Source: Pistricoccus aurantiacus
Lineage (GTDB): Bacteria > Pseudomonadota > Gammaproteobacteria > Pseudomonadales > Halomonadaceae
Assembly: GCF_007954585.1 (NCBI RefSeq)
Contig: NZ_CP042382.1
Coordinates: forward strand, 1,302,001 to 1,366,000
Reading direction: 5' to 3'
Length of the DNA stretch: 64,000 nt
Made by a program: the position numbers and the translations under genes. Shown here piece by piece: positions 1 through 64,000 of the stretch. Within the stretch, counting starts at the first letter, position 1. The number at the start of each line of letters is the position of its first letter. Under the pieces are notes generated by a model, which saw only the letters and a program-made list of their open reading frames with translations, searched no databases and had not been told where the DNA came from.

Positions 1-509
1 CGGAACGTATCGTCAACAACGGCCATACCCTCAAGGTGGAGGTTGCGCCGGGCAGCCAGATCAGCCTGGGAGATAACAGCTTCGCCCTGAAGCAGTATCA
101 CTTTCACTCGCCCAGTGAAAACCTGATCGAAGGCCAGTCCTATCCTTTGGAGGCACACCTGGTGCACGCGAATGACCAAGGCAATCTTGCGGTGATCGGG
201 GTGATGTTCGAAGACGGAGAAGCGAATCCTGCCCTGGCACAGCTGATCGCCGATCTGCCCGAGGAGGTCGGCATGCCCCAACTGTTGGCGGAACCTCTGG
301 ATGCCAGCGAACTGCTGCCGGAGAGCCGCGCTTATTACCGCTTCAACGGCTCCTTGACCACGCCGCCCTGCACCGAAGGTGTGCGCTGGTATGTGATGAA
401 GGAGCCGCTGACGGCGTCTCCCGAGCAGATCGAGGCGCTATCACAGGCCATGCCCTATCCCAACAATCGTCCGGTGCAGCCGATTAATGCCCGGCCGGTG
501 CTGCACTAG
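1..509 (+). CDS. Alpha-class carbonic anhydrase, 5' end outside the window
   Basis: Zinc enzyme that interconverts CO2 and bicarbonate; bacterial alpha-class members are usually periplasmic. The reading frame is open from base 3 with no start, so the N-terminus and any signal peptide lie upstream. Family motifs are clear: YHFHSPSEN supplies two zinc histidines, EAHLVH the third, and YRFNGSLTTPPC is the hallmark loop near the C-terminus. About 168 codons are visible of the roughly 240 usual for the family. The next gene is convergent (LysR, minus strand), so this gene is the end of its own transcript. Confidence 0.93.
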   Translation, partial: ERIVNNGHTLKVEVAPGSQISLGDNSFALKQYHFHSPSENLIEGQSYPLEAHLVHANDQGNLAVIGVMFEDGEANPALAQLIADLPEEVGMPQLLAEPLDASELLPESRAYYRFNGSLTTPPCTEGVRWYVMKEPLTASPEQIEALSQAMPYPNNRPVQPINARPVLH

Positions 510-580
510 TCCTAGTTGTCAGCGTTTAGCAGAGGAAATCATCATGTATCGTTGCTACCGCGCAGGCCATTGTGACTGAC

Positions 581-1492
581 TCATTGCACCCAATCCCAAT
601 AGGGGTGGGCCTTGAAACGCTCGGATAGTAAATCAATCAGTAGCCGAACCTTGGTCGACAGATGCCGGTGTCGGGGGTAAAGCGCACTCAGCGTGATGTC
701 GGATGGCGGATGGTCGTCAAGAAGCGTGCGCAGTTGTCCGCTTTGCAGAGCCTCACCGGCAATAAAGGTCGGCAGCATGGCGATGCCTTGATGATTTATC
801 GCGGCATCACGCAGAGGCTCGGCGTTATTTGCCCACATGACACAATTGATTGTATAGCTTTGCTCGCCCTCCGGCCCCCGCAAACGCCACTTGCTGCCAG
901 AACTTAGGTAACCATAGTGCAAACAGCGGTGCGCGTTGAGTTCGGCGGGTTTCGATGGTTCCCCCCAGCGTTGCAGGTAGTCCGGCGATGCGCATAGCAC
1001 GCGCCGGGCGACCACCAGTTCCCGGGTCACGAGACTGGTCGTGACCTGCGGGGTTCCAATCCGTAACGTGACATCGAAGCCTTCTTCGATCGGATCGACA
1101 ACGCGGTCATTGAGCACCAACTCCACATGAACCTTGGGGTATAGGGCCATGTATTCGGCCATTACCCGGGATAAATGGTGGGTGCCGAATGACATGGGTG
1201 CGTTGACGCGCAAATTGCCGGTTGGCTCGCCCTGTAACGACGTGACGGATGAAACCGCGTCGTCCAGATCGCCCAGGATTTGCCGGCAACGATCGTAAAA
1301 CGCCATTCCGGTATCCGTCGGCGTGACCTGCCGCGTGCTGCGCCGCAGCAGCTGGATACCGAGTTCCTGCTCGAGATTGATGACCGCCTTGTTGACCACC
1401 GACCGGGACAGGTTCATCTCTCGGGCTGCGGCGGCAAAACCGCCGGCCTCCACAACCCGCGTAAATGCGCGGATACCTGCAAAGCGATCCAC
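581..1492 (-). CDS. LysR-family transcriptional regulator
   Basis: DNA-binding regulator of about 303 residues with an N-terminal winged helix-turn-helix ([20 protein letters not shown], then [17 protein letters not shown]) and a C-terminal substrate-binding domain. I chose the GTG at 1492 because a perfect AGGAGG sits 6 nt upstream (1499-1504) and the protein then begins [10 protein letters not shown], as in the family; an in-frame ATG at 1534 would add 14 residues with no SD. It is divergent from the YcaC-like hydrolase gene, whose control is the obvious guess. The ligand is unknown. Confidence 0.9.
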
Positions 1493-1563
1493 TCCCAACC
1501 TCCTATTGTCGTGATACTGATGACAGTATGTCACGTGAGCGGCTTATTGTGCTCAATTTAGAT

Positions 1564-1580
1564 GCGATGCACGATATCGC
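1564..1580. promoter_or_regulatory. Inverted repeat in the LysR/ycaC divergent promoter region
   Basis: GCGAT-N7-ATCGC is a perfect 5-bp dyad lying 72 nt before the LysR start and 97 nt before the hydrolase start. Its spacing resembles LysR-type operators (T-N11-A). The assignment is inference; no promoter elements could be fixed around it. Confidence 0.4.
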
Positions 1581-1676
1581 TATTAGTGAACGAGGAAATG
1601 TAAGACGCACGGTATTCCTCGGCGGACTATCTTCCGTAATGGTGCATCACCCAACCAGAAACCCAGGAGATGTTTG

Positions 1677-2300
1677 ATGTCTTTTACCTATAACCGACTC
1701 GACAAAGACAATGTGGCCGTGTTGCTGGTCGACCATCAGGCCGGCCTGCTATCGCTGGTACGCGACTACAACATGGATGAATTCAAGAACAATGTCCTGG
1801 CGGTTGCCGATATCGCCAAGTTCTTCAACCTGCCTACCATCCTGACCACCAGTTTCGCAGACGGTCCCAACGGGCCGATCGTGCCTGAGCTCAAAGAGAC
1901 CTTTCCCGACGCGCCCTTGATCGCACGGCCCGGCCAGATCAACGCCTGGGACAACGAAGAGTTCGTCCAGGCGGTCAAGGATACGGGCAAGAAGCAACTG
2001 CTCATCGCCGGCGTCGTCACCGATGTGTGTGTTGCTTTCCCGGCGCTGTCGGCCCTGGAAGAAGGCTACGAGGTGTTCGCGATCACCGACGCCTCCGGCA
2101 CCTTCAATCCCGCCGTGCGTGATGCGGCCTGGAATCGAATGTCCCAGGCCGGCGTGCAGTTGATGAACTGGTTTGCGGTTGGCTGCGAACTGCACCGCGA
2201 CTGGCGCAACGATATCGAAGGCTTCGGCGCCATTCTGGCCAATCATCTGCCGGCCTACGCCAATCTGATCCAGAGCCGGACCGCCGCCGAGAACGGCTAA
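1677..2300 (+). CDS. ycaC: YcaC-type isochorismatase-fold hydrolase
   Basis: Cysteine hydrolase of the isochorismatase superfamily, 207 residues. The sequence closely follows E. coli YcaC: D19 in LLVDHQAGLL, a lysine in TGKKQL and C118 in GVVTDVCVAFPAL form the expected Asp-Lys-Cys triad, and TFPDAPLIARPG and SQAGVQLMNWF are family blocks. Natural substrates of YcaC are not established, so no reaction is assigned. Start: ATG at 1677 after AGGAG (1664-1668); the TTG one codon earlier is less likely. It is divergent from a LysR gene. Confidence 0.9.
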   Translation: MSFTYNRLDKDNVAVLLVDHQAGLLSLVRDYNMDEFKNNVLAVADIAKFFNLPTILTTSFADGPNGPIVPELKETFPDAPLIARPGQINAWDNEEFVQAVKDTGKKQLLIAGVVTDVCVAFPALSALEEGYEVFAITDASGTFNPAVRDAAWNRMSQAGVQLMNWFAVGCELHRDWRNDIEGFGAILANHLPAYANLIQSRTAAENG

Positions 2301-2496
2301 CCACATAGTTGCATCGTCCTTCTCGTCCGCTATGCCCCCGAGTCGCATGTAATGGAAACGCGTGGCTTGGGTGACATACCGGGCATTATTCGCCCTTGAA
2401 AGACGGCCACCCTGATGGGTGCAAGTCCTATGGGCTACGGTGAATCCCAGTTCGCAAAAGATCGTATGCCCCGAAAATCTCTTGAGGAGCACGACC

Positions 2497-4299
2497 ATGA
2501 CAACACGACTTCCGATGATCTTGGGGGCGCTGTGTCTTGCCACCAGTGCCGCTACAGGGGCGCAGGACACATCGAACGCCGACCAGGATGGCGCGCTGAT
2601 TCTACATAATGGCAAGATTGCGATCTCCGGTGACAACGGCGACTATCGCTTCGCGCAGGCGGTCATGGTCCAAGATGGCAAGATCGCGGCAGTCGGCGAC
2701 GATAAGACCCTGCTCAACAAGGCCTCGGAATCTGCACGCGAGATCGATCTGGACGGTCGCACCGTCATTCCGGGCTTGAATGACTCGCATACACATGCGG
2801 TACGCGGTGGCCGCTTCTATAACCTGGAACTGCGCTGGGATGGCGTCGATAGCCTCGACAGCGCGCTGAACATGATCAGCGAACAGGCGGCGCGCACCCC
2901 AGAGGATCAATGGGTTCGGGTGATCGGCGGCTGGTCGCCGTATCAGTTCGATGAGGACCGCATGCCGACGCCAGCCGAACTCACGAAGGCGGCACCGGAT
3001 ACGCCGGTTTTCGTGCTGTTTCTCTACAGCCGCGGCTTCTTGAACAAGGCGGCTGTCGACAAGCTCGGTATCACGGAAAATACCCCTGCACCGACAGGTG
3101 GCCGCTACGAACTCACCGACGATGGCGGCGCCATTCTCTGGGCCGAGCCCAACCCCACCATTCTCTACCAGACGATCGGCCAGCTGCCGGGCCTGTCGGA
3201 AGAAAATCAACTCAATTCAACCAGACAGTTTTACCGCGAGCTCAACCGTTTCGGCCTGACCAGCGTGATCGATGCCGGCGGCGGCGGGCATACGTTCCCC
3301 ATGGATTACAGCGGCACACGCCAGATGGCCGAACAGGGTGAGATGCCACTGCGGGTTTCATATTATCTGTTTCCGCAGACGCCGGAAAAGGAGCTCGGCG
3401 CCTTTCGCTATTGGGCACGCAATTTCGACCGCGAACAAAATGTGGCGGACACGGCGAACGGCTACGTGCTCGAAGGGGGCGGCGAATTCTTGACCTGGAA
3501 CGCGGGTGACTTCGAGAACTTCACCGCCCCACGTCCGGAGGCGCTGGAGAAGCCCTACATGCGCCAAGAACTCTATGAAGTCACGCGATTTCTCGCCGAG
3601 CGCGGCTGGCCGATCCGCATCCACGCTACCTATGACCAGACTGTCAGCAAGATTCTCGACATCTGGGAAAAGGTAGACGCCGAGCACTCATTCAATGATC
3701 TGCGCTGCATCATTGACCATGTCGAGACCATCAGCGATCAAAACATCGAGCGCGTCAAGGCATTGGGTTGCGGCATCGCCGTGCAGAGTCGGATGGCCTA
3801 CGCCGGTGAGCTGTTCGAAGAACGGTATGGCAAGGAAGCGGCCGCGACCGCGCCGCCGCTGCGCAAGCTGGCCGAGAGCGATATTCCGGTCGGGCTGGGC
3901 AGCGACGCCACCCGCGTCGCCACCTACAACCCTTGGGTGACCCTGTACTGGGCCGTGACCGGCAACACCGTGGGCGGCAACCGAATTTATCCGCCTGAAA
4001 ACCAGCTCTCCCGCGCCCAGGCCCTGCGCCTGCATACCGAAGGCAGCGCCTGGTTCTCCGGTGAGCAGGACGTCAAGGGCCGCATCGAACCCGGCCAGTA
4101 TGCGGATCTGGCGGTATTGAGTGACGATTACTTCACGGTGCCGGGTGAAAAGATCAAGGACATCGAATCGGTACTCACCGTGGTTGACGGCACCATCGTC
4201 TACGGCGCCGACGCCTACGCGGACTTGGCGCCGCCGCTGCCCGATGTGAGCCCGGACTGGTCGCCGGTCAAGCGCTTCAGTGGCTACGATGAGCAGTAG
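2497..4299 (+). CDS. Exported YtcJ-like metal-dependent amidohydrolase
   Basis: Member of the amidohydrolase superfamily (YtcJ-like, amidohydrolase_3), about 600 residues, predicted to hydrolyse a C-N bond in an unknown small molecule. Residues 1-23 form a signal peptide ending in ATGAQD. The metal-binding HxH lies in PGLNDSHTHAVRGG (H98, H100). Later blocks (IHATYDQTV, CIIDHVETIS, VGLGSDATRV) supply the other expected His/Asp ligands, and KGRIEPGQYADLAVL is the usual C-terminal motif. Start at 2497 fits GAGGAG 7 nt upstream; the longer ORF from 2419 has neither SD nor signal peptide. It overlaps the next gene by 11 nt. Confidence 0.88.
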   Translation: MTTRLPMILGALCLATSAATGAQDTSNADQDGALILHNGKIAISGDNGDYRFAQAVMVQDGKIAAVGDDKTLLNKASESAREIDLDGRTVIPGLNDSHTHAVRGGRFYNLELRWDGVDSLDSALNMISEQAARTPEDQWVRVIGGWSPYQFDEDRMPTPAELTKAAPDTPVFVLFLYSRGFLNKAAVDKLGITENTPAPTGGRYELTDDGGAILWAEPNPTILYQTIGQLPGLSEENQLNSTRQFYRELNRFGLTSVIDAGGGGHTFPMDYSGTRQMAEQGEMPLRVSYYLFPQTPEKELGAFRYWARNFDREQNVADTANGYVLEGGGEFLTWNAGDFENFTAPRPEALEKPYMRQELYEVTRFLAERGWPIRIHATYDQTVSKILDIWEKVDAEHSFNDLRCIIDHVETISDQNIERVKALGCGIAVQSRMAYAGELFEERYGKEAAATAPPLRKLAESDIPVGLGSDATRVATYNPWVTLYWAVTGNTVGGNRIYPPENQLSRAQALRLHTEGSAWFSGEQDVKGRIEPGQYADLAVLSDDYFTVPGEKIKDIESVLTVVDGTIVYGADAYADLAPPLPDVSPDWSPVKRFSGYDEQ

Positions 4300-5050
4300 A
4301 TCGTCAAATCCCAGTCCCATACGTGGCTTTCTTGCCGATGCCGGTCGCACCATAGTGCCTCGTCAGGGGTATCGCCATGGGCCATTGCCCCCGATTCTGT
4401 TGCTGCTCACCGTGGTTACCGGCATCGTCGATGCCATCAGCTTTCTGAGCCTCGGGCGTGTCTTCGTCGCCAACATGACAGGCAACGTCGTCTTTCTTGG
4501 CTTCGGCCTGGCCGGTGAGGTCAGTTTGTCGGTGCCGTCGTCGTTGACATCGATCGGGACATTTCTGATCGGTGCGGCGGTCGCCGGACGATTGTTTTGC
4601 CGGTTTGTCGACAACCGGGGCCGCCTGGTTGCATTCGTGACCAGCGTCGAAGCCGGCCTGATTGCCGTGGCGTTGTTAGCTGCGTTGCTAGCGCCCTCGG
4701 TTGAATCGGTGCACTACGTTCTAATTGTGCTGCTCTCGCTGGCCATGGGGTTCAAGAATGCCATGGCCCGCACTCTGGGGGTGCCGGAACTGAAGATCAC
4801 GGTGTTGACGCTGACCCTCACCAGGTTGGCCGCGGATGCAGCTGCCGGTGTTGGTTTGAAAGCTTTTCCCGGTCGCCGCATCGTGGCGGTGCTCGCCATG
4901 TTCGTGGGCGCATTCGTCGGCGGCCTGCTCACCCTGCATGTTGCCGTCAGTGCAGCCCTTGCGCTGGCGCTGCTATTGACGGGGACAGTGGCAATGGCCA
5001 GCCACTATCTATCACGCGCACAGCCGCCCTGGACAAGGCCGGTCTCGTGA
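4289..5050 (+). CDS. DUF1275 (YoaK-like) membrane protein
   Basis: Integral membrane protein of about 253 residues with six or so hydrophobic segments. The N-terminal signature GIVDAISFLSLGRVFVANMT followed by GNVVFLG is diagnostic of DUF1275. No molecular function is established for the family. The ATG at 4289 overlaps the amidohydrolase stop by 11 nt; a GTG at 4280 is the alternative. Its own stop overlaps a following GTG (GTGA), so it appears to start a coupled operon with the small ORF and RND genes downstream. Confidence 0.85.
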   Translation: MSSRSSNPSPIRGFLADAGRTIVPRQGYRHGPLPPILLLLTVVTGIVDAISFLSLGRVFVANMTGNVVFLGFGLAGEVSLSVPSSLTSIGTFLIGAAVAGRLFCRFVDNRGRLVAFVTSVEAGLIAVALLAALLAPSVESVHYVLIVLLSLAMGFKNAMARTLGVPELKITVLTLTLTRLAADAAAGVGLKAFPGRRIVAVLAMFVGAFVGGLLTLHVAVSAALALALLLTGTVAMASHYLSRAQPPWTRPVS

Positions 5051-5241
5051 GCGGTCAGTCGGTACTCGATATGACTTCGCATGAACCAGGTCATCAGCCG
5101 CGCGACTGGGCGATCCACGCCTTGTCCGGGGAGCGCTACCACACCGGCGACGCTTCACCGGAGGTGCGCCACTATCTCGCGTCGAATCGAACGCCCCGGC
5201 GACGGCCTGCGAAACCCGAAGCTGGAGGTGCCAACCCATGA
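5047..5241 (+). CDS. Small unknown protein coupled to the RND operon
   Basis: A 64-residue reading frame beginning with GTG that overlaps the DUF1275 stop by 4 nt (GTGA) and ending in a TGA that overlaps the adaptor ATG by 4 nt (ATGA). This double coupling is the main evidence that it is translated. The product is polar, with no signal peptide, membrane segment or recognised domain; the C-terminus is basic (TPRRRPAKP). It could also be only a spacer that carries ribosomes to the adaptor gene. Not recognised. Confidence 0.42.
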   Translation: MSGQSVLDMTSHEPGHQPRDWAIHALSGERYHTGDASPEVRHYLASNRTPRRRPAKPEAGGANP

Positions 5242-6383
5242 AAATCACCCTCGGTTTGTTACCCGCTCGGGGCATGGGCTTCAGGCTCATTGTCCGTCCA
5301 TTCTGGTGGCTGACACTGCTGTGGTGCGTTTCGGTGCTGCAGGCGCAGGCTCAGGATCGCCCGGGTGTTGCGCTTGAGAAGGTAACCCGATCGGACATCA
5401 TCAGCGAAGTAAGCCTCAACGGCACCGTCAACGCGCTGCGCACGTCCCAGTTGTCCGCGGCGGTGGCCGGCCTTGTGGATAGCGTCCAGGTGGAGGCGGG
5501 GGATCGCGTGGCCGCCGGCGACCTGCTGATCGGCCTGGACGAGAAAGAAGCGACGTTTGAGCTAGAAAGCGCTCGTGCGGAATCCGCGGAAGCCCAGGCA
5601 CGGCTGGATGAAGCGCGCCGGCGCTTCGCGGAGGCTAGATCCGTGGGGGCGGGCCGCAATATCGCCGCCACGGAAGTGAGCGCCCGGGAAAGCGAGGTAG
5701 CGGCGACTGAGGCCACCCTGGCCCGACTGAAAGCCGAGGTGGCCCGACGTCAGGTTCTGCATGAGCGCCACAGCATTAGAGCCCCTTATGACGGGGTGGT
5801 CAGCAGCCGGTCGGCGGATCTTGGCGAATGGGTGACCCCCGGAGACGCGCTGCTGACCCTGGTGGATACCACGAACCTGCGGCTGGACTTTCGCGTACCC
5901 CAGAGTTACTACCAGCGCATTGACGACAATGCCCGGCTGCTGGCGACGATCGTCGGTTCTGATGCAAAACCAATCCCCTTGACCATCGAGTCCCTGGTAC
6001 CGGTCAACGATCCTCAGGCCAGAACCTTCCTGCTGCGAGCAACCGGTGGCGAAGCGCTGCAGGTTTTGCCCGGAATGGCGGTCGAGGCCACGCTGCAGGT
6101 ATCCACCGGCGAGCAGGGGCTGACGATCTCACGGGATGCGATCAACCGCTATCCCGAGGGCCGCGTGACGGTGTGGATCGCCGAGCCGGTCAGCGACTCG
6201 GATCATGAAGTTCGGGAAAAGGAGTATGAGGTTCGGGAAAAGCGGGTAGAAATCGGCGCCGGTTTTGGCGATCGCGTGGAGATTCTGAGCGGACTCGACG
6301 GCACCGAGCAGGTGGTGGTGCGGGGCAATGAATCCCTGCAGGAAGGCGCCCGAGTCACCCTGGCGCAGCGGAGCGCGCGCTGA
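5238..6383 (+). CDS. RND efflux periplasmic adaptor (membrane fusion protein)
   Basis: Adaptor of a tripartite efflux pump, linking the inner-membrane RND protein to an outer-membrane channel. It has an N-terminal hydrophobic export signal (about residues 15-37), a split lipoyl domain (VDSVQVEAGDRVAAGDLLIG early, HSIRAPYDGVVSSRSADLGE later), a helical hairpin rich in Ala/Glu/Arg between them, then beta-barrel and membrane-proximal domains. Start ATG 5238 follows GGAGGTG at 7 nt. Its stop overlaps the pump ATG (TGATG). A 7-residue tandem duplication (EVREKEY/EVREKRV) sits near residue 325. No outer-membrane channel gene is adjacent. Confidence 0.9.
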   Translation: MKITLGLLPARGMGFRLIVRPFWWLTLLWCVSVLQAQAQDRPGVALEKVTRSDIISEVSLNGTVNALRTSQLSAAVAGLVDSVQVEAGDRVAAGDLLIGLDEKEATFELESARAESAEAQARLDEARRRFAEARSVGAGRNIAATEVSARESEVAATEATLARLKAEVARRQVLHERHSIRAPYDGVVSSRSADLGEWVTPGDALLTLVDTTNLRLDFRVPQSYYQRIDDNARLLATIVGSDAKPIPLTIESLVPVNDPQARTFLLRATGGEALQVLPGMAVEATLQVSTGEQGLTISRDAINRYPEGRVTVWIAEPVSDSDHEVREKEYEVREKRVEIGAGFGDRVEILSGLDGTEQVVVRGNESLQEGARVTLAQRSAR

Positions 6384-9300
6384 TGTTTGCCGGGATCATT
6401 CGACACGGCACTTTGGTGACGGTGGTCACCCTGATCCTCACGATTCTTGGAGCGGCCGCGGCACTTCGCATTCCCATTCAGATGATCCCGGATCTGGAAA
6501 CCCGTACGGTCACGGTGGAAACCACCTGGGCCGGCGCCACCCCCCAGGACATCGAGAAGGAAATACTGATCGAGCAGGAGCGCTTTCTGCGCAACGTGCC
6601 CAACCTCAGCGAGCTGACCTCGACGGCGACCAGCGGCGTTGCCGAAATCGAGCTGGAGTTTCCCTTCGGTGTCGATATCACCGAAACCCTGATCCAGGTG
6701 AACAACGCCCTCAGCCAGGTGCCCAGCTATCCGAACAATGTCGATGAGCCGCGCATCGTGGCCGCCTCTTTTTCTTCCAACGCCTTCATGGGTTTTCGCA
6801 TCACCACCCTGCCGGATAATCCGGACGAGCTGAATATCGATCTGATGCGCGACTTCGTGGAGGATCGCGTCAGGCCCCGGATGGAGAGCGTGGCCGGTGT
6901 CTCGGAGGTGACGGTGGGCGGTGGCGCCGACCGGCAGATGCAGATCATCGTGGATGAAGCGAAACTGGCCCAGCGCGGCCTGAGCCTGCTCGATCTGCGT
7001 GACGCCATCACCCGCCGCAATCAGGACGTCTCCGGCGGTGAGGTGGACGCCGGCAAGCGTCGCTATCTGCTGCGAACCGAAGGCCGGTTTCGTGATCTGG
7101 ACGAACTGCGCCAGCTGGTGGTTTCCCGAAGCGGCGACAGCGTGGTGAGATTATTGGAAGTGGCCGCGGTGCGCCAAGGGCAGTCCCGCATGCGCGAGCT
7201 GTCCTACGTCAACGGCCAGCGCGTGCTGATGATGCGGGTGCGCCGGGAAGCCGGCTCGAATGTGATCGATATCAAGCGCGCCATGCTGGACGAAGTGAAA
7301 CGCATCAATGAAGAGGTGCTGGAACCGGAAGGGATGCGGCTTACCCTCACCAACGATGATGTGCGCTACGTGGAGGCCTCGGTGGCCAACGTCTGGACCA
7401 ACCTGGGGATCGGCGCCGCCTTTGTCACCCTGGTGATGTATCTGTTCCTGCGTTCCGGTCGCGCGACGTTCACCGGCGTGGTCGGTGTGCCGCTGTGCGC
7501 CATCGCCGCCTTCATGGGCCTAATGCTCACCGGTCGTACCATCAACGTGATTTCCCTGGCGGGGATCGCGTTCGCGCTCGGCATGACCGTCGATAACAGT
7601 ATCGTCGTGCTGGAAAACATCGAGCGGCACCGGCGACTAGGTCTGGACCGGTTCGAGTCCGCGCTGAAAGGGGTTCAGGAGGTCTGGCCGGCGGTGCTCG
7701 CCTCCACCATGACCACCATGCTGGTGTTCCTGCCCATCCTGTTCATCGAAGAAGAGGCCGGCCAACTGTATTCGGATGTGGCCATCGCCATCTCTTCCGC
7801 CATCTTCGCCTCGATGCTGGTAGCGGTCACCCTCATTCCCACCCTGAGTGCGCGGCTGGACTTCGGCAATGGTCAATCCGCTACGGATGAATACGGCAAT
7901 GTCTCTGCCGGGGGCTGGGCCAGTGCCATGGTATCGGCGGTGCGCTGGCTGGTGGCCGGCCCGCTGCGGCGCTCTATGGTGATCCTGGGCACCGTCGCCG
8001 CGAGTGCCCTGATCATCCTGGTGCTGACCCCGCCGGCGGAATACCTGCCCGAGGGGGAGGAGCCCAAGACCTTTGCCTCCATGAACGCACCGCCCGGCTA
8101 CAACCTCGAGGAAATGGATCGCATCGCCCAGCAGGTGGAAGCGCAGCTGCTGCCTCAGGTAAACGCCGATCCGGCGCCCTTTGAAGCGGGGGAGACATCA
8201 ATTCCGCCGCTGGCCTTCATGTACACGCAGGTCAATCCCACGGACATGCGGATCATCGCGCAAACCCGCGATCCCGACCATATCGAAGCGTTGATGACAG
8301 AACTCACCGAGCTTTACGAGCAGTTCCCCGGCATGCGCGCCTTTACCGCCAAAGGCTCGATCATCTCCAGCAACGATGGCGGTACCCGCAGCATCAACCT
8401 GGACATATCCGGGCCTGATCTGGTGTCCATCTATCGCGTCGCCAACCGCGTCTACCAGCGGGCCCAGGCGGTATTCGACAACCCGCGCATCCAGACGCAA
8501 CCGGCCACCCTGTCCCTGGCGCAGCCGCTGATCCAGGTGCGCCCGGACTGGGACCGCGCCGCCGAGCTGGGGCTGGATACCGAAGCGATCGGCTTTACCG
8601 TGGCGTCGCTGACGGAAGGCGCCTACGTGGACGACTTCTTCCTCGACGACGAGAAAATCGATATCTATCTGTACGGCAGCAAAGGTCCGAATCCGGGCCT
8701 GCAGGTGTTGCCGGACGCCATGGTGCATACACCGCAAGGCGCGACGCTGCCGCTTTCCAGCCTGGCCGCGATCGAGGAAACCGTCGATACCAGCGTCGTG
8801 CGCCGCCTTGACGGCCGCAGAACCGTGACGCTTAACGTGATTCCACCGGACGATGTGCCGCTCGAGGCCGGCGTCGAGCGGGTCAACACGGAACTGCTGG
8901 CCGCCATGCGTGACAGCGGCGAGGTGCCCACGGATGTGGCCATCGACATCTCCGGCGCCAGCGACCAGCTCAACGCCACCCGCGATGCGCTCAGCGGTAA
9001 TTTCTTGATCGCGCTGGTGATTGTTTATCTGCTGCTGGTGGCCATCTTTTCCCACTGGGGCTTTCCCCTGCTGATACTGACCGCGATTCCGCTGGGCATT
9101 GCCGGGGGTATTGTCGGCCTGGCGCTGATGAATCTGGTCGGCGGGCTCTTGCCGATGATTGGCCTACGCCCCCTCAGTCAGCCCTTTGACATGATCACCA
9201 TGCTGGGTTTTCTGATTCTGATGGGCACCGTGGTGAACAACCCGATCCTGGTGGTGGAACAGGCCCGCCAGAATCTGCGTACCCAAGGCGCCTCAGTGGT

Positions 9301-9580
9301 GGATGCGGTAATCGGTGCGGTGGCCACCCGCCTGAGACCCATTGCCATGACCACATTGACCACCATCTGCGGCCTGTCGCCGCTGGTGTTCCTGCCCGGC
9401 GAAGGCACGGAGCTGTATCGGGGGGTGGGGGCCATCGTGCTGTTCGGCCTGCTGGGCGCGGCCACGGTCACGCTGACGTTCCTGCCCGCGCTGACGGTCT
9501 CGGTGCTGAGCTGGCGACGCAAACGCGAAAATGGAGAAGGCGCTCGAGCGGGAAAACCGGGTGCCGCGCCTGGCAAATGA
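6383..9580 (+). CDS. RND efflux pump permease (AcrB/SwrC-like)
   Basis: Inner-membrane proton-driven exporter of about 1065 residues with the two-fold RND layout: a TM helix, large periplasmic loop and TM bundle, repeated. MIPDLETRTVTVETTWAGAT and the TM4 block GMTVDNSIVVLENIERH are typical. The TM4 pair reads Asp-Asn rather than Asp-Asp, and the TM10 position of AcrB Lys940 reads Asn (TVVNNPILVVEQ); this VDN/VNN pattern is seen in SwrC-like RND proteins. It is co-transcribed with the adaptor. Substrate unknown; a biocide, solvent or lipid-like compound is a guess. Confidence 0.92.
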   Translation: MFAGIIRHGTLVTVVTLILTILGAAAALRIPIQMIPDLETRTVTVETTWAGATPQDIEKEILIEQERFLRNVPNLSELTSTATSGVAEIELEFPFGVDITETLIQVNNALSQVPSYPNNVDEPRIVAASFSSNAFMGFRITTLPDNPDELNIDLMRDFVEDRVRPRMESVAGVSEVTVGGGADRQMQIIVDEAKLAQRGLSLLDLRDAITRRNQDVSGGEVDAGKRRYLLRTEGRFRDLDELRQLVVSRSGDSVVRLLEVAAVRQGQSRMRELSYVNGQRVLMMRVRREAGSNVIDIKRAMLDEVKRINEEVLEPEGMRLTLTNDDVRYVEASVANVWTNLGIGAAFVTLVMYLFLRSGRATFTGVVGVPLCAIAAFMGLMLTGRTINVISLAGIAFALGMTVDNSIVVLENIERHRRLGLDRFESALKGVQEVWPAVLASTMTTMLVFLPILFIEEEAGQLYSDVAIAISSAIFASMLVAVTLIPTLSARLDFGNGQSATDEYGNVSAGGWASAMVSAVRWLVAGPLRRSMVILGTVAASALIILVLTPPAEYLPEGEEPKTFASMNAPPGYNLEEMDRIAQQVEAQLLPQVNADPAPFEAGETSIPPLAFMYTQVNPTDMRIIAQTRDPDHIEALMTELTELYEQFPGMRAFTAKGSIISSNDGGTRSINLDISGPDLVSIYRVANRVYQRAQAVFDNPRIQTQPATLSLAQPLIQVRPDWDRAAELGLDTEAIGFTVASLTEGAYVDDFFLDDEKIDIYLYGSKGPNPGLQVLPDAMVHTPQGATLPLSSLAAIEETVDTSVVRRLDGRRTVTLNVIPPDDVPLEAGVERVNTELLAAMRDSGEVPTDVAIDISGASDQLNATRDALSGNFLIALVIVYLLLVAIFSHWGFPLLILTAIPLGIAGGIVGLALMNLVGGLLPMIGLRPLSQPFDMITMLGFLILMGTVVNNPILVVEQARQNLRTQGASVVDAVIGAVATRLRPIAMTTLTTICGLSPLVFLPGEGTELYRGVGAIVLFGLLGAATVTLTFLPALTVSVLSWRRKRENGEGARAGKPGAAPGK

Positions 9581-9745
9581 GATCCTCAGGGATGCGCCAG
9601 CATCTTTGCCATGGCGGAACTCGACCGCGGGTAGAAGTGACGCTTTACTTTATGAACGCTCATCGCGCGACATACGGCCTAGGCCGCTAACGTGATGAGA
9701 GCGAATAACGTACCAAAAATAACTGTATGACCTATGGAGACTGAC

Positions 9746-10994
9746 ATGACCACGCGCAGAAACTTTCTAGGATACGCCGCCACCGCCATCGGTGCGCTGC
9801 CCTTCGCAGGTACCGCTTTGGCGCAGACTACCGCCTCCTCCGGATCGGCGGCCAACGCCGCACCCAAGGCTGCCGGGTCCGCCGCGTCGGGCTATGACGC
9901 CTCGACTGCCAGTGCCGAAATCGACGTCATCAGCCTGCCGGCGCTGAAAGACGATTTCGAGGCAGCCGTTCCCAAGGCGGGCTACGTTTTCGTCACCGGC
10001 GCCAAGGGGGATGAATGGACCCTGCGCGAAAACCGCCGCGCGATGGAAGACTTTTCGCATCATGACCCACCGGCTTACCGGCGTCAGCCCGGATGCGCTC
10101 GACCTCTCCGTCGAGATCCTGGGCCACAAGCTGCCCTTCCCGTTCTTTGTCGCTCCGATGGGCGCCCATCGCATGGTCCATGAGGAAGGCGAAGTCGCCA
10201 CCGCCCGCGGGGCGGGCATGGCGGGCACGCTCTATTGCTCGTCCGGTGCCTCGAACATGACGCTGGAGCAGATCGCGGAAGCCACCGCGGGCCCGAAATG
10301 GTTTCAGCTCTATTTCAATCAGGACGTGAATGTCACCAAATCGCTGCTCCGGCGCGCGAAGAATGCGGGCTATTCCGCCATCGTGCTCACCGCAGATGCC
10401 CTCGGGCCGGGGATGCCGGACCAGTTCCGCGCGATGGGGGCGCCATTCCGCAGTGACATGAGTTTCGGCAACCACGACCCGGCGCGCGGCGGCACAGGGG
10501 ATTTCATGGCACAGAAAGCCGATCTGACCCCGGACGACATCAAGATGATCAAGGACGAAACCGGCCTGCCGGTGATCGTCAAGGGCATCTTGCGCGCTAA
10601 AGACGTCGATCCCATCATCGCCGCCGGCGCGGACGCGATCCAGGTCTCGAACCACGGCGGGCGCCAGATTGACGGCGTGCCGGGCGCGATCAGCGCGCTG
10701 CCGCTGGTCGCCAAGGCCGTGGACGGCCGCGTGCCGGTCATCATGGACAGCGGCATCCGTCGTGGCATCGACGTGATCCGCGCGCTGTCGATGGGCGCGA
10801 CCTGCGTCGCCGTCGGTCGCCCGGTGATGTACGGTCTCGGCGTCGGCGGCGCCCCGGGGGTGAAGTCGGTGCTGGAAACCCTGGCAACCGAGCTGCGCTC
10901 GGACATGCTGCTGACCGGCGCCCGGTCGGTGGCCGACCTCGACCCGTCCTACATCGCCATGACCGGCCCCAGTGCCGAAATGCAGGAGGGTTGA
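9746..10994 (+). pseudogene. Tat-exported FMN-dependent 2-hydroxy-acid (lactate-type) oxidase/dehydrogenase, frameshifted
   Basis: The N-terminal part (from ATG 9746, GGAG 6 nt upstream) carries a twin-arginine signal, MTTRRNFLGYAATAIG, ending near ALAQ, followed by a low-complexity Ala/Ser/Gly linker. The frame then breaks: up to RRAMEDF it is in one frame and from RIMTHRLTGVSPDALD to the stop at 10994 in another. Removing one T from the TTTT run at 10052-10055 restores one continuous protein. The downstream part has the FMN-dependent alpha-hydroxy-acid oxidase core: KWFQLYFNQD, AIVLTADA, the catalytic histidine in VSNHGGRQIDG, and the phosphate-binding IMDSGIRRGIDVIRAL. Either a real pseudogene or a sequencing error. 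Confidence 0.82.
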
Positions 10995-10997
10995 ATC

Positions 10998-11957
10998 ATG
11001 CTGAAGAAACGTACCCTGACCACCGCGCTGCTACTGGCGGCCGCGGGTCCCGCGATGGCCTTCACCCACACCGGTAAAGACGTCGACAAGTCGATGTTCG
11101 AAGGTCGCGAGATCGCGCCCGACCCGTGGGCCGATCAATGCGATGTCGAACGCAGCCTCGTGCCGATCGAAGGCAAGGAGAACCTGTATCGCCACACCAA
11201 CAACACCTTCCCGGCGACCCACTCCGGGCTGGTGCTGATCCAGGACGAAGGCGCTCTGGTCATCGATGCGGGCAACCGCTGTGCGGCGGAGTGGCTGCGT
11301 GACGAAATCAGGGAGCGCTTCGACAAGGAGATCACCCTGGCCATCCTGACCCACGCGCATTTCGACCACCTCGCGGGCTCGAGCGTGTATCAGGAAGCTG
11401 GAGCGGAGATCATCGCCCAGCGCAACGCTCTCGAGCCAATCATCGGCGAGAAGATGCCCGTGGCCGAGCCCACGATAACCTTCGACGAGGAGATGACCGT
11501 CACCTTTGGCGACTACGAAGTATTGCTCCACCACGAGCCGGCGGGCAACCACTCCAACAGCATGGTCCAGGTCTGGATTCCCGAGTTGAGCGCCATGCAG
11601 TGCACGGATGTGTGTCAGTCCGAGACCTTCCCCTACATGGATTTCCTGGACTTCTACTATCCGGGCTGGATCGAAACGCTGGACTGGGTGATCGACAAGA
11701 ATCCGGACGTGATCGACGTCGGCCATTACTCCCCGGCAACCGCCGAGGACCAGGTCGCGCTGCGGGATTACATGACCGAGCTGCACGACCAAGTGCTCGA
11801 GCTCCATCGCGAGGGAATGCCCTGGGACCAACTGTGGCGCAACGTCACGGCGGGCAACGAGCACAAGGACGACTGGTTCGGCTATGAGTATATGCGCGTC
11901 CACAACATTCGCGGCATGTTCCGCTGGGTGGACAACCATCGTCGCGGCCTGTGGTAA
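10998..11957 (+). CDS. Exported metallo-beta-lactamase-fold hydrolase
   Basis: A 319-residue zinc hydrolase of the MBL superfamily with a signal peptide (residues 1-21, ending PAMAF). The metal motif HAHFDH is at residues 119-124. A later histidine in EPAGNHSNSM and the one in DVGHYSPAT are plausible remaining ligands. The C-terminal region (YPGWIETLDWVIDKNPDVI) resembles alkyl-sulfatase or quinoprotein-relay type MBL proteins more than true beta-lactamases, so antibiotic hydrolysis is not claimed. ATG follows AGGAGG at 8 nt and is only 3 nt after the oxidase stop, so the two form one transcript. Confidence 0.87.
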   Translation: MLKKRTLTTALLLAAAGPAMAFTHTGKDVDKSMFEGREIAPDPWADQCDVERSLVPIEGKENLYRHTNNTFPATHSGLVLIQDEGALVIDAGNRCAAEWLRDEIRERFDKEITLAILTHAHFDHLAGSSVYQEAGAEIIAQRNALEPIIGEKMPVAEPTITFDEEMTVTFGDYEVLLHHEPAGNHSNSMVQVWIPELSAMQCTDVCQSETFPYMDFLDFYYPGWIETLDWVIDKNPDVIDVGHYSPATAEDQVALRDYMTELHDQVLELHREGMPWDQLWRNVTAGNEHKDDWFGYEYMRVHNIRGMFRWVDNHRRGLW

Positions 11958-12191
11958 GCATCGGCCATCGCACTGACAGTGCGGTCCGGAGCATGACGCT
12001 GCGGGCCGATCCCTCGACGATATCGTCATCCCAACGCGGATGACACGACCGGCAAGCGCCTTGAGTTCTGTACCGCAGTGAGTGTGCTCTGACGGGATGC
12101 TGCGGTTGACCGCACAAAGCGCAGTCGCGCTTTGAATTTCCGCCTCAGCCTTTGGCCGTTTCAGCGGCAACCAAGATCAGGAACCGATGCC

Positions 12192-13145
12192 ATGAGCAAT
12201 ACAGAATCAAACCCTAAGCTGTTCGAGTCGTATGAGTGCCCCATCGTTGATGGTCACCGGCTTATTCAGCATCTCTCGTCGCGTACCGCCGAGGTAGGCG
12301 GCATTCCCATCAACCGGATCCTGCCCCAGCGCAAAAGGCGCATGATCGGGGCATGGTGCTTTCTGGATCACGCGGGGCCTGCCGTATTTTCCGTGGATAG
12401 CCAGGGCATGCGCGTAGGCCCTCATCCGCATACCAGCCTGCAGACCTTCACCTGGATGCTGGCCGGCGACATTCTGCACCGCGACAGCCTGGGGAGCGAA
12501 CAGGTGATTCGCCCTGGCGAGGTCAATTTGATGACCGCCGGTCGTGGTATCGCCCATACCGAAGAGTCGCTGCCGAGTGAATCACAGCTGCACGCGGCTC
12601 AGCTGTGGATCGCGCTGCCCTATGTCCATCGGCATACCGAGCCACGGTTCGATCACTATCCCGACCTGCCACGCTGGCAGGAGCAGGGGGTCGATATCAC
12701 GCTGCTCACCGGCGCGCTCAAAGGCCATGAAGCGCCTACCCTCGCCTTCTCGCCGCTGGTGGGTGCCGATATGCTCGCCGACGCCGCGACCACCGTTCAC
12801 CTGGACCTGCACAATCACTTCGAGTACGGCGTACTTGTGCTCGAAGGCAATCTGCGCATCAATCAGGATACCTTCGCGCCGAACGAACTTGCCTATCTGG
12901 GCTGCGGGCTCGACGACATCGCGCTGAAACTTGATTCCAATACGCGCGTGCTGCTGCTGGGCGGCGAACCGCTGAACGAAGAGATCTTCATCTGGTGGAA
13001 CTTCGTGGGCCATAGCAAGGCCGAGATTGCGAAGGCGCAGAAAGAGTGGGAGGCCGGCGATGCGCGATTCGGTGATGTTCCGGAGTTTGACGGCGACCGG
13101 ATGATGCCGCCGCCCATTCCATGGCGCATTGAGCCTGATACTTGA
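12192..13145 (+). CDS. Pirin-family cupin protein
   Basis: Bicupin of the pirin family, about 317 residues, non-haem iron type. The N-terminal cupin carries VGPHPHTSLQTFTW and GRGIAHTEES, giving the His-His-His-Glu metal set, plus the family blocks ILHRDSLGS and MTAGRGIAH. Some pirins are quercetin dioxygenases, others redox-dependent co-regulators; the sequence does not decide. Start ATG 12192 was taken over a TTG at 12132, with a weak AGGA about 10 nt upstream. It stands alone between gaps of about 230 nt. Confidence 0.88.
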   Translation: MSNTESNPKLFESYECPIVDGHRLIQHLSSRTAEVGGIPINRILPQRKRRMIGAWCFLDHAGPAVFSVDSQGMRVGPHPHTSLQTFTWMLAGDILHRDSLGSEQVIRPGEVNLMTAGRGIAHTEESLPSESQLHAAQLWIALPYVHRHTEPRFDHYPDLPRWQEQGVDITLLTGALKGHEAPTLAFSPLVGADMLADAATTVHLDLHNHFEYGVLVLEGNLRINQDTFAPNELAYLGCGLDDIALKLDSNTRVLLLGGEPLNEEIFIWWNFVGHSKAEIAKAQKEWEAGDARFGDVPEFDGDRMMPPPIPWRIEPDT

Positions 13146-13378
13146 TCGTCCGCACTATTAACCTGGCAATCAAATAGGTCATCCTGACCTCTTTGATTGT
13201 CGCCCCCGTCACACTGGCGCAAATATGAGAATCTGCTGGTGTGGCGCGGGCTCGCACCGACCTGCCGGTCGGTGGCGGCACTTCCCTGTGCCGCGATTAA
13301 CCCGACACAAATGACTGCCGGGTTAATAAGAAATTTTTACAGACTAAATCCCCGACGCAAACCAAGGAAACTAAAATA

Positions 13379-13936
13379 GTGAAACTGACCATCATTCTCA
13401 CCAGCACTCGCCCCGGCCGGGTCGGCAAGACCGTTGCCGACTGGTTCCACGCCTATGCCCAGGCTAACGCTGCCGGGTTCGAGATCGAATTTGCAGACCT
13501 TCAAGAACTCAACCTGCCGATGCTGGATGAACCCAATCATCCCGCCATGCAGAAATACGAGCACGAGCATACCAAGCGCTGGTCGAAGATCGTCGATGAC
13601 TCGGATGCCTTCATCTTTGTGCTGCCGGAGTACAACTACACTCCACCGCCGACGTTCATCAACGCGGTTGATTATCTGTACAACGAATGGAACTACAAAC
13701 CCGCCGGCTTCGTAAGCTATGGCGGCATCTCCGGGGGTATCCGATCAACTGAAATCGCCAAACACCTTCTGAACACGCTGGAAATGGTGCCAATCAAGCA
13801 ACAGGTGATGATCCCCATGGTGACCGGTCATCTTGAGGATGGCACCTTCGTGCCAACGGACATTCACGAAAAGAGCGCGCAAACCCTGCTTGAGACCATG
13901 GCCCGATGGGCTAAGGCACTAAAAACCATGCGCTGA
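13379..13936 (+). CDS. NADPH-dependent FMN reductase family flavoprotein
   Basis: Flavodoxin-fold protein of 185 residues. The N-terminal phosphate loop ILTSTRPGRVGKTVADW and the flavin-ring motif VLPEYNYTPPPTFINAVDYL are typical of the FMN_red family, whose members reduce quinones, azo compounds or chromate with NAD(P)H. Start is GTG at 13379 with AAGGA about 10 nt upstream. The substrate cannot be told. The context, an accessory region rich in quinone and electrophile enzymes, fits a detoxification role. Confidence 0.87.
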   Translation: MKLTIILTSTRPGRVGKTVADWFHAYAQANAAGFEIEFADLQELNLPMLDEPNHPAMQKYEHEHTKRWSKIVDDSDAFIFVLPEYNYTPPPTFINAVDYLYNEWNYKPAGFVSYGGISGGIRSTEIAKHLLNTLEMVPIKQQVMIPMVTGHLEDGTFVPTDIHEKSAQTLLETMARWAKALKTMR

Positions 13937-14109
13937 AGCAGGGCATGGCTCGACGTGGCGCTTGATCATTGAGACCGCCGTCTTTGCGCTTTTGCAGGTC
14001 GAAACGCAGGTCTCCGGCATCGGCGCCTTGCTGGGTATGAATCTGGTATCGTTTGGCTTGGATCAGCTATCGGTATTCCATGCTCTGCTTCACTTTGGGC
14101 GGTTTGACT

Positions 14110-14137
14110 GGCAGGGGGCGCCGCCGCCCCTCCTGCC
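14110..14137 (+). terminator. GC-rich hairpin after the FMN reductase gene
   Basis: GGCAGGGGG pairs with CCCTCCTGCC (one G-T pair) around a GC-rich loop, about 170 nt after the reductase stop. There is no clear U-tract, so termination is only possible. The remaining 13937-14209 gap shows no convincing gene. Confidence 0.3.
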
Positions 14138-14209
14138 TCTACCAAGTAGTTCAAAGTGCTGTCGTCATTCCATGAATTCAGGAACCAAAGGCGCCGGGGG
14201 ATTACCTTT

Positions 14210-14947
14210 CTATCTACCGGTAGTCCATCCACCGTCCATGGTAACTGTCGATCCGTGCATGTAATTGGAATCGTCGGAGGCCAGGAATACGGCAAGCGCT
14301 GCGATCTCTTCAGGCTTTCCAGCCCGTTGTGCCGGGATATCATTCAAGCGTTTGTCTTCAATTCCCTCAGTCATTGGTGACTCTATAAATCCTGGGGCGA
14401 TAAGGTTAGCTTTAATGCCCTTACTACCAAAGTCATAGGCCAGTTGTTTCGTGAAGCCTTCTATCGCATGTTTCGACGTGACGTATGCCGATCCACCTGC
14501 TCCCGCTACATGGGTGGATTGAGAGCCGATATTGATGATGACGCCCTTGCCCCTCTTCAAAAAGTGTGGAATCACCGCTTTCGAGGCTAGATAAGGCCCC
14601 TTGACGTTGATATCCATCAGCTTTTCATATTCATCTTCGTCCAATTCAATCGCTGTTTTGTAAGCGTCGTGAATGCCGGCGCCATTATAGAGGATGTCTA
14701 TTTGCTCAAATTTTTCCAACGTTTTATTTACAACTGCTTGCACTTCTGCAGCTTTCGATACATCTGCCTCGACGAAGATTGATTCCTGATTTCTGCTCTG
14801 AAGCTCACTGATAATGCGATTGCCTTTTGATTTGTCGCGACCTACTACCACTAATTTTGCACCTTCATCTGCATAGGCCTTGGCAGTCGCTTCCCCAAGA
14901 CCGGATGTTCCACCGAATATAATGGCAACCCTATCCTTCAATTTCAT
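14210..14947 (-). CDS. SDR-family oxidoreductase, low GC
   Basis: Classical short-chain dehydrogenase/reductase of 245 residues. Cofactor motif FGGTSGLGEA is at 11-20, the NGAG motif near 88-91, and the catalytic Ser (142 or 144)-Tyr155-Lys159 lie in NIGSQSTHVAG and SAYVTSKHA. The C-terminus ends in GSTVTMDGGWTTGR. ATG 14947 was chosen because MKLKDRVAIIFGG matches the family; the in-frame ATG at 14974 adds nine atypical residues. Two sampled 60-base stretches are about 45-47% GC against about 62% in the next gene, which suggests recent transfer. Substrate unknown. Confidence 0.9.
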   Translation of the reverse strand: MKLKDRVAIIFGGTSGLGEATAKAYADEGAKLVVVGRDKSKGNRIISELQSRNQESIFVEADVSKAAEVQAVVNKTLEKFEQIDILYNGAGIHDAYKTAIELDEDEYEKLMDINVKGPYLASKAVIPHFLKRGKGVIINIGSQSTHVAGAGGSAYVTSKHAIEGFTKQLAYDFGSKGIKANLIAPGFIESPMTEGIEDKRLNDIPAQRAGKPEEIAALAVFLASDDSNYMHGSTVTMDGGWTTGR

Positions 14948-14993
14948 CTTCTTTCCCTTTAACAAAGTTTCCATATATTAAATGTAGATCAAA

Positions 14994-15018
14994 ATGGCCC
15001 ACAAAAGAGCTGGGCCAT
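14994..15018 (-). terminator. Terminator after the YhhW-type pirin gene
   Basis: On the minus strand ATGGCCCA pairs perfectly with TGGGCCAT around a 9-nt loop, followed by TTTTGATC. It lies about 90 nt past the pirin stop and just before the SDR gene, separating the two leftward units. Confidence 0.6.
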
Positions 15019-15106
15019 CAATCATTTTGAGTACCGCCTATGCGGCGCGCATCAAAGCTCATTTGCCTGAATCGGCTGGATGAAGCCAACGCTACTCACA
15101 AGCTCC

Positions 15107-15796
15107 TCAGGCCAGGTCGAACAGCAATACCTCCGAGGCGCTTCGGCCGGTTAGCTCTATCGTCTCATCCGGTGCGAAGGCTGCGGCATCGCCGGCTTCC
15201 AGCACTTGCCCGTTGACCTCGGCGCTCCCTCGAGCAATATGCAGCCAGGCATAGCGTGTCGTCGGCAGGGTCGCGCTCTGACCGCCATCGAACAGGCCCG
15301 CATAGAGATTGACGTCCTGATTGATGCTCACGGAGCCGTCACGACCGTCTTGGGAGGCCACGAGCCGCCAGTTTCCCTGACGCTCATCGATGGAAAAGTT
15401 CTTTTGCTCGTAGCTGGGTTTGATGCCCCGCTGTTCCGGCTCGATCCAGATCTGCAGAAAGTGGACGAGCTTGTCCTTGGCGTTATTGAACTCGCTGTGC
15501 GTCACGCCAGTGCCGGCGGACATGCGCTGGACATCGCCGGGGCGAATGACCTCGACGTGGCCCATGCTGTCCTTGTGGGCCAGCTCGCCTTCCAGTACGT
15601 AGGAAATGATCTCCATGTCGCGATGGGAATGTGCACCAAAACCCTGGCCACCCTCGACGCGGTCCTCATTGATCACCCGCAGCTTGCGAAAGCCCATGTA
15701 CTCGGGGTCGTAGTAGTTCGCGAAGGAGAAGGTATGAAAAGAGCGTAGCCATCCATGATTGGCATAGCCCCGGGCATCACCAGAACGAACAAGCAT
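15107..15796 (-). CDS. yhhW: YhhW-type pirin (quercetinase-like bicupin)
   Basis: A 229-residue bicupin very like E. coli YhhW, which has quercetin 2,3-dioxygenase activity in vitro. The N-terminal motif LRSFHTFSFANYYDPEYMGF is typical of this branch. Metal ligands H56, H58, H100 and E102 lie in GAHSHRDMEI and TGVTHSEFN. It differs from the other pirin in this window (12192-13145), which is longer and has a different N-terminus. It heads away from doxX, yqjG and wrbA on the same strand, a combination that points to handling of quinones or other electrophiles. Confidence 0.92.
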   Translation of the reverse strand: MLVRSGDARGYANHGWLRSFHTFSFANYYDPEYMGFRKLRVINEDRVEGGQGFGAHSHRDMEIISYVLEGELAHKDSMGHVEVIRPGDVQRMSAGTGVTHSEFNNAKDKLVHFLQIWIEPEQRGIKPSYEQKNFSIDERQGNWRLVASQDGRDGSVSINQDVNLYAGLFDGGQSATLPTTRYAWLHIARGSAEVNGQVLEAGDAAAFAPDETIELTGRSASEVLLFDLA

Positions 15797-15865
15797 GTGT
15801 TCCCTCCAAGATATTGACGTAAACGTTGATAGGTTCAGTCAGACGGTTTCAATCCCAGGCGGCTA

Positions 15866-16309
15866 CTAAAGCTTGTGAGCCAGGCTGCGATCGATTGAAA
15901 TCCTGCCCGCTCCGCTGATGAGCAGCGATACCGAGATGGTCAGCAGGGAAAGGGCGAATTCATAACCGTTGTTGCTCATGAACAGGCCATTACCGATATG
16001 CACCGCAAAGATGGCGACCAGCATGGCAATTGACAGCACGACGGCGGCCGGTCGAACCAGCAGCCCCAGAAGCAGGGCAAGGCCGCCGAAGAACTCGCCG
16101 CCGCCGGCCAGCAAGGCCATCAGGTAACCCGGCTCGAGGCCCATCGACGCCATCCCTTGCGCGGTGGCTTCCAGACCGTTACCGCCAAACCAGCCAAACA
16201 GTTTCTGGGCGCCGTGGGCCATGAAAATGATCCCTGTCGGCACGCGCAAGACCAGAGGCGAAAAGCTTTCATGGGTGGAAAGTATTCTATTGATCAGCGA
16301 TGTCTGCAT
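15866..16309 (-). CDS. DoxX-family membrane protein
   Basis: A 147-residue four-helix membrane protein. LRVPTGIIFMAHGAQKLFGW and GGGEFFGGLALLLGLLVR are DoxX signatures. Relatives are linked to thiosulfate:quinone oxidoreductase or redox homeostasis, but most, including this type, have no proven function. The ATG at 16309 has GGAG 7 nt upstream; the longer ORF from 16417 adds a non-family N-terminus. It lies between the YhhW-type pirin and yqjG, all leftward. Confidence 0.87.
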   Translation of the reverse strand: MQTSLINRILSTHESFSPLVLRVPTGIIFMAHGAQKLFGWFGGNGLEATAQGMASMGLEPGYLMALLAGGGEFFGGLALLLGLLVRPAAVVLSIAMLVAIFAVHIGNGLFMSNNGYEFALSLLTISVSLLISGAGRISIDRSLAHKL

Positions 16310-16451
16310 GTCGTGTCTCCGTGTGTTTTGCAATGGAGATAGGATAGCCCTGTTACGTGAATGAAATGGCGCAATTATTGGAACATGAGTAACCAATAAT
16401 TCGATGGTTGCTCCCATGAGTCATTAGCTAGAAAGTGGGTATAACCAAGAA

Positions 16452-16481
16452 TTGAATCGCCCCTTGAAAGGGGCGATTCAA
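16452..16481 (-). terminator. Strong hairpin after yqjG
   Basis: A perfect 12-bp stem (TGAATCGCCCC paired with GGGGCGATTCA plus one outer T-A pair) with a 6-nt loop, about 60 nt past the yqjG stop on the minus strand. The downstream side is only modestly T-rich, so it may be a terminator or an RNA-stabilising stem. Confidence 0.55.
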
Positions 16482-16538
16482 GGGGCTTGTTCAGAAGCCA
16501 GCCATCAGCGCTGTGCGTGTTTGATCAAGATTTCTCGC

Positions 16539-17540
16539 TCACGCCCTGTAAATCCACTGCCCTGGCAAGCGGTTTCGGTTGTGATCTCGCTCGAGAGCGA
16601 GAATCGGACCCTTTGGCACGATACGGGTGGGATTGATATTGGCGTGACTGTAGTAATAGTGGCGCTTGATATGGTCGAAATTCACGGTCTCCTTGACCCC
16701 CGGCCACTGGTACAGCTCCCTCAGGTAGTTCGATAAATTAGGATAATCCTCGATGCGGCGCAGATTGCATTTGAAGTGGCCGTGATAGACCGCATCGAAA
16801 CGAATCAGGGTAGTGAATAGCCGGATATCCGCTTCGGTCAGCCACTCACCGGCCAGGTAGCGCTGCTCGCCCAAGCGCGCCTCCATGCGATCCAGCGCCT
16901 CGAACAATGCCGTCACGTGCTTGTCGTAAACCGCCTGCTCGGTGGCGAAACCGGCCTTGTAGACGCCGTTGTTGATATGATCGTAGACATCGGCGTTGAC
17001 GGCATCGATGGTCTCGCGCAGTTCCTCGGGATAAAAATCGAGACGATTGCCGGTTATCTCGTCAAAGGCATCATTGAAGATCCGGACCAGATCCGCGGAC
17101 TCGTTGTTGATGATGCGGTTATCCTGCTTGTCCCATAGGGCCGGTACCGTGACGCGCCCCGTATAATTCGGGTTGGTGAGGGTATAGAGCTGACGATGAT
17201 ATTCCACCCCGTTGACAGGATCGCCGCTGGAGCCTTCATCGACATGGTACGTCCAGCCCTGATCCAGCATCAGCGGGCTGACGTGGGATGCACCGATCAA
17301 CGGCTCCAATCCCTTCAGCTTACGCATGATCAAGGTGCGATGCGCCCAGGGACAGGCGAGTGACACATAAAGATGAAAGCGGTCCGCCTCGGCGGGCACG
17401 GCCTCCTGGCCCTGCGGGGTCGGCTGTCCGTCCGCTGTCACCCAATCGCGCAGCTTGGCGGATTCGCGTACGAACTCACCGCCGTGTTTTTTGGTGTCGT
17501 ACCATTGATCGTGCCACTCGCCGTTGATTAACAGGCCCAT
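16539..17540 (-). CDS. yqjG: Glutathionyl-hydroquinone reductase (YqjG/Xi-class GST)
   Basis: Reduces glutathionyl-hydroquinones to free hydroquinones using glutathione, 333 residues. The N-terminus MGLLINGEWHDQWYDTKKHG, the nucleophilic C63 in YVSLACPWAHRTL, and the long thioredoxin-fold insertion followed by an all-helical C-terminal GST domain (AGEWLTEADIRLFTTLIRFD) match E. coli YqjG. I took ATG 17540, which matches the YqjG N-terminus, with GGAGA upstream; a second ATG lies two codons earlier. It is flanked by wrbA, doxX and a pirin on the same strand. Confidence 0.95.
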   Translation of the reverse strand: MGLLINGEWHDQWYDTKKHGGEFVRESAKLRDWVTADGQPTPQGQEAVPAEADRFHLYVSLACPWAHRTLIMRKLKGLEPLIGASHVSPLMLDQGWTYHVDEGSSGDPVNGVEYHRQLYTLTNPNYTGRVTVPALWDKQDNRIINNESADLVRIFNDAFDEITGNRLDFYPEELRETIDAVNADVYDHINNGVYKAGFATEQAVYDKHVTALFEALDRMEARLGEQRYLAGEWLTEADIRLFTTLIRFDAVYHGHFKCNLRRIEDYPNLSNYLRELYQWPGVKETVNFDHIKRHYYYSHANINPTRIVPKGPILALERDHNRNRLPGQWIYRA

Positions 17541-17694
17541 GATCATTCTCTCCGTTTGAAAATTGCCTACGCCTGAGTCCTGGTCAGAATAGTGCTGCTT
17601 ACTCGACTGCGACGCGTTGATTCAGCGCTACGAGCCGAGTGCTCGATAGAGACCAGGAGCCGATATCGTGACAAGCGTATAAAAATGGTGAATG

Positions 17695-17715
17695 AGGGAG
17701 GGCAGCGCCCTCCCT
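17695..17715 (-). terminator. Terminator after wrbA
   Basis: GGGAGGGC and GCCCTCCC form a perfect stem, 9 bp with the outer A-T pair, around a 3-nt loop. It lies 15 nt past the wrbA stop on the minus strand, with a run of five T about 10 nt further on. Confidence 0.65.
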
Positions 17716-17729
17716 TGGTCAGGCGGGGG

Positions 17730-18329
17730 TCAGCTTTTCAGCTTTGCAGCGATTTTGGCCACGTGCTCGCCCTGGAAGCGGGCAATGGCCAGCTCACGGT
17801 CGTCGGGCTGGCGCGAGCCATCACCGCCTGCGATGGTCGAAGCGCCATAGGGTGTACCGCCGCCGACCTGAGAGATATCGAACAGCTCCGGGGTGGCGTA
17901 GCCGATCGGCACGATCACCATGCCATGGTGTGCGAGGGTGGTCCAGGTGGAGGTGATGGTCATTTCTTCCCCGCCGCCGGTACCGGTAGAGGTAAAGACA
18001 CTCGCCACCTTGCCGACCAGGCCCCCCTTGACCCACAGGCCACCGGTCTGATCCAGGAAGGTGCGCATCTGGCCCGCCATGTTGCCAAAGCGCGTCGGCG
18101 TGCCAAAGATAATCGCATCGTATTCCGCAAGTTCTGCGGGCGTGGCCACCGGCGCATCTTGCTCCGTCTTGCCGCCGGCGGATTTGAAGGCTTCGCTATC
18201 CATGGTTTCCGGAACACGCTTGACCGTGACGTCGACGCCTTCTACACCACGTGCGCCTTCGGCGACGGTGTTGGCCATGGTTTCGATATGGCCGTACATG
18301 GAATAGTAAAGAACTAGTACTTTTGTCAT
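17730..18329 (-). CDS. wrbA: NAD(P)H:quinone oxidoreductase WrbA
   Basis: Flavodoxin-like FMN enzyme that reduces quinones by two electrons to hydroquinones, avoiding radical semiquinones; 199 residues, the usual length. [18 protein letters not shown] is the FMN phosphate loop, [20 protein letters not shown] and [13 protein letters not shown] are ring-binding loops. The ATG at 18329 has AGGA 8 nt upstream and gives the standard N-terminus. An in-frame ATG at 18410, with its own AAGGAG (18418-18423) at 7 nt, would add 27 residues with a basic amphipathic stretch, so a longer form is possible. Confidence 0.95.
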
Positions 18330-18569
18330 TTCGGGTTCCTCTCGTGATGAAGGTCCGCTTTTTTTCGGACCGCTGAAAAGCCGCGACAAGAAGTCGGTAA
18401 GCCGTCCCATGCAACAACTCCTTGTAGTATTCACACCAAGATAGCTGGTCAAATCTCATTACCCACAAGAGTAACGCCAAAGACCGGCTGGTTGGGTCTG
18501 ATTATCGGGCCATAGCGATCGAAAAAACTGATGGATTACAGGCCTGTCATGTCGATACTAGAAGCTTGC

Positions 18570-19481
18570 CTATTGCCTGGCCTGCTTGTAATCACGGCAA
18601 ACCCTCTGCAGCGCCTCAGCCAGCGCCTGGGTTGCCGGGCCCGTGCTGTCACGGTTCGCAAAGACCAGATACAACTCCTCGTGCCGGCTACCGCCCTCGG
18701 CTAGAGGCAGTGGCTTCAGCATCTCGGTCTCCAGCTCCTGGCGAATATGCTCCAGAGGCAACCAGGCAAAGCCCAGCCCCCGAGTGACGAACTGGATCGA
18801 GGTCTTGAGCTGGGATACGGTCCAACGCTCTTCCGCACCCAGCCAGCCTGCGTCCTGACTGCGCTTGATGCCGGTATCGCGGACCACAAATTGCCGGTGC
18901 GTCCTCAGATCCTGTTCCGTCAATTCGCGCCCCATGTGATGCAGGGGATGCTGCGGGTGGGCGACTGCCACAAACTCGATGGACAAGAGAGGCTGCCCCA
19001 GAAGGCCGGGGGGTGGTCGATTGGTGACGATCAAATCGGCCTTGCCGTTGACCAGCGCCTCATGAGTGCCGGAAAGCACCGACTCGATGAGCTGCACACG
19101 GGACGACCGGCTTTCAGGAATAAAGGCAGCCAGCGCTTCGCCCAAAAGCTCGGGCGGGAAGATTATCTCTATTGCCAGCCGGACCTCCGGCTCCCAATCC
19201 TGGGCCAGGTTGGCGGCCAGTCGTTCCAGGCTCAGGGCCTCTTCGATGAGCACGCGAGCGCGACGCAACAATGTCTCTCCCGCTTCGGTGAGCTCGGCTT
19301 TACGCCCACGTATGATAAGCATCTCGACGGGCAGCTGTTCCTGCATGCTCTTGAGTGTATAGCTTACCGCCGACTGGCTCTTGTTGAGCGACTCGGCGGC
19401 TCGCGCGAAACTGCCTTCATCGACCACGGCCTGCAACACCGCCCACTGCTCGAGGCTGATACGAGGAATATTGGTAGCCAT
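18570..19481 (-). CDS. LysR-family transcriptional regulator
   Basis: A 303-residue regulator with an N-terminal HTH (LQAVVDEGSFARAAESLNKS, then QSAVSYTLKSMQEQL) and a LysR substrate domain. It lies directly upstream of wrbA, yqjG, doxX and yhhW on the same strand, so it may control that electrophile-defence set; this is inference from position. It is convergent with nothing and divergent from umuD across a 235-nt gap that contains the LexA box. Confidence 0.9.
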   Translation of the reverse strand: MATNIPRISLEQWAVLQAVVDEGSFARAAESLNKSQSAVSYTLKSMQEQLPVEMLIIRGRKAELTEAGETLLRRARVLIEEALSLERLAANLAQDWEPEVRLAIEIIFPPELLGEALAAFIPESRSSRVQLIESVLSGTHEALVNGKADLIVTNRPPPGLLGQPLLSIEFVAVAHPQHPLHHMGRELTEQDLRTHRQFVVRDTGIKRSQDAGWLGAEERWTVSQLKTSIQFVTRGLGFAWLPLEHIRQELETEMLKPLPLAEGGSRHEELYLVFANRDSTGPATQALAEALQRVCRDYKQARQ

Positions 19482-19662
19482 CTGGCGCGGACTCTCCTGA
19501 AATCATCGACTGGTCATCATAGCGTAGTGGCGATCATGCCCTTTCCCCCGGAAACTGGTCCACCACTGTTCATGCCGCCAGTCAATGCCCGCCGGTTTTG
19601 CAGTAGCTATTAGACTGGGGTCGGTTGTCAGCTTTTCCCTGCTGAGCGATACTGTCGTCAAA

Positions 19663-19682
19663 TACTGTATTAAAATACAGTA
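19663..19682. promoter_or_regulatory. LexA (SOS) box upstream of umuDC
   Basis: TACTGTATTAAAATACAGTA is a full palindrome containing CTGT-N8-ACAG, the canonical gammaproteobacterial LexA site. It lies 35 nt before the umuD ATG. A GATAAT -10-like hexamer (19688-19693) sits 17 nt after CTGTAT, so LexA would cover the promoter. Confidence 0.92.
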
Positions 19683-19716
19683 AAAAAGATAATCAGTATT
19701 CAGCAGGGAACTTGTC

Positions 19717-20172
19717 ATGAATCATCGTCCAGCATTACGACCCGCCGGCCGGCTTGCCTCTATCTCACGCCCCGGGCCGCTGCCCTTGATGGGTAGCCGA
19801 GTGCGGGCCGGGTTTCCCAGTCCGGCGGACGATCATCTGGATACGCCGCTGGATCTGCACGCCCATGTAGTGAAGCGTCCCGCCTCGACCTATTTCGTGC
19901 GAGCCGAGGGGGATTCCATGCGGGGGGACGGCATTCACGACGGCGATCTTCTGGTGGTGGATCGCAGCCTGGAGGCGCTGCCGGAGCGTATCCTCATCGT
20001 CGCCCTGGACGGTGAGCTGACCGTCAAGCGGCTGAGATGGATCGGCCAGATCGCCTATCTGGTGGCCAGCAATCCACGTTTTCCCGCCATTGCCCTGAAC
20101 GGGCGGGACTGCCAGGTATGGGGGGTGGTGACCCACGTGATTCATGCGCTGCCCGGCGGCGCCCGGCCATGA
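19717..20172 (+). CDS. umuD: UmuD: self-cleaving subunit of DNA polymerase V
   Basis: S24 peptidase of 151 residues that cleaves itself with RecA filament help; the product UmuD' activates UmuC for translesion synthesis. The cleavage site is A31-G32 in [12 protein letters not shown], the catalytic serine is S67 in AEGDSMRG and the lysine is K104 in LTVKRL. Control by LexA is shown by the box 35 nt upstream. The stop overlaps the umuC ATG (ATGA). E. coli UmuD is 139 residues; the extra length is in the N-terminal arm. Confidence 0.95.
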
Positions 20173-21443
20173 TCGCCCTGGTGGATGGCAACAACTTCTA
20201 TGTCTCCTGCGAGCGTGCCTTCGACCCTCGGCTGGAACGGTGCCCGGTAGGGGTGCTGTCCAACAACGACGGCTGCATCATCGCCCGCAGCACGGAACTC
20301 AAGGCACTGGGCGTCGCCCTGGGAGCGCCACGCCATCTGCTGCCGCCGGCCATCCGCCGTCAGACGAAACTGCTGTCGAGCAACTATGCCCTGTACGGGG
20401 ACATGAGCCAGCGGGTCAATCAGGTGCTGGCGCGTTTCTCGCCCCGGGTGGAGTTCTACTCCATCGACGAGAGCTTCGTGCATTTCGATGGCTTCGATCC
20501 TGCGGGCTTGGTAGTGACCGGCCAGCAGTTGCGCGAAGCGGTGCGCCGGGAAACCGGCATTCCCGTCTGCGTGGGACTGGCGCCGACCCGGGTGCTGGCC
20601 AAGCTCGCCAACCATACCGCCAAGGAATTTCCCGGACTCGAAGGCATGTGCCGGCTCGAGGCGGATAGCGCAATCACTCGCCGGTTGCTTGAAGGCTTGC
20701 CGGTCACTCGGCTATGGGGAGTGGCGAGCCGCGCCGGAGAGCGTCTGGCGGCATTGGGCATTCATAACGCCTGGCAGCTGCGTGAGGCAAACCCCAAGCG
20801 GGTTCGCCGGGCATGTTCCGTGATCATGGAACGCATTCTCTGGGAGTTGCGTGGCCATCCGGCGGTGGAGCTGGAAAACATGAGCGAGCCCCGCCGGCAG
20901 ATTCTGGTGTCTCGCTCCTTCGGACGACAAATCGAGACCCCTGGCGAAATCAAGGAAGCCCTTCGTCAGCATGTGGCCCGGGCCGGGGAAAAGCTGCGCG
21001 CCCAGGGCAGCCTCGCCCGGGCGGTGCTGGTATTCTTGCATACCAATCGCTTCGAACTGGGACGCCCTGCCTACCGTAATCATGTGGTAGTGCCCTTGGC
21101 GCGGCCCGGCGCGGATAGCCGCGATCTGCTGGAGGCGGCGAGTCGAGGACTGGATGCCATCTTTCTCGATGGGCTGCGCTACCAGAAGTGCGGGGTAGGG
21201 CTGCTGGATCTGATCGATGCCAGCAATCAGCAGCTCGGTTTGCTGGAAGCACCCCTCGGCGACAGCGAGCGACTTCGCCGCCAGCGGCTGATGACCGCGG
21301 TGGATCGGCTCAACCGGGAGATGGGACGCGGTACCGTCAGCCTGGGGCTGCCTCGCGCGGACAGCGCCTGGCAGCTGCGCTGCGAGCACCGCTCGCCGCG
21401 CTATACCACCCGCTGGGAGGAGCTACCCCGAGCCAAGGCGTGA
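20169..21443 (+). CDS. umuC: UmuC: catalytic subunit of DNA polymerase V
   Basis: Y-family error-prone polymerase of 424 residues for lesion bypass. [18 protein letters not shown] holds the first metal-binding Asp and the steric residues; [13 protein letters not shown] is the second acidic motif; the little-finger and UmuC C-terminal domains follow ([18 protein letters not shown]). ATG 20169 overlaps the umuD stop by 4 nt and gives the exact family start, so the longer ORF is rejected. It is transcribed with umuD from the LexA-controlled promoter. Confidence 0.96.
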
Positions 21444-21447
21444 AGCG

Positions 21448-21498
21448 TCAGAATTCTGAAAACTCATAAGGTAGTACGCGAGCAAGTCAGTACGCGAG
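21448..21498. repeat. Palindrome and direct repeats before the MFS gene
   Basis: TCAGAATTCTGA (21448-21459) is a perfect 12-bp palindrome. AGTACGCGAG occurs twice, at 21473-21482 and 21489-21498, a perfect 10-bp direct repeat with a 16-nt period that runs into the MFS ribosome-binding site. Operator function is possible but unproven. Confidence 0.45.
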
Positions 21499-21507
21499 GA
21501 GAGGATA

Positions 21508-22905
21508 TTGAGCCGTTTGTTCGAGACCCGCCGCGACGATGATGGCCTGCCGGGACCGGAGCGCCGCCTGGCGGTGCTGGCGCTGGTCAGCGGCACCCTG
21601 ATGGCGGTGATCGACAACACCATGATCAATATCGCCCTGCCTTCCATCGGCGAGTCATTAGCGGTGTCCCCGGCGCGCTCCGTCTGGGTGGTCAGCCTGT
21701 TTCAGGTGGTCAGCGCGGCGTTTCTGCTGATCTTCGCGTCGCTTAGCGAATTGCTCAGCCGGCGCCGGGTCTACATGGCCGGGCTGACGCTTTTTACCCT
21801 GGCTTCCCTGGGGGCGGCGCTGTCCCGATCCTTCGAGTGGCTGCTGGTGTTTCGCGCTCTGCAAGGGGTGGGGGCCGCGGCAACGCTTTCCATCGGGCCA
21901 TCGCTTTATCGACTGATTTTCCCGACGCGTCTGCTGGGTGCCGCCATGGGACTCAGCGCCCTGGTGGTGGCCGGGGGCTATGCCTCCGGGCCGACCATCG
22001 GCGGGCTTATCCTGTCCATGACGGACTGGCCCTGGCTGTTCGCCCTGAACTTGCCTATTGGCGCCCTGGCCTTGGCGCTTGCCTGGCGCGCCCTGCCGAA
22101 GGAGCCGCGACGCGAGGGCGGTTTCGACGTGCTCGGGGCTGTGCTTTCGGCGCTGATGCTGGCGGGGTTCTTTCTCGCCATGGATGCCCTGGGGGAGGGG
22201 GCGGAAACTGGCAGGATTCTGCTTTTATTGACGGTCAGCGTGGTCGCCGGCGGTCTGTTTCTGCGTCGCCAGCGCCGGGCGCCGCATCCGCTGTTGCCTT
22301 TGACGCTGTTCGATGAGCCGCGTTTTTCCCTGGCGCTGCTCGTTTCCGGCTCCGCCTTTATCGCCCAAGGGCTTTCCTTTGTGGCGCTGTCGTTTCTGTA
22401 TCAGCAGGAAATGGACTATTCGCCTCTGGAAACCGCCTGGCTGTTCACCCCCTGGCCCTTGACCATCATGGTAGCGGCACCGATTGCCGGACGGCTGGCG
22501 GACCGGCTCAATCCGGCGCTGGTGTCGAGTCTCGGCCTGACGGTGCTGTTGTGCGGTCTTGCCAGCCTGGTATTGCTCGAACCCCAGGCGAGCCTCGCGG
22601 ATAGCCTGTGGCGCACCGCGCTCTGCGGTCTGGGCTTCGGACTTTTTCAGGCGCCCAACAACCGTGAATTGATGAGCAGCATTCCCAAGGCGCGCAGCGC
22701 CAACGCCTCGGGAATGATGAGCACCACCCGCACCATCGGCCAGTCCTTGGGCGTCACCTTTGTCGGGGTGGTGCTGGGGGCAGGGCTAGGATCGGTACAG
22801 CTTTCCCTGTGGTTTGGCTTCGCCGCCGCGGGGCTGGCGCTGCTGGTCAGCCTGGGGCGAGTGCCGCTGGCAGCCCGGGCAAAAGCCCAGGCCGCTTCCT
22901 CCTAG
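21508..22905 (+). CDS. MFS drug-type exporter (DHA2-like)
   Basis: A 465-residue major facilitator with about 14 hydrophobic segments, as in the EmrB/SmvA (DHA2) group. LMAVIDNTMINIALPSIGES is the TM1 motif of this group, SLSELLSRRRVYMAG is motif A, and LVVAGGYASGPTIGGLIL is the antiporter motif C region. Start is TTG 21508, preceded by a GAGGAGAGGA purine run; no better start fits. Substrates are likely cationic drugs or dyes but cannot be read from sequence. The stop is only 7 nt from the stop of the convergent formate dehydrogenase gene. Confidence 0.88.
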   Translation: MSRLFETRRDDDGLPGPERRLAVLALVSGTLMAVIDNTMINIALPSIGESLAVSPARSVWVVSLFQVVSAAFLLIFASLSELLSRRRVYMAGLTLFTLASLGAALSRSFEWLLVFRALQGVGAAATLSIGPSLYRLIFPTRLLGAAMGLSALVVAGGYASGPTIGGLILSMTDWPWLFALNLPIGALALALAWRALPKEPRREGGFDVLGAVLSALMLAGFFLAMDALGEGAETGRILLLLTVSVVAGGLFLRRQRRAPHPLLPLTLFDEPRFSLALLVSGSAFIAQGLSFVALSFLYQQEMDYSPLETAWLFTPWPLTIMVAAPIAGRLADRLNPALVSSLGLTVLLCGLASLVLLEPQASLADSLWRTALCGLGFGLFQAPNNRELMSSIPKARSANASGMMSTTRTIGQSLGVTFVGVVLGAGLGSVQLSLWFGFAAAGLALLVSLGRVPLAARAKAQAASS

Positions 22906-22912
22906 CCTCGTT

Positions 22913-25753
22913 TTATTCCACCGCTTCTCTTGCTTCTGCCGGCCTTAGCCGACAGGCGGCGTACTTGAACTCCGGGATCTTGCCGTAAGGGTCCAAGGCC
23001 GGGTTGGTCAAGAGATTCGCCGCCGCTTCCACGTAGCAGAAGGGCACGAACACCATGCCTTCCGGCATCAGCGGGTCGACCCGGGCGATGAGTTCGATCT
23101 CGCCGCGTCGGGTGGTGATGGTCAAGCGTTCGCCGGGGCGCAGGCCCAGCCGTTCGAGTTCCCCCGGGGCAAGACTCGCCACCGCTTGCGGTTCCAGGGC
23201 GTCGAGCACCTGGGTCCGCCGGGTCATGGAGCCGGTGTGCCAGTGCTCGAGCTGGCGCCCGGTGGTCAGCACCGTGGGATAGTTGTCGTCCAAGGGCTCA
23301 TCCGGCGGCAGCGGCCGGGTCGGCGAGAACCTGGCCTTGCCCGAAGGAGTGGGGAAAGCGTCCGAGAATACAATGTCGAATCCGGGCTCGTCTTCCCCGG
23401 GGCAGGGATAGGTCACGGAATCCTCCCGCTCGACTCGCTCCCAACTGATGTTGGCAAGAGACGGCATGCCCTGGGTCATCTCCGCGAACACCTCTCGGGG
23501 ATGCGCGTAGTTCCAGGGCAGTCCGAAACGCTGGGCGATCTGCTGAATGATCCACCAGTCCGGCTTGGCCTCGCCGGGCAGCGGCACCGCCTTGCGGCCC
23601 ATCTGTACCTGACGATTGGTGTTGGTCACGGTGCCGTCCTTCTCCGGCCAGCTCGAGGCGGGCAGGATGACATCCGCGAACTGCGCCGTCTCGGTGACGA
23701 ACAGGTCCTGCACCACCAGATGCTCGAGCTTGGCCAGCGCCGCCCGGGCGTGGTCGAGATCCGGGTCGGACATGGCCGGGTTCTCGCCGAGGATATACAT
23801 GCCCTTGATCTGACCGTCGTGGATAGCGTGCACGATTTCCACCACGGTGAGCCCGGGCTTGTCGTCCAGCGGCGTGTTCCACAGTTCCTCGAAGGCGCTA
23901 CGCAGCTGGGCATCTCCCACCGGCTGGTAGTCCGGCAGCACCATGGGGATCAGCCCGGCGTCGGAGGCGCCCTGGACGTTGTTCTGGCCGCGCAGCGGAT
24001 GCAGCCCGGTGCCCGGGCGGCCGGTATGACCGCAGGCCAGCGCCAGAGAAATCAGACAGCGGGCGTTGTCGGTACCGTGAGTGTGCTGGGAGATGCCCAT
24101 GCCCCAGAAGATCATTGCCCTGTCCGCGTTGGCGTAGAGCCGAGCCACCTCGCGAATGTCTTGTGGGGCGATACCGCACAGGCCGCTCATCGCCTCCGGG
24201 GTCATGTCGACGGCATGTGTCTTGAGTGCTTCGAAGCCTTGCGTATGTTCGGCGATATAGGTCGAATCAAACAGTTCTTCCGTGACGATCACGTTGAGCA
24301 TGGCGTTGAACAGCGCCACGTCCGAGCCGGGAGTGAAGCGCAGCGTCTTGTGGGCGTAGGCGCCGAGCGCCTGACCGCGAGGGTCGATGACGATCAGCTT
24401 GGTGCCACGCTTGGCCGCCTGCTTGAAGAAGGTTGCCGCCACCGGATGGTTCACTGTCGGGTTGCAGCCGGTGAGGATCACCACGTCCGCCTGGCTTGCC
24501 TGCATGAAGGACGCGGTCACGGCGCCGGAGCCGATGCACTCCATCAGCGCCGCCACGGAACTGGCGTGGCACAGCCGCGTGCAGTGATCCACGTGGTTGG
24601 AGCCGAAGCCGGTGCGCACCAGCTTCTGGAACAGCCAGGCCTCCTCGTTGGAGCACTTGGCGCTGCCGAAGCCCGCCAGGGCATCGGGACCGTGAGCTTC
24701 CTTCAGGCCCACCAGGCCCTTGGCCGCCAGCTCCAGGGCTTCCTCCCAACTCGCTTCACGAAAATGCGTGGTCGGATTGGCCGGGTCGAAGTCCGGGTCC
24801 AGCCCCTTGGGTACGCCTTCGCGGCGGATCAGCGGCAGGGTGAGCCGCGAGGGATGGCGCGGGTAATCGAAACCGAAACGGCCCTTGACGCATAGCCGAT
24901 TGCGGTTCGCCGGGCCGTCGCGGCCGGAGACGTGCAGGATGGTGTCATCCTTGACGTGATAGGTCAGCTGACAGCCCACCCCGCAGTAAGGGCAGACGGA
25001 ATCCACGGTTCGGTCGGCGATTGTCGAGTCGCCTCGACCCGCCTCGTCGATCAGCGTGGCCGGCATCAGGGCGCCGGTGGGGCAGGCCTGCACGCACTCG
25101 CCGCAGGCCACGCAGGTGCTATCCCCCATGGGGTCGTCGAAGTCGAAGACGATCTTCGAGCTTGCGCCCCGGTGGGCCAGGCCGATGACATCGTTGACCT
25201 GCACCTCGCGACAGGCGCGTACGCAGAGGTTGCACTCGATGCAGGCGTCCAGATTGACGTTCATCGCCGAATGAGACGTATCCTGATTCCCGCGGCGGCT
25301 GCCGTCGTCCAGGGCGTCCTCCACCGGATTACGGGCCGGCAGCCAGGCCTTGACCGCGGTGGCGTCGATGGCGAGCCGGTCCGCCATGGCCCAGAAGTGG
25401 CTGGCGCGATCCGGGCTTTCCTCACGCTCCGGCTGATCGGCGATCAGCAGCTCCATCACGCCTTCCCGGGCGACTCTGGCTCGTTCGGAGGTGGCGCTCT
25501 TGACCACCATGTCCGGTTTGGCCTCGCGAATGCAGCTCGCCGCCAGCACCCGCTCGCCCTCGATCTCCACCATGCAGGCCCGACAGTTGCCGTCCGCCCG
25601 ATAACCGTAGGCTTCCTTGAAGCACAGATGGGGAATCGTCTCCCCGGCGCGCTTGGCCACCTGCCAGAGAGTCTCGCCGGGAGTGGCGGTGATGCTCTGG
25701 CCATCCAGGGTCAGCGTAAAGGTCTCGACCTCGGGAGAGATTGCCGTGTTCAT
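22913..25753 (-). CDS. fdsA: NAD-dependent formate dehydrogenase, catalytic alpha subunit
   Basis: Mo (or W) bis-MGD enzyme of about 946 residues that oxidises formate to CO2. In order: a [2Fe-2S] ferredoxin-like domain (residues 15-85), a NuoG-like His/Cys segment, two 4Fe-4S motifs (CIECNLCVRAC and CVACGECVQACP), the 4Fe-4S CPYCGVGCQL, then the molybdopterin domains. The metal-ligand Cys is in HCTRLCHASS, near residue 395, where E. coli FdhF has selenocysteine, and it is followed by the conserved His. ATG 25753 has AAAGGG upstream; a GTG at 25762 overlaps the fdsGB stop. No fdhD or fdsD chaperone gene is adjacent. Confidence 0.95.
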   Translation of the reverse strand: MNTAISPEVETFTLTLDGQSITATPGETLWQVAKRAGETIPHLCFKEAYGYRADGNCRACMVEIEGERVLAASCIREAKPDMVVKSATSERARVAREGVMELLIADQPEREESPDRASHFWAMADRLAIDATAVKAWLPARNPVEDALDDGSRRGNQDTSHSAMNVNLDACIECNLCVRACREVQVNDVIGLAHRGASSKIVFDFDDPMGDSTCVACGECVQACPTGALMPATLIDEAGRGDSTIADRTVDSVCPYCGVGCQLTYHVKDDTILHVSGRDGPANRNRLCVKGRFGFDYPRHPSRLTLPLIRREGVPKGLDPDFDPANPTTHFREASWEEALELAAKGLVGLKEAHGPDALAGFGSAKCSNEEAWLFQKLVRTGFGSNHVDHCTRLCHASSVAALMECIGSGAVTASFMQASQADVVILTGCNPTVNHPVAATFFKQAAKRGTKLIVIDPRGQALGAYAHKTLRFTPGSDVALFNAMLNVIVTEELFDSTYIAEHTQGFEALKTHAVDMTPEAMSGLCGIAPQDIREVARLYANADRAMIFWGMGISQHTHGTDNARCLISLALACGHTGRPGTGLHPLRGQNNVQGASDAGLIPMVLPDYQPVGDAQLRSAFEELWNTPLDDKPGLTVVEIVHAIHDGQIKGMYILGENPAMSDPDLDHARAALAKLEHLVVQDLFVTETAQFADVILPASSWPEKDGTVTNTNRQVQMGRKAVPLPGEAKPDWWIIQQIAQRFGLPWNYAHPREVFAEMTQGMPSLANISWERVEREDSVTYPCPGEDEPGFDIVFSDAFPTPSGKARFSPTRPLPPDEPLDDNYPTVLTTGRQLEHWHTGSMTRRTQVLDALEPQAVASLAPGELERLGLRPGERLTITTRRGEIELIARVDPLMPEGMVFVPFCYVEAAANLLTNPALDPYGKIPEFKYAACRLRPAEAREAVE

Positions 25754-25758
25754 GATCT

Positions 25759-27462
25759 TCACCCTTTGACGATAAGATTTTGCTCGGCCAGCTCATCGCG
25801 GAAATCCCGCAGCAGGCTCAATACCGGGTTCGGCGCGGCCTGACCGAGGCCGCAGATCGAGGCGTCCACCATTACTTGGGAAAGCCGCTCGAGTTCCGCC
25901 GCATTCCACTCATTGTTCTCCAGCAGCGCCAGCATCTTCTCCGTGCCGACCCGGCAGGGGGTGCACTGGCCGCAGGATTCGTCGGCGAAGAACGCCAGCA
26001 GGTTGGTGGCGACCGCTTTCAGGTCGTCCTGGTCGGAAAGCACCACGATCGCCGCGGAGCCGATAAAGCAGCCGTGCTCCTGAAGCGTATCGAAATCCAG
26101 GGGAATGTCTGCCTTGTGCGCCGGCAGGATGCCGCCGGAGGCGCCACCGGGCAGATAGCCCGCGAGCTGGTGGCCTTCGACCATGCCGCCGCAGTATTCC
26201 TCGAGCAGTTCGTTGAGGGTGATGCCCGCCGGGGCCAGATGCACGCCGGGATTGGCGACCCGTCCGGAGACGGAGAAACTGCGCAGTCCCTTGCGACCGT
26301 GGCGGCCCTGGCTTGCGAGCCAGTCCGCCCCTCGGGCCCAGATACGCGGAATCCAGTAGACGGTTTCGACGTTGTTGACCAGAGTCGGGCGGTCGAAAAG
26401 CCCGACCTGGGCAACGAAGGGCGGACGATGACGAGGCTTGCCGGGCTTGCCTTCCAAGGACTCGATCATCGCCGACTCCTCGCCGCAGATATAGGCTCCG
26501 GCCCCCCGGCGCAGGATGATATAGCCCGGCGCCACCAGGCAGGCGGCTTCCAGTTCGGCGATGGCGTCCCTGAGTACCCGATGCAGGCCGGGATATTCGT
26601 CCCGCAGGTAGATATACAGCGCCTCGGCGTCCACCGCCCAGGCGCTGATCAGGGCGCCTTCGAGAAACTGGTGAGGCAGGCGCTCCAGATGATAGCGATC
26701 CTTGAAGGTGCCCGGCTCGCCCTCGTCCGCGTTGATGGCGCAGTAGCGTGGCCCGGACTCGGCGCGCACGAACTCCCACTTCTTGAAGGTGGCGAAGCCG
26801 GCGCCGCCCAGGCCACGCAGACTGGCGGTTTCCAAAGTCTGCATCAGCGTCTCGACACTGATTTCTCCGGCGCGGCATTCCGTCAGCAGAGCGTAGCCGC
26901 CGCTGGCGCGATAGTTCTTGAGCCGCTGCCAGTCGATGGCCTCCGGATGAAAATGGCCGGTATCCAGCACCGCCTCCACGCCTTCCGGGCTGGCATAGCC
27001 CAGATGGCGATGATTGATCTGCACCACCGGTGCTTGCTCACAGCGGCCCATGCAGGGCGCGCGAATCACCCGCACCTGGCTTGGGTCGGTATCCTCGGCA
27101 AGCTTGCGCTGCAGCGTCTGCGCCCCGGCCAGCTGGCAGGACAGGGAGTCGCAGACGCGAATGGTCACCGCCGGTGGCGGCGCCTGATCATCATGGACTA
27201 CCTCGAAATGGGCATAGAAGGTGGCGGTTTCGTAGACCGCCGCCATGGGCAGGTTCATGTAGGCGGCCAGGGCGCGAAGGTTCTCCAGCGCCAGATAGCC
27301 GTATCGATCCTGAATGGCGTGCAGGTGCTCGATCAGCAGATCCCGGCGGCGCAGTTCCGGGGTATCTTGTTCGTCGCCAAGCAGGGTACGCAGCGCTTCA
27401 AGGGCAGCGGGGTCGAGTTCGCGTCCGCGGGGCTTGCCGCGGGTTCGGCGGCCTGTGGTCAA
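25759..27462 (-). CDS. fdsB: Formate dehydrogenase diaphorase subunit, NuoE-NuoF fusion
   Basis: One polypeptide of about 567 residues joining the gamma (NuoE-like) and beta (NuoF-like) diaphorase subunits of FdsABG-type enzymes, which pass electrons from formate to NAD+. The first part has the [2Fe-2S] thioredoxin-fold cysteines CDSLSC and APCMGRC. The second has the NADH/FMN motifs GLGGAGFATFKKWEF and NADEGEPGTFKDRYHLE and the 4Fe-4S set ESCGQCTPC plus SICGLG. Start is inferred as TTG 27462 with AAGGAA at 6 nt; the ORF runs open to 27579 but that extension lacks family character. fdsA follows after 5 nt. Confidence 0.92.
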   Translation of the reverse strand: MTTGRRTRGKPRGRELDPAALEALRTLLGDEQDTPELRRRDLLIEHLHAIQDRYGYLALENLRALAAYMNLPMAAVYETATFYAHFEVVHDDQAPPPAVTIRVCDSLSCQLAGAQTLQRKLAEDTDPSQVRVIRAPCMGRCEQAPVVQINHRHLGYASPEGVEAVLDTGHFHPEAIDWQRLKNYRASGGYALLTECRAGEISVETLMQTLETASLRGLGGAGFATFKKWEFVRAESGPRYCAINADEGEPGTFKDRYHLERLPHQFLEGALISAWAVDAEALYIYLRDEYPGLHRVLRDAIAELEAACLVAPGYIILRRGAGAYICGEESAMIESLEGKPGKPRHRPPFVAQVGLFDRPTLVNNVETVYWIPRIWARGADWLASQGRHGRKGLRSFSVSGRVANPGVHLAPAGITLNELLEEYCGGMVEGHQLAGYLPGGASGGILPAHKADIPLDFDTLQEHGCFIGSAAIVVLSDQDDLKAVATNLLAFFADESCGQCTPCRVGTEKMLALLENNEWNAAELERLSQVMVDASICGLGQAAPNPVLSLLRDFRDELAEQNLIVKG

Positions 27463-27621
27463 GGTCAATTCCTTACTGGCTTGTCGTTCTAATAATGGCG
27501 TGTTGGCAGTATGGCATGGACATGCGAATTTGGCCCGGTGTCGGACGGCAATCGTCGTCACTCGACCGAAAGCGTACAATAGATGTCATTGTTCACTCAT
27601 TCAGCGTGGCAGGACTTCTTC

Positions 27622-27933
27622 ATGAGCGTTCAGACCCGTATCGAAGACAAGCTGCAGATACTTGAGCCGACCTATCTGCAGGTGGAAAACGAGAGCCATC
27701 GGCATAGCGTGCCCCCCAACTCGGAAACCCATTTCAAGGTCACCCTGGTATGCGAGGCGTTCGAGGGGGTCAGGAAGATCAAGCGCCACCAGCAGATCTA
27801 TGCGCTGCTGGCGGAGGAGCTGGCAGGGCCGGTGCACGCCTTGGCACTGCATCCCTACACCCCGCAGGAATGGCAGTCCCGTGACGGAGCCCGGCCGGAC
27901 TCCCCCAACTGCCTGGGGGGTGGTGCTTCTTGA
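27622..27933 (+). CDS. bolA: BolA-family protein
   Basis: Small alpha/beta protein of 103 residues; BolA binds monothiol glutaredoxins with a shared Fe-S cluster and acts as a morphogene and regulator. The family core runs LQVENESHRHSVPPNSETHF with the conserved His pair, then FEGVRKIKRHQQIYALLAEE, and the C-terminal LALHPYTPQEW. The ATG at 27622 has AGGA about 8 nt upstream. The stop overlaps the next gene's TTG start (TTGA). Confidence 0.93.
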   Translation: MSVQTRIEDKLQILEPTYLQVENESHRHSVPPNSETHFKVTLVCEAFEGVRKIKRHQQIYALLAEELAGPVHALALHPYTPQEWQSRDGARPDSPNCLGGGAS

Positions 27934-28763
27934 CGCTGCCCGCCTTGGAAGACCCGCGTCGGCTGCATTATCTCGACGCCATGGGCTTGAGCGCCTGGAC
28001 GGCGCGCTATCGATTGCCTAATGCGGCGCCGACACCGACCAGTGAATGGCAGACTCAGGTAGCGCCTGTGCCTCAGGCGCCGGCGCAGCGGCTGCATGCG
28101 CTGCTGGACGAGCCGGCGCCTTCCAGGACCACGCCCTCCAAGCCGAAGCCTGATCAAGACAGGCCGGTATCGCTTCAGGAATTTCGACGCCGGATATCGC
28201 CGGCTCAAGAAAAGCGCTGGGAAGGCTCTGAGGAGGCTCCGGTCGAGGCGGAAAAGCGCGTCGCCAAATTCGAGCCGCTACGCTTCACCCTGCAGCTAGG
28301 GGCGCTGGAAGGACGTTGGCTGGTGGTCATGGCCCAGGACGATCCGCCGTCGAGTCTATCAATGCGGTTTTTGCAGCAGCTGCTGTTCGCCGCCAGCATC
28401 CCCGCCATCCTGCCGGCGCTGCAAACCTTTCGCTGGCCGCTGATGGACGAGCTGCCGGTGGAAGAGCCTTTGGTGGAAGCGCGGGAAGGGTTGGAGGCGT
28501 TTCTCGCGGGTCGCAAGCGAGACGGCTGGAATATCGAGCGCCTGCTGATATTCGGCGAAAGCCCGTCTCTGGCGCGAGTGCTGACGCTTGATGATGGGAA
28601 GCAGGAATTCGGCTCTTCGCTGCTGGCACTGCCGGCCTGGCAAGTTTCCTCTCTGGAGACCCTGATGCAAAGCGCCGATGCCAAGCGGGCGCTCTGGCCA
28701 ATGCTCGGCGAGTGGCGTCGTCAGTGGCGAATTTCCGCGAACGGCAACTCAAGCGATGCCTGA
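27930..28763 (+). CDS. holD: Divergent HolD-like DNA polymerase III psi subunit
   Basis: A 277-residue protein, twice the length of E. coli HolD (137). I call it psi from three signs: the N-terminal YLDAMGLSAWTARYRLP resembles the psi chi-binding motif (LQQLGITQW); the C-terminal SLETLMQSADAKRALWPMLG resembles the HolD end (ALTDLRANPTARAALWQQIC); and rimI follows directly, as in E. coli holD-rimI. Pseudomonads are known to have a long, hard-to-recognise psi. The middle is proline-rich and charged. Start TTG 27930 overlaps bolA by 4 nt. Confidence 0.7.
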   Translation: MTLPALEDPRRLHYLDAMGLSAWTARYRLPNAAPTPTSEWQTQVAPVPQAPAQRLHALLDEPAPSRTTPSKPKPDQDRPVSLQEFRRRISPAQEKRWEGSEEAPVEAEKRVAKFEPLRFTLQLGALEGRWLVVMAQDDPPSSLSMRFLQQLLFAASIPAILPALQTFRWPLMDELPVEEPLVEAREGLEAFLAGRKRDGWNIERLLIFGESPSLARVLTLDDGKQEFGSSLLALPAWQVSSLETLMQSADAKRALWPMLGEWRRQWRISANGNSSDA

Positions 28764-29241
28764 ACCTCGGCTCCTACTGTTGCCGCTCGATACCAGCTGG
28801 AGGCAGGCGCTGATCGATCTCGAGCAGCAAGGCCAGCCGTACCCCTGGAGCGCGGCTCAACTCCGCCAAGCGCTCGACGATCCGCTGCTTTACATCTCGG
28901 GAGCGATTGGCAGTGGCGGGAAGCTGATCGGCTACGCGGTGCTGGCTCGGCTGCCCTTCGACGCGGAGTTGCAGGCCATTACCGTGGCGCCCCAGTGGCG
29001 ACGTCAAGGTATAGCCAGGGCGCTTATCGAAGGCCTGGTCAGCCGGGCTCGCGATTGGCAAAGCGAGCGCCTGCTGCTGGAAGTGCGTGCCGGCAATGCT
29101 GGAGCGATCGACCTGTATCGAGCGCTCGGCTTCAAGGAGGACGGGCGGCGGCCCGGCTATTATATGGGCATGGGAAATGACCGAGAGGACGCTATTTTAA
29201 TGTCACGTCCTCTGGTTTTGTCGATGTCTGATTCGACCTAG
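28756..29241 (+). CDS. rimI: Ribosomal protein bS18 alanine N-acetyltransferase
   Basis: GNAT acetyltransferase of 161 residues. The acetyl-CoA loop is AITVAPQWRRQGIARAL, followed by LLLEVRAGNAGAIDLYRALG and FKEDGRRPGYY, the standard RimI end. ATG 28756 overlaps the psi gene stop by 8 nt and matches the family start; the longer ORF from 28678 is a frame extension inside holD. It is convergent with zapB, the stop codons overlapping. Confidence 0.93.
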   Translation: MPEPRLLLLPLDTSWRQALIDLEQQGQPYPWSAAQLRQALDDPLLYISGAIGSGGKLIGYAVLARLPFDAELQAITVAPQWRRQGIARALIEGLVSRARDWQSERLLLEVRAGNAGAIDLYRALGFKEDGRRPGYYMGMGNDREDAILMSRPLVLSMSDST

Positions 29242-29477
29242 TAGGTCTCGCTTGATGCGGGAGAATCGCTCGGAGCAGCATCCATCGCAGAGCCGCTGGT
29301 CTCCAGTTCCTCGAACTTGCTCAGCAGGCCGTTCAGACGGCGTTCCCATTCTTCGCGCTCCTGCTTCAATCGCGCGTTTTCCTCGCGCAGTTCCTCGGCT
29401 TCCATCTTGAGCATTTCGAGGGCGTCCACGGCGCTGGTGATCTTTTGTTCAAGCTGGCTAAAAAGTTCGTGGCTCAT
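29238..29477 (-). CDS. zapB: ZapB-family cell-division coiled coil
   Basis: A 79-residue protein, almost wholly coiled coil from LFSQLEQKITSAVDALEML through EEWERRLNGLLSKFEELE, matching E. coli ZapB, which bridges ZapA-FtsZ and MatP at the division site. The C-terminal tail is Ser/Ala/Asp-rich. ATG 29477 has GGAG 6 nt upstream; the upstream part of the long ORF is in the rsmD region and not family-like. Confidence 0.88.
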   Translation of the reverse strand: MSHELFSQLEQKITSAVDALEMLKMEAEELREENARLKQEREEWERRLNGLLSKFEELETSGSAMDAAPSDSPASSETY

Positions 29478-29592
29478 TGGTGTCTCCTGATGATTGAATG
29501 GGTGCGATGAGTTTATTGATAGAGTGCGATGAGAGATATCAAACAGGCGCAGCCTACGACGCGGGAGGCGGTTCGGCAAGCGCCGCGGCTGA

Positions 29593-30225
29593 TCATGATG
29601 ACGCTGCGACCTGTCGATGAAAAAGAAGGCCCCGACTGTCTCCAGCACTTACCTCGCGATGCAGTCGCCAGGTCGCCGGCACGCAGAGATCGAGCTCCCG
29701 TTCTGTTTCCACATAAATCCAGGCGTCTTGAGCCAGCCAGCTTCGATCTTCCAGGGTGCGGCAGGCGTCCGCCGCCAGGCCTTGGTGAAACGGCGGGTCC
29801 AGAAGCACCAGATCGAAGAGTGGGAGCTTGTCCGGCGATTCTCGATTTCCCAGAAAACGCGCAGCGTCCGCGGTAATGACCTGACCCTTTGCCCCCAAGG
29901 TGGCCAGATTGTCGCGAAGCGCTAGGGCTACTCGGGGCTCGCGCTCGACGAACCAGGCCTCCCGCGCGCCTCGGGATAGCGCCTCCAGTCCCAGGGCGCC
30001 GGTGCCTGCGTAGAGATCCAGCACTCGCGCTCCATACAGGGCGTCGGTCAGCCAGTTGTAGAGGGTCTCGCGAACCCGGTCCGGGGTAGGGCGCAGCCCG
30101 GGGTGATCGAGCACCGGCAACAGACGGCGGCGATAGGCGCCGCCGATGATGCGCAGCCGTCCGGGCTGACGGGGTTTGCCGGAAGCGCGGCGCGAGCCGG
30201 CGTGTCGAGAGCGATGAGATTTCAT
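29593..30225 (-). CDS. rsmD: 16S rRNA (guanine-966-N2)-methyltransferase
   Basis: SAM-dependent methyltransferase of about 210 residues. RIIGGAYRRRLLPV and LRPTPDRVRETLYNWL are the N-terminal RsmD motifs, VLDLYAGTGALGLEALSRGA is the SAM loop and LVLLDPPF the catalytic D-P-P-F. The basic N-terminus (MKSHRSRHAGSRRASGKPR) likely binds rRNA. Start ATG 30225. It is divergent from ftsY, as in many gammaproteobacteria. Confidence 0.95.
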   Translation of the reverse strand: MKSHRSRHAGSRRASGKPRQPGRLRIIGGAYRRRLLPVLDHPGLRPTPDRVRETLYNWLTDALYGARVLDLYAGTGALGLEALSRGAREAWFVEREPRVALALRDNLATLGAKGQVITADAARFLGNRESPDKLPLFDLVLLDPPFHQGLAADACRTLEDRSWLAQDAWIYVETERELDLCVPATWRLHREVSAGDSRGLLFHRQVAASS

Positions 30226-30251
30226 GGGCAAAGATTGTACGCCCAGGCTTG

Positions 30252-30280
30252 TCTACAGTCATGACCGGCAATGTTAGAAT
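30252..30280 (+). promoter_or_regulatory. Candidate sigma-70 promoter of ftsYEX
   Basis: TCTACA (4 of 6 matches to the -35 consensus), 17-nt spacer, then TAGAAT (30275-30280), 35 nt before the ftsY ATG in the rsmD/ftsY divergent gap. No experimental support. Confidence 0.4.
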
Positions 30281-30315
30281 TACCCTATTGTTCAGACCTC
30301 GAGGTCAAGGCACCC

Positions 30316-31659
30316 ATGTTCGGAATTTTCAAGCGCAAGAAAAAGGATCAGCAGGAGTCGGTAGAAGAGGCCCATGACGAGCTAAAGCAAGACGATGAGC
30401 TAGACCGGACTTCTCAAGAAGAGACATTTCAGGAGGACGCCGAGGCTGCCGTCGGCCAGGTGGACCCGACAGATCAACCGGCGGTGGAGTTCAAGCCGGA
30501 CTCGTTGGAACAGGAAGCGGCGCGGGAGGCCTTGAAAGGCGATATCGAACCCGGCCAGGCGGAAAGCGCCTTGGACGAGACGCCGGTAGAGACGCTTCGT
30601 ACGGAGTTGGCGGAGGACGCCACCGGGACTGCCGAGTTGGCGGAGGATACCGCCGAGAGTAGTGAGCCAGCAAAAACGCCGGCGAAGGCGGAAAAGAAAG
30701 GTTGGTTCGCCCGTATGCGCGAGGGTCTTGGCAAGACCCGCGCCAATCTGTCGGATGGTGTCGCGGATCTGTTTCTGGGCAAGAAGCAGATCGACGAGGA
30801 ACTGATGGAAGACCTCGAGACTCAGCTGCTGATGGCGGACGTCGGTATCGAGGCCACTTCGGGAATCATCGATCGCCTGGCGGAGCGGGTCTCCCGCAAG
30901 GAAGTCAGGGATCCTCAGGCGCTGTACCGCGCCCTGCAGGATGAACTGACGGCGCTTCTCGATGGCGTCGCCATGCCGCTGGCTTTGCCACCCAAGGGCC
31001 AGGGACCCTTCGTCATCCTGATGGTGGGGGTCAATGGGGTGGGCAAGACCACCACCATCGGCAAGCTGACCAAGCGTTTCCAGGCGGAAGGGCGCAGCGT
31101 GATGCTGGCCGCCGGGGACACCTTTCGCGCCGCGGCGGTGGAGCAGCTCAAGGTATGGGGGGAGCGTAACCGAGTGCCGGTGATCGCCCAGCATACCGGC
31201 GCGGACAGCGCCTCGGTGATCTACGATGCGGTGGCCGCCGCCAAGGCGCGCAAGGTCGACGTGCTGATCGCCGATACCGCCGGGCGGCTGCACAATAAAG
31301 GCCACCTGATGGAAGAACTCAAGAAGGTGCAGCGGGTGATGGCCAAGCTCGATGAGCAAGCACCCCACGAAGTGATGCTGGTGCTGGATGCGGGCACCGG
31401 CCAGAACGCTCTGGCTCAAGCCAGCACCTTCAACGAAGCCATACCGATCACCGGCATTACCCTGACCAAGCTCGACGGCACCGCCAAGGGCGGCATCATC
31501 TTTGCCTTGGCCAAGCAGTTGGGTACGCCGATTCGCTTTATCGGCGTGGGAGAAGGCCTGGACGACCTGCGCTCCTTCGTCGCCCGTGAGTTCGTGGATG
31601 CCTTGTTCAGCCAGGAGGGTGCGGGCGGCCGAGGCGCTGCTGCCGAGAGTGCCCGCTGA
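30316..31659 (+). CDS. ftsY: Signal recognition particle receptor FtsY
   Basis: SRP GTPase receptor of 447 residues that docks SRP-ribosome complexes at the membrane. A basic start ([13 protein letters not shown]) is followed by about 125 acidic residues (A domain), then the helical N domain and GTPase G domain: [14 protein letters not shown] (P-loop), [22 protein letters not shown] and the C-terminal [17 protein letters not shown] 30316 gives the standard start. It leads ftsY-ftsE-ftsX-rpoH, the usual gammaproteobacterial order. Confidence 0.97.
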
Positions 31660-31662
31660 TTC

Positions 31663-32331
31663 ATGATCACCTTCGAGCACGTAGGCAAGCGTTACGGCGG
31701 ACGCTTCGAAGCCTTGTCCAATATCGACTTCCATATGACCCGCGGCGAGATGGTCTTCCTGACCGGCCACTCCGGCGCCGGAAAGAGTTCGCTGCTGCGC
31801 CTGATCATGCTGCTGGAGCGGCCTTCTCGAGGACGGGTGCTGGTAGCGGGCCACGATCTTGCCGGGCTGCATGCGTCACAGGTGCCTTTCTATCGGCGCC
31901 AGATCGGCGTGGTGTTTCAGGATCATCAACTGCTGTTCGACCGTTCGATATACGCCAACGTGGCGCTACCCCTGGAAATCCAGGGGGTCGAACCGCGAGA
32001 TATCGCGCGGCGAGTGCGCGCGGCGCTGGACAAGGTGGGTCTCCTGCATCGAGAGAAAGCGCTGCCCATCGAGCTTTCTGGTGGAGAGCAGCAGCGGGTG
32101 GGCATCGCCCGAGCGGTGGTTAACAAGCCGGCGCTGCTGCTGGCGGATGAGCCCACCGGCAACCTGGACCCGCAACTGAGTGTGGATATCATGACCCTGT
32201 TCGAAGATTTCAATCGTATCGGCACCACAGTGGTGGTGGCCAGCCACGACCTGGCGCTGATCGCTCGCTTGCGTCATCGGGTGCTGCGACTGCGGGACGG
32301 TCGCCTGGTGGCGGATCAGGAGGCGGCATGA
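31663..32331 (+). CDS. ftsE: Cell-division ABC ATPase FtsE
   Basis: A 222-residue ATPase that with FtsX relays division signals to periplasmic peptidoglycan hydrolases. Walker [11 protein letters not shown]-loop VFQDHQLL, signature LSGGEQQR, Walker [13 protein letters not shown] and the switch His in VVASHDLAL are all present. It starts 3 nt after ftsY and overlaps ftsX by 4 nt (ATGA). Confidence 0.97.
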
Positions 32332-33308
32332 GCCAGGAGCCGGCGACTCGACCCCCAAGGCGGGGGGCGCGCAGTCAGTCCACCGGCTACCAGAGTCGGC
32401 TGCGCGCCTGGGGGCGCCATCATCGACGGATGAGTGGCCAAAGCGCCGGGCGACTGCTGCGCTACCCGTTCAGCAGTCTCTTGACCATGCTGGCCATCGC
32501 CATCGCCTTGATATTACCTACCGGCCTATGGCTGGTGCTGGATAGCGCCCGGCTGGTGAATACCCAACTCGATGCCAGCGCCACCCTGACCGTCTACCTG
32601 GACAAGGAACTGACCGAGACCCAGGTGGTAAAGATCGCCGGAATCATCGCCGAACAGCCCCGGGTCGGTGTGGCGCGGCTGATCGGCGCAGACCAGGGCA
32701 TGCGGGAATTCGAGGATTCTTTGGGGCTCGAGGACGCCTTGAGCCGACTCGAGATCAATCCGCTGCCCGCCAGCGTCGTCGTGACGCCGAGCGATTCCGG
32801 GCCGCAGACCGCCCACGCTCTGGCCCAGCGCCTGGGGGAGATCGAGGGGGTAGACGAGGTGCGTTTCGATCTGGCCTGGCTGGAACGGCTGCAGCGGCTG
32901 GCCGCCCTGGGCAAGCGGCTGGTACTGGCGCTGGGAGTGCTATTCGGGCTAGGGGTGCTGCTGATCGTCGGCAATACCATACGGCTGGCGGTGGAAAGCC
33001 GCCGCCAGGAAATTCAGGTGGTGACCCTGATCGGCGCCACTCACGGTTTCGTACGGCGGCCCTTCCTGTATAGCGGCGCCTGGTATGGCCTGGGCGGCGG
33101 GCTGCTCGCCTGGCTGCTATTGAATCTCGGCGGCCAGTGGCTGGCGGTGCCGATTTCCGCTCTGGCCGAGAGCTACGGCGCAAATTATCAATTGCCCCGA
33201 TTGGGGTTCCAGGGCTCGGCAATTCTGCTGATTTGCAGTACGATGTTGGGTTTACTGGGTGCCTGGCTGGCAGTGGGGAGACACTTGGCGGATTCGCGGC
33301 CCCGCTAG
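32328..33308 (+). CDS. ftsX: Cell-division membrane protein FtsX
   Basis: A 326-residue FtsE partner with a cytoplasmic basic N-terminus, TM1 near residues 45-65 (LLTMLAIAIALILPTGLWLV), a periplasmic domain that would bind an EnvC-like activator, and three further TM helices at the C-terminus. LTEAQ-type and EVRFDLAWLERL segments match the family. Translation is coupled to ftsE by a 4-nt overlap. Confidence 0.96.
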   Translation: MSQEPATRPPRRGARSQSTGYQSRLRAWGRHHRRMSGQSAGRLLRYPFSSLLTMLAIAIALILPTGLWLVLDSARLVNTQLDASATLTVYLDKELTETQVVKIAGIIAEQPRVGVARLIGADQGMREFEDSLGLEDALSRLEINPLPASVVVTPSDSGPQTAHALAQRLGEIEGVDEVRFDLAWLERLQRLAALGKRLVLALGVLFGLGVLLIVGNTIRLAVESRRQEIQVVTLIGATHGFVRRPFLYSGAWYGLGGGLLAWLLLNLGGQWLAVPISALAESYGANYQLPRLGFQGSAILLICSTMLGLLGAWLAVGRHLADSRPR

Positions 33309-33394
33309 CGTTGGTGGTCCTTCGGTAAAAGGGAACTTTTCGCCCGCGTCAAGGTCGTACAAGTAGAACGTTAGTAGCCTAAGAAAAATAGAGC

Positions 33395-33400
33395 TATACT
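33395..33400 (+). promoter_or_regulatory. -10-like element upstream of rpoH
   Basis: TATACT lies 48 nt before the rpoH ATG in the ftsX-rpoH gap. No convincing -35 is seen 16-18 nt upstream, so the promoter class is open; rpoH genes often have several promoters. Confidence 0.35.
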
Positions 33401-33447
33401 ATGATGATGGTTACCGAAATGGTTATTTTCAAGGGCTAAAGGGAGAC

Positions 33448-34323
33448 ATGGAACCTATGAGCAATAGTCTTCAGCCTGTGGGCCTGTTATCGCCGGGCCA
33501 CGACCTGAACGCCTATATCCAGGCGGTCAATACGGTGCCCGTATTGAGTGTCGAGGAAGAACGCGAACTGGGGTTTCGCCTATACGACGACAACGATCTC
33601 GAGGCCGCTCGTCGGCTGGTCATGTCGCATCTGCGCTTCGTGGTGCATATCGCCCGAGGCTATTCCGGTTACGGCTTGCCTCAGGCGGACCTGATTCAGG
33701 AAGGCAACGTGGGTCTGATGAAGGCGGTCAAGCGCTTCGATCCCAATCAGGGCGTGCGCCTGGTGTCTTTTGCGGTGCACTGGATCAAGGCGGAAATCCA
33801 CGAATTCGTGCTGCGCAACTGGCGTATCGTCAAGATCGCCACCACCAAGGCCCAGCGAAAGCTGTTCTTCAATCTGCGTGGCGCCAAGAAGCGCCTGGCA
33901 TGGCTGAACAGCGACGAAGTCGAGGCCATCGCCAAGGATCTCGACGTCAAGCCGGAAGTGGTGCGGGAGATGGAAGGCCGGCTATCCGCCTACGACGCGG
34001 GTTTCGACGCCTCGCCGGGAGAGGAGGAAGAGCAGGGCTATCAGGCGCCGGTGCATTATCTGGACGACGCCAGCTTCGATCCAGCGACCCAGCTGGAAGA
34101 CAGCGACTGGGAAGAGGATTCCACTCAGCGCCTCCAGTCCGCCATGGCGAAACTGGACGAGCGTTCCCAGGATATCCTGCGTCGCCGCTGGCTGGCGGAA
34201 CCCAAGGCGACCCTGCATGAACTGGCGGATATCTACGGGGTTTCCGCGGAACGGATTCGTCAGCTCGAGAAGAACGCCATGAAGAAGATCAAGCAGCAGA
34301 TCGGTGATGCGCTGGTGGCTTGA
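33448..34323 (+). CDS. rpoH: Heat-shock sigma factor RpoH (sigma-32)
   Basis: Alternative sigma factor of about 291 residues. Region 2 is intact ([20 protein letters not shown], then [20 protein letters not shown]), the RpoH box [17 protein letters not shown] is present, and region 4 ends in [20 protein letters not shown]. An in-frame ATG at 33457 gives [10 protein letters not shown], a common family start; GGGAG at 33441-33445 suits neither start perfectly, so the difference is three residues. It follows ftsX by 139 nt and ends at a bidirectional terminator. Confidence 0.97.
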
Positions 34324-34348
34324 CATGAGGGCATCTTACAGAGGCAAA

Positions 34349-34376
34349 AAGAACCCCGGCATCGACCGGGGTTCTT
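34349..34376. terminator. Bidirectional terminator between rpoH and argB
   Basis: AAGAACCCCGG pairs perfectly with CCGGGGTTCTT (11 bp) around a 6-nt loop, flanked by A-rich and T-rich ends, between two convergent genes. Confidence 0.88.
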
Positions 34377-34386
34377 GCTTTCTATG

Positions 34387-35319
<933 letters not shown>

Positions 35320-36702
35320 TCAAAGGGGGATTTCGAGCTCCGGCGCCACCTGCTTGAGCGCTTGGGCGAAACGCTCGCGGACGCGTGCCAGGGCGTCTTC
35401 GCTCTTGCCCTCGAAGCGCAGTACCAGCATCGGCGTGGTATTGGAGGCGCGGCACAGTCCCCAGCCGTCCGGATAATCCACGCGGATACCGTCCAGGGTG
35501 GTCTTGACGCCTTCGTCACCGAAATCGCCTTCCTTGGCCAGCCGCGCCACCAGATCAAACTTGGTATCGTCAGTGACCTCGACGTTGATTTCCGGAGTGC
35601 TCAGATCCTGAGGGAAGCGATCGAAGAAGGTATCCGCATCGTCCGGCTGACGGGAAAGGATCTCCAGCAGCCGCGCCGCGCCGTAAAGACCGTCATCGAA
35701 GCCGTACCAGCGCTCCTTGAAGAAGATGTGTCCGCTCATTTCCCCGGCGAGCAGGGCGCCGGTTTCCTTCATGCGCGCCTTGATCAGGGAATGGCCGGTA
35801 CGCCACATTTCCGGGGTGCCGCCGGCGTTTTCGATCACCTGGGCCAGATTGCCGGTGCACTTGACGTCGAAGATCACTTTGGCGCCGGGGTTACGGGACA
35901 GCATGTCCTCGGCGAAGGCCATCATCAGTCGATCAGGGTAGATCAGCTCGCCCTTGGGGGTAATTACCCCGAGCCGGTCGCCGTCGCCGTCGAAGGCCAG
36001 GCCGATATCCGCGCCGGTTTCCTTGACGGTGCGAATCAGATCCTTGAGATTCTCCGGCTTGCCCGGGTCCGGGTGATGGTTGGGGAAGGTGCCATCGATC
36101 TCGTCGTAAAGCGGAATCATTTCTACGCCCAGGCGCTCGATCAGCTGTGGACCCATTTCTCCCGCCACGCCATTGCCACAGTCCACCACCGCCTTGAGCG
36201 GTCGATCGATGGATATGTCGGACAGAACGCGCTCCAGATAACGCTCGCGAATGTCTCCCTTGATATGGCTGCCCTGACCGACGATCAGGTCGTTATCGAC
36301 AATTCGCTGGTAAAGGGCGGTGATGGCTTCGCCGGACAGGGTCTCGCCGCCGAGCACGATCTTGAAACCGTTATAGTCCGGCGGGTTGTGGCTGCCGGTG
36401 ACCACTACGCCAGAGGTGGAGTCTTCCAGCACGTGGGTGGCGTAATAAAGTACCGGGGTGGGCACCATGCCGATATCGACCACCTTGCGGCCCGACGTGA
36501 TCAGGCCACGAATCAGCGCATCCACCAGCCGCGGACCGGAAAGACGACCGTCCCGGGCAACGATGACCGTATCTTCGTCACGGGCGGCGGCTTCGCTGCC
36601 GATGGCTTGGCCGATCTTCTCGACATTGAGCTCCGTCAGAGTGTCATCGACGATGCCGCGAATATCGTAGGCGCGAAAGATGGAAGCGGGTATCTGGGTC
36701 AT
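35320..36702 (-). CDS. algC: Phosphomannomutase/phosphoglucomutase
   Basis: About 460-residue alpha-D-phosphohexomutase that supplies Man-1-P and Glc-1-P for lipopolysaccharide and exopolysaccharide. IFRAYDIRGIVDDTL is the N-terminal loop, VVVTGSHNPPDYNGFK holds the phospho-serine, AFDGDGDRLGV is the metal loop and GEMSGHIFF the sugar-binding loop. ATG 36702 has AGGA 8 nt upstream and the family start; the extension to 36750 is not conserved. A structured repeat element lies just upstream. Confidence 0.95.
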   Translation of the reverse strand: MTQIPASIFRAYDIRGIVDDTLTELNVEKIGQAIGSEAAARDEDTVIVARDGRLSGPRLVDALIRGLITSGRKVVDIGMVPTPVLYYATHVLEDSTSGVVVTGSHNPPDYNGFKIVLGGETLSGEAITALYQRIVDNDLIVGQGSHIKGDIRERYLERVLSDISIDRPLKAVVDCGNGVAGEMGPQLIERLGVEMIPLYDEIDGTFPNHHPDPGKPENLKDLIRTVKETGADIGLAFDGDGDRLGVITPKGELIYPDRLMMAFAEDMLSRNPGAKVIFDVKCTGNLAQVIENAGGTPEMWRTGHSLIKARMKETGALLAGEMSGHIFFKERWYGFDDGLYGAARLLEILSRQPDDADTFFDRFPQDLSTPEINVEVTDDTKFDLVARLAKEGDFGDEGVKTTLDGIRVDYPDGWGLCRASNTTPMLVLRFEGKSEDALARVRERFAQALKQVAPELEIPL

Positions 36703-36783
36703 AGAGCGGTTCCTTGATAAGTCATCCAAAAGATAGCTCAGCGCTATCATGATTAGTCTGTCGCTCGGGACTGACCCGTCGAC

Positions 36784-36917
36784 AGGTCTTCGAGCGGGGC
36801 CGGCCCTCCGGAGGCGCTGTAAACCCTTCCTTGGGCGCTACTTTTGCTGTCTGACCGCCATGGATGGCGGAAATGCCGGAATTGTATGGAACTTTTTCCG
36901 GCCATGGCAAAAGACCT
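36784..36917. repeat. 134-bp multi-hairpin element with 7-bp terminal inverted repeats
   Basis: The ends are AGGTCTT (36784-36790) and AAGACCT (36911-36917). Inside lie the palindromes GGGCCGGCCC (36797-36806) and CCTCCGGAGG (36805-36814), the hairpin CCGCCAT-GG-ATGGCGG (36855-36870), the arms GCCGGAA/TTCCGGC (36875-36881 and 36896-36902) and GCCATGGC (36901-36908). GGCGCT is repeated directly at 36813 and 36834. Nothing in it looks coding. The layout is that of a dispersed intergenic repeat (MITE or REP-like), and similar sequences are, to my memory, common between Halomonas genes; copies could not be searched. It fills most of the dut-algC gap. Confidence 0.65.
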
Positions 36918-36994
36918 CCTTTTCGACCTGTCCCCGGCGTCCCTCGTTTATTCAGTTGAGATTGTCCCTAGATCGCCCATAGGGCGGTGAAACA

Positions 36995-37459
36995 TCAGTG
37001 GCGACCGGAACTGCCGAAGCCGTCGGCGCCCCGCAGGCTTTCTTCGAAGCTCTCGACTACCTGGAGTTCGGCTTGCACTACGGGCACCAGCACGTATTGG
37101 GCGAGACGCTCGAAGGGTTCGAGGGTGAAAGGTCTCCGGCCGCGATTCCAGGTGGAAATCATCAGTTCGCCCTGGTAGTCGGAATCGATCAGCCCGACCA
37201 GGTTGCCCAGCACAATGCCGTGCTTGTGGCCCAGGCCGGAGCGGGGCAGGATCAGGCCCGCCAAGGCCGGGTCACCGATATGAATGGCCAGGCCGGTACG
37301 CACCAGCTCGCATTGTCCCGGTTCGAGGGTCAGGGGCGCATCCAGCAGGGCCCGCAGGTCCATGCCGGCGCTGCCCTGGCTCGAATAAGTGGGCAGGCCG
37401 AAGTCTCGCAGGCGTTCGTCGAGGATTCTCACCGCCAGGCGCGGCTTGGGGTCGGTCAT
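36995..37459 (-). CDS. dut: dUTP diphosphatase
   Basis: Trimeric dUTPase of 154 residues that removes dUTP and makes dUMP for thymidylate. All five motifs are visible: [46 protein letters not shown] and the C-terminal GFGSSGRH. The start overlaps the coaBC stop by 4 nt, the usual coaBC-dut coupling. Confidence 0.97.
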
Positions 37460-38709
37460 GACGTTCTTCCTTGAGAGTGGGGTAGCCCTTCAAGAATCGC
37501 TGCCAAAATGGAGCGGGCAAGCATTGCCTTGGTGGTGGCGGGAAAGTGGCGCTGTGCCGCCTCGCCGTCGGCGTCTCGCCATAATAGAAGCGCGGCGTTG
37601 TGGTCGGAGCCGAAGCCTAAGCCCTGCTGGGACACGTCGTTGGCGACGATCATGTCCAGTTTCTTGCGCTGGAGCTTGTCCCGGGCGTGGCTCTCGAGGT
37701 TCTGGGTTTCCGCGGCGAAGCCTACCAGATAGGGGCGCTTTTCCTGCATGGCGCCGATCTCGGCGATGATATCCGGATTCTTGACCAGTTTGAGGGTCAG
37801 GCCCTCCTGATCGTCGGTCTTCTTGATCTTGTGCTCACTGACGGTTTCCGCTCGGTAATCCGCCACCGCGGCGCAGCCGATAAAGACATCGCTTTGCCGA
37901 GCCAGGCGCAGGGCGGCTTCATGCATCTCTCGGGCGCTTTCCACGTCGATACGCTCGACCCCCGGCGGGGTTTCCAGCGCTACCGGGCCGCTGATCAGTT
38001 TAACCCTGGCGCCGAGATCCGCAGCGGCTCGGGCCAAGGCGTAGCCCATCTTGCCGGAGCTGTGATTGGACAGATAGCGCACCGGATCCAGAAGCTCCCG
38101 GGTGGGGCCGGCGGTCAGGGTAATACTCAGGCCGCGAGCGTCAAGAGAGTCAGCGGGAGCGGCCTCGGGCGACTTAAACAACTCCTCCATGATCGCTTCC
38201 GGTTCGAGCATCCGTCCCGGGCCGATATCCCCGCAGGCCTGATCACCGGCGTCCGGCCCCAGCAGTTGCCAGCCGTCTTCCTGCAATTGGCGGGCATTGC
38301 GTCGGGTCGCCACGTGGCGCCACATGGCTTGATTCATGGCCGGCGCCATCACGCAGCGTGCATCGCTTGCCAGGCATAGCGTGGTGAGCAGGTCGTCCGC
38401 CTGGCCTTGGGCGAGCCGCGCCATCAGGTCCGCGGTGGCCGGGGCGATCAGGATGATTTCCGCCCAGCGGGCCAGTTCGATATGCCCCATGCCGGCTTCC
38501 GCTCCAGGATCGAGCAAGGATGTTCGTACTGCCTCACCGGTCAGCGCCTGCAGGGTCAAGGGAGTGATAAAGGCCTGAGCGCCTTCCGTCATGATCACTC
38601 TCACCTCGCAGCCGGCTTTCTTCAACAGGCGAGCCAGATGGGCGCTCTTGTAGGCGGCGATACCGGCGCTGATGCCAAGCAGCACACGTCGGCCAAGCGG
38701 TGATGTCAT
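37456..38709 (-). CDS. coaBC: Bifunctional CoaBC (phosphopantothenoylcysteine synthetase/decarboxylase)
   Basis: Two consecutive steps of coenzyme A synthesis in one 417-residue protein. The N-terminal flavoprotein decarboxylase has the start [20 protein letters not shown], the PAMN motif ([11 protein letters not shown]) and [11 protein letters not shown]. The C-terminal synthetase has [20 protein letters not shown] and [10 protein letters not shown]. It is divergent from radC across a 144-nt promoter region and leads the dut-algC-argB genes. Confidence 0.97.
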
Positions 38710-38853
38710 GGTGGTTTTCCACAGGAAAATTTGCTTCCTACTTTACCATCGCGATGAAAATTTTGGGTAATCCGCGCCAAGGGAAAAGAAAAAAGATACT
38801 ATAAGTAACATAAAGAACAATTTAGTTACATTCGGTGGTCATGGGAGTTGAAT

Positions 38854-39528
38854 ATGGCGATTCGAGACTGGCCGGAAGGGGAGCGGCCACGGGAAAAACT
38901 GCTTACCCTGGGGCCACTTGGGCTCTCCGATGCAGAACTGCTGGCGATCTTTTTGCGGGTTGGCGTGAAGGGACGCTCTGCGGTGGACCTGGCCCGGGAT
39001 CTGCTGGCCAGCTTCGGCGGCTTGCGTCAGCTGCTGGAAGCGGACCAGCGGCGTTTCTGCGCCGAGCATGGTCTGGGAACCGCCAAGTATGCTCAGCTGC
39101 AGGCGGTGCTTGAGCTTTCCCGACGGCACCTGGCAAGCCAGCTTGAGCGCGGCGGCGCGCTGACGTCTCCCGCCCTGGTGCGAGCCTATCTGGTGGCGCA
39201 GATGCGCCATCTCGGCCACGAGGAGTTCGCCGCGCTGTTTCTCGATACCCAGAACCGGGTCATCCGCTTCGAATCCCTGTTTCGCGGCACCCTGGACAGC
39301 GCCTCCGTGTATCCTCGGGAAGTCGCCCGCCGAGCGCTCGATCTGAGGGCCGGCGCGATCATCTTCGCTCATAACCATCCTTCCGGCGTGGCCGAGCCCA
39401 GCGGCGCGGACCGGCGCATCACCGACCGGCTCAAGTCCGCGCTGGAGCTGTTCGAGATTCGCGTACTGGATCATTTCGTGGTGGGAGACGGAGAAGTCGT
39501 TTCCTTTGCGGAGCGCGGCTGGCTCTAG
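38854..39528 (+). CDS. radC: RadC/YeeS-family JAB-domain protein
   Basis: A 224-residue protein with an N-terminal helix-hairpin-helix-like region and a C-terminal JAB/MPN metal domain. The zinc motif is [20 protein letters not shown] and [14 protein letters not shown] gives the upstream Glu region. The old name refers to a repair phenotype later attributed to another gene, so its function is unknown. ATG 38854 has GGGAG 6 nt upstream, better than the TTG at 38848. It is upstream of rpmBG, as is usual. Confidence 0.92.
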
Positions 39529-39571
39529 CTCGCTAGATCATGAAACAGGTTCTATGGAGATATGGTTCTAC

Positions 39572-39600
39572 TTGTGGATTTTCGTGCGCTCTGGTATAAA
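39572..39600 (+). promoter_or_regulatory. Sigma-70 promoter of rpmBG
   Basis: TTGTGG (39572-39577), exactly 17 nt, then TATAAA (39595-39600). It lies in the radC-rpmB gap and implies a 5' leader of about 140 nt before rpmB. Confidence 0.7.
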
Positions 39601-39743
39601 GTGCACCCTTTAGTTTCCCTTGGGTTGAATAAGGGGCAGCAAGGCGGTAACAACCGCTGACCTTATCGGGCTGCTCTACGCCGGACTCGCAACCGGAATA
39701 CCCGACAGGTTTGAACAACACGCCAAGCGGTTGGAGGCTTCTC

Positions 39744-39980
39744 ATGTCCAAAGTATGTCAGGTTACCGGCAAGCGTCCGGTGACTGGTAACAATGTTTCC
39801 CACTCCCAGCGCAAGACCCGCCGTCGCTTCTTGCCGAACCTGCACTCCCACCGTTTCTGGGTGGAGTCCGAGAACCGCTTCGTCAGGCTGCGCGTTTCCT
39901 CCAAGGGCATGCGTATCATCGACAAGAAGGGCATTGACGCGGTGCTGAGCGACATGCGCAAGCGCGGCGAGAAAATCTGA
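39744..39980 (+). CDS. rpmB: Large-subunit ribosomal protein bL28
   Basis: A 78-residue basic protein: [20 protein letters not shown] and [16 protein letters not shown] match bL28 throughout. ATG 39744 follows TTGGAGGC. Paired with rpmG 30 nt downstream, as in most gammaproteobacteria. Confidence 0.98.
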
Positions 39981-40010
39981 GACCGCCTACCATTGAGGGA
40001 GTGAGCCATC

Positions 40011-40166
40011 ATGCGTGACAAGATCAAGTTGGTGTCCAGTGCCGGTACCGGCCATTTCTACACCACCGACAAGAACAAGCGTAATACCCCGGACAAGCTT
40101 GAATTCAAGAAGTATGATCCGGTGGTGCGCAAGCATGTCATGTACAAGGAAGCCAAGATCAAGTAA
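40011..40166 (+). CDS. rpmG: Large-subunit ribosomal protein bL33
   Basis: A 51-residue protein: [20 protein letters not shown] at the start and [16 protein letters not shown] at the end. It is the zinc-free (C-minus) form with no CxxC pairs. ATG 40011 follows GAGGGAGTGAG. It is followed by a terminator. Confidence 0.97.
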
Positions 40167-40201
40167 ATCTTGACGGCTCCTTCCAGGCGCAAGCCTGTCC
40201 G

Positions 40202-40226
40202 AGAACCCGGCCCCGTGCCGGGTTCT
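40202..40226 (+). terminator. Terminator after rpmG
   Basis: AGAACCCGG pairs with CCGGGTTCT (9 bp) around CCCCGTG, followed by T-G-C-G; the T-tract is short, but its place 36 nt after the rpmBG operon is typical. Confidence 0.7.
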
Positions 40227-40304
40227 TGCGTAGCAAGAGATAAAAGCGGGAAACAAAAGCGCGAGGAAAACGTGAAGAAAACGTGAAGATCAGGATGCCT
40301 GCCC

Positions 40305-41138
40305 ATGCCTGAATTGCCGGAAGTTGAAACCACTCGTCGTGGTATCGCGCCCTATGTGGAGGGTCGGGAAATCAGCGAGGTCGTCCTGCGCCAGCGCAGC
40401 TTTCGGGTACCGGTGCCGGAGGGACTGGAGAATGCTTTGGTCGGTCGGCGCGTCGGCACGCTTTCCCGGAGGGCCAAGTATCTGCTGGTTCCACTGGAAC
40501 CCAGAGAGGGGGAAGAGCCCGCGACGCTTCTCTGGCATCTGGGCATGTCCGGCAGCCTGCGCATCGTCAATCTGGGCGAACCTCCCAGAAAGCACGACCA
40601 TATCGATCTGGTGATGGATGGCGGACGGGTGCTGCGCTATCACGATCCCCGGCGCTTCGGTTTCGTCGATTGGCTAAAGGGCACTGTCGACAGCGACTCG
40701 CGCCTGGCTCGGCTGGGGCCCGAGCCCCTTTCCGAGACTTTCGATGGCGAACGGCTCTACCGGCTTTCTCGTGGCCGGCGCTTGGCGGTCAAGCCTTTCC
40801 TGATGGATAACGCCGTGGTGGTGGGGGTCGGCAATATCTACGCCAGCGAAGCGCTGTTCCTGGCGGGTATCGATCCGCGCCGAGAGGCGGGGCGCATCGC
40901 TCGGGAACGTTACGACCGGCTGGCGGCGGCGGTGAAGGAAGTGCTGACGGCGGCCATCACCCAGGGCGGCACGACCCTGCGGGACTTCGTCAGCGGCACC
41001 GGGGAGCCGGGCTACTTCGCCCAGCGGCTCAACGTCTACGGCCGCGCCGGGTTGCCCTGCCGGCGCTGCGGCGCCGAGCTGCGGGCGGTGACGCTGGGGC
41101 AGCGGGCCAGCGTGTTCTGCCGTATCTGCCAGTCCTAG
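40305..41138 (+). CDS. mutM: Formamidopyrimidine-DNA glycosylase (MutM/Fpg)
   Basis: Removes 8-oxoguanine and FaPy lesions by glycosylase and beta-delta lyase action; 277 residues. The catalytic proline and glutamate are in [13 protein letters not shown], the lysine in SRRAKYLL, the H2TH region in [17 protein letters not shown], and the C-terminal zinc finger is CRRCG...CRIC. It follows the rpmBG terminator, the order seen in E. coli and Pseudomonas. Confidence 0.97.
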
Positions 41139-41219
41139 GTCGATCGGCCTTGAGGACAGCATCATTAGGGTGCGATAGACTAACCCCCTGTATTGCTCCC
41201 ATTCGTGTCGGAGAGTCTC

Positions 41220-42410
41220 GTGATTCAACGCTTGCGCCTGAAACCCAACGCCGACCGTCGCCTCAAGGCGGGACATCTGTGGCTGTATTCCAATGAGATC
41301 GATGTCCAGGCCACGCCGCTCAAGTCCATCAAGCCCGGGGCTCGGGCGGTGGTCGAAGCCGCCAACGGCAAGCCCATGGGTATCGCCTACGTCAATCCCA
41401 ACTCGCTGATCTGCGCCCGGGTGGTCACTCGCAATCCGGATCTGCGTCTCGATCGTTCTCTGCTGGTACACCGCTTCAACCAGGCGCTTGGCCTGCGCAA
41501 GAGGCTGTTCGACAAGCCTTATTACCGAATGATCAATAGCGAAGGCGATCTGCTGCCGGGGCTGATCATCGACCGCTTCGACGATGTGCTGGTGGTGCGA
41601 CTCAACACCCTGGGCATGGAGCTGGCGGGTCAGGACGTCATCGAAGCGCTGGATCAGGTGCTTTCCCCCCGGGTCATCGTGTTCAAGAATGACTCCACCG
41701 GTCGTCGTCGCGAACAGCTTGAGTCCAAAGTCGAAGTGGTCAAGGGCGAACTGACGGAGCCGGTCATCGTCGAGGAAAACGGCGTGCGTTTCAGCGTGCC
41801 GGTGCTGGATGGCAAGCGCACCGGCTGGTTTTTCGATCATCGCAGCAATCGCGCCTGGCTCAACGCCTTTGTAAAGGACAAGCGGGTACTGGATGTCTAC
41901 AGCTATACCGGCTCTTGGGGCGTGCAGGCGGCGACCCATGGCGCCAGTCAGGTGTTGTGCATCGACAACGATGCCCAGGCGCTGAACGGAGCGCGGGAAA
42001 ATGCCGCGCTCAACGACGTTGAAGACCGGGTGAGTGTCCTCGAGGAAGACGCTTTTGAAGCCTTGGCCGCGCTCAAGACGGAAGGCGAACGCTTCGATGT
42101 GGTGATTCTCGATCCGCCGCCCTTCATTCGCCGTCGCAAAGATGTCACTCGGGGTGAGCGTGCCTACGGCCAGTTGAACCGGGAAGCCATTCGCTTGCTG
42201 AGCAACGATAGCCTGCTGCTGAGTGCTTCGAGTTCTCTGCATTTGAGCATGGATCGCCTGACCGAATGCGTGCGCGGCGCGTTGCGCCATCAGGATCGCA
42301 ATGGCCAGATAATCTTCCAGGGCCATCAAGGACCGGATCATCCGATCCACCCGGCCATCCCGGAAACCGCGTACTTGAAGGCCTTGGGCGTGAGGGTGTT
42401 CCGAGATTGA
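41220..42410 (+). CDS. rlmI: RlmI-type 23S rRNA (cytosine-C5)-methyltransferase
   Basis: PUA-plus-methyltransferase protein of 396 residues, the same length as E. coli RlmI (m5C1962). The N-terminal PUA has RRLKAGHLWLYSNEI, the SAM loop is VLDVYSYTGSWGVQAA and motif IV is VILDPPPFIRR. Where E. coli RlmI reads S-C-S near the C-terminus, this protein reads SASSSLHLS, so the expected nucleophile Cys appears to be Ser (codon AGT at 42231). GTG 41220 has GGAG upstream and matches the family length. Confidence 0.88.
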   Translation: MIQRLRLKPNADRRLKAGHLWLYSNEIDVQATPLKSIKPGARAVVEAANGKPMGIAYVNPNSLICARVVTRNPDLRLDRSLLVHRFNQALGLRKRLFDKPYYRMINSEGDLLPGLIIDRFDDVLVVRLNTLGMELAGQDVIEALDQVLSPRVIVFKNDSTGRRREQLESKVEVVKGELTEPVIVEENGVRFSVPVLDGKRTGWFFDHRSNRAWLNAFVKDKRVLDVYSYTGSWGVQAATHGASQVLCIDNDAQALNGARENAALNDVEDRVSVLEEDAFEALAALKTEGERFDVVILDPPPFIRRRKDVTRGERAYGQLNREAIRLLSNDSLLLSASSSLHLSMDRLTECVRGALRHQDRNGQIIFQGHQGPDHPIHPAIPETAYLKALGVRVFRD

Positions 42411-42462
42411 TGCCTTGTCATGTCAATCAGCATCACATGCCAATGAGCGAGCCGGTCGCGCC

Positions 42463-42792
42463 ATGACGCCGGGTTTCGTGCGGGTGTTCTCCCATTCCAA
42501 CGCCTTGCTGGTCAGCCATGTATTCAACGTGCTGCAGGCGGCGGGTCTGGCGTCGGAGTTGCGCAACCTGACTCTGAGCGGCGGAGCGGGGGAGTTGCCG
42601 ATCAACGAGTGCGAGCCGGAAGTGTGGGTGGCGCCGCACAATCTCGAGCGCGCCGGGATATTGGTGCATGAAGCATTGAGCGGCCCCAGTCGGGTCCAGC
42701 CGGACTGGCTCTGCCCGGGCTGTGGTGAGCGCCTGGCCGGCGTCTTCGATACCTGCTGGCGATGCGGTATGACCATCGAGGAGCTGCGATGA
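42463..42792 (+). CDS. DUF2007 protein with C-terminal zinc ribbon
   Basis: A 110-residue protein with an N-terminal DUF2007 region (RVFSHSNALLVSHVFNVLQA, a GlnB-like ferredoxin fold) and a C-terminal zinc ribbon (CPGCGERLAGVFDTCWRCG). DUF2007 proteins are called putative signal-transducing proteins without proven roles. ATG 42463 is the first family-like start. It overlaps the thioesterase start by 4 nt (ATGA) and follows rlmI by 52 nt. Confidence 0.82.
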   Translation: MTPGFVRVFSHSNALLVSHVFNVLQAAGLASELRNLTLSGGAGELPINECEPEVWVAPHNLERAGILVHEALSGPSRVQPDWLCPGCGERLAGVFDTCWRCGMTIEELR

Positions 42793-43223
42793 GCTGGGAT
42801 CTGCCGGACCCCTGTGTGATTCCGCTTGAAGTGGATGCTAACGCCATCGACGAATATGGCCACGCCAACAACGCGGAATACCTGCGCTGGGTGCAGCAGG
42901 CAAGCTGGGCCCACTCCGCTTCCCTGGGCCTCGATCTGGCCCGCTATCGCGTGCTGGATAGGGCCATGGTGGTGCATCGCCACGAGCTCGATTATCTGGC
43001 TCCGGCGTTTCTCGGTGACCGGCTGGAAATGGCGACCTGGATCGTCGAGGTGGGGCGCCTGGTGCTTGTTCGTCGCTTTCAACTGCGCCGCCGGACGGAC
43101 GGCATAACCTTGCTGCGAGCGCGTACTCGCTATGCCTGCATCGCGCTTTCCAGCGGCCGCGCAAGAAGGGTTCCCGAGGAATACCTGATGGCTTATGGGC
43201 GCGTGCGAGTCGACGAGGCGTGA
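42789..43223 (+). CDS. Acyl-CoA thioesterase of the 4HBT/YbgC type
   Basis: Hot-dog-fold protein of 144 residues. VDANAIDEYGHANNAEYLRW is the YbgC-like active-site segment with the conserved Asp/His/Asn, and ELDYLAPAFLGDRLEMATWI the second strand set. Likely hydrolyses a small acyl-CoA; the substrate is unknown. ATG 42789 is translationally coupled to the DUF2007 gene. Confidence 0.86.
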   Translation: MSWDLPDPCVIPLEVDANAIDEYGHANNAEYLRWVQQASWAHSASLGLDLARYRVLDRAMVVHRHELDYLAPAFLGDRLEMATWIVEVGRLVLVRRFQLRRRTDGITLLRARTRYACIALSSGRARRVPEEYLMAYGRVRVDEA

Positions 43224-43329
43224 ATCTCGGGCCACTGCTGCCCCGGTCGCCTTGCCGAGAGCGGCGCGTTACACTGAACACTCTCAATTTAGCTTCTTGC
43301 TTTTCACGTCAGCGGATCACCCCACCTTC

Positions 43330-44343
43330 ATGAACAAGACTCGCGTTCTTACCGGAATCACCACCACCGGCACGCCACATCTTGGCAACTATGTCGGCGC
43401 CATCAAGCCCGCCATCGAGGCTAGCCAGGATCCCAACGTTCGCTCCTATTATTTCCTCGCGGACCTGCACGCCTTGATCAAGAGTCAGGATCCCCAGCGG
43501 ATACGGGATTCGCGGCTGGAAATCGCCGCCACCTGGCTGGCCCTGGGGCTGGATACGGATAACGCCGTCTTCTATCGCCAGTCGGATATTCCCGAGATTC
43601 CCGAGCTGACCTGGCTTTTGTCCTGTGTCTGCGCAAAAGGGTTGATGAATCGCGCCCATGCCTACAAGGCGGCGGTGGCGGAGAACGAGGCCGCGGGCAA
43701 CCAAGATCCGGACAGGGGAGTCACCATGGGGCTGTTCGGCTATCCGGTGCTGATGGCCGCGGATATCCTGATGTTCAACGCACACAAGGTGCCGGTGGGT
43801 CGCGATCAGGTGCAGCATCTGGAAATGGCGCGAGATATCGCCGGTCGCTTCAATCATCTCTATCGCGGCGAGTACTTTACCGCGCCTCAGGCGGTGGTGG
43901 ATGAGCATGTCGAGGTGCTCGGTGGCCTGGACGGGCGCAAGATGTCAAAGAGCTACAACAACACCATTCCGCTGTTCGTGTCAGAAAAGAAGCTTCTGAA
44001 GCTGATTCGCAAGATCAAGACCAATTCTCTGGAGCCCGGACAGCCCAAGGATCCACAGGGCTGCACGATTTTTCAGATTTACCGCGCTTTTGCCACTCGC
44101 GAACAGAGTGAAGCCATGCGCCGACGCTACGTCGAGGGTATCGGCTGGGGCGACGCGAAGAACGAACTGTTCGAATTGCTCAACGCCCAGCTACGCGATC
44201 CCCGCGAACGCTATCAGGCCCTGATGGAAGACCCGGCGTACATCGAACGAGTGCTGGCGAAAGGCGCTGAGAAGGCCCGGGCGGAGGCGGCGCCTTTCAT
44301 GGATCGATTGAGACAGGTCGTGGGGCTGGGACGGTTTGTTTGA
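43330..44343 (+). CDS. trpS: Tryptophanyl-tRNA synthetase
   Basis: Class I synthetase of 337 residues. The HIGH-equivalent is in TGTPHLGNYVGAIKP, the KMSKS loop in LDGRKMSKSYNN, and YYFLADLHALI forms the Trp pocket region. ATG 43330 gives the family start; the longer ORF upstream is not conserved. It is about 107 nt after the thioesterase gene and may share its transcript. Confidence 0.97.
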   Translation: MNKTRVLTGITTTGTPHLGNYVGAIKPAIEASQDPNVRSYYFLADLHALIKSQDPQRIRDSRLEIAATWLALGLDTDNAVFYRQSDIPEIPELTWLLSCVCAKGLMNRAHAYKAAVAENEAAGNQDPDRGVTMGLFGYPVLMAADILMFNAHKVPVGRDQVQHLEMARDIAGRFNHLYRGEYFTAPQAVVDEHVEVLGGLDGRKMSKSYNNTIPLFVSEKKLLKLIRKIKTNSLEPGQPKDPQGCTIFQIYRAFATREQSEAMRRRYVEGIGWGDAKNELFELLNAQLRDPRERYQALMEDPAYIERVLAKGAEKARAEAAPFMDRLRQVVGLGRFV

Positions 44344-44465
44344 TCGATTCATTTATTACCTTTTTGAATAGATATGGATTTTTAAATACTTTTTAGTCAT
44401 GACCAGGGTTCGCTATTCTCTAGGTTAACCAGGCCGCTCGGCCTTTTCTGCCCAGAGGAGCTCCC

Positions 44466-44708
44466 ATGAAAAAGCACTTCGAACTCGAGAAACCTCCCGC
44501 TTCGCTTCCTTATCCCCTGGTGGGTGCGATTGCGCTGATGCTCGGCATGCTGGCGTTGGGTAATCATCTCGGTTGGCGCCCGGGCATGGCGATGCTGCTG
44601 GGCGCCGCCGTCTTTTTGCTGCTCTACGGTGCGACTGTCGTATTCGCTGGCGTCCGGCGCGGGGCATCGGCCAATGCCGAGAGTGCGATGTGCAAGCCCG
44701 ACGGCTGA
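44466..44708 (+). CDS. Small two-helix membrane protein, unknown
   Basis: An 80-residue protein with two hydrophobic segments (about 15-34, YPLVGAIALMLGMLALGN, and 39-62, GMAMLLGAAVFLLLYGATVV) linked by a short turn, and a polar tail. GAGGAG lies 5 nt before the ATG, a strong ribosome site. No family recognised. It stands between trpS and the malic enzyme gene. Confidence 0.7.
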   Translation: MKKHFELEKPPASLPYPLVGAIALMLGMLALGNHLGWRPGMAMLLGAAVFLLLYGATVVFAGVRRGASANAESAMCKPDG

Positions 44709-44800
44709 TGGCGGCACTGTCTTTTTCATGTGGCGTGCTAAAGTAGGAGGCGAGATGCCGCAGGGCATTGCGGGCCCGCCTTCCTTAGCTATCGCACGAG

Positions 44801-46489
44801 ATGAATATGACCATCGAAGCCAAACGCCCTCTCTATATTCCCTACGCCGGCCCTTCCCTGCTGGAAATGCCGTTGCTTAACAAGGGTAGTGCCTTCAGTC
44901 TGGCGGAGCGAAGAGCCTTCAATCTCGACGGGCTCTTGCCGCGCAACGTGGAAACCATCGAAGAGCAGCTGGAGCGCGCCTATCGCCAGTACCGCCAATG
45001 TCGTAGCGATCTGGACAAGCACGTTTATCTGCGCGCCATTCAAGACGACAACGAGACGCTGTTCTATCGGCTGCTGGAAGAGCACCTGGAAGAGATGCTG
45101 CCGATCATCTATACCCCGACGGTGGGGGAGGCCTGCGAGGAGTTTTCCAATATCTATCGTAATCACCGGGGCCTGTTCGTTTCCTATCCGGATCGGGACA
45201 GCATGGACGATATCCTGCGCTGTTCCATCCGGGACAAGGTGAAGGTCATCGTGGTCACGGATGGGGAGCGCATCCTTGGGCTTGGGGATCAGGGCATCGG
45301 CGGCATGGGCATCCCTATCGGCAAGCTGTCGCTCTATACTGCCTGTGGCGGCATCAGCCCCGCCTATACCCAGCCGATCATGCTGGATGTGGGGACCAAC
45401 AACCAGGTGCTGCTTGATGATCCCATGTACATGGGCTGGCGCCACAAGCGGATCAGCCAGGAAGAATACAATGCGTTTCTCGAGGATTTCATCGCTGCGG
45501 TGAAGCGTCGCTGGCCCGGCGTATTGCTGCAGTTCGAGGATTTCGCCCAGACCAACGCCATGCCGCTTCTCGAGCGTTATCGAAACAAGCTGTGCTGCTT
45601 CAACGACGATATCCAGGGCACCGCCACAGTCTGCGTGGGGACCCTGATGGCCTCCTGCAAGGCGCGCAGTCAGAAGGTGAGCGATCAGCGCATCGTTTTC
45701 GTCGGCGCCGGCTCCGCGGGCTGCGGTATCGCCGAGCAGATCATCGTCGCCATGGTGGCGGAGGGCTCGGACGAAAAGGAGGCCAGAAAGCGTATCTACA
45801 TGGTGGATCGCTATGGCCTCCTGGTCAGTGATATGGGAGGACTGTGGAGTTTTCAGCAGCGACTGGCCCACGACCCGGAGGAGATCCAGCACTGGGAAGA
45901 TGCCAGCCTGCTCAGCGTGGTCAAGCAGATCAAGCCCACCATCCTGATCGGGGTTTCCGGCCAGCGCGGACTGTTCAACGAGACCGTGATCAAGGCCATG
46001 CACGAGGGCTGCGCCGAACCCGTGGTGATGCCGCTTTCCAATCCGACGTCTCGAGTCGAGGCGACCCCGGAGGAGGTGCTTACCTGGACAAACGGTGAGG
46101 CGATGGTCGCCACCGGCAGCCCCTTCGATCCGGTCATCCTGCATGGCAAGACCCATGCCATCGCCCAGTGCAACAACGCCTATATCTTTCCGGGCATCGG
46201 CCTGGGGGTCGTGGCCTGCGGCGCGCGGCGCGTTACCGACAATATGCTGATGGCCGCCTCCAACGCCTTGGCCAAGCACGCCCCCATCGTCAAGTACGGT
46301 GAAGGCGCCTTGCTCCCGGCGCTTAGCGATATTCGCGAGATCAGCAAGCACATTGCCTTCGACGTGGCCAAGCAGGCTCAGGAAGACAATGTGGTGCCGA
46401 TGAAAAGCGATGATGACGTTCTATGGAAATCCATCGCCCGCAACGTCTGGCAGCCAAGCTATCGGGAATATCGCCGTCGGGCCTACTGA
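44801..46489 (+). CDS. maeA: NAD-dependent malic enzyme
   Basis: Oxidative decarboxylation of malate to pyruvate and CO2, 562 residues, as in E. coli MaeA/SfcA. The malic signature regions are [39 protein letters not shown] and FNDDIQGTA; the NAD loop is [16 protein letters not shown]; and [16 protein letters not shown] follows. The start could be ATG 44801 or the ATG two codons later; neither has a strong SD. A terminator separates it from the convergent acnA. Confidence 0.95.
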
Positions 46490-46520
46490 TATCGAACTTG
46501 AGCTAGAGAATACAAAGGAA

Positions 46521-46543
46521 AACCCCGCCGTGATGGCGGGGTT
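46521..46543. terminator. Bidirectional terminator between maeA and acnA
   Basis: AACCCCGCC and GGCGGGGTT form a perfect 9-bp stem around a 5-nt loop, with A-rich bases on the left and T-rich (GCGTTTC) on the right, between convergent genes. Confidence 0.85.
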
Positions 46544-46571
46544 CGCGTTTCAGTAGTGATCGAAAGCGCGA

Positions 46572-49340
46572 TCAGTCGAGCATGCTGCGCAGCACATAGT
46601 GCAGGATACCGCCGTGACGGTAATACTCGAGTTCGTTGACGGTATCGATACGGCATAGCGCATCGAGTTTCTTCTCGCCCTTGTCGCTCTTGACGGTCAC
46701 CTTGACCTTGCTGCCGGGCTTGAGCTCGTTGAGGCCCTCGATGGAGATGGTTTCATCGCCAGTCAGGCCGAGGGACTTGCGATCCTCGCCTTCCGGGAAC
46801 TGCAGCGGCGCCACCCCCATGCCGATCAGGTTGGAGCGGTGGATACGCTCGTAGGACTCCGCCAGTACCGCGCGAACCCCGAGCAGCAGCGTTCCCTTGG
46901 CCGCCCAGTCCCGGGAGGAGCCGGTGCCGTATTCCTTGCCCGCCACCACCACCAGCGGCGTATCCTCCTCGGCGTACTTCATCGCCGCGTCGTAGATGGC
47001 CATTTCCTCGCCGGAAGGCACGTGACGAGTGAAGCCGCCTTCCACGTCGTCGAGCATCTCGTTTCTGATGCGCACGTTGGCGAAGGTACCGCGCATCATC
47101 ACCTCATGGTTACCCCGGCGGGAGCCGTAGGAGTTGAAGTCCGCGGGCTTGACGCCTTTATCCTGCAGATAGCGTCCTGCGGGGCTGTCCGGCTTGATGG
47201 AGCCCGCCGGTGAGATATGGTCCGTGGTCACTGAGTCGCCGAGCAGCGCCAGGATGTGCGCGTCCTTGACGTCCGCTACCGCTTCCGGCTCCTTGCCCAT
47301 GCCCTCGAAGAAGGGCGGATGCTGGATATAGGTGGAATCCTTCGACCACTCGTAGACCTTGCTGTCCGGCACCTCGAGGCTCTTCCACTGGTCGTCCCCG
47401 TCGAAGACAGCCGCGTATTCCTTGCGGAACATGTCGGTCTTGACCTTCTCCACCGCGTCGGCAATTTCCGACTGAGAAGGCCAGATATCCTTCAGGTAGA
47501 CCGGCTTGCCGTCCTTGTCCTCCCCCAGGGGTTCGCTGGTCAGATCGAGACGCACGTTGCCCGCCAGGGCGTAGGCCACCACCAGGGGCGGCGAGGCTAG
47601 CCAGTTGGTCGGGGAAAGCGGGTGAATGCGGCCTTCGAAGTTGCGGTTGCCGGAAAGCACCGAGGCCACGGTCAGATCGCCGTCGGTGATGGCCTTTTCG
47701 ATGGCGTCCGCCAGCGGTCCTGAGTTGCCGATGCAGGTAGTGCAGCCGTAGCCCACCAGATTGAAGCCGAGCTCGTTAAGGTCTTCCTGCAGATTGGCCG
47801 CCGCCAGGTATTCGGTGACTACCTTGGAACCCGGCGCCAGGGACGTCTTGACCCAGGGCTTGGTCTTGAGCCCTTTCTTCACCGCGTTGCGAGCCAGTAG
47901 CCCGGCGGCCATCATCACGCTGGGGTTGGAGGTGTTGGTGCAGGAAGTGATGGCAGCGATCACCACCGCGCCGGGATGCAGCTTGAAATCCTGGCCTTCG
48001 TGACTGACGTCCTGGCTGTTGGTGCGTTCGAAATAGCTGTTTCCGACCCCTACCGCAGTCTGTCCTCCTTCAGAGAACAGTCGCCCCTTTTCCTCGGACG
48101 ATCTTTCCTTTTCACCCACGGGGGTAGGCTCGCCTTTGGAATCTTCTTCAAGCAGCTTTTCGAAGGTGGCTTTCATGTCGGAAAGCGCCACCCGATCCTG
48201 GGGACGCTTGGGGCCGGCCAGACTAGCTTCCACGTCGTCCATATCGAGCTCGAGCGTATCGCTGAAGATCGGCTCGTCGCCGGGCTCACGCCACAGACCC
48301 TGTTCCTTGCAGTAGGCTTCCACCAAGGCGACCTGATCGTCGTCGCGACCGGTCAGATGCAGATAGCGCAAGGTTTCATCATCCACCGGGAAGAAGCCGC
48401 AGGTGGCGCCGTATTCCGGCGACATGTTGGCGATGGTGGCGCGATCCGCCAGCGGCAGATCCTTCAGGCCGTCGCCGTAGAACTCGACGAACTTGCCTAC
48501 CACGCCCTTGTTGCGCAGCATCTGGGTGACCGTCAGCACCAGGTCCGTGGCGGTGATACCTTCCTTGAGCTTGCCGGTGAGCTTGAAGCCGACCACCTCG
48601 GGAATCAGCATCGACACCGGCTGGCCGAGCATGGCGGCTTCCGCCTCGATACCGCCTACGCCCCAGCCGAGAATCCCCAGGCCGTTGATCATGGTGGTGT
48701 GGGAGTCGGTGCCGACCAGAGTGTCCGGAAAGGCATAGGTCTTGCCCTCGACCTCCTTGGTCCAGACCGTCTTGCCCAGATATTCCAGGTTGACCTGGTG
48801 GCAGATGCCGGTACCCGGCGGCACCACGCGGAAGTTGTCGAAGGCCTGCTGGCCCCAGCGCAGGAATTCGTAACGCTCCTTGTTGCGCTCCATCTCGATG
48901 GCGACGTTGTCGCGAAAGGCGCTGGGACTGCCGTACTCATCCACCATCACCGAGTGGTCGATGATCAGATCCACCGGAGAGAGAGGGTTGATGCGGGTAG
49001 GGTTCTCGCCGAGTTTTTCCACCGCGTCGCGCATCGCCGCGAGATCCACCACCCCGGGCACGCCGGTGAAATCCTGCATCAGTACCCGGGCCGGTCGATA
49101 GCCGATCTCCCGGTCGGAGCGGGCGTCCTTCTGCCAGTCCACCAAGGCCTGCAAGTCCTCTTGGGCGACGCTTTCATCTTCGGCGAAGCGCAGCTGATTC
49201 TCCAGCAGCACCTTGAGAGTCTTGGGCAGGCGCTTGATATCGCCCAAGGCATCCGCCGCCTTTGACAGGCTGTAGTAATGATAGGTGGCGCCGCCTACCT
49301 CGAGGGACTTCAAGGTATCAGGCGTGGTCTTGTTACTCAT
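46572..49340 (-). CDS. acnA: Aconitate hydratase A
   Basis: Citrate-isocitrate isomerase of the TCA cycle, 922 residues, AcnA/IRP type. DHSVMVDEYGSPSAFRDNV and LVGTDSHTTMINGLGILGWG are substrate loops; the 4Fe-4S cysteines are in AAITSCTNTSNP and GYGCTTCIGNSG; and EYGTGSSRDWAAKGTLLLG lies in the swivelling domain. The inter-domain region around residues 395-430 is unusually acidic and Glu-rich (EEDSKGEPTPVGEKERSSEE). It is convergent with maeA. Confidence 0.97.
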   Translation of the reverse strand: MSNKTTPDTLKSLEVGGATYHYYSLSKAADALGDIKRLPKTLKVLLENQLRFAEDESVAQEDLQALVDWQKDARSDREIGYRPARVLMQDFTGVPGVVDLAAMRDAVEKLGENPTRINPLSPVDLIIDHSVMVDEYGSPSAFRDNVAIEMERNKERYEFLRWGQQAFDNFRVVPPGTGICHQVNLEYLGKTVWTKEVEGKTYAFPDTLVGTDSHTTMINGLGILGWGVGGIEAEAAMLGQPVSMLIPEVVGFKLTGKLKEGITATDLVLTVTQMLRNKGVVGKFVEFYGDGLKDLPLADRATIANMSPEYGATCGFFPVDDETLRYLHLTGRDDDQVALVEAYCKEQGLWREPGDEPIFSDTLELDMDDVEASLAGPKRPQDRVALSDMKATFEKLLEEDSKGEPTPVGEKERSSEEKGRLFSEGGQTAVGVGNSYFERTNSQDVSHEGQDFKLHPGAVVIAAITSCTNTSNPSVMMAAGLLARNAVKKGLKTKPWVKTSLAPGSKVVTEYLAAANLQEDLNELGFNLVGYGCTTCIGNSGPLADAIEKAITDGDLTVASVLSGNRNFEGRIHPLSPTNWLASPPLVVAYALAGNVRLDLTSEPLGEDKDGKPVYLKDIWPSQSEIADAVEKVKTDMFRKEYAAVFDGDDQWKSLEVPDSKVYEWSKDSTYIQHPPFFEGMGKEPEAVADVKDAHILALLGDSVTTDHISPAGSIKPDSPAGRYLQDKGVKPADFNSYGSRRGNHEVMMRGTFANVRIRNEMLDDVEGGFTRHVPSGEEMAIYDAAMKYAEEDTPLVVVAGKEYGTGSSRDWAAKGTLLLGVRAVLAESYERIHRSNLIGMGVAPLQFPEGEDRKSLGLTGDETISIEGLNELKPGSKVKVTVKSDKGEKKLDALCRIDTVNELEYYRHGGILHYVLRSMLD

Positions 49341-49585
49341 GTTCTCCTCCTCATGAAGAGCGAAAGGTCATGCATCCTTTCCCGGTGTTTATATTTTTAA
49401 CAGCTAATCAATTACATGGTCACTGCCGCCATTACTTTCAAGTCTAGCTCATTCAGCGACTATGCTAAGCACAGAACCCTCGTCGATGGAATCAGACATG
49501 GGGTTCGGCAGCACTTGAATTTTTCCGCATCGCCTCCATTGTCGATAGCTACATAGGCGATGCGTCATTCTCGAGGGGACGCGTC

Positions 49586-49795
49586 ATGAATGAGGAAATG
49601 CTGAGCTCCGTCGCGGTCAACTGTCCTTATTGCAGTTCCGGTTTCGAACTGCTGGTGGATGTCAGTCAGGGAAGTCACGCCACCTGGGAAGATTGCCCAC
49701 GTTGCTGCGCGCCGATTCAGGTCGCCGTGGCGGTCAACGAAATGAACGGCGATTTTGAAGGGATCAATATCGGTCGGGATGACGATATCGTTTGA
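49586..49795 (+). CDS. CPXCG-motif cysteine-rich small protein
   Basis: A 69-residue protein with two cysteine pairs, VNCPYCSSGFELLVD and EDCPRCCAPIQV, as in the CPXCG_CxxC family, likely a zinc knuckle. No function is established for this family. The C-terminus is acidic and disordered-looking (GRDDDIV). GAGGGG lies about 12 nt upstream. It is followed by the peroxiredoxin gene after 161 nt. Confidence 0.82.
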   Translation: MNEEMLSSVAVNCPYCSSGFELLVDVSQGSHATWEDCPRCCAPIQVAVAVNEMNGDFEGINIGRDDDIV

Positions 49796-49914
49796 AAACT
49801 TCGGTTGAACATAGCCAAACCCTATATGGTTCATTGGAGCAATCAAATTGGTTTGTTGGCTCGCCGCGCTTAGCCTAGACCCACTTACTTGATCAGTTGT
49901 ATTCGATCCATGAA

Positions 49915-49942
49915 CGGCCGCTTTCAGCGGTCCGGTTTTTTT
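49915..49942 (+). terminator. Terminator-like hairpin in the peroxiredoxin 5' leader
   Basis: CGG-CCGC pairs with GCGG-T-CCG (7 bp with one bulged T) around TTTCA, followed by G and a run of seven T (49936-49942). It ends 4 nt before the SD and 14 nt before the peroxiredoxin ATG. It could be the CPXCG gene's terminator or a leader attenuator for the peroxiredoxin. Confidence 0.55.
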
Positions 49943-49956
49943 ACCAAGGAGAAATG

Positions 49957-50559
49957 ATGAGCGTATTGGTTGGTCGTCAAGCCCCAAATTTCGAAGCCGC
50001 CGCCGTCACCGGTGAGGGCAAGATCGTCGAGAACTTCAAGCTGTCCAACAGCAGCGGCAAGCTGCGGGTGCTGTTCTTCTGGCCCTTGGACTTCACTTTT
50101 GTTTGCCCCTCCGAAATCATCGCCCACGACAATCGTCTGCCGCAGTTCAAGGAGCTCGGCGTCGAGGTGATCGGTGTCTCCATCGATTCCCAGTTCACTC
50201 ACTACGCCTGGCGCAAGACCTCCCCGGACGCCGGCGGCATCGGTGAGGTCGGTTTTCCCATGGTGGCCGACGTCAAGCACGAGATCGCTCAGGCCTACGG
50301 TATCGAGCATCCGGAAGCCGGCGTCGCCTTGCGCGCGTCCTTCCTGATCGACGAGGACGGCATCGTGCAGCACCAGACCGTCAATAACCTGCCCCTGGGC
50401 CGCAACGTCGACGAGATGCTGCGCATGGTCAAGGCGCTCAAGCACCATCAGGAGCACGGTGAGGTCTGTCCTGCGGGCTGGGATGAAGGCGAGGAAGGCA
50501 TGCAGGACAACGCTGAAGGCGTCGCCAAGTATCTTGGCAAGCACTTCAACGAGCTGTAA
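49957..50559 (+). CDS. 2-Cys peroxiredoxin (AhpC/TSA family)
   Basis: Thiol peroxidase of 200 residues that reduces H2O2, alkyl peroxides and peroxynitrite. The peroxidatic cysteine is C50 in DFTFVCPSE and the resolving cysteine C171 in HGEVCPAGW; both present means a typical 2-Cys enzyme. AAGGAGAA precedes two ATGs (49954 and 49957); the second has normal spacing and matches the family. trxB lies just downstream and could recycle it. The leader has a terminator-like hairpin. Confidence 0.95.
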   Translation: MSVLVGRQAPNFEAAAVTGEGKIVENFKLSNSSGKLRVLFFWPLDFTFVCPSEIIAHDNRLPQFKELGVEVIGVSIDSQFTHYAWRKTSPDAGGIGEVGFPMVADVKHEIAQAYGIEHPEAGVALRASFLIDEDGIVQHQTVNNLPLGRNVDEMLRMVKALKHHQEHGEVCPAGWDEGEEGMQDNAEGVAKYLGKHFNEL

Positions 50560-50586
50560 GGCAAGCCGATATACCATTGCCTTGAT

Positions 50587-50608
50587 GAAGCGGCCTGCGG
50601 GCCGCTTC
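50587..50608 (+). terminator. Terminator after the peroxiredoxin gene
   Basis: GAAGCGGCC and GGCCGCTTC form a perfect 9-bp stem with a TGCG loop, followed by TTGCG, 28 nt after the stop. Confidence 0.72.
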
Positions 50609-50653
50609 TTGCGTTGGTAGAATGCGTTTTCGTTCCCATGAACAGGTTTATAG

Positions 50654-51616
<963 letters not shown>

Positions 51617-51640
51617 TCGACCCGGGTCGTTGCAGCGCTG

Positions 51641-51658
51641 GCGTCATCAGGCTGTCAT
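51641..51658 (+). promoter_or_regulatory. Pho box upstream of phoU
   Basis: GCGTCAT-CAGG-CTGTCAT: two 7-mers 11 nt apart, the second a perfect half site and the first with two mismatches. It starts 101 nt before the phoU ATG. PhoB binding is predicted. Confidence 0.7.
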
Positions 51659-51741
51659 ACTGGGTCGCCATGATGTCGCGCAACGAAAAAGCTTCCGCAA
51701 AAAGCGGTACCCTTGGACACCATCATCGAGAGACATTGCTC

Positions 51742-52482
51742 ATGACCCCGACGACCGCCCCGCATTCCACGCATATATCCCGGCAGTTCAACCATGAGAT
51801 GGAAGCCATACGTACCCGCCTGCTGGCCATGGGGGGGCTGGTCGAACAACAGGTTGGCAATGCCATCTCCGCGTTGATCGAGAGTGATTACGCCGTGGCC
51901 GACGACGTGCGGCTCAATGACCATCGGGTCAACCAGATGCAGATCGACATCGACGAGGAATGCACGCGGATTCTCGCCCGTCGCCAACCGGCGGCCTCGG
52001 ATCTGCGTCTGGTGCTGGCGGTCACCCGGGCCACCTCGGACCTCGAACGCATCGGCGACGAAGCTCAGAAGATCGCCCGGCATGCCATGCAACTGGTCGA
52101 AGAGGGGGCTGCGCCACGCGGCTACGCGGAAGCTCGCCACATCGGCTATCAAGTGCGTCACATGCTGCAGGATGCTTTGAACGCTTTTGCCCGTTTCGAT
52201 ACGCAGCTGGCGCTGGCCGTATTACAGGAAGACCAGGCGGTGGATATGGAGTATCGCAGCGCCACCCGCGCCCTTGTCACCTTCATGATGGAGGACCCGC
52301 GAGCGATCTCGCGGGTCCTCAATATCATGTGGGTGCTGCGGGCCCTGGAGCGCATCGGGGATCATTCCAACAACCTGGCCGAGTGCGTGATCTATCTGGT
52401 GCGGGGCACCGACGTGCGCCACGCCAGTTTCGAGGCGATCGAAGCCAGCCTGGAGGAGCCCGATAGGCGCGACGCGACCTGA
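51742..52482 (+). CDS. phoU: Phosphate-signalling protein PhoU
   Basis: Negative regulator linking PstSCAB to PhoR, 246 residues, two three-helix bundles. Both PhoU metal/packing motifs are visible: DLRLVLAVTRATSDLERIGD in the first half and ISRVLNIMWVLRALERIGDH followed by SNNLAECVIYL in the second. ATG 51742 gives the usual PhoU start (HISRQFNHEMEAIRTRLL); the longer ORF to 51670 is not conserved. Unlike E. coli, phoU is upstream of pstS, has its own Pho box, and is separated from pstB. Confidence 0.96.
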   Translation: MTPTTAPHSTHISRQFNHEMEAIRTRLLAMGGLVEQQVGNAISALIESDYAVADDVRLNDHRVNQMQIDIDEECTRILARRQPAASDLRLVLAVTRATSDLERIGDEAQKIARHAMQLVEEGAAPRGYAEARHIGYQVRHMLQDALNAFARFDTQLALAVLQEDQAVDMEYRSATRALVTFMMEDPRAISRVLNIMWVLRALERIGDHSNNLAECVIYLVRGTDVRHASFEAIEASLEEPDRRDAT

Positions 52483-52530
52483 ACGCGAGTCCCCCGTTCG
52501 GTGACAATCCGGCAAATCGCTCGCTCGTCA

Positions 52531-52651
52531 GTCGGGCTGCCGGGAAACGGCAGTCGAATCGACTTCCCCCGCCGATTTCTCTACGAATCTCCAGACGCGC
52601 CCCCTGGCGGTTGATCAACGCTGGCAAGCAGCGTCTGATCAGCCCCGACCC
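52531..52651 (-). pseudogene. Remnant of a phoR 3' end
   Basis: On the minus strand this piece translates to a histidine-kinase C-terminus (GSGLIRRCLPALINRQG, then RLEIRREIGGGSRFDCRFPA), aligned to the real PhoR end (RLEIRSEVGEGSRFICHFPA). Bases 52531-52597 match 57369-57435 at 56 of 67 positions without gaps. No H-box or ATP lid precedes it, so only about 40 codons survive. It points toward phoU, as phoR would if it once lay next to phoU. Confidence 0.78.
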
Positions 52652-52696
52652 CATGGTCTCAACGCCCGATCTTTTCTTGCAGCACAAGGCTGTCTT

Positions 52697-52714
52697 CTGT
52701 CATGAACCTGTCAT
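52697..52714 (+). promoter_or_regulatory. Pho box upstream of pstS
   Basis: CTGTCAT-GAAC-CTGTCAT: two perfect half sites 11 nt apart, the consensus PhoB target. It ends 60 nt before the pstS ATG. A third, weaker CTGTCTT abuts it at 52690. Confidence 0.9.
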
Positions 52715-52774
52715 CTTCGCTTGGCATGCTGTGTTTCGCGAAGGTTGAATACCCTCATCGACAGGAGTTAGCGC

Positions 52775-53800
52775 ATGAATCGCATCTTCACGACAACTGC
52801 CATCGCCGCCGCCGTCTTCAGCGTCGCTGGCATCGCTCAAGCACGGGATCAGGTGCGTATCGTCGGGTCCAGCACCGTCTATCCGTTCGCCAGCTATGTT
52901 GCGGAGGAGTTCGGTGCCACCACGGATTATCCTACCCCGGTAATCGAGTCCACCGGTTCCGGCGGCGGCCTGCGACTGTTCTGCAACGGCGTCGGTGAGG
53001 GCACGCCGGACATCACCAACGCCTCGCGGCGCATGAAAACCTCGGAGTTCGAGCGCTGCCAGGAAAACGGCGTTACCGATATCACCGAAGCCAAGATCGG
53101 CTATGACGGCATCGCCTTTGCCCAGTCGAGCAGCAACGAGTCACTGAACCTGACCCGCGAGCAGCTGTTCAAGGCACTGGCTGCCAAGGTACCCCAGAAT
53201 GATGGCAAGAATGGCGAAATAGTCGATAACCCCTACAAGAAATGGAGCGATATCGATTCATCGCTGCCGGACCGCGAGATCATGGTCTATGGGCCGCCTA
53301 CCACCTCCGGTACCCGCGACGCCTTCGAGGAACTGGTCATGGAAGCCGCCTCGGAAGACATGGACGCCTACGGAGGCGAAGCCTACACCGACATTCGTTC
53401 CGATGGTGCCTACGTCGACGCCGGCGAGAACGACAACCTGATCGTTCAGCGCCTCAGCGAGAACACCGAGGCATTCGGTATCTTCGGTTACTCCTTCCTG
53501 GAAGCGAATACCGATACCTTGAACGGTGCGTCGATCGATGGCGTGGCACCCGAGCCCGAGGCGATCAGCTCCGGTGAATATCCGGTATCACGTTCGCTGT
53601 TCTTCTACCTCAAGAATCAGCATGCCGATGAAGTGCCGGCGATGTACGAGTACGCCAACCTGTTCATGAGCGAGCAGATGATCTCGCCAATGGGCTACCT
53701 CCAGGGGTTGGGGTTGATCCCGCTGCCGGAAGAGGAGCGTCAAGCTGAGCGCGACGCGGTGGAGGGTAAGGAAAAGCTTGAGCTTTCAGCGCTGAAGTAG
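52775..53800 (+). CDS. pstS: Phosphate ABC transporter substrate-binding protein PstS
   Basis: Periplasmic phosphate-binding protein of 341 residues. Signal peptide residues 1-23 (MNRIFTTTAIAAAVFSVAG, cleavage after AQA). Phosphate-binding segments include VGSSTVYPFASYV, ESTGSGGGLRLFC and PPTTSGTRDAFEEL. This is the PstS type common in pseudomonads and alphaproteobacteria rather than the E. coli form. Transcription from the Pho box 60 nt upstream is expected under phosphate starvation. Confidence 0.96.
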   Translation: MNRIFTTTAIAAAVFSVAGIAQARDQVRIVGSSTVYPFASYVAEEFGATTDYPTPVIESTGSGGGLRLFCNGVGEGTPDITNASRRMKTSEFERCQENGVTDITEAKIGYDGIAFAQSSSNESLNLTREQLFKALAAKVPQNDGKNGEIVDNPYKKWSDIDSSLPDREIMVYGPPTTSGTRDAFEELVMEAASEDMDAYGGEAYTDIRSDGAYVDAGENDNLIVQRLSENTEAFGIFGYSFLEANTDTLNGASIDGVAPEPEAISSGEYPVSRSLFFYLKNQHADEVPAMYEYANLFMSEQMISPMGYLQGLGLIPLPEEERQAERDAVEGKEKLELSALK

Positions 53801-53908
53801 GCGCCTTCGAAGCCTGAGAATGGGTCGATGGCGTTGGCTGTCGGCCCGTGCCGATGATAAGGACCCGTGGATTCGGGGTCATCTCACGAAAGTTTCAAGA
53901 GCGTTTTG

Positions 53909-55165
53909 ATGCTGACCAACCAAATTTATCTGCTGTTCTCCGCCGTGCTCATCGCCCTGGGGTTGGCTGCCTTCTTCCTGGCGCGGGCACGCGCCTCACA
54001 TCTGCGCATGAATGGCACAGCGATGGTGGCGCAACCGGATCAGTATGCCTGGTTTTCGGTATTGAGCACCGCTGGCCCTGCGCTATTGGCGGCTGCCTTG
54101 GGCGCCTTCGTTTTGCTGTTGCTCGGGGCGGATATTCCCATACTCTATCTGCTTGGCGCCAGTCTGGCGGTAGCCGTTATCGGCTTGCTCGTCGGCCTGG
54201 TGCAGGTGCGTCCGGATTTTCACGCACGTCAGGCCATCGAGCGAGTGATCCATGGGATTCTGGCGGCGGCGGCGCTGGTCTCGATCGTCACTACCCTGGG
54301 GATTCTGATCTCGATCGTGTTCGAGGCGGTGCGATTCTTCCAGATGCAGGGCTTCTGGGACTTCATCACCGGTACCACCTGGGCGCCGGGCAACAGCTTC
54401 CTGGCCGCCGCCGGGCGTGGCGCCGAAAATGCCAGCGCGGCCCAGTTCGGCTCGGTACCGCTGTTTGCCGGTACCTTTATCATCACGCTGATCGCGATGC
54501 TGGTGGCGATCCCGGTCGGGCTTTTGGCAGCCATCTACATGGCCGAGTTCGCCCCGGCCCGAGTGCGGAACCTGGCCAAGCCGGTACTGGAAGTGCTCGC
54601 CGGCATCCCCACGGTAGTGTATGGCTTCTTTGCCGCCATTACCGTGGCGCCGATTATCGTCGATGTCGCCGGCTTCTTTGGGCTGGAGGCGTCGTTCAAC
54701 AACGCCCTGGCCCCGGGGATCGTCATGGGCATCATGATCATTCCGTTCATCTCGTCACTCTCCGATGACGTGATCAATGCGGTGCCGGACAGCATGCGTC
54801 AGGGCTCCCTGGCGCTGGGCATGACCAAGGCCGAGACCATTGCCAGTGTCGTGCTGCCCGCCGCCACACCCGGCATCATCTCGGCGTCGTTGCTGGCGGT
54901 TTCCCGAGCCCTGGGGGAGACCATGATCGTGGTCATGGCTGCCGGCATGCGGCCCAACCTGACCGCCAATCCATTGGAAGACATGACCACCGTCACCGTG
55001 CGTATCGTCGCTGCCCTGACCGGTGACCAGGAGTTCGAGAGCGCCGAGACGCTCTCCGCCTTCGCCCTGGGATTGGTGCTGTTCGTGGTGACACTGGCGC
55101 TGAATATGGTCTCGGTGATCATGATTCGTCGCTTCCGTGAAAAATATCGCACCAACGACCTATGA
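53909..55165 (+). CDS. pstC: Phosphate ABC transporter permease PstC
   Basis: Inner-membrane permease of 418 residues. It has an N-terminal extension with three or four TM helices (MLTNQIYLLFSAVLIALGL onward) before the core domain (FIITLIAMLVAIPVGLLAAI), and the permease loop is SLALGMTKAETIASVVLPAA. This long form, about 100 residues over E. coli PstC, is usual in the PstS type seen here. ATG 53909 was preferred; GTG 53867 would add 14 polar residues. Confidence 0.93.
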   Translation: MLTNQIYLLFSAVLIALGLAAFFLARARASHLRMNGTAMVAQPDQYAWFSVLSTAGPALLAAALGAFVLLLLGADIPILYLLGASLAVAVIGLLVGLVQVRPDFHARQAIERVIHGILAAAALVSIVTTLGILISIVFEAVRFFQMQGFWDFITGTTWAPGNSFLAAAGRGAENASAAQFGSVPLFAGTFIITLIAMLVAIPVGLLAAIYMAEFAPARVRNLAKPVLEVLAGIPTVVYGFFAAITVAPIIVDVAGFFGLEASFNNALAPGIVMGIMIIPFISSLSDDVINAVPDSMRQGSLALGMTKAETIASVVLPAATPGIISASLLAVSRALGETMIVVMAAGMRPNLTANPLEDMTTVTVRIVAALTGDQEFESAETLSAFALGLVLFVVTLALNMVSVIMIRRFREKYRTNDL

Positions 55166-55184
55166 TATCGAGGAGCAGGGAGAT

Positions 55185-56351
55185 ATGAGTCAATCCTTCG
55201 ATGAGATCACCGCTCAGCTCAGGAACCGCCACCGCAAGTCGGCCTGGCTCAAGTGGGTGTCGATGGGTGCGTTGGCACTGGCGGCGTCCTTTCTGGTGAT
55301 GTTCATCGCCGACATGCTGGTCAAGGGCTTGCCGGCCTTCCAGCAGGCGCAGATCCAGGTCGAGGTCAGCTACAGCGAACGGAGCCAGGAGATGCCGCCG
55401 GCGGCAGTGAGCGAGGATGTACACCGTCTGGTCAGCCGTGGCTTTCTGCGGACCCTGCCCAGGCGGATGCGTGACAACCCCGACCTGATGGGTGTCACCC
55501 GCCTGGAGTGGGTATTGGCGGATAGCGCGGTAGATCAGTATCTCAAGGGCAACCACTCGGCGCTCAAGGAAAGTCAGCGGCCAGTGATCGATGAGTTGGC
55601 GAAGCAAGGGCGGGCGGAGTTGAAGTTCAATACCCGCTTCTTCACCTCCGGCGACTCCAAGATGCCGGAGCTGGCCGGGATCGCCGCTGCCGCCATGGGC
55701 ACGGTCATGACGCTGATCGTGACCATGCTGGTGTGTTTCCCCATCGGCGTCATGACCGCGGTCTATCTCGAGGAGTTTGCCTACGACAACTGGCTGACCC
55801 GGACCATCGAGATCAATATCAACAACCTGGCCGCGATACCCTCGATCCTGTTCGGCTTGCTGGGGCTGGCCATCTACATCAACTTCTTCGGCGTACCACG
55901 CTCGACACCGCTGGTCGGGGGGCTGACCCTGGCGCTGATGACGCTACCGGTGATCATCATCACCACCCGTACTGCCTTGCGCAGCGTGCCGGATGCCATT
56001 CGCCAAGCGGCGTTCGGCGTGGGCTGCTCGCGCTGGCAGGTGGTGCGCGATCATGTCTTGCCGGTATCGCTGCCGGGCATCCTCACCGGCTCGATCATCG
56101 GCATGGCCCAGGCCATGGGCGAAACGGCGCCGCTGATCATCATCGGCATGGTGGCCTTCATTCCCGACGTCTCGGTGTCGTTTACCGATGCGGCGACGGT
56201 GATGCCCGCCCAGATCTTCACCTGGGCCGGCGAGCCGGATCGCGCCTTCGTCGAGAAGACCGCCGGCGGCATTCTGGTCCTGCTCGCCGTGCTCATCTCG
56301 CTCAATGCCACGGCGGTATGGATGCGCAAGAAATTTGAACGCCGCTGGTAA
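55185..56351 (+). CDS. pstA: Phosphate ABC transporter permease PstA
   Basis: Second permease, 388 residues. TM1 ([20 protein letters not shown]) is followed by a periplasmic insert of about 120 residues, then the core ([20 protein letters not shown]) with EAA-type loop [20 protein letters not shown]. The insert is absent from E. coli PstA. ATG 55185 has AGGAG 9 nt upstream and is 19 nt after pstC. Confidence 0.93.
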
Positions 56352-56376
56352 GCCAGCGCTTGAACAGGAAGCTCTT

Positions 56377-57234
56377 ATGCTCAACGAACAGATTGTCAGC
56401 GCCGAGGTCGAGCCAGCGCCGCCGGCGCAAGCGTTCTCGCAGGGGAGACCCGTGCATACCAACGAGGACGCGCGCCACGAATTGAGTGTCCGCGTGCGTG
56501 ATCTCAATCTCTGGTATGGAAACAGCCAGGCACTCAAGAACGTCAATATCGATGTCTATCAGAAGAACGTCACCGCGGTGATCGGCCCCTCCGGCTGTGG
56601 CAAGTCGACCTTTCTACGTTGCCTGAATCGCATGAACGATCTGATTCGCAATGTCAGGACAGAAGGGCTGATCGAGATGGACGGGCGGGATGTCAACGAG
56701 CCCAGGATGGATGAGGTCGCCCTGCGCCGACGAGTAGGCATGGTATTCCAGAAGCCCAATCCGTTTCCCAAGTCGATCTACGAGAACGTCGCCTACGCGC
56801 CGCGCATGCACGATCTGGTGAGCCGCAAGGCGGAACAGGATGAGCTGGTGGAGCAGGCGCTACGCGATGCCGGGCTGTGGAACGAGGTCAAGGACAAGCT
56901 TCAGCAACAGGGCACCTCCCTGTCCGGCGGCCAGCAGCAGCGCCTGTGCATTGCCCGGGCGATCGCGGTGCAGCCGGACGTGATCCTGATGGACGAGCCG
57001 ACCTCGGCGCTGGACCCGATCTCCACGGCGACCATCGAGGACCTGATGGACAGGCTCAAGCAGCAGTTCACCATCGTCACGGTGACCCACAACATGCAGC
57101 AGGCGGCGCGGGTGGCCGACTACACGGCCTTCTTCCACCTCGGCGAGCTGATCGAGTACAACGATACGCGGATGATGTTCTCCAACCCGCATACCAAGAA
57201 GGCCGAGGACTACATCACCGGGCGCTATGGCTAG
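56377..57234 (+). CDS. pstB: Phosphate ABC transporter ATPase PstB
   Basis: Cytoplasmic ATPase of 285 residues. Walker [11 protein letters not shown]-loop [19 protein letters not shown], signature LSGGQQQR, Walker [14 protein letters not shown] and the switch His in [12 protein letters not shown]. The N-terminal 45 residues are longer than in E. coli. ATG 56377 has AGGAAG 5 nt upstream. It ends the pst operon with no phoU downstream. Confidence 0.97.
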
Positions 57235-57354
57235 CAGGAGGCCTGGGCGTGCCAGGGTTCTGGAGCGCGAGGTGCGCTTTATCTTCGGTGCTCAGGCTCG
57301 GCGGCAATGCAGGCCGGGGTGGGCTTAACAGCTTGATGCCTGCCCCGAGGCTCG

Positions 57355-58680
57355 CTAGCTATTGGCTAGTCGGGACGCCGGGAAATGGCAGATGAATCGA
57401 CTGCCCTCGCCGACTTCGCTGCGAATCTCCAAACGCCCCTGATGGCGAAGCATGACATGCTTGACGATGGCCAGGCCAAGCCCGGTGCCGCCGGTAGTAC
57501 TCGATCGGTCCTTGTCGATGCGATAGAAACGCTCTGTCAGGCGCGCCAGGTGCTGTGGTTCGATGCCCTTGCCGCTATCGATCACCTCCAGTCGCGCGCC
57601 ACCGTTTTCCAACTGCCAGCGAAGCAGGATCTCGGTGCCCGGCGGGGTGTACTTCACCGCATTGACCACCAGATTGGAAATGGCGCTGCGCAACTCTTGC
57701 TCCGAACCGAGCAGGAACAGCTGGGCATCGGCTTCGAGGCTAATCGAATGGGATGATCCTGATGGGGAGGCGTCTGAATGAGACTGTTCCGCCGACACCG
57801 CCAGGGCATCCTGGCGAATGCTTTCCAGCAGGCGTGCGACGGGAAGGGGCTCACGATCGGATTCGAGGACACTACTCTCGAGCTGTGACAGCATCAGCAG
57901 ATCCTTGACCAGATGCTCCATGCGCCGGCTTTGCTGATGCATCTGAACAAGCCCGCGCCGCCAGCGGGGCGGCAGGTCCTGACTGCCATCCACGAAGGTT
58001 TCCAGATAGCCCGCGAGCACCGTCAGGGGCGTGCGCAACTCATGGGAAACGTTGGCCACGAAATCCTGGCGCATACGCTCCAGGCGCTGTTGACGGCTGA
58101 CGTCTCGAATCACCATCAGACGCTCGTTCTCGCCGAATCGAGTGATCTGACATTCCAGTTGAACCTTCTCGAGTACCGGGGAAGGCAACAGCAGGGGCGC
58201 TTGATACACCCCCGTCTCGAAGTAGGCGACGAAGTGCGGGTCACGCAGCAGGTTGAGGATGGGCTGGCCACGATCCTTGTCCCGATGCAGGCCTAGAAAG
58301 CGCTGTGCCGCCGGATTCCACCACTCAAGATCGCCGCGTTCGTCCACCATCACCACCCCGTCCCGCAGGGCCTGACCGGATTCCTCGATGCGCGCTAGCC
58401 TCCCCTGGAGACGGTGGATTTCGCTTTGAGCCGTGCGCTGTCGGCGCCACAGGATATCGAAGAGCCGGCCCCAGAGCCCCCCGGCCTCCGGTGGCTCGGC
58501 GCCATCATCCCGCTCCAGCCAGCGTACCAGCCGCGCGAGCTGACGCAGTTGCATCAGTAGATACGTCAGCAGGACGAGACACAGCATGCCGAGCCAGGCG
58601 TCCAGCCAGAAACCCAGCAGTAGCCCAGCCAGCAGCCAGACGCTCAGATGCCACAGCTCAGGACGTAACAAAGCCAGCAC
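57355..58680 (-). CDS. phoR: Phosphate-regulon sensor histidine kinase PhoR
   Basis: Membrane histidine kinase of 441 residues that phosphorylates PhoB when phosphate is low. Two close TM helices at the N-terminus, a PAS domain (GVVMVDERGDLEWWNPAAQR), the H-box VANVSHELRTPLTVLAGYLE, N-box NLVVNAVKYTPPGTEI and G-boxes DSGKGI and GGTGLGLAIVKHV. Start set to GTG 58680, which has AAGGA 7 nt upstream and lies 17 nt after the phoB stop; the longer ORF lies inside phoB. Its 3' end is duplicated as a remnant near 52.6 kb. Confidence 0.95.
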   Translation of the reverse strand: MLALLRPELWHLSVWLLAGLLLGFWLDAWLGMLCLVLLTYLLMQLRQLARLVRWLERDDGAEPPEAGGLWGRLFDILWRRQRTAQSEIHRLQGRLARIEESGQALRDGVVMVDERGDLEWWNPAAQRFLGLHRDKDRGQPILNLLRDPHFVAYFETGVYQAPLLLPSPVLEKVQLECQITRFGENERLMVIRDVSRQQRLERMRQDFVANVSHELRTPLTVLAGYLETFVDGSQDLPPRWRRGLVQMHQQSRRMEHLVKDLLMLSQLESSVLESDREPLPVARLLESIRQDALAVSAEQSHSDASPSGSSHSISLEADAQLFLLGSEQELRSAISNLVVNAVKYTPPGTEILLRWQLENGGARLEVIDSGKGIEPQHLARLTERFYRIDKDRSSTTGGTGLGLAIVKHVMLRHQGRLEIRSEVGEGSRFICHFPASRLANS

Positions 58681-58697
58681 ACGCCTTTCCTTGTAAG

Positions 58698-59399
<702 letters not shown>

Positions 59400-59462
59400 C
59401 TCTGTCGTCGCTATCGAATCAGTGATTGTTGTATTGTTGCCGCACCATTACAGCGCAGTTAG

Positions 59463-59480
59463 ATGACAAAATCATGACGC
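59463..59480 (-). promoter_or_regulatory. Pho box upstream of phoB
   Basis: On the minus strand GCGTCAT-GATT-TTGTCAT: two half sites 11 nt apart with three mismatches to CTGTCAT in total, starting 81 nt before the phoB ATG. It shares the GCGTCAT variant with the phoU box. Autoregulation of phoBR is expected. Confidence 0.6.
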
Positions 59481-59515
59481 CATCGATCAGGGGTCGACCG
59501 GCTTCGGGGTCGCTC

Positions 59516-59803
59516 TTAATAGTGCGGCGGCGTTTCATCCCGGGGTTGAAACTCGCCATCATGACTCGCCAGCGCCTGCTGCTGTTCCCGTAGGCGTTGG
59601 CGCAGCAGTTCTCCCAGCCGCTCGAGGGTTTCCAGCCGTCGGTGCTGATCCGTCAAGGTCTTGTCCAGCGCGTCCAGCCAGTGTTCCTGGTAGGCCAGGC
59701 GGCTTTCCAGATCAATGAGTCGCGCTTCCAGTCGAGCCTCCCGGGAGGCGAGCGAGTCCCGGTTCGTCATGCTAGAATCCGCAGGTTGCGTATCATCGTT
59801 CAT
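59516..59803 (-). CDS. slyX: SlyX-family coiled-coil protein
   Basis: A 95-residue protein dominated by a coiled coil (ARLIDLESRLAYQEHWLDAL, then LDKTLTDQHRRLETLERL) and the SlyX tail ETPPHY. SlyX has no established function. ATG 59803 and an internal ATG at 59770 are both possible; neither has a strong SD. Confidence 0.85.
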   Translation of the reverse strand: MNDDTQPADSSMTNRDSLASREARLEARLIDLESRLAYQEHWLDALDKTLTDQHRRLETLERLGELLRQRLREQQQALASHDGEFQPRDETPPHY

Positions 59804-59932
59804 CGCGACACCGTCGTGAGTTAAAGCCGATACCCGCACGCCTTCTTGCCTGTGGGTATTTTCATGTCATTGACTTGTTTCATCCGTCATCCATTGCCTG
59901 ACCGACTGGCATAACAAGAGATTTCGAGGTCC

Positions 59933-60400
59933 ATGAATTTCAAGGTCTTGCTTCGCTGCATCTTAATCAGTTTATTGTTTTGCGCGCCGGCCCCCCTGTT
60001 GATCGCGCTGTTCGTTTCCTTCATTGGCGGCGAGCTGTCTCGGGAGCTGTTCATCGGTCTCGTCGAGGTCGACGGTATCGTCACGCTATATCTGACCACG
60101 GCGCTGGCGGTCTTCGTGGTGCTGTTTTTCGCCACCCTGGCGCTGAATCTGTTGACGCCGAAGCTGGTCAATCTGGCGGAAGTCGAGAACGACGATCGGG
60201 AGATCGGCGAGGTCAAATGGTTCAACGTCAACAAGGGCTACGGTTTCATTACCGGCGATAACGGCGAGGATGTGTTCGTGCACTTTCGCGCCATTCGCGG
60301 TCGCGGTCACCGTACCCTGGCGGAAGGCCAGAAGGTGCGCTACTATGTGACCGAAAACGAGCGCGGGTTGCAGGCGGACGACGTCACCGTCATCACCTGA
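59933..60400 (+). CDS. Membrane-anchored cold-shock-domain protein
   Basis: A 155-residue protein of two parts. Residues 5-31 and 49-75 are hydrophobic helices ([39 protein letters not shown]). Residues 91-155 are a cold-shock domain with RNP1 KGYGFI (101-106) and RNP2 VFVHF (114-118). The domain should bind single-stranded RNA or DNA and, with both termini predicted inside, face the cytoplasm. Free CspA-like proteins are about 70 residues. No operon partner is visible. Confidence 0.88.
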
Positions 60401-60420
60401 TCCGCTGCGGTTCATGCTGG

Positions 60421-60446
60421 CGCCCCGACAGGTTCGGGGCGTTTTC
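60421..60446 (+). terminator. Terminator after the cold-shock-domain gene
   Basis: CGCCCCGA and TCGGGGCG form a perfect 8-bp stem around a 5-nt loop, followed by a T-rich tail (TTTTCGTTTT). It also lies just past the stop of the convergent CDF gene. Confidence 0.88.
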
Positions 60447-60449
60447 GTT

Positions 60450-61403
60450 TTATTCGGGGGCCTTTTGTTTGGATGCAGTGCCGGGCAGCTCGTCGACGCC
60501 GCGTCTCGCCTCCGCCTCGACGAAGACCCGCTTGATCGCCGCGTGCTCGCGCTTGATGCGGCGGTCAAGCGTGACGATGGCGTTCTCGATACGCTCCGCG
60601 GGAGTGCCACGGACGAAGCGCACGCTTAGGGTCACCAGAATATAGTCCGGCCCCATGTGCATGGTCAGCACCTCGTTGACCTCTTCCACCTCGTTCGCCG
60701 CCTTCGCCAGCCGGCGAATGTCCTCCACCACGGCACGATTGGCGCTTTCGCCGATCAAGAGGCCCTTGGTCTCGATGGCCAGCCAGATGGCGGTGCCACC
60801 GAGAATCAGCCCGATGACCAAGGAGGCGATACCGTCGAAAATCGGGTTGCCGGTCCACTGGCTCAGCGCCACGCCGGCAAGCGCGGCGAGCAGGCCCAGA
60901 AGCGCGGCGGAATCCTCGAACACCACCACGAAGGTAGATGGGTCCTTGGCCCGGTGCACCGCTTCCACGTAGCTCCATTTGCCTTTGGCCTTGCGGAAGC
61001 TGTTGAGGGCGAAGGCCCAGGAGGCGCCCTCGAATAGAACTCCCAGCCCCAGCACCACATAGTTGACCAGCGGCGACTCGATAGGGGTGGGTGAGAGAAT
61101 ATGAATGACGCCTTCGTAGAGGGAAACCCCGGAGCCGATGGCAAAGATCAGCAGTGCCACCACGAAGCTCCAGAAATATACCTCCTGGCCGTGGCCGAAG
61201 GGAAACTCCGGGCTGGCCGGGCGTTTCGCGCGATGCAGTCCCAGTAACAGCAGTCCTTGGTTGCCCGTGTCCACCACAGAGTGGATGCCTTCCGAAAGCA
61301 TGGCTGAGCTTCCGGTGATGGCGGCGGCGACGAATTTGGTCACCGCAATCGCCAGGTTGCCCGCCAGCGCGGCATAGATCACCGCCTTGGATTCCTTTGC
61401 CAT
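60450..61403 (-). CDS. Cation diffusion facilitator (CDF) metal transporter
   Basis: About 317-residue divalent-metal/proton antiporter with six TM helices. ITGSSAMLSEGIHSVVDTGN is the TM2 signature with the metal-site residues, FGHGQEVYFWSFV the following loop and GIASLVIGLILGG the TM5 region; a cytoplasmic C-terminal metal-binding domain follows. Zn, Fe or Mn cannot be distinguished. ATG 61403 was chosen; AAGGAA upstream is too near the GTG at 61412. The C-terminal 20 residues are basic and non-family. Confidence 0.9.
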   Translation of the reverse strand: MAKESKAVIYAALAGNLAIAVTKFVAAAITGSSAMLSEGIHSVVDTGNQGLLLLGLHRAKRPASPEFPFGHGQEVYFWSFVVALLIFAIGSGVSLYEGVIHILSPTPIESPLVNYVVLGLGVLFEGASWAFALNSFRKAKGKWSYVEAVHRAKDPSTFVVVFEDSAALLGLLAALAGVALSQWTGNPIFDGIASLVIGLILGGTAIWLAIETKGLLIGESANRAVVEDIRRLAKAANEVEEVNEVLTMHMGPDYILVTLSVRFVRGTPAERIENAIVTLDRRIKREHAAIKRVFVEAEARRGVDELPGTASKQKAPE

Positions 61404-61438
61404 GAGAGTCACTTCCTTGTGTTGATCGGTTGAACCAG

Positions 61439-61825
61439 CTAACGCCCCGAATCCGGCCAGTCTATGGCATCTTCCTCGCCGTTCGGCAGGACTCGCCAGA
61501 AACGGTCCGGGTTGTCTCCTGGCTGCCAGCCGCCCAGGGAGCAGCGCACCTCACAGCCTAGCTGCCTGGCGGCCTCCCGGGCGCAATCCACGTCTCGTGG
61601 CCAAGGGGTCGCGCCGCTGTCCAGCCAGAGGCTGGCGAAGCCGTCCGCGGCGCGCTCCATCAGCAGGATCGGTATCGTCTTGCCGGCGATCCGGCCAGTG
61701 GCTCGCCACTTGTACTTACCGACGGCCTCCAGCGGCGGCGCATCCAGCGTCTCGCCGAGCCAGGCATTCAGGGCCTCGATCGGCGCTTCGGCCAGATAGA
61801 TTTCGATATCCGGATAACGCTGCAT
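61439..61825 (-). CDS. Conserved-looking unknown protein coupled to dapE
   Basis: A 128-residue soluble protein with no signal peptide or membrane segment. Features are DIEIYLAEAPIEALNAWLGE near the start and a Trp-rich C-terminus (CSLGGWQPGDNPDRFWRVLP). ATG 61825 shares a base with the dapE stop (TGATG) and has AAGGAG 8 nt upstream within dapE, so it is translated with dapE. I do not recognise the family; a role beside lysine or diaminopimelate synthesis is not implied by the sequence. Confidence 0.75.
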   Translation of the reverse strand: MQRYPDIEIYLAEAPIEALNAWLGETLDAPPLEAVGKYKWRATGRIAGKTIPILLMERAADGFASLWLDSGATPWPRDVDCAREAARQLGCEVRCSLGGWQPGDNPDRFWRVLPNGEEDAIDWPDSGR

Positions 61826-62991
61826 CAAAGGCACTCCTTAAGGAACAGGCGCTCGAGGATGGCGACGTAGATATCGCTCAGGCGATCCAGGTCCGCGGCG
61901 CGAACCCGCTCGTCGATCTTGTGGATGGTGGTGTTGAGCGGACCGAGTTCCACCACCTGGGCGCCCAGGGTGGCGATGAAGCGGCCGTCCGAGGTGCCGC
62001 CGGCGGTGGAAAGCGTCGGTCGCCGCCCGGTAACGGCTTCGACCCCGGCCAGGGCGGCATCCACCAGCTCGCCCTCGGCGGTGAGGAAGGGCTCGCCGTT
62101 GAGGGTCCAGTCCAGGTGGTAGTCGAGGCCGTGGGCATCGAGCAGCCGATGAGTACGCTCCTTCAACTGCTCGTGGGTGACTTCCGTTGAGTAGCGAAAG
62201 TTGAAGACCGCTTCCAGTTCGCCGGGAATCACGTTGGTGGCTCCGGTGCCGGCGCGGATATTGGAAATCTGCAGGCTGGTGGCGGGAAAGAAGGCGTTGC
62301 CGTCGTCCCAGTGTTCCCGAGTCAGGGCGTCCAGCGCCGGCGCCGTTTCGTGGATCGGGTTGCGCGCCAGCTGCGGATAGGCCACATGGCCCTGAATGCC
62401 CTGAACCCGCAGCACGCCGCCCAGGGAGCCACGTCGCCCATTCTTGATCATGTCACCGATATATCGGGTCGAAGACGGCTCGCCGACGATGCAGTAGTCC
62501 AGCCGTTCGTTAGCTTCCCGCAGGTGTTCCACCACCGCCCGGGTGCCGTCCACCGCCGGGCCTTCCTCGTCCGAGGTGATCAGGAAGGCGAGTCTTCCGG
62601 GGTGATCCGGATGGGCATCGATGAAACGCTCCACCGCGGTGATCATCGCCGCCAGGCTGCCTTTCATGTCCGCGGCGCCGCGACCGCAGAGCATGCCCTG
62701 GCTGTCGATACGCGGTTCGAAGGGCGGATACTGCCACTGGGTTTCCGGGCCGCTGGGCACCACGTCCGTGTGGCCGGCGAAGGCCAGTATCGGGCCGTGA
62801 TGGCCACGCATTGCCCAGAAGTTTTCCACGTCGCCGAAGGGCAGGCGTTCGATGCGAAACCCCAGCCGCTCGAGACGCTCTATCATCAGCGCCTGGCAGC
62901 CGGCGTCGTCCGGGGTCACCGAGGGCCGCCGAATCAGGTCCATGGCAAGCCGCAGCGTGGCGGACAGGCCGTCGGGCTCAGTCGTTGGCAT
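61825..62991 (-). CDS. dapE: Succinyl-diaminopimelate desuccinylase
   Basis: Zinc M20 peptidase-fold enzyme of 388 residues that hydrolyses N-succinyl-L,L-DAP to L,L-DAP for lysine and peptidoglycan. [14 protein letters not shown] holds the first zinc His, [16 protein letters not shown] the bridging Asp, [14 protein letters not shown] the catalytic Glu pair and [14 protein letters not shown] the C-terminal substrate motif. It overlaps the dapD end by 14 nt and the unknown gene by 1 nt. Confidence 0.97.
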
Positions 62992-64000
62992 GCAGCGCCT
63001 CGTTGAGGGCGACGGCGCTCTTGTTGGTCAGGCACTCTATGCGCCCGCTGACGGAGTTGCGCCTAAGCAGCAGGTCGTCCTGATTGGCTAGCTCCCGGGC
63101 GACCACGGTCTCGACTTCCTGGCCCTGGTCGTCGAGCACCGCCACCTTGGCCCCGGCGGTGACGTAGAGCCCGGATTCCACGGTGCAGCGGTTGCCCAGG
63201 GGAATGCCGATACCCGCGTTGGCGCCGATCAGACAGCCTTCGCCGACCTTGATGACGATATTGCCGCCGCCGGACAGGGTGCCCATGGTGGAGCAGCCGC
63301 CACCCAGGTCAGAACCCTTGCCCACCATCACCCCGGCGGAGATACGGCCCTCGATCATGCCCGGGCCTTCCGCGCCGGCGTTGAAGTTGACGAAGCCTTC
63401 GTGCATCACCGTGGTGCCCTCGCCGAGATAGGCCCCCAGGCGCACTCGGGCGGTATCGCCGATGCGCACGCCCTTGGGCACCACGTAGTCCGCCATCTTG
63501 GGGAACTTGTCGACGCAGTCCACGCTGATATGGCGGCCTTCCAGCCGCGCCTTGAGCCGCCGTGCCGGCAGTTCCTCGATATCGATGGGGCCTTCGCTGG
63601 TCCAGGCGACGTTACGCAAGAGTCCGAACATGCCGGTCAGATCCAGGTCATGGGGCTTGACCAGCCGATGGGAGAGCAGGTGCAGCTTGAGGTACACCTC
63701 CGGCGCGCTTTGCGGGGGCAGGTCGTTTTCCAGGAACATGGCCACCAGCGGGCGCTGGGCATTGGCGAAGGTTTCCGCCAGTTCCGCCTGATCAGAGTGG
63801 CCGGCGTCCTTGAGCGCCTGGGCCAGATCGGCGCAGTGCTCCGGCAGGAAGCTGATCGCCGCATTGCCGGAAGGGGCGTCCAGGGTCTTGCGGGCCGCTT
63901 CGACAAGCGAGCCGTCGGGTTCGAAGATCGGCGCCGGATAGTAGATTTCCAGCCAGTCGCCTTGGGTATTCTGGGTGCCGGTACCGAGAGCGAAGCTCAG
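62978..64000 (-). CDS. dapD: Tetrahydrodipicolinate N-succinyltransferase, 5' end outside the window
   Basis: Left-handed beta-helix succinyltransferase that makes N-succinyl-2-amino-6-ketopimelate. The frame is open to the window edge, giving 340 residues and lacking only the first few. [19 protein letters not shown] at the visible N-terminus and the hexapeptide region ([34 protein letters not shown]) identify the long pseudomonad form (about 344 residues), distinct from the shorter E. coli DapD. It precedes dapE with overlap. Confidence 0.95.

Follow-up and report, generated by a model that had tools for sequence, protein, structure and literature searches.

Between dut and algC of Pistricoccus aurantiacus lies a stretch of DNA rich in palindromes, and it may be asked whether these belong to a mobile repeat or to a regulatory RNA of algC. 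The original prediction, which concerned a window of 64,000 nt (the whole stretch of DNA analysed, to which the positions below refer), delimited at this site a 134-bp folded, non-coding unit (36784-36917) with terminal inverted repeats and five internal palindromes. It was considered to be either a dispersed MITE or REP-like element, mobilised in trans, or a structured RNA in the leader of algC.

The copy between dut and algC

The genetic context proved to be as predicted: the stretch is flanked by dut (36995-37459) and algC (start near 36717), both encoded on the minus strand, and it is crossed by an ORF of 62 aa on the same strand (36722-36910). The 7-base sequences AGGTCTT (at 36784) and AAGACCT (ending at 36917), regarded as terminal inverted repeats, are also present; however, they are not the ends of the element, since their pairing joins the 3' arm of its outer stem to the base of an internal hairpin (H1). 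Comparison with other copies placed the bounds at about 36767-36943 on the minus strand, i.e. the strand of dut and algC. A real element therefore resides at this site, but within limits other than those of the 134-bp unit. A covariance model of the family (see below) matched positions 36779-36943 (61.2 bits; E 8.8e-13 in 106 kb, a rough value, as are all E-values of the model, because the calibration was short). The arms of the true outer stem (the inner P1 arms in Table 1) both fall within one (I3) of the four inverted pairs listed for the region 36700-37000.

When folded alone, the 134 nt are only mildly more stable than shuffled sequences (z -1.98 for the minus strand and -0.51 for the plus strand). 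The strength of the dut-algC element thus derives from homology between copies and not from the stability of a single fold: what remains of the predicted folded unit is a structure shared, with strong covariation, by many copies. On the minus strand at 36732-36748, in the interval that separates the element from algC, a short stem-loop with TTTTGG behind it was observed; it was the one match of a scan for terminator-like structures, for which 0.4 were expected.

On the element strand, stem P1 (the outer one, interrupted by internal loops) is followed by stem P2, by hairpins H1 and H2 and, finally, by the 3' arms of the two stems, that of P2 first. P1 and P2 together make up the long outer part of the fold that the copies share, a stem whose sequence is free, and the length of the element in the host is about 110-180 bp. 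In most copies of the family H2 has the form AGCG-CCC-ANGGAN-GGG-TTYAC-AGCG. In H1 the stem, again of free sequence, has up to 8-9 bp and carries a loop of the same type, the hexaloops of both hairpins being mostly ANGGAN closed by a C-G pair. The dut-algC copy is a long form, in which one insert (type B) fills the H1 loop and another (type D) is located at the P2/P1 junction. Because the former has replaced the H1 loop, only H2 is retained in its normal form. The type B insert is common to this copy, to L009 (707854) and to a split copy of the host (L012/L010). A third kind of insert (type C; 24 copies) also resides in the H1 loop and carries an ANGGAN hairpin of its own.

Table 1. Components of the element copy located between dut and algC, in window positions
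Feature	Position	Strand	Basis or remark
Whole element, long form	36767..36943	-	Comparison with other copies; model match 36779-36943
Outermost P1 5' arm, GGGAC	36939..36943	-	Pairs with GTCCC 36767-36771; covarying helix
P1 5' arm, GACAGGTC	36925..36932	-	Pairs with 36781-36788; inside inverted pair I3; covariation
P2 5' arm, GGAGG	36915..36919	-	Pairs with CCTCC 36810-36814; covariation
H1 5' arm, CTTTTGCC	36906..36913	-	Covarying helix
Type B insert in place of H1 hexaloop	36848..36905	-	Absent from short copies L011, L013, L014
Inverted ANGGAN hairpin inside type B insert, CCGCCATCCATGGCGG	36855-36870		
H1 3' arm, GCAAAAG	36841..36847	-	
H2, AGCG-CCC-AAGGAA-GGG-TTTAC-AGCG	36815..36839	-	Hexaloop 36827-36832; five-base bulge
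P2 3' arm, CCTCC	36810..36814	-	
Type D insert and native spacer at P2/P1 junction, GGAGGGCCGGCCCCGCTCGAA	36789..36809 (limits approximate)	-	Near-same insert at the same place in L105
P1 3' arm, GACCTGTC	36781..36788	-	
Outermost P1 3' arm, GTCCC	36767..36771	-	

A dispersed family with a common fold

A 25-base hairpin pattern (up to 3 mismatches) was found in 8 places of the host genome and its reversed control in none; a search with 201 bp around the site also returned strong partial copies. Among genomes of the host family the pattern (up to 2 mismatches) is present in 73 of 121, with 1225 matches and up to 65 per genome, the control giving 0 in all. The covariance model, built from 42 Halomonadaceae copies hand-picked for simple geometry, detected matches in 33 of the 369 genomes of the class (27 families, 30 genera), nearly all of them end to end. 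The large model searches were run with stricter filters and with at most 9-10 candidates scored per genome, so that the copy numbers of the class scan, in which the maximum was 10, are lower bounds. In a sample of the phylum (398 genomes, the share outside the class not being listed) 26 genomes gave matches, and all of these belong to the same class. A scan of named genomes produced at least 119 stretches, from Halomonas, Billgrantia, Vreelandella, Chromohalobacter, Salinicola, Onishia, Litchfieldella and Bisbaumannia, among others, and also from Shewanella, Parashewanella, Microbulbifer, Glaciecola, Alteromonas, Saccharospirillum and Halovibrio. Carriage by phages or plasmids was considered and rejected: with one copy as the query, no phage record was matched, and a replicon search, also with one query copy, identified a single Halomonas replicon, matched in 11 places.

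The element is therefore not a single copy; it has homologues in related genomes and its helices covary (see below). Dispersal, the central feature of the predicted MITE or REP-like repeat, is borne out by these searches. The predicted mobilisation in trans gained no support from RAYT (Y1) transposases, the usual partners of REPs, which show no association with the element. The family is common and strongly structured, yet a scan of 38 loci gave no Rfam match at the gathering level, and no named family or description of the element was found among the open-access titles and abstracts listed. Nothing meaningful appeared below the gathering level (E up to 5, or 10 for loci L219 and L318), where most matches were to microRNA precursors (on both strands of L219 with E as low as 1.3e-5, far below the gathering score). 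These are taken as artefacts of long hairpins.

The predicted structured single strand is strongly supported by covariation in alignments of both the family and the class. In the 42 family copies, i.e. those selected for simple geometry, 26 of 37 pairs have changes on both sides (217 cells vs 61.4 in shuffles). In a class-wide alignment of 52 copies from 44 hand-chosen loci, which was fitted to the model itself, double changes occur in 35 of the 37 pairs (827 cells vs 249.9 shuffled) and 94.2% of cells are paired vs 52.2%; slid controls collapse, and the number of pair types shows no excess (127 vs 128.6 in shuffles). P1 is, in addition, asymmetric with respect to strand. With G.T and A.C penalised equally, it contains 59 G.T vs 7 A.C (129 of 172 copies kept), and the ratios are 20:4, 11:0 and 37:7 when one copy is taken per genome or locus. 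This excess of G.U over A.C indicates folding of the element strand in single-stranded form, either as RNA or as DNA. An earlier, lax count in P1 (G.T 282, A.C 290; no bias) was superseded because its helices had slipped register. P2 lacks a G.U bias (13:12), and in H1 it is small (12:4, ten of the 12 being at the last pair).

The loops are more constant than the stems that carry them. To avoid circularity, H2 was searched with an open hexaloop: among the matches listed (150, counted by hand) all but two (AGGTAG and TGGGAT) have ANGGAN, of which positions 2 and 6 vary. H1 lies outside the pattern with which 174 family copies were retrieved; the hairpin is present in 142 of them, with an ANGGAN loop in 121 (120 of these closed by C-G), and several of the exceptions are inserts or Microbulbifer pentaloops that retain GGA. 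The gap from GGA to GGA is 19 nt in 102 copies, 20 in 18, 21 in 8 and 15 in 4, i.e. 19-21 nt in 128 of 132. In distant families, a loop-blind parser found ANGGAN in H2 of 20/20 copies and in H1 of 16 of those 20, these copies having been retrieved with a model that itself contains the loop, and 8 of 28 loci not being parsed. Four inner stems of H2 were recognised in the distant copies (CCC/GGG, TAC/GTA, CAC/GTG and TCC/GGA), all of which keep the closing C-G. H2 also conserves a five-base bulge with its flanks (AGCG...TTYACAGCG).

Placement and turnover

Among the copies whose gene context could be classed (23 at locus edges were set aside), 56 are sense to both neighbouring genes, 30 antisense, 19 between convergent and 7 between divergent genes, and 2 intragenic; the genes were predicted with a home-made caller (coding density 0.76), so that some must have been missed. 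Sense orientation prevails over antisense (p 0.007), divergent gaps are depleted (p 1e-4) and convergent gaps are not enriched (p 0.15). The median distances behind the upstream stop codon are 27.5 and 19 nt; owing to this position, the element strand, when transcribed, would lie in intercistronic or 3' untranslated mRNA. All 6 other full copies of the host are located between tandem genes, three in sense and three in antisense orientation, the dut-algC copy being sense.

The latter is located upstream of algC and on the same strand, which could suggest a cis-regulatory leader RNA, e.g. a riboswitch. However, the element is absent from all 22 readable dut-algC gaps of relatives (7 of 30 loci were unreadable), other copies, including those of the host, reside between other gene pairs in both orientations, and Rfam gave neither a match at the gathering level nor a meaningful one at E up to 5. 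A role as algC leader was therefore rejected, and we regard it as highly improbable.

Copies at orthologous sites differ in presence, orientation, stems and modules. Of 56 filled pairs of orthologous gaps (which are not independent of one another), 20 contain the element in opposite orientations, which could result from a flip in place or from separate insertions, and for 27 elements there is an orthologous gap without a recognisable copy. Some of these "empty" sites retain remnants; loss as well as gain may thus occur. In four alignments of filled and empty sites, some of the latter holding remnants, no clean target duplication was recognised. Two comparisons are particularly informative. L039 and L093 occupy the same site (flanks about 94% identical), and their H1 hairpins differ by a type C module alone (about 80 nt, including an ATGGAT hairpin), the H1 stem being unchanged; modules therefore enter or leave at the loop. 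In L040 and L041, whose flanks are about 98% identical, the H1 stems differ in both arms at three paired positions; conversion from another copy would explain this better than point mutation.

Several arrangements of copies deserve mention. One host copy is interrupted by about 1.27 kb of inserted DNA, probably an insertion sequence, with ends like TGAGGTGGACCCC...GGGGTCCAGTTCA (G000:C1:3268924-3270299; L006/L012 and L003/L010). Genome G200 (L264-L271, L225) contains near-identical copies within a nested palindrome of about 350 nt, the outer arms of which are CAGGCTGTTGAAAAA and its complement; in L268 of the same genome the head is flipped relative to the palindrome arms. Inverted pairs about 65-85 bp apart, resembling REPINs or BIMEs, were observed in L222 (1501-1616 minus, 1694-1812 plus), G212:C71:12105-12412 and G319:C181:20746-21033.

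Mobilisation by a Y1 (RAYT) transposase was considered and rejected. Within the family, Y1 genes are present in 9 of 16 element-rich genomes (host included) vs 2 of 14 element-free ones, but this association disappears in the class-wide comparison, where they occur in 23 of 31 element genomes vs 24 of 31 element-free genomes, the latter hand-picked. Moreover, the model placed an element near none of the 39 Y1 loci listed (one of them from an element-free genome), and none of 18 such loci carries one according to the pattern. Single-strand transposition of the IS200/IS605 type is expected to favour the lagging strand; among 90 copies of two genomes 38 were leading and 52 lagging, a bias that is not significant.

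Candidate binding partners and related systems

The anatomy of the conserved hairpins points to a candidate ligand. In the accessible text of PMC7652899, RsmE contacts a hairpin with an ANGGAN hexaloop, the SELEX consensus of CsrA is RUACARGGAUGU, and a single CsrA bridges two sites separated by 10-63 nt, preferably by more than 18. Copies of the family contain two ANGGAN hexaloop hairpins at a bridging distance, as in published CsrA/RsmE sites, and H2 of L218 and L219 matches the SELEX consensus in full. We therefore lean, tentatively, towards a dispersed REP-like repeat whose RNA would be bound by CsrA/RsmA. One dimer of this global regulator would bridge H1 and H2, possibly with an effect on the neighbouring mRNA, and the family, presumably moved by some enzyme, would scatter candidate CsrA docking sites, possibly CsrA decoys, over the genome. 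Of the 33 element genomes, 31 encode CsrA (the other two are 88% and 85% complete), as do 28/28 of the well-assembled ones vs 280/314 overall; this lends the proposal weak support, since CsrA is so common in the class. Genome G430 contains eight CsrA matches and nine matches of the element model.

Other observations run contrary to binding by CsrA. The bulge and flanks of H2 are conserved beyond what CsrA needs, orientation is often opposite at orthologous sites (20/56 pairs), 30/86 copies in tandem gaps are antisense, and the G.U bias is lacking in P2 and small in H1. The H1 loop is retained equally well in copies antisense to both flanking genes (21/23) and in sense copies (41/48; inserts set aside), so that the loops are not maintained by transcription in cis alone. 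Hairpins of very high stability may be bound less well by CsrA (PMC7652899), and the long H1 stem might be such a case. Antisense retention of the loops, the conserved H2 bulge and flanks, and the lost H1 loop of the dut-algC copy keep a selfish DNA close behind. A purely selfish REP/MITE-like element, whose folded strand would be the single-stranded DNA substrate of a transposase or recombinase recognising the ANGGAN hairpins and the H2 bulge, is a real possibility, the likeness to CsrA sites then being a coincidence. Such an element would account for loops conserved whatever the orientation to genes, for the varying presence and orientation at orthologous sites, for a module gained or lost exactly at the H1 loop (L039 vs L093) and for the joint difference of both H1 arms (L040 vs L041). 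Against it stand the separation of the element from Y1 loci, the equal frequency of Y1 genes in genomes with and without it, the lack of a significant replication-strand bias and of a recognised target duplication.

Unlikely, in our opinion, is a passive structure at mRNA 3' ends, comparable to REPs, in which the long stem would act by slowing 3' to 5' decay or by reducing readthrough and the loops would have no specific ligand. The position of copies behind stop codons and their depletion between divergent genes are close to the REP pattern as far as it is described in the accessible text of PMC3733652, but a role of this kind leaves unexplained why stems of free sequence carry nearly fixed loops, and most of H2, across families.

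Returning to a repeat bound by CsrA, its broader form, a mobile family with paired candidate CsrA-binding hairpins as its conserved core, scattered after genes in many gammaproteobacterial families, is possible, though less likely than not. If correct, it would represent a genome-wide, rapidly rearranging system of CsrA targets and decoys, and a route by which new genes could enter the Csr regulon. Binding of CsrA to the hairpins would mean that the sites of a global regulator are being distributed by a dispersed element; otherwise, the same ANGGAN hairpin code is recognised by another factor.

MITEs are short dispersed elements with terminal inverted repeats. The element is likewise short and dispersed, but its arms are not constant in sequence among the copies of a genome and, in the comparisons made, neither a target duplication nor a parent transposon was recognised. 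TwoAYGGAY RNA (RF01731) has AYGGAY hairpin loops; unlike it, the element is unmatched at the Rfam gathering level, and in the case of L219 and L318 also at E up to 10. In the accessible parts of the descriptions of TwoAYGGAY RNA dispersal is not mentioned. With CsrB/C and RsmX/Y/Z the element shares hairpins with GGA loops, several of which occur per RNA (PMC7652899, PMC4333381, as far as accessible), but it is dispersed, variable in presence, has two or three predicted sites per copy and no Rfam match at the gathering level. A fragment of RsmW was matched on H1 of L219 (14.9 bits, sub-threshold).

REP repeats, according to the accessible text of PMC3733652, are short palindromes of high copy number that reside mostly in intergenic regions, shortly after stop codons and mainly where the flanking genes are tandem or convergent, and that frequently form inverted pairs; for those of the CGTC type, too, no transposase is known. 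The element resembles REPs, REPINs and BIMEs in being intergenic, placed after stop codons and rare between divergent genes. It differs from them in size (about 110-180 bp vs 20-40), in its composition of two hairpins on a long stem of free sequence (a model of 115 positions, with 1-115 covered in nearly all class matches listed), in its mostly ANGGAN loops, in the lack of a constant GTAG or CGTC tag (as read by eye) and, compared with the GTAG type, in the lack of a RAYT link. Many Halomonadaceae copies do have GTAG before H2, but most of the Shewanella, Microbulbifer or distant copies listed lack it there (also by eye). A proven member of neither group, the element is REP-like in its placement and CsrA-site-like in the anatomy of its loops.
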